From: an uncultured Gemmatimonadales bacterium
GTDB taxonomy: Bacteria > Gemmatimonadota > Gemmatimonadetes > JACCXV01 > JAHWKZ01
DNA: 15,422 nucleotides
Assembly: GCA_947259315.1 (NCBI GenBank)
Contig: CAMYLR010000024.1
Location: 14,279-29,700 of the forward strand
Reading direction: 5' to 3'
The notes beneath the pieces were generated by a model. The model was not told where the DNA came from, made no database searches, and worked only from the letters and a program-made list of their open reading frames with translations. Position numbers and translations under genes: made by a program. Shown here one piece after another: positions 1-15,422 of this stretch. The number at the start of each line of letters is the position of its first letter. Within the stretch, counting starts at the first letter, position 1.

Positions 1-1
1 C

Positions 2-709
2 CGCGAGATCGATTGGGGGAAGACCCAAACGCTGCTGATTCAAGCCGGCTACCGGGGTCCCGGCGCGTTGCCGATCTACTTCGGTGTCCGGATCGTCGCC
101 GCAACCGCTCTCGCTGCGGGCGCACTGTTCGCGGGGACTATCACGAGCGCCGGGCCGAGCATGATGATCGCCGTCCTGGTGACTGCAATGATCGGTTGGG
201 TTCTCCCGTCGATGACCGTCAAGCGCAAGATTCGCAAGCGGCAGAAAGACATCCAGCTGGCGTTGGCGGATACGCTCGATCTGCTGGTCGTCTGCGTGGA
301 AGCCGGTCTCGGGTTGAACCAAGCGCTGCTCAGAGTGTCGGACGAGATCGAATACGTGAGCAAGATCATGAGCCAAGAATTGATGCTGCTCAACTTCGAG
401 ATCCGAGCCGGCACGCCACGCGAAGAAGCGATGCGCAATCTCGGTGAACGGACCGGTGTTCCCGACCTCAAATCGTTGACCGCCATGCTTATCCAAACGG
501 ATCGATTCGGGACCTCGATCGCTAAGGCGTTGCGCGTTCACTCAGACACGCTGCGCATCAAGCGTCGGCAACGAGCCGAGGAGGCCGCGGCCAAGACGAC
601 GATCAAGCTCGTGTTCCCGCTCGTGCTGTTCATCTTCCCGGCGATGTTCGTGGTGATTCTCGGTCCGGCGATCATTCACATCACCGAGCAGATGAAGGGA
701 CTGATGTGA
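2..709 (+). CDS. tadC: Tad pilus inner-membrane platform protein TadC (5' truncated)
   Basis: This is the C-terminal part of a type II secretion F-domain protein of the TadC type, which with TadB forms the inner-membrane platform for Flp pilus assembly. The reading frame is open from the first complete codon at position 2, and the residues before the internal TTG at 68 (LLIQAGYRGPGALP) are typical TadC, so the gene begins left of the window. Visible parts are two hydrophobic segments near the start (VRIVAATALAAGALFAG and MMIAVLVTAMIGWVLP), then the F domain with DLLVVCVEAGLGLNQAL, a basic RIKRRQRAEE stretch, and a final membrane segment (KLVFPLVLFIFPAMFVVILG). Its stop overlaps the next start (GTGA), implying translational coupling. 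tadB and tadA are expected just upstream. The family call is firm; TadC rather than TadB rests on the C-terminal pattern and length. Confidence 0.9.
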   Translation, partial: REIDWGKTQTLLIQAGYRGPGALPIYFGVRIVAATALAAGALFAGTITSAGPSMMIAVLVTAMIGWVLPSMTVKRKIRKRQKDIQLALADTLDLLVVCVEAGLGLNQALLRVSDEIEYVSKIMSQELMLLNFEIRAGTPREEAMRNLGERTGVPDLKSLTAMLIQTDRFGTSIAKALRVHSDTLRIKRRQRAEEAAAKTTIKLVFPLVLFIFPAMFVVILGPAIIHITEQMKGLM

Positions 710-1071
710 AGATGTTGCGCGTCGTCAATGCAACCCGTGACCGCGAGCTGGGCAATCGCGTCTGGCTGGCGAATCGCTGGTGGCCACGTCTTCGAGGGCT
801 ATTGGGCCGTGGACCATTAGAGCCGGGATCGGGCATGGTCCTGGAACCGTGCAAGTCGGTTCACATGTTCGGGATGAAATACTCGCTCGATGTGGTGTTC
901 GTGAACGCAGAAGGGGAAGTCGTCGCGATGTACCCCAAGCTGGACCCCGGCAAGCGGACGCCCTGGCACAAGCCCGCGCGAAAGGCGATCGAGCTGCCGG
1001 TTGGGACGCTCTCCGCGACCGGGACCGAGATCGGTGACGTTCTGACTTGTCAATTTGCGGAGGCCGTCTAA
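706..1071 (+). CDS. DUF192 family small protein
   Basis: A 121-residue protein of the DUF192 family, whose biochemical role is not established. The signature region is seen at about residues 41-80: GSGMVLEPCKSVHMFGM followed by LDVVFVNAEGEVV, with Cys49 and His53 in the usual places. Many DUF192 proteins carry a signal peptide; this one has none, so it is probably cytoplasmic. The GTG start overlaps the tadC stop by four bases; an ATG two codons later (712) is a possible alternative. The stop overlaps the next ATG by one base. Its position between tadC and the AAA+ ATPase suggests co-translation with the pilus platform, but the link is only by context. Confidence 0.85.
   Translation: MKMLRVVNATRDRELGNRVWLANRWWPRLRGLLGRGPLEPGSGMVLEPCKSVHMFGMKYSLDVVFVNAEGEVVAMYPKLDPGKRTPWHKPARKAIELPVGTLSATGTEIGDVLTCQFAEAV
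1057..1063 (+). promoter_or_regulatory. Ribosome binding site that fixes the AAA+ ATPase start
   Basis: GCGGAGG lies seven bases before the ATG at 1071. The frame also has an upstream TTG at 1047, but that codon has no such motif and would lengthen the overlap with the DUF192 gene, so the ATG is preferred. Confidence 0.6.
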
Positions 1072-2645
1072 TGAACGCTGGATTCGGAGTCAAAACCGCC
1101 ACTCCCAAGGCGGGATCACGCAAACCGCCAATTCCCGAGTCGATCGAGGAGACCGGCCTGCTCGATGAAGCGATCAGCGATCTAATCATCAAAACGCTCT
1201 ATACCAAGGGCGCTCACACCGGGCAGGAACTGAGCGAAGCGGTGTGCTTGCCATTCCGACTGCTCGACGATCTCTATCACGATCTGCAGCACCGCCAGTT
1301 CATCGAGGTTCGCGGGACGCAAGGTCATGGCCGCGGCGGGTACGTGTACGATCTCACCACTCAGGGGCGGGATCGGGCGCGCGAGGCGATGGTTTCGAAT
1401 CAGTACGTCGGACCGGCTCCGGTCCCGATCGACGTGTATCGAACCTGGGTCGAGGCTCAGACGATTCGCAAGGTGCACATCACCGTGGATCGAATCCAAT
1501 CTGGGTTTGGGCACTTGGTGCTGGACCCGGAGTTTGTCGAGCACCTCGGTCCAGCGATCAACTCGGCGAAATCAATGTTTCTCTACGGTGACTCCGGCAA
1601 CGGCAAGACCAACATGGCGGAGTCGATCGCCCGGATGTTGGGTGGTGACATGTACGTCCCCTACGCGGTCGACATCGAGGGGCAGATCATGATCACCCAC
1701 GATCCGGTCTACCATCGGCCAAAACCCGATGAAGCGGTAACCGTATCCGTGGACGGAGAGGAGTCGACGCTGCTGGAGTCGGCGCCAACGTACGATCGAC
1801 GATTCGCCCGTGTCGCGCGTCCAGTGGTGTTCACCGGCGGCGAGCTCACGCTCGAGCAGCTCGATCTACAGTACGATCCGACGGCCAAGGTGTACCAAGC
1901 ACCGTTCCAGGTGAAGGCCAACGGCGGGGTGCTCATTATCGATGACTTTGGCCGGCAGCAGGTACGACCGCGCGATCTCCTCAACCGCTGGATCGTCCCG
2001 CTCGAAAAGCGGATCGATTTCATGACGCTGCACACCGGTCACAAGTTCCCGGTGCCGTTCGATTGCCTGCTCATTTTTGCGACGAACTTGAACCCGCTCG
2101 ATCTCGTGGACGAGGCGTTCCTGCGTCGGATTCACTACAAGATCCATGTGCCGAGCCCGGACTACGAGCAGTTCGTTCAGATTTTTCGACGCGTCTGCGT
2201 TTCGAGACAGATACCGTTTGTGGCCGGCCGGGTCGCCTACATCTACCGCCAGTACTACGAGCCGAACGGTATCTCTCCACGGAACTGTCACCCGCGGGAT
2301 ATCGTCGATCACTTGTGTGACTCGGCTCGGTACCTGGGGACCAAACCGGAGTTGACCGTTGATCTGCTGGATCACGCCTGCAAGTCGTACTTCCTCGACA
2401 TGCCGGATGAAGATTACATCGTCGATCCGTCGGAGTTCATGGGAGACCAGCGGGCCCAAGCAACCGCCGCTATGGCGATGACCGTGACCCACGGTGGTTC
2501 CGGGGACGAGGAAGCAGCGCCCGCGACCGAGTCCGCCGATGCGGGTGGTATTGAAGAAATGCCGGCGACGGAAGGCGAACCGGCGGTAACAACCGACGAG
2601 GAGCGAGGGCCCGGGCAGCCACCCGGTAGCGCGCCGGCGCTATGA
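1071..2645 (+). CDS. Winged-helix AAA+ ATPase in the tad operon
   Basis: A 524-residue cytoplasmic AAA+ ATPase of unassigned role. Residues about 30-110 look like a winged-helix domain (an LSEAVCLPFRLLDDLYHDL helix pair, then a basic Gly-rich wing RGTQGHGRGGYVYDLT). The AAA+ core follows: Walker A GDSGNGKT at 173-180 (Lys179), Walker B GVLIIDD at 286-292, sensor-1-like Asn339 in IFATNLNP, and an arginine pair at 352-353 (FLRRIHYKI) placed like an arginine finger. A lid with NCHPRDIVDHLCDSARY follows. The last 60 or so residues are acidic, Pro/Gly-rich and probably disordered. There is a long insert between Walker A and B, seen at about 200-285. The start is the ATG overlapping the DUF192 stop. 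The 3' end overlaps the J-protein gene (ATGA). The wing could bind DNA or, as in some secretion ATPases, only protein. A chaperone-like remodelling role at the pilus is inference. Confidence 0.85.
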   Translation: MNAGFGVKTATPKAGSRKPPIPESIEETGLLDEAISDLIIKTLYTKGAHTGQELSEAVCLPFRLLDDLYHDLQHRQFIEVRGTQGHGRGGYVYDLTTQGRDRAREAMVSNQYVGPAPVPIDVYRTWVEAQTIRKVHITVDRIQSGFGHLVLDPEFVEHLGPAINSAKSMFLYGDSGNGKTNMAESIARMLGGDMYVPYAVDIEGQIMITHDPVYHRPKPDEAVTVSVDGEESTLLESAPTYDRRFARVARPVVFTGGELTLEQLDLQYDPTAKVYQAPFQVKANGGVLIIDDFGRQQVRPRDLLNRWIVPLEKRIDFMTLHTGHKFPVPFDCLLIFATNLNPLDLVDEAFLRRIHYKIHVPSPDYEQFVQIFRRVCVSRQIPFVAGRVAYIYRQYYEPNGISPRNCHPRDIVDHLCDSARYLGTKPELTVDLLDHACKSYFLDMPDEDYIVDPSEFMGDQRAQATAAMAMTVTHGGSGDEEAAPATESADAGGIEEMPATEGEPAVTTDEERGPGQPPGSAPAL

Positions 2646-3394
2646 ACGAGCGTAAGCCCCGGGTCTCGGATCGGCGGGGCGAATACGACGAAGTCGTCTA
2701 TCGTGAGGCGTTGCGGTCGCTCGGCCTATTCGCTCCGGTATTGCTCGACGACATCCACCGTGCCTATCGATCGCGCGCCAAACAGATTCATCCCGATCGG
2801 TTTGCCGCGAACGGTGGCTACGATGAGGCCACGCACCGCATCCAGAAGCTGAACGCCGCCCATGAGTACGTAATCCACTTCTACGCGACGTTCGAGAAGT
2901 CACAGGGACGCATCGCGCGCCATCACATGCCACCCGGTCAAACTGGTCCAATGAACCCGTTGTTCGAGGTGCTTCTGTTCCCGATCGCGGCCGTCTACTC
3001 CCTCACCACCGTGTTGGCTGCAGTGCCGGCGGCGCTGCTCGACCGGTTTAGCTTTGAGGACGAGGAGGACGAGGAGGACCAGCAGGACGAGCAGGACGGA
3101 TCGGTTCAAGACGAAAAGGCCGACGTGGATACGAGCGATACGGCCCCAGATCAGCAAGACATGACGCCGTCTCGTGAGGGGTGGCTCGTCGTCGGACCAC
3201 ATGTGATGGCACTCGTCCTGTTCATGCTCGTGGAGGGGTCTGGGATCGCGCCACCACTCTTCAAGTGGTGGGTCGGGCTTTCGCTCTTGATCATGCTATC
3301 AACCGATATCGCCAGTCGCGTCACAGGCGAGGACAATCCGCTGCGGGATCACCGCGCGTTTGGCCGCGTAGAGGCCTTCGTCCGGAGCCTCTAG
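2642..3394 (+). CDS. Membrane-anchored J-domain (DnaJ-like) protein
   Basis: A 250-residue protein with a J-domain at about 20-85. The HPD motif needed to stimulate Hsp70 is intact at residues 50-52 (KQIHPDRF), and helix III is visible as IQKLNAAHEYV. A hydrophobic segment follows at about 106-133. Next comes a highly acidic, Gln-rich linker (about 138-173; runs of Asp/Glu such as EDEEDEEDQQDEQD), then two more hydrophobic segments at about 184-198 and 203-220. It is thus probably an inner-membrane J-protein with its J-domain in the cytoplasm. The start overlaps the ATPase stop by four bases (ATGA), so the two are probably made together. No dnaK or grpE is in the window; it would recruit the cell's general Hsp70. 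It is the last gene before a strong terminator. Its client is unknown; the Tad pilus is suggested by position only. Confidence 0.85.
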   Translation: MNERKPRVSDRRGEYDEVVYREALRSLGLFAPVLLDDIHRAYRSRAKQIHPDRFAANGGYDEATHRIQKLNAAHEYVIHFYATFEKSQGRIARHHMPPGQTGPMNPLFEVLLFPIAAVYSLTTVLAAVPAALLDRFSFEDEEDEEDQQDEQDGSVQDEKADVDTSDTAPDQQDMTPSREGWLVVGPHVMALVLFMLVEGSGIAPPLFKWWVGLSLLIMLSTDIASRVTGEDNPLRDHRAFGRVEAFVRSL

Positions 3395-3452
3395 CCGCTC
3401 GTTTCAGCAACATCTGGTGGGCGACACCCGCCGACACTGATTCCGACACCCA

Positions 3453-3479
3453 ACCCGACCGCGAGTCGGGTGTTTTTTT
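3453..3479 (+). terminator. Rho-independent terminator after the tadC-J-protein operon
   Basis: A 7-bp perfect stem (ACCCGAC at 3453-3459 pairing with GTCGGGT at 3465-3471) with a CGCGA loop is followed at once by a run of seven T (3473-3479). It sits 58 bases after the J-protein stop and before the TonB gene, so it separates the two operons. Confidence 0.88.
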
Positions 3480-3517
3480 GCCCAGGGGAAGCAAAAGGCG
3501 ACCTCTGGGCGTCCCAC

Positions 3518-3523
3518 TATATT
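3518..3523 (+). promoter_or_regulatory. Possible -10 element (TATATT) just before the tonB-like start
   Basis: TATATT stands out in this GC-rich DNA, directly after the terminator. A start of transcription some seven bases downstream would fall almost on the ATG at 3534, giving a very short or absent leader. This fits the lack of any Shine-Dalgarno motif there. No good -35 is visible at the right distance, so support is weak. Confidence 0.3.
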
Positions 3524-3533
3524 GGATTATTCG

Positions 3534-4418
3534 ATGTCGATGCTCGAAGATGATTCGTCGCGCTTTGCGCTGCTCTTTTCGGTGCTTGTGCACGCGCTGT
3601 TGGTGGCTCCGGTCTGGGGCTGGTTGGTGAGCGTTCAACCAGTGGCAGCCGAAGCCGATGCCCCGCCGATGCGGTTCACCTTTGTAGAGCCCCGAGACGC
3701 TCCAGAAGAGCCGCCCGATGTGCCGACCCCGCTCCTCTCGACACGAGATCAGCGGGCGGCGCAGGAGAGCGCTCCCTCTGAGTTGCCGGAGGGCTCGGCG
3801 TTCCAGTTGGGGCAAACGCCCGTGCCGGTCGTCCCGCGGGCACCGGGCTCGATGGCCAACGCGGGTTCGACGGTTCCGCAGTCACGGTCGAGCAACTCCC
3901 GGACGTTGGGCGCCGAGTCGGTCGAGCGACCGGTTGGCGAGGGTCCGATGTCCCCTTCCGGTGATGCGCGGTTGGCGGTTCGTGAAAAGCCGATTGGACT
4001 CCCCGCGGGTCGTTCGTCGAACCCCGGAAGTGGGGCCAGACTCCCGGCGCCGGAAGTCGATCAGAGGCTCACGCGAGCTCGGGCCGGCAGCACGTTCAGC
4101 TTGAATACCACCGCGTGGGAGTATGGGCCGTATATGGCGCGCCTCAAAGCCCAGATCGAGGAGCACATTTTCCCGCCGCCGGCGTTTTACTACGGCACCG
4201 CCGCGTGGGCGACGCGGGTGCGATTCCGGATCGCACCCGACGGTCGGCTCATGTCGCTGGAGCTCCTCGACCACCGCGGTGTTCCCAACCTTCAGTACGT
4301 GGCGACATCCTCGATCGAAGCGGCCGCCGATTATGAGCCGCTGCCACCGGGTTTCCCAGAACCGCTGCTGGAGATCACCGGCAATTTCTACTTCAACGTG
4401 GCTCCACCGGGCCGTTAG
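3534..4418 (+). CDS. TonB/TolA-type energy transducer
   Basis: A 294-residue periplasm-spanning protein. Residues 11-31 form the single N-terminal membrane anchor, which contains the SxxxH motif (Ser16, His20) that TonB uses to couple to ExbB/ExbD. A long Pro/Ser/Gly-rich periplasmic linker (about 40-190) follows. A C-terminal domain of the TonB/TolA fold (about 200-290) contains MARLKAQIEEHIFPPP and VRFRIAPDGRL. It probably carries proton-motive energy to an outer-membrane receptor or to envelope structures. The start is uncertain: TTG 3522, ATG 3534 and ATG 3540 are in frame and none has a clear ribosome site. ATG 3534 puts the motif at the same numbering as in E. coli TonB. It is the first gene of the exb operon; exbB starts 17 bases after its stop. 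The domain could equally be called TolA-like, and the partner receptor is not in the window. Confidence 0.82.
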   Translation: MSMLEDDSSRFALLFSVLVHALLVAPVWGWLVSVQPVAAEADAPPMRFTFVEPRDAPEEPPDVPTPLLSTRDQRAAQESAPSELPEGSAFQLGQTPVPVVPRAPGSMANAGSTVPQSRSSNSRTLGAESVERPVGEGPMSPSGDARLAVREKPIGLPAGRSSNPGSGARLPAPEVDQRLTRARAGSTFSLNTTAWEYGPYMARLKAQIEEHIFPPPAFYYGTAAWATRVRFRIAPDGRLMSLELLDHRGVPNLQYVATSSIEAAADYEPLPPGFPEPLLEITGNFYFNVAPPGR

Positions 4419-4435
4419 CGCTCGGCGAAGGACGC

Positions 4436-5065
4436 ATGTTGGAGACGCTGGGTCAAGGGGGCATCGTGATGATCCCGTTAGCGCTGAGCTCGGTGCTTGC
4501 GCTATGGGTAATCCTGGATCGAGCCTGGCGACTTCAGCGCCGGCGAGTGCTGGTACCGGAGATCGTGAGCGTGCTCGAGAGTCTACGGGGGCCATCCGAT
4601 ATTCCGCTGGCGAAGCTGATTTGCGACCGCAATCCAGGACCGTTTTCGACGATCGTCCAGGCAGCTCTCGATCACAAGGGCCGATCCAAACACGAGATCC
4701 GTGAGCGGGTAGAGCACCAAGGCCGGCAGGAGATCGTACACTTGGAGCGTGGTTTGGGGTTGTTGGAGACGATCGCGGCAATCGCCCCGTTGTTGGGTCT
4801 GTTGGGCACCGTGTTGGGCATGATCGAGGTCTTCGACGTCGTGGCGCAGCAGGGCGCCGGCCAGGCCCAAGAGTTATCCGGTGGAATCTCCCAGGCGCTG
4901 ATCACTACCGCGACCGGCCTCTCGATTGGCATCCCCGCCTTGGTGGCGTACAACTACTTCGTCGGCAAAGCCGAGCGGCTGGTGCTCGACATCGAGGACC
5001 ACACCGACCGGCTGATTCAATCGGTGATGCTTTTCCGCGAAGCGGAAGATACCGATGCGTCTTGA
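4436..5065 (+). CDS. exbB: MotA/TolQ/ExbB proton channel family protein
   Basis: A 209-residue inner-membrane protein of the ExbB/TolQ family, which forms the pentameric proton channel that powers TonB or TolA. Three membrane segments are seen at about 8-27, 112-134 and 152-177. The conserved channel region is clear: LLGLLGTVLGMIEVF, then GGISQALITTATGLSIGIPALVAYNYF. A charged cytoplasmic stretch lies between segments 1 and 2 (about 28-110). The ATG has a GAAGGA motif only three bases before it. The 3' end overlaps exbD by 11 bases. With no tolA, tolB or pal alongside, ExbB is slightly more likely than TolQ; sequence alone does not separate them. Confidence 0.92.
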   Translation: MLETLGQGGIVMIPLALSSVLALWVILDRAWRLQRRRVLVPEIVSVLESLRGPSDIPLAKLICDRNPGPFSTIVQAALDHKGRSKHEIRERVEHQGRQEIVHLERGLGLLETIAAIAPLLGLLGTVLGMIEVFDVVAQQGAGQAQELSGGISQALITTATGLSIGIPALVAYNYFVGKAERLVLDIEDHTDRLIQSVMLFREAEDTDAS

Positions 5066-5474
5066 TCCGGGTCGTCGTCGCAAGACGCTGATCAACGTCA
5101 CGTCGCTGATCGACGTCGTCTTCTTGTTGCTCATCTTCTTCGTTGTGACATCCACGTTTCTCGAGCAGCCCGGAATCGATCTGACACTACCCGAGGCCGG
5201 ATCGGCTGAGCTGACCGTGCGCGAGCAGGTCACGCTCGGTGTCGACGCAGACGGCGAGATCTTTCTTAATGGTGATCCGGTCGTGCTCGAAGGATTGGCG
5301 GATCGAATCGAGCAGGCACTCGAACGAGCGGAAACCGAACGCGTGCTGCTCGAGGCTGACTCGCGGGTTTCGCACGGTCGCGTCGTGGCGCTAATGGACG
5401 CCGCCCGCCGGGCCGGTGCCGGGGCGCTGCTCGTAGCGACGCGTCCGCCCGAAGAAACCCTCCGGGAGCCGTGA
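5055..5474 (+). CDS. exbD: ExbD/TolR biopolymer transport protein
   Basis: A 139-residue protein with a short cytoplasmic Arg-rich N-terminus, one membrane helix (about 15-36) and a periplasmic domain. The helix holds the essential proton-path aspartate, here Asp20 in SLIDVVFLLLIFFVVTSTF. The periplasmic part has IDLTLPEAGSAE and LEADSRVSHGRVVALMDAARRAGA, both typical of ExbD/TolR. It starts inside exbB (11-base overlap), and its TGA overlaps the GTG of the histidine kinase. It is the usual partner of the upstream ExbB and TonB-like proteins. Confidence 0.92.
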   Translation: MRLDPGRRRKTLINVTSLIDVVFLLLIFFVVTSTFLEQPGIDLTLPEAGSAELTVREQVTLGVDADGEIFLNGDPVVLEGLADRIEQALERAETERVLLEADSRVSHGRVVALMDAARRAGAGALLVATRPPEETLREP

Positions 5475-8400
5475 ACCAACCGGCGCGAACCTTCGTCGCG
5501 GCGGCGGTGTTGGGGGGCGTCTTGTTTATCACATCACCGGGGCCGCTGGCGGTAGGACTGCTGGTCGCTGCGCTGGTCGCACTGGTGGTCGGCCTCGCTC
5601 GGCGGTGGCCTCGGCGATGGGGGCTTCGCGTCGCCCACGTGCTGCTGTTCGCGTACCTCGCGGCATGGGCCTATACGCACTTCGATGATTGGCGACTTGC
5701 CCGCGGTGGCGCTGCGACTTCGACGCGCCTGGAGACCGCCAAGCTCGAGCGCGTGGCGGCGGTCCTCGGCGGCCGGCTCCAAACCGATCGCGCGCTGGCG
5801 GTTCGCGTAGCCGGTGCGCTGGCTGCCGAAAGCGCGACCGGCGGGCGCGACATGGTGCAAGACCCTGAGCTCTTCGTCGCGTTGGGCCGTGCGGTGCCAC
5901 CGCTGCTGCCGACCGGCGTCGGGGTCGAGGTATACGACGCGGCAGGCAGCTTGCGTGCATGGTGGGGTGAGCCGCGGGGTGGTCGGCTACCAGCCGACTC
6001 GGTGATGGCGCCGATAGCCGGTGGCGTAGTGCGCCGTCCGCCCGGCTATACGCTGGCTTACGCCGCCGTTCCGTGGAGCGTCGAGTCGGACAGCTTTGTC
6101 GTCGCTGTGAAGGACCTCTGGGCGGTCGAAACTCCGTTGCGGCGAGGCGTCGGCGAGACCGATCTGATGCTGACGACGCTGGAGCGGGGCGAAGATCTCG
6201 CGTTCCGTGTTCTGACGCCGGGCGACGAGCCCGAGCAGCCCTCCCCGTCGGCGGCCATTCGTGGGTCGGATGGAGAAGCGGTTGCGTCGGTCGTGAGCGA
6301 GCGGTTTATGCTGCGGCGTTATCTGGCCGAACGGAGACGCGACGCACGGCGGATGCTGGCCGGTCTCTATCTGTGGCCGCTGTTGTGGGCGACGGGTGCG
6401 ATCTGGCAGTTGGCGCGGCGACGTCGTGGGGGATCGAGCTTGACGCGCTGGGCGACGGGTTTCACCGGACAGACGATCGTCTTGATCGGGCTCTGGGCGT
6501 TCGTGATGGAGTCCCGTTTCGCGGCGCGATTGTTGCCCGAGGCGTGGTTTAGCCCGCTGACGTTTGCGACCGACTTCTTGGGACCCGGTGGTCGTTCGCC
6601 CGGAGACCTGATGTTCACCGCCTCGATCGTGTTTCTGATCGTGTTGTCCGCTTATACGCTCATCCCAGAATCCCGCCGACGGCTGTCTCCGCTGTGGGTG
6701 GTACCGGCGGTGGTTGGAGCCGCGGCGTTGGCACTCGAGGTCGCGCCGGCTACCGGGATGGTCGTCGAGCGGGCGCTACAAAGCATGAGCCCGACCGTCT
6801 TTTTTAGCTCGACGCTTTTGTTCTCGCCGCCCTATCTGCTGGTGTTGCTGAGCTTCGCCCTGTTGGGCGCGGCGGCGATCGGAGCGCTGGCGATCGTCTT
6901 TCGGTGGCTCAACATGCCAACCGGCAAGGGATGGGTGCTGGGTGCGGCGAGCGTGACCGCGACGATGCTCGCTCTCGCCGCTTTCAATCTCCAGAGCGCT
7001 GCAATGGCGGGCCGATTCTCGGCTATCGGACCGTTGCTCGGCCTGGGTGCGGTCGGTGCCGCGGTGCTGATCGATGCTGCCGGCCGGCGGCGAGATGATG
7101 CTCACCCCGCATCCAGCGTCCGTTTCTCGCTGGTGGCGGTGGGGTTGGCGTGTGTGCTCACGTTTCCGGTCGTGGCTTTTGCCCGGGTCCAGGCGGCGCA
7201 CGAGTTACTGGTGGAGCGTGCCGAGCGGATCGGCGAAGCCTCGACCCAGTGGCTTCAGTACAACATGACGCGGACGATCGAGTATCTGGCCACGTCTCCC
7301 GAGGTCAAGCGAGCGATCCAAGACTCGAATCGCGACGCCGCACTGCTCCTGTGGAACCAGAGCCCGCTCCGCACGCTCGATTTTGCGTCTGGGTTGTACT
7401 TGTTCGATGCGGAAGGATCGACGGTCAGTCAATTCGCGCTGTCAGCCGTCGATTTGTCCGGTCGGGCGCGGCGCTACGCGCGCGAAACACCAGTTCCAAG
7501 AGTTGAGATCGAAGGCGCGCCGCGCGACCGCGGCATCTGGTGGGCGATCGTTCCCGTGAACGAAGTCGTTGATGACGTCGAGGAACGCGTCGGCGCCGCG
7601 GTCGCAATGACCACCGGCGCGCTCGAGCTCCGGGAGCCGGCAACCGGGTCGGCGTTCGTCCTGACGGATCTCCTGGCGGGTTCCGGCCCGCCCGCCAACG
7701 CGCCACAAATCACGGCGCTCAGTTCCGATGAGGTACCGCCGCCGGGAACGTTGCTGACGACGGTCGTTCGCGAGGGTGAGGAGCCGGTTCAGCTCGCGAT
7801 GGCGCTCGAGCCACTGTTGCCGACTGCACGTTCGTACGCCGTATTCGCCTTCGTCGGGGTTATCTGCGGCATGTTGCTGGGGCTGGTCGAGCGGTGGGGA
7901 GACGTGCGCACGCGAGGTCGCTGGTGGGCTAGCATCAGGGCTGAGAATCCGTTGCACTCCTTTCGCTTGCAATTGTTGCTGGCGTTTCTCGCGGTAGCCA
8001 CCGTGCCGCTGACGTTGTACGCGGTATTTGGTTACCGCGCGACGCGGATCGAACTGCAAGAGGCAACCCGGGGTGCGGCTGCCGAGGCGCTGGCTGCCGC
8101 CAGCCGCATGGTCGTCGACGACCCATCGCTCGAACGTGGAACACCGCGCCTCCTGACCGACCGGTTGCGAGAGATCGCGGAGGTTCTGCAGCAGGATTTG
8201 GTTCTCTATTGGCGCGGTCGAACGGTGGCGTCCAGTCGACCCGAGATTTTTGCGTCACGACTGTTTGCCGATCGTATGCCGGGCGAAGTGTATGCGGATT
8301 TGTTCGGTGTTCGCCGTCCACTGGCTTTCGACTCGATGGTGCTCGGCCAGCGGTCCTTCCTGGTTGCCTACCAACCATTGGTTGAACCCGATGCGCCAGC

Positions 8401-9775
8401 GGGCTATGTGCTGGCTACGCCGTTGTTGATCCGTGAGGACCGTGCGCGCGCTGACTTGCAGCGATTGGGGGAGGGCGTGTTCCTGCTGTCGGCGTTCTCC
8501 CTGGGATTCCTATTGATCGTAAGTGGCGGGCTCTCGAGGTACATGGCGCGGCCGCTATCGGCGCTCGAGCGTGGCACCCGGCAGATCGCCGCCGGAAGGC
8601 TCTCCTACCGTCTTCCGGCACCCGCTCGACGAGACGAATTCGGACGCCTGCAGGGTGCGTTCAACGCGATGGCTGAACAGCTGGACGTCGGTCAGCGCGC
8701 GCTGGAGCAAGAAAAGTCCAGGGTTCAGGCGATTCTGGCTTCGGTCGGCGCCGGAGTAGTGGCGCTCGACGAGCGCGGGAAGATCCGGCTGCTCAACGAT
8801 CGTGCCGCCAGTCTACTTGGTCTGGACCCGCGTGATGTCGTCGACCGCCCCGTTGAAGAGCTCGTCGATGACGACGGTGAAGCGAGCTCGTTCTGGCGCG
8901 CGGTGGGAATAGAGTTCGACCGAGGAGGGGGAGACGATCACGATTTGGTCGTTCGCCGAAACGGGGAGGAGCGGCATTATCACATGGTGGGAACGGCGTT
9001 GCGCGACGCCGTCGGGCGAGAGCGGGGATTGGTCGTGGCGTTCGAGGACATTACGGCCAACGTACAGTCGCAGCGCGTGCTGGCGTGGGGTGAGATGGCC
9101 CGACAGGTCGCGCACGAGATCAAGAACCCACTCACGCCGATGAAGCTGTCGCTGCAACACCTCGAGCGCACGGTCGAAGATCGGCCGGACGATTTCCATC
9201 AGGTGTTTCACTCCAACCTGGACTTGATCTTGGCCGAGGTCGAACGACTCGAACGAATCGCCAGCAACTTCGCTCGCTTCGCGGTGCCCGACCCGGCCGT
9301 AAGAGAACCGTTTGATGCCGAGTCGGTGGCGCGGGAGGTGGTAGCGTTGTTCGAGCCCGGCGAGGATAACGTGGTTTACTCGCTCGACGTCGTCGGGCAG
9401 CCACAACATCTGCTCGGTGACCCCGAGGGGTTCCGCCGCATCCTGGTCAACCTGCTCCAGAACAGCCGCGAAGCGGTGCTGGCTGGAGACGGCGGGAGCG
9501 TAAGCCTGCGACTCGACTGGAAGCGTGAAAGCGGTTGGGCGTGGATCTCGGTCGTCGACGACGGAGTCGGGCTACCCACGGACGGGATCGATCGGCTCTT
9601 CGAGCCATCGTTCTCGACCAAAACGCGTGGCACGGGTCTCGGCTTGGCGATCACGCGCCGGATCGTCGAAGCGTGGGATGGCAGGATCGAGTACGAGCGC
9701 CGCTCCGAGGGAGGCACGGCGATCCACGTCCGTCTGCCATCTGTCCCGCTCGAGGACGACGCGCCGAGGCCTTAG
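5471..9775 (+). CDS. Large NtrY-like multi-span sensor histidine kinase
   Basis: A 1434-residue inner-membrane kinase. Two or three helices within residues 8-68 precede a soluble region (about 75-290, probably extracytoplasmic). About eight helices follow between 296 and 570 (for example 296-313, 332-347, 381-396, 407-423, 450-477, 487-505, 516-535, 550-570). A second soluble region (about 571-785) is followed by helices at about 788-808 and 833-856. A third sensor region (about 857-1000) ends at a last helix (about 1003-1022). The cytoplasmic part has a HAMP domain (about 1023-1075), a PAS domain (about 1085-1195), a HisKA domain with His1215 in AHEIKNPLTPMKLSLQHLE, and a HATPase with Asn1331 (NLLQNSREA), Asp1364 (DDGVGLP) and GTGLGLA at 1387. 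All catalytic boxes are intact. HEIKNPLTPMKLS is typical of NtrY, but NtrY is usually far shorter. The start overlaps exbD by four bases. No response regulator is in the window, so its partner and signal are unknown. Confidence 0.9.
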   Translation: MNQPARTFVAAAVLGGVLFITSPGPLAVGLLVAALVALVVGLARRWPRRWGLRVAHVLLFAYLAAWAYTHFDDWRLARGGAATSTRLETAKLERVAAVLGGRLQTDRALAVRVAGALAAESATGGRDMVQDPELFVALGRAVPPLLPTGVGVEVYDAAGSLRAWWGEPRGGRLPADSVMAPIAGGVVRRPPGYTLAYAAVPWSVESDSFVVAVKDLWAVETPLRRGVGETDLMLTTLERGEDLAFRVLTPGDEPEQPSPSAAIRGSDGEAVASVVSERFMLRRYLAERRRDARRMLAGLYLWPLLWATGAIWQLARRRRGGSSLTRWATGFTGQTIVLIGLWAFVMESRFAARLLPEAWFSPLTFATDFLGPGGRSPGDLMFTASIVFLIVLSAYTLIPESRRRLSPLWVVPAVVGAAALALEVAPATGMVVERALQSMSPTVFFSSTLLFSPPYLLVLLSFALLGAAAIGALAIVFRWLNMPTGKGWVLGAASVTATMLALAAFNLQSAAMAGRFSAIGPLLGLGAVGAAVLIDAAGRRRDDAHPASSVRFSLVAVGLACVLTFPVVAFARVQAAHELLVERAERIGEASTQWLQYNMTRTIEYLATSPEVKRAIQDSNRDAALLLWNQSPLRTLDFASGLYLFDAEGSTVSQFALSAVDLSGRARRYARETPVPRVEIEGAPRDRGIWWAIVPVNEVVDDVEERVGAAVAMTTGALELREPATGSAFVLTDLLAGSGPPANAPQITALSSDEVPPPGTLLTTVVREGEEPVQLAMALEPLLPTARSYAVFAFVGVICGMLLGLVERWGDVRTRGRWWASIRAENPLHSFRLQLLLAFLAVATVPLTLYAVFGYRATRIELQEATRGAAAEALAAASRMVVDDPSLERGTPRLLTDRLREIAEVLQQDLVLYWRGRTVASSRPEIFASRLFADRMPGEVYADLFGVRRPLAFDSMVLGQRSFLVAYQPLVEPDAPAGYVLATPLLIREDRARADLQRLGEGVFLLSAFSLGFLLIVSGGLSRYMARPLSALERGTRQIAAGRLSYRLPAPARRDEFGRLQGAFNAMAEQLDVGQRALEQEKSRVQAILASVGAGVVALDERGKIRLLNDRAASLLGLDPRDVVDRPVEELVDDDGEASSFWRAVGIEFDRGGGDDHDLVVRRNGEERHYHMVGTALRDAVGRERGLVVAFEDITANVQSQRVLAWGEMARQVAHEIKNPLTPMKLSLQHLERTVEDRPDDFHQVFHSNLDLILAEVERLERIASNFARFAVPDPAVREPFDAESVAREVVALFEPGEDNVVYSLDVVGQPQHLLGDPEGFRRILVNLLQNSREAVLAGDGGSVSLRLDWKRESGWAWISVVDDGVGLPTDGIDRLFEPSFSTKTRGTGLGLAITRRIVEAWDGRIEYERRSEGGTAIHVRLPSVPLEDDAPRP

Positions 9776-9875
9776 GAGTCAACCTGCCCTCCAGCCGCCG
9801 GCCGGCCCGAAAGTGGCGCCGATTGCCGCTGCTGTGAACTGTTTTTCCATAATTGAGAATAGCGGTTCATTTTCG

Positions 9876-9905
9876 TTGACAATCCCGATAGATAAATGGT
9901 AGGCT
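9876..9905 (+). promoter_or_regulatory. Sigma-70-type promoter of flp1
   Basis: A perfect -35 TTGACA (9876-9881) and a -10 TAGGCT (9900-9905) are separated by 18 bases. Upstream (about 9841-9875) the DNA is markedly T/A-rich for this genome, like an UP element. The predicted transcript start near 9912 leaves a leader of about 40 bases. In it TAGAG (9916-9920) can pair with CTCTA (9932-9936), just before a weak GGGGG ribosome site (9938-9942). Confidence 0.65.
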
Positions 9906-9951
9906 GGAGCCTGCATAGAGAAACTAGTGTACTCTACGGGGGTAGCAACAG

Positions 9952-10161
9952 ATGGGGCATTTTGGAATCAAGCACCTCATAAAATCATGTAAGTCAATTC
10001 ACAACAACGAATTAGGTCAGGACTTGGCGGAGTACGCGCTTCTCGCGTCGCTGATCGCGATCGTCGTGATCGCTGCCGTCACCCTGGTCGGTGGCACACT
10101 GGCCAACACGTTGAATACCGTCGCCAGCGCCATGACCGGCGTTGCCGGCGGTGGGAGCTAG
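9952..10161 (+). CDS. flp1: Flp-type pilin precursor (first copy)
   Basis: A 69-residue prepilin. A 22-residue leader ends in Gly22, followed by QDLAEYALLASLIAIVVIA. The Glu at mature position +5 and Tyr at +6 are the Flp (type IVb) processing signature, so the mature pilin would be 47 residues. The hydrophobic helix is followed by a polar part and the tail AGGGS. It is the most divergent of the four pilins here: its leader (GIKHLIKSCKS) is basic and its first 60 bases are A/T-rich, unlike the neighbours. It has its own promoter. A GC-rich stem-loop follows its stop, so it may be a separate transcript. It may be the major pilin or a minor or alternative subunit; sequence does not tell. Confidence 0.9.
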   Translation: MGHFGIKHLIKSCKSIHNNELGQDLAEYALLASLIAIVVIAAVTLVGGTLANTLNTVASAMTGVAGGGS

Positions 10162-10308
10162 ATGACCGTGGGGTTTTCGACTACCCCCGGCCGTCGCGGA
10201 GCCGGGGCTGCCCCCATCTTGCCACTGGCCTCGGCCTCCCGCGGCGGCAACTTGTTTCCACTTTTTTGGAAGAGAATTGCTATCGATGGGAATTACCAAG
10301 CTAATTCG
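10162..10308. other. Intergenic spacer between flp1 and flp2 with two inverted repeats
   Basis: No gene is supported here. CCCCGGC (10185-10191) pairs with GCCGGGG (10201-10207) around a nine-base loop. It could trim or protect the flp1 transcript, but with no T-run after it, it is not a standard terminator. A smaller dyad, TTCCA/TGGAA (10256-10260 and 10267-10271, around CTTTTT), lies about 40 bases upstream of the flp2 -35. It could be an operator or chance. Confidence 0.45.
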
Positions 10309-10337
10309 TTGACTCTTTTTTCTCGACGTGGTAGCGT
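10309..10337 (+). promoter_or_regulatory. Sigma-70-type promoter of the flp2-flp3-flp4 group
   Basis: TTGACT (10309-10314), a 17-base spacer and TAGCGT (10332-10337). It matches the flp1 promoter beyond the consensus: both have TTCGTTGAC at the -35 and GGTAG at the -10. The predicted start near 10344 gives a leader of about 95 bases before flp2. Confidence 0.65.
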
Positions 10338-10353
10338 GTGTTCACCGAATTGT

Positions 10354-10404
10354 CCTCTGGTCTCCGCGCCAGGCCCGCGAGGCGACGGGATCGTCCCGCA
10401 GAGG
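10354..10404 (+). promoter_or_regulatory. Structured 5' leader of the flp2 transcript
   Basis: The outer arms CCTCTG (10354-10359) and CAGAGG (10399-10404) are complementary. They enclose a perfect hairpin, CGGGA-TCG-TCCCG (10386-10398), and a possible CGCC/GGCG stem (10367-10370 with 10381-10384). This is drawn as a small three-way junction. It ends 20 bases before the flp2 ribosome site. It matches no riboswitch class I can recall; function is unknown. Confidence 0.35.
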
Positions 10405-10423
10405 GCAGTAACAAACCGAACCC

Positions 10424-10430
10424 GGAAAGG
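10424..10430 (+). promoter_or_regulatory. Ribosome binding site that fixes the flp2 start
   Basis: GGAAAGG stands nine bases before the GTG at 10440, and only three bases before the in-frame GTG at 10434, so 10440 is favoured. A much longer reading frame from 10338 would start at the predicted promoter itself and can be set aside. Confidence 0.5.
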
Positions 10431-10439
10431 CTGGTGTTC

Positions 10440-10682
10440 GTGACTTTTTTGCTACTGCAGGCCAGCCGGCTCCTTTGGGGGCCAAGAGACGACCGAGAGA
10501 GCCCGACCCCCGAAGACGGGTGCGGCTTGGACGAAAGCGGACAGGATCTCGCGGAGTATGCGCTCCTGATCTCGCTCATCGCGCTCGTCGTCATCGGGGC
10601 GGTCACACTGCTCGGAACTCAGCTCATCGCGGCGTACAACAACATCACCGCGACGCTGAATTTCGGCGGTGGTGGTTCTTAA
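10440..10682 (+). CDS. flp2: Flp-type pilin precursor (second copy, long leader)
   Basis: An 80-residue prepilin from a GTG start. The leader is unusually long for an Flp pilin (34 residues, beginning MTFLLLQASRLLWG and ending LDESG). The mature part is 46 residues: QDLAEYALLISLIALVVIG with Glu+5, then a polar segment (QLIAAYNNITATLNF) and the tail GGGGS. Up to TLLGTQ the mature sequence is identical to the third copy; after that it diverges, so the subunits share an assembly helix but differ on the exposed end. If translation instead began at the TTG of LDESG, the leader would be only five residues; this has weaker support. It is probably co-transcribed with the next two pilins. Confidence 0.85.
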   Translation: MTFLLLQASRLLWGPRDDRESPTPEDGCGLDESGQDLAEYALLISLIALVVIGAVTLLGTQLIAAYNNITATLNFGGGGS

Positions 10683-10725
10683 CTCGCGAAGCAAAACGCA
10701 ACTCAACTCGGAGGGACCCATCCCA

Positions 10726-10905
10726 ATGAGCCTCTGGACTCGTTTTTGGGCCGACGACTCGGGTCAGGACCTAGCGGAGTACGCGCTCCTGATCTCGCTG
10801 ATCGCTCTAGTAGTGATCGGTGCTGTTACGCTGCTCGGCACGCAGATCAACACCGTGTTCACGAACATCACCAACGCCCTCGCGGGCTCCGGTGGTGGAT
10901 CGTAG
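10726..10905 (+). CDS. flp3: Flp-type pilin precursor (third copy)
   Basis: A 59-residue prepilin. A 13-residue leader, MSLWTRFWADDSG, is followed by QDLAEYALLISLIALVVIG with the Glu+5 and Tyr+6 processing signature, giving a 46-residue mature pilin. The C-terminal part is TQINTVFTNITNALAGSGGGS. The ATG has a strong GGAGGG site ten bases upstream (10710-10715); reading through from the flp2 end in this frame is therefore not needed. It lies 43 bases after flp2 with no promoter visible between. Confidence 0.93.
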   Translation: MSLWTRFWADDSGQDLAEYALLISLIALVVIGAVTLLGTQINTVFTNITNALAGSGGGS

Positions 10906-10939
10906 ACCACGCAACCCAAACCGGAGGAGGACCCATCCA

Positions 10940-11122
10940 ATGAGCCTCTGGACTCGCTTCTGGGCCGACGACTCCGGCCAGGACCTAGCCGAATACGCGC
11001 TGTTGATCGCGCTGATCGCGCTGGTCGTGATCGGTGCAGTCACACTGCTCGGCACCCAGATCAACACCGTGTTCACGAACATCACCAACGCCCTGGCAGG
11101 TTCGGGTGGTGGTGGGTCGTAA
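10940..11122 (+). CDS. flp4: Flp-type pilin precursor (fourth copy)
   Basis: A 60-residue prepilin nearly identical to the third copy. It has the same 13-residue leader and the same G|QDLAEY cleavage site, with Ala in place of Ser in LLIALIAL and the tail GSGGGGS. The ribosome site GGAGGAGG (10923-10930) is stronger than that of the other pilin genes, hinting that this is the most translated copy. Two hairpins follow the stop. Both copies may be redundant dosage genes. Confidence 0.93.
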   Translation: MSLWTRFWADDSGQDLAEYALLIALIALVVIGAVTLLGTQINTVFTNITNALAGSGGGGS

Positions 11123-11172
11123 CCACGGCTGAAAGACGTGGAATCGGGGCGTCCGGCTTGGCCGGAGCCCCG
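11123..11172 (+). promoter_or_regulatory. Two adjacent hairpins between the pilin genes and tadV
   Basis: CCACG/CGTGG (11123-11127 with 11137-11141) starts directly at the flp4 stop. Next comes a strong hairpin: CGGGGC/GCCCCG (11145-11150 with 11167-11172), one bulged G, and an inner TCCGGC/GCCGGA stem around a TTG loop. No T-run follows, so it is better read as an attenuator or a 3' stabiliser of the pilin message than as a full terminator. It would let pilins be made in excess over the assembly proteins. Confidence 0.6.
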
Positions 11173-11239
11173 AGACCATGACACTCGCGTCGCGTAACCC
11201 TTTAACGCTCCAGGACCCCCGCCTGGTCGAGAGGTCCTA

Positions 11240-11755
11240 TTGACTGCAAACCCTAGTCTGATCGCGCTCGTTCTCGTCTTGGCAGTTGCCGTGGTGTGGG
11301 ATCTGCGCACGCGTCGCATCCCGAATTGGTTGACCGTCGGGGCGGTTGGTGCCGCGCTCGGTCTGCGCGCGGTTCAAGGTTTCGAGCCGTTGGGATTGGG
11401 CGTGCTAGGGCTGGCGCTGGGTTTGGCGATGTCGTTGCCGCTGGTCTTCGCAGGTGGGCTGGGTGGTGGTGATGCCAAGCTGTTGGCGGCGGTGGGTGCG
11501 TTTCTGGGACCGGGAAAATTGATCGTCGCACTCTTGGCGATGGCGCTCGTCGGGGGTGTGCTGACGGTGGCGGTCGCAACCCGCCGCGGGGTTATGTACG
11601 AGACGCTTCGTCACACATGGCGGCTCACCGGCCAGTTGGTCGGATTGGGCTCTGAAACTGAACCGCGCCGAACGCTCGGTACCGCTGGAGCTTTGACGAT
11701 TCCGTACGCGGTGCCGATCGCTATTGGCGCTTTGGCAGGCCTCATCTACGGATAG
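11240..11755 (+). CDS. tadV: Prepilin peptidase of the Tad pilus (TadV/CpaA)
   Basis: A 171-residue inner-membrane aspartic protease, a short-form type IV prepilin peptidase lacking the methylase domain. The two catalytic aspartates are Asp21 in VVWDLRTRRIPN and Asp78 in GGLGGGDAKL. Hydrophobic segments make up most of the chain (for example 7-20, about 50-72, 92-112 and 153-170). It would cleave the Flp prepilins and the TadE pseudopilin after the Gly preceding QxxxE. The start is a TTG, with GAGAGG five bases upstream (11229-11234); no better start is seen. It follows the pilin genes after a 117-base spacer containing hairpins. Its placement between flp and tadE is common in tad loci. Confidence 0.92.
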   Translation: MTANPSLIALVLVLAVAVVWDLRTRRIPNWLTVGAVGAALGLRAVQGFEPLGLGVLGLALGLAMSLPLVFAGGLGGGDAKLLAAVGAFLGPGKLIVALLAMALVGGVLTVAVATRRGVMYETLRHTWRLTGQLVGLGSETEPRRTLGTAGALTIPYAVPIAIGALAGLIYG

Positions 11756-11779
11756 CTCGAGCTCGCACGGGGGGTGCTC

Positions 11780-12238
11780 ATGATCAATCGTTTCTCTAGA
11801 ACAACGGTCGCGCGGCGTCGCTGGCTGCGCTCCAACGTGGGCCAGTCGATCGTCGAGGTGGCGATCGCGATGCCGATTCTGCTCGGGCTGGTGATCGGGA
11901 TCTTCGAGTTTGGCCGCGCCTGGAACATCCGTCAGGTGACGACCAATGCGGCCCGCGAGGGCTCGCGTTTGGCGGTCATTCAGGGCGCCGACCAGCTGGT
12001 TGTCGAATCGCAGATCGAAGGTCGGATGAGTGATGCCGGCCTCGACCCCGGCCTCGCCACAATCAATATCAGTGGCATGTGTGCCGGGGGGGGGTGTGTC
12101 GGTCAGCCGGTTTCGGTTCAAGTCGACTACCCGGTTCAGTTCACGTTTATCGGGCCGATCGTCGATTTGCTCGGCGGCGGAGGCTCGATCCCCGGCTCGA
12201 TCAACATGACGACGACCTCGACCATGCGACACGAATAG
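11780..12238 (+). CDS. tadE: TadE-like pseudopilin
   Basis: A 152-residue protein of the TadE family. An Arg-rich leader ends at Gly21, followed by QSIVEVAIAMPILLGLVIGIFEFGRAW. Glu is at +5, so it fits cleavage by the neighbouring peptidase, as known for TadE/TadF pseudopilins. After the membrane helix come NAAREGSRLAVIQG and a periplasmic domain. Cys101 and Cys106 flank three glycines encoded by a run of nine G (12086-12094); the two cysteines may form a disulfide. ATG 11780 is preferred over GTG 11774 because of the G-rich site just upstream. It starts 24 bases after tadV and ends ten bases before cpaB. Confidence 0.88.
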   Translation: MINRFSRTTVARRRWLRSNVGQSIVEVAIAMPILLGLVIGIFEFGRAWNIRQVTTNAAREGSRLAVIQGADQLVVESQIEGRMSDAGLDPGLATINISGMCAGGGCVGQPVSVQVDYPVQFTFIGPIVDLLGGGGSIPGSINMTTTSTMRHE

Positions 12239-12248
12239 GTGGTGACAG

Positions 12249-13061
12249 ATGCGACGTAGACGAATCCTCATCGCGTTGGTACTGGCGGTAGTCTCGGGTA
12301 TCGCCGCAGCGTACTTGGCGCTTGGCTATTTGCAGCGAACGAACATCGTGCCGACACCGGCGGTGGCTTCCTCCGGCACCTTGGTAGCGGTCGCCGCGCG
12401 GGACTTGGCGATGGGTACCGTGTTGGACCCGGCCGACGTCGAGATCGTCGATTGGCCGACCGCTTCGGTGCCGGTCGGTTACGCCCGGTCCGCCGACGAA
12501 GTCGTCGGCAGGGGGTTGATCACCACGGTCAGCGCGGGTGAGCCTCTGCTCACGTCCAAGCTGGCCAGCAAGGAGGCCGGTGGGGGTTTGCCGATCGTCA
12601 TTCCGGAGGGGATGCGCGCGGTGAGCGTCAAAGTCGACGAGGTGATCGGCGTGGCGGGTTTTGTGTTGCCGGGCACCCGGGTCGATGTCCTGGTGACGCT
12701 CAACCCGAGCGCCGAGCCCGAGTTAGCGGCGACGCGGGTGATCCTGCAGAACGTCCAGACGTTGGCCGCCGGCCAGACGATTCAGCGTGACCAGGATGGC
12801 ACGCCACAGACGGTCACCGTGATCACGCTGTTGGTCACGCCGGACCAGGCGCAGAAGCTGACGCTCGCCTCAACCAAGGGGAGAATCCAGCTCGCGCTCC
12901 GCAACACGCTCGACATGGAAGAGGTCGATACGACGGCGATCCGAGCCGGGAACTTGATCCAAAAGGCCGACCGGCCGGTGGTCAAGAAGACCGGGAAGCG
13001 TCGCGTGCGGCCACAGGTAGAGGTTTACAACGGTGCGAAGCGTAGCGTAACCACGTTCTAG
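12249..13061 (+). CDS. cpaB: Flp pilus assembly protein CpaB/RcpC
   Basis: A 270-residue protein with an N-terminal membrane anchor (about 6-27). A SAF domain follows at about 43-105 (TLVAVAARDLAMGTVLDPADVEIVDWP, then GRGLITTVSAGEPLLTSKL), then the RcpC/CpaB domain at about 115-235 with IPEGMRAVSVKVDEV and GFVLPGTRVDVLVT. The family acts in the periplasm and is thought to support the secretin channel of the Tad system. The ribosome site AGGTGG (12237-12242) overlaps the tadE stop, six bases before the ATG. The basic C-terminal end (KKTGKRRVRPQ) is of unknown use. Confidence 0.93.
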   Translation: MRRRRILIALVLAVVSGIAAAYLALGYLQRTNIVPTPAVASSGTLVAVAARDLAMGTVLDPADVEIVDWPTASVPVGYARSADEVVGRGLITTVSAGEPLLTSKLASKEAGGGLPIVIPEGMRAVSVKVDEVIGVAGFVLPGTRVDVLVTLNPSAEPELAATRVILQNVQTLAAGQTIQRDQDGTPQTVTVITLLVTPDQAQKLTLASTKGRIQLALRNTLDMEEVDTTAIRAGNLIQKADRPVVKKTGKRRVRPQVEVYNGAKRSVTTF

Positions 13062-13078
13062 TGACACGAGGAGAGAAG

Positions 13079-14260
13079 ATGCCCGACTGCCAGCGGAACG
13101 AAGGAATACTGGGAGATTCGCGGGGTGTTTCCATGGTTCTCGTGGCGATCACCATGGTCGCACTCTTGTCTGCGACCGCGCTCGCGATCGACATCGGGAT
13201 GTTGTTGAACGCTCGCACCGAAGCCCAGCGGGCTGCCGATGCGGCGGCATTGGCGGGTGCCGGGTCCCTCGTCACGTTCCCGCAAACCGTTTTCGCGGAT
13301 GCTGAGGCCAGGGCCGAGAACAAGGCCATCGAGTACGGCGCACTGAACACCGTGACCGATATCCCCGTTACCCTCTTGCCGGAGGATGTCGACGTTGATT
13401 TAGCGCAGGAGCGAGTCACAGTGACGGTGCGGCGGATCGGTGTGCGCGGCACGGCTGTTGGCACGTGGTTCGCCAATGTCTTTGGCGTCAGCGAGGTCGA
13501 CGTCGAGGCGCGAGCCGCTGCGGAGGCACAGCCGTCCGGCGCAGCGCGGTGCGTGAAGCCGTTCTCGATCTACGACTATTTCGACGACGTCAACGAAAAC
13601 GGCGAGTGGGACGACGGCATCGACGAGTACGATCCGGCGATCCATGGCTATGGTTCCGACTGGCGGAATTTCGGCCAACCCGGCTATGAGGGACCGCCCA
13701 ACTACGTGAACGACTGGGGCCGTCCGATCACGATCAAGGGCAACAGCAAGAAAGGCGACCCGTGTTGCCCGGGGACCGGACCCAGTTGGTACTATCCGTG
13801 GGACATCCCGCAGATCAGCGGCGGACCGGCGAGCGGTGCCAATCGCTACCGCTGGAACATCGCCAACTGCAACCCGTCGACGGTCTATACCTACACGCCG
13901 TACGACAAAGAGAACGGCAACATGTGGGGACCCACGATACAAGGTATCGAGGATCTCATCGCTAAGGACCCAGGCGCCCATTGGGTGGGCGAGGAGGACG
14001 GTTACGTAGCAGGGAGTGCGTGGGGAGACAACTGGGAGGCGAGCCCACGGATCGGGATCGTTCCGACGTTCGACCCGGGGTTGGCGTTCGAGCCCGGTAA
14101 GAAGGAGTACGAGTTCACCAATTTCATGGCTGTGTTTATCGAAGGCGTCACCGGTGGCGGGAACAACCAGCAGGTCCACGGTCGAATCCTCTACGCGACA
14201 GGTGTTGGCGGAGGAAGCGACCCAGGCTCGACAGTCAAGTTCATTCAGTTGGTCGAGTAA
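13079..14260 (+). CDS. TadG-like pilus assembly protein with a putative calcium loop (copy 1)
   Basis: A 393-residue protein. The N-terminus is the Tad/TadG membrane region: RGVSMVLVAITMVALLSATALAIDIGMLLNARTEAQRAADAAALAGAG. A soluble, presumably periplasmic or exported part follows, with VTVTVRR and TWFANVFGVSEVDVEARAAAEA as usual in this family. Beyond that is an uncommon C-terminal region. It holds a DxNxNGxxDxGxD loop (Asp170, Asn172, Asn174, Gly175, Asp178, Gly180, Asp182) followed by YDPAIHGYGSDW. Further on are WYYPWDIPQ, YRWNIANCNP and a Cys-Cys pair in GDPCCPG. No von Willebrand MIDAS motif (DxSxS) is seen, unlike many TadG proteins. The ATG at 13079 has AGGAGAG four bases upstream; the GTG at 13061 is less likely. 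The next gene is a close paralogue. Confidence 0.85.
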   Translation: MPDCQRNEGILGDSRGVSMVLVAITMVALLSATALAIDIGMLLNARTEAQRAADAAALAGAGSLVTFPQTVFADAEARAENKAIEYGALNTVTDIPVTLLPEDVDVDLAQERVTVTVRRIGVRGTAVGTWFANVFGVSEVDVEARAAAEAQPSGAARCVKPFSIYDYFDDVNENGEWDDGIDEYDPAIHGYGSDWRNFGQPGYEGPPNYVNDWGRPITIKGNSKKGDPCCPGTGPSWYYPWDIPQISGGPASGANRYRWNIANCNPSTVYTYTPYDKENGNMWGPTIQGIEDLIAKDPGAHWVGEEDGYVAGSAWGDNWEASPRIGIVPTFDPGLAFEPGKKEYEFTNFMAVFIEGVTGGGNNQQVHGRILYATGVGGGSDPGSTVKFIQLVE

Positions 14261-14294
14261 CGAGATCAGAGGGCAGGCCAGAGGGAGACAGAGG

Positions 14295-15422
14295 ATGGGC
14301 AGGCGAAGTGAGGGACCTATGAGAGAGACGCGCGGCGTGTCGATCGTTTTTGTAGCGATCTCGATCGTCGCCTCGATGGCGGCTGTGGCGTTGGCGATCG
14401 ACGTCGGCATGCTGTTGAACGCCAGGACCGAGGCTCAGCGGGCGGCCGACTCGGCCGCGCTGGCCGGCGCAGGTTGGCTCATACCCAACCCCAACGACGA
14501 TGTCGGGGCCGAGACCGAAGCGATCAACTATGGGGCGCTCAACACGGTGACCGATATGGCGGTCACGCTGTTGCCCCAGGACGTCGATGTCGACCTGCCG
14601 CAACAGAAGGTCACCGTCACCGTACGTCGGCGAGGGGACCGGGGCACGGCGGTGCCCACGTGGTTCGCGAGAGTCTTTGGCATCAACGAGGTCGATGTCG
14701 AGGCTCGGGCGGCGGCCCAAGTTGTACCCGCTGGATCGGCCCGGTGTCTCAAGCCGTTTGCGATCCCGGATGCGTTCGAGGACGTCAACGGAAACGGTGT
14801 CTTCGACTTTGGCGTCGATAACTACGATCCGCTGACCCACGGGTACGGAAGCGACTGGAGAGATCCCGGCAACTACGGAGATGATGGGCTTGATTACATC
14901 GAGGACTTCGGCCGACCGGCGCAGCTTAAACAGGGCGGACCGTCTGATCCGCCACAACCGGGCTGGTACTACCCGTGGGACATCCCGCAGGTCGACGGCA
15001 GTCCTGCGGTCGGCGGCGACAAGTACCGTTGGAACATCGCCAACTGCAACCCCACGGTGGTCACGATCGGTGATGAATACTGGGTCGAGAACGGCAACAT
15101 GATCGGCCCCACCGCTCAGGGCGTCCTCGATCTGATCGCCCAGGACCCCGATGCATACTGGGACACGACCGAGAACACCGTAAAGGACAGCAACCGTGCT
15201 CCCAACTGGGAGTCGAGCCCACGCGTCGGCATCGTACCGGTGTGGCATCCCGGCCGTCCGTTCGATCCCGGCAAACAGCCAATCGAGTTCTCGAACTTTA
15301 TCGCGATGTTCTTCGAGGGCGTGACCGGCACCGGTCAGAACCAGGAGGTCCAGGTCCGGATCATGTACGCGACCGGTGTCCCCGGTGGAGGCGCTCCAGG
15401 TGCCGCTCCCAAAGTTGTCCAG
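14295..15422 (+). CDS. TadG-like pilus assembly protein with a putative calcium loop (copy 2, 3' truncated)
   Basis: The frame stays open for 376 codons to the window edge. By alignment with copy 1, whose end reads KFIQLVE, only a few residues are probably missing. The N-terminus (RGVSIVFVAIS, AIDVGMLLNARTEAQRAADSAALAGAG) and the Asp/Asn loop (Asp163, Asn165, Asn167, Gly168, Asp171, Gly173, Asp175, then YDPLTHGYGSDW) match copy 1 position by position. So do WYYPWDIPQ, YRWNIANCNP, SPRVGIVPVWHPG and FFEGVTGTGQNQ. It lacks the Cys-Cys pair of copy 1; QP-rich sequence replaces it. The ATG at 14295 has AGGGAG seven bases upstream; ATG 14319 is an alternative. It lies 34 bases after copy 1, so it arose by tandem duplication and has since diverged. 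Confidence 0.85.
   Translation, partial: MGRRSEGPMRETRGVSIVFVAISIVASMAAVALAIDVGMLLNARTEAQRAADSAALAGAGWLIPNPNDDVGAETEAINYGALNTVTDMAVTLLPQDVDVDLPQQKVTVTVRRRGDRGTAVPTWFARVFGINEVDVEARAAAQVVPAGSARCLKPFAIPDAFEDVNGNGVFDFGVDNYDPLTHGYGSDWRDPGNYGDDGLDYIEDFGRPAQLKQGGPSDPPQPGWYYPWDIPQVDGSPAVGGDKYRWNIANCNPTVVTIGDEYWVENGNMIGPTAQGVLDLIAQDPDAYWDTTENTVKDSNRAPNWESSPRVGIVPVWHPGRPFDPGKQPIEFSNFIAMFFEGVTGTGQNQEVQVRIMYATGVPGGGAPGAAPKVVQ

Follow-up and report, generated by a model that had tools for sequence, protein, structure and literature searches.

Many bacteria have Tad pili, and only lately has it been recognised that the pilus tips are functional parts that can be exchanged. Such exchangeable tips are made of TadEFG-like minor pilins, whose distal domains vary (PMC12075869), and CpaL, a pilin-vWA protein, has been modelled at the tip (PMC12607857). 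PilY1 has Ca2+ loops that are important for the function of the pilus (PMC8833165). Loops of the PilY1 type (Dx[DN]xDGxxD) end at position 9; a ligand at position 12 belongs to the EF-hand (PMC8833165, PMC3123361). In the literature searched, nothing linked bacterial TadG proteins with EF-hands.

Here we describe two TadG-like proteins, c1 and c2, encoded in a window of 15,422 nucleotides (the whole stretch of DNA analysed) from the genome of an uncultured Gemmatimonadales bacterium (2.4 Mb, 33 contigs). Their common C-terminal domain of about 240 residues is previously undescribed and occurs in several phyla on a known TadG-type protein, a modest novelty. It is a putative tip-type domain that is unnamed in the libraries searched, it contains a candidate metal site, and it is found in phyla whose Tad pili are almost unstudied.

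The tad locus and its missing secretin

The genes from Flp to c2, with the domains and loops of c1 and c2, lie on the forward strand. The locus contains genes for a Flp pilin (10820..11122; PF04964, E 1.3e-10), a TadV/CpaA-type prepilin peptidase (11240..11755; PF01478, E 1e-18), a TadE-like minor pilin (11774..12238; PF07811, E 3e-14) and, directly upstream of c1, CpaB/RcpC (12249..13061; PF16976, E 5e-31). c1 and c2 stand between CpaB and CpaE, and CpaF, TadB and TadC complete the set. When the locus genes of relatives are assigned by matching them to the Tad proteins of this genome, the usual order in Gemmatimonadota, Krumholzibacteriota and Acidobacteriota is Flp-TadV-TadE-CpaB-secretin-[c1/c2 family]-CpaE-CpaF-TadB-TadC.

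A secretin gene is absent from the tad locus of the window (12249-14260) and from its orthologue in the same genus (L055:4736-7896); two family copies fill the slot. Since CpaB ends at 13061 and c1 starts at 13079 or overlaps it, no secretin is hidden in the window locus. The genome holds only two secretins, one in the tad locus of a third family copy, c3 (L009:7660-9042), and one on contig 19, and its two Tad systems may share one secretin. Tandem family copies were also found in G310, G035 and L065. A tandem pair does not, as a rule, accompany a missing secretin, because G035 has both a pair and a secretin.

In nearly all of these tad loci, across phyla, TadC is followed by an AAA ATPase gene, usually together with a DUF192-like gene (window 1047-2645, L010:14360-15676, L063 and others). 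Between the two tad loci lies a set of TonB-like, ExbB-like and ExbD-like genes (window 3522-5474), recognised by reading the ORFs.

The TadG-like proteins c1 and c2

The initial annotation had reported tandem TadG-like ORFs. Both were found, each with PF13400 (Tad) at the N-terminus (40.3 bits in c1 and 39.9 in c2; curated cut-off 22.3). c1 (13079..14260; PF13400 E 4.1e-10) has 393 residues when read from ATG 13079, which has an AGGAG-like site upstream; GTG 13061 is the alternative start. It is 66% identical to its L055 orthologue. c2 (PF13400 E 5.4e-10), which also has an orthologue in L055, extends from 14295 to 15422 and on past the window end. Its start is likelier to be ATG 14295 than 14319, because MGRRSEGPMRETRG aligns with MRKKPSEGTLRDARG of the orthologue. 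The protein can be read up to an 8-base N run in the assembly and has its C-terminus beyond the window end. This run, at window position 15422, corresponds to L010:9701-9708, within the end of c2. Its length is probably inexact, because the LVE codons and the stop that follow it are out of frame.

Compared with the respective orthologue, dN and dS are 0.26 and 1.01 for c1 and 0.19 and 0.85 for c2; between c1 and c2 they are 0.30 and 1.51, the latter near saturation. As dN is well under dS for each copy, both have been maintained as functional genes. Read from the sequence, the prepilin cleavage consensus G/A-X4-F/E is fitted by c2 (G-VSIV-F) and by a fourth copy, c4, and is not fitted by c1 (G-VSMV-L).

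Family alignments place the C-terminal domain at residues 152-393, approximately, of c1 (13532..14257) and at 14745..15422 in c2. Past PF13400, neither Pfam nor NCBIfam gave a match in this part, which bears out the earlier impression of a region without a named domain. The translations of both copies likewise contain the shared motif DVNxNGxxDxGxDxYDPxxHGYGSDW and the conserved stretches WYYPWDIPQ, YRWNIANCNP and SPRxGIVP, as annotated. Signatures of the family as a whole are a Cys in C[VL]KPF.[IV]PD, a second Cys in YRWNI..CN, E.GNM.GPT.QG..DLI..DP.A.W, SPR and a C-terminal LVE. The two Cys (13550-13552 and 13868-13870 in c1, by family alignments) are near-invariant, a conservation that suggests a disulfide.

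Spread of the family

The genome has four full copies. c3 (L009:9046-10197) belongs to the second tad locus, just upstream of the window's on the same contig; c4 (L011:8770-9915) stands alone on a separate contig, outside any tad locus. Such an orphan with a 12-position loop is present in both genomes of the genus (L011:8770-9915, DVNGNGEFDPED; L056:5593-6705, DVDGDGVFDPED), in neither case in a tad locus. Two more Tad proteins of the genome are a short one of 195 aa and a TadG-like one (L012:7064-8724) that has a TadE-like neighbour; the latter is called vWA-type because its sequence reads DLVLVLDQSGS.

Among named relatives, those closest to the proteins of the window come from Gemmatimonadota MAGs. 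With the C-terminal domain of c1 as the only query, 48 of 394 genomes of the same class gave a match; with a 30-member profile the domain was found in 40 of 295 genomes of the class and in 14 of 247 Acidobacteriota genomes. One member was found in Krumholzibacteriota (L062). For the scan of contigs a 30-row profile was too diverse and a 12-row profile worked.

The Asp/Asn loop

The loop reads DVNENGEWDDGID in c1 (13586..13624) and DVNGNGVFDFGVD in c2 (14781..14819), with D1, N3, N5, G6, D9 and D13 in both, as seen from the sequence and from comparison within the family. Set against the Dx[DN]xDG calcium loop (Rigden), which also calls for a further acidic ligand, D1, N3, G6 and D9 are present and position 5 is Asn (Asp in c3). 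Where the EF-hand has its acid, at position 12, c1 and c2 have Ile or Val, and the Asp follows at 13.

The family (59 members, 23,798 residues) was searched with a PROSITE-like EF-hand pattern that allows any hydrophobic residue at position 8. All 25 matches fell within the 70-residue zone where the loop was expected, and the remaining sequence gave none; in shuffled zones the pattern was matched by a mean of 0.24 members. A looser pattern covering the 12- and 13-position forms matched within the zone in 32 of the 59 members, with 2 matches outside and 0.6 after shuffling. It added L019, of the same family; L105 (Acidobacteriota) was noticed separately. The 12-position form (D1, N/D3, N/D5, G/R6, D/E9, E/D12) is present in 25 of the 59 members, with D at 1, N or D at 3 and 5, and E or D at 12 in 25/25 and D or E at 9 in 24/25. 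Since the pattern itself accepts no residue but D at position 1, D, N or S at 3 and 5, and D or E at 12, the free evidence is of another kind: Ser never occurs at 3 or 5, position 9 is preferentially D/E, all these loops share a single location, and shuffling yields hardly any.

Loops of 12 residues occur in close relatives (L018, DEDEDGAYDPGE; c4, DVNGNGEFDPED; L030, DVDGDGVFDPED) and beyond the class, in the Acidobacteriota L094-L097 (L095, DANGNGAFDAGE) and in the Krumholzibacteriota member L062 (DVNGNGTMEVGE). Even the strict PROSITE EF-hand pattern is matched by L062, L023, L084 and L024. L023:1498-2799 has two consecutive EF-hand-type loops at the loop site, DKNGNHVWDAPD and DLNGNGIVDPGE.

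That the last acid is at 13 had been observed before and is true of c1 and c2. This form was found in seven members, c1 and c2 among them; the extra residue before the last acid is present in c1, c2, c3 and their orthologues. In a tree of 54 rows computed without the loop columns the form is limited to the c1/c2/c3 clade, which is nested with relatives that have the 12-position form and E or D at 12. Thus it is a one-residue insertion and not a separate motif.

In 27 of the 59 members, among them entire clades of family f3 and of Acidobacteriota, no intact loop is present while the rest of the domain is kept; conservation in homologues thus holds for part of the family. Among the loopless members there are a few near misses, e.g. 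L021 with Ser at position 1. The tree implies that members with and without the loop have interchanged several times at the least, gain and loss not being separable on it.

The initial annotation had likened the loop to calcium loops such as those of PilY1. The calcium-type ligand positions do recur in relatives from three phyla, but the last ligand of a PilY1-type loop is at 9 and not at 12. As PilY1 loops end at 9 and c1 and c2 keep D9, Ca2+ binding is plausible with or without D13. Going by the sequence, binding of Ca2+ by the loop is likely.

Structure models and fold searches

AlphaFold2 models made with 15 rows, of c1 (pLDDT 72.8, pTM 0.56) and of L058, a relative with the 12-position form (pLDDT 73.5, pTM 0.59), were mediocre. 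They have a long N-terminal helix and a small sheet, followed by an alpha/beta domain. No helix adjoins the loop in these two mediocre models, in which the loop region has a pLDDT of 57-80.

The profile and structure searches that had been proposed for the C-terminal domain gave no fold match in the PDB. The family profile did not match the sequences of solved structures, and Foldseek with the two models returned nothing from the PDB at E <= 0.001, an absence that is uninformative on the fold. The rows from VIA-align were scattered and were set aside (best Z 8.5 for inositol monophosphatase over 91 residues; lower rows with T4 gp25 at Z 5.5 and the Lon N-domain and cereblon at about 3). c1 and c2 have no Pfam vWA match, i.e. 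no vWA domain with MIDAS DxSxS, and no match to the PilY1 beta-propeller PF05567 at E <= 10. Distant kinship to vWA was rejected as well: hhalign against the vWA-type TadG of the same genome gave a probability of 1.6%.

Possible function of c1 and c2

On balance we favour the interpretation that c1 and c2 are paralogous minor pilins of TadG type at the tip of a Tad (type IVc) pilus, carrying a tip domain that calcium stabilises. The helix at the N-terminus and the small beta-sheet (PF13400 and the part following it) would anchor them in the inner membrane, and this part would later sit alongside TadE in the tip of the filament. The domain of about 240 residues would be exposed at the pilus end. 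Its loop (Dx[DN]x[DN]G..D..[ED]), just after the first conserved Cys, would bind one Ca2+ and thereby pin a segment that is exposed, in the manner of PilY1 or dockerin loops; this would let the domain fold, or withstand force, once outside the cell. The two copies could be alternative or partner tips. The tip location is our best guess, made by analogy with the Kil tips and CpaL.

Possibly, c1 and c2 are instead TadG anchors that serve assembly in the periplasm or inner membrane and are never exposed at a tip. The gene mostly lies between secretin and CpaE, amid assembly genes, and the function of TadG is not settled in general. However, the models have a pilin-like N-terminus and the work on Kil and CpaL places TadG-like proteins at the tip (PMC12075869, PMC12607857), so that an anchor role seems unlikely to us. 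Much the same can be said of the idea that the loop is an Asp/Asn-rich turn, structural or ligand-binding without a metal, for which calcium is irrelevant. The Asn at position 5 of c1 and c2, the insertion ahead of the last acid and the lack of the loop in about half of a family that keeps the rest of the domain would all fit such a turn. Yet positions 1, 3, 5, 9 and 12 are kept across three phyla while 2, 4, 7, 10 and 11 vary, and four members (L062, L023, L084, L024) fit the strict EF-hand pattern; hence we give a metal-free turn little credence.

The initial annotation went further and suggested that the domain may be a calcium-responsive adhesin or a tip module of the Tad pilus; in such an adhesin Ca2+ would turn surface binding on and off. 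PilY1 and the MIDAS adhesins offer an analogy (PMC8833165, PMC12607857), and the domain is found in tip-type minor pilins. But the loop is dispensable within the family, and Ca2+ sites like this one often have a stabilising role when they lie outside the cell. The term is more than the evidence carries, and we regard such a switch as improbable. With about half of the family lacking the loop and keeping the rest, it is not the loop that defines the function of the domain; calcium would thus be accessory and probably stabilising. A broader version of the preferred reading is tentative and less probable: the family could be a new class of Tad-tip domain, present in three phyla or more, whose Ca2+ loop replaces the vWA MIDAS and determines how the tip folds or how strong it is mechanically, with the paralogues as exchangeable tips that share one secretin.

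Comparison with known systems

Like the TadG/PF13400 minor pilins, including the KilN-type tips of the Myxococcus Kil system, c1 and c2 have an N-terminal Tad domain and are encoded in a tad locus. They further share with them an extra C-terminal domain and the presence of several paralogues per genome. They differ in that this domain is unnamed, has two conserved Cys and often carries an EF-hand-type loop. CpaL and the vWA-type TadG proteins have in common with c1 and c2 a pilin-like N-terminus joined to a domain with a metal site (a candidate one in c1 and c2) that should lie at the Tad tip; in contrast to them, c1 and c2 have no vWA domain or MIDAS.

What likens c1 and c2 to PilY1 is a Dx[DN]x[DN]GxxD surface loop on a protein of the pilus tip, with the tip placement of c1 and c2 taken by analogy. 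Unlike PilY1, c1 and c2 have no PilY1 domain, and in most loop-bearing members the acid at position 12 is kept as well. This 12-residue ligand pattern connects most loop-bearing relatives with the EF-hands and dockerins, from which they differ in that no helices flank the loop in the two mediocre models and, for c1 and c2, in a last acid at position 13.
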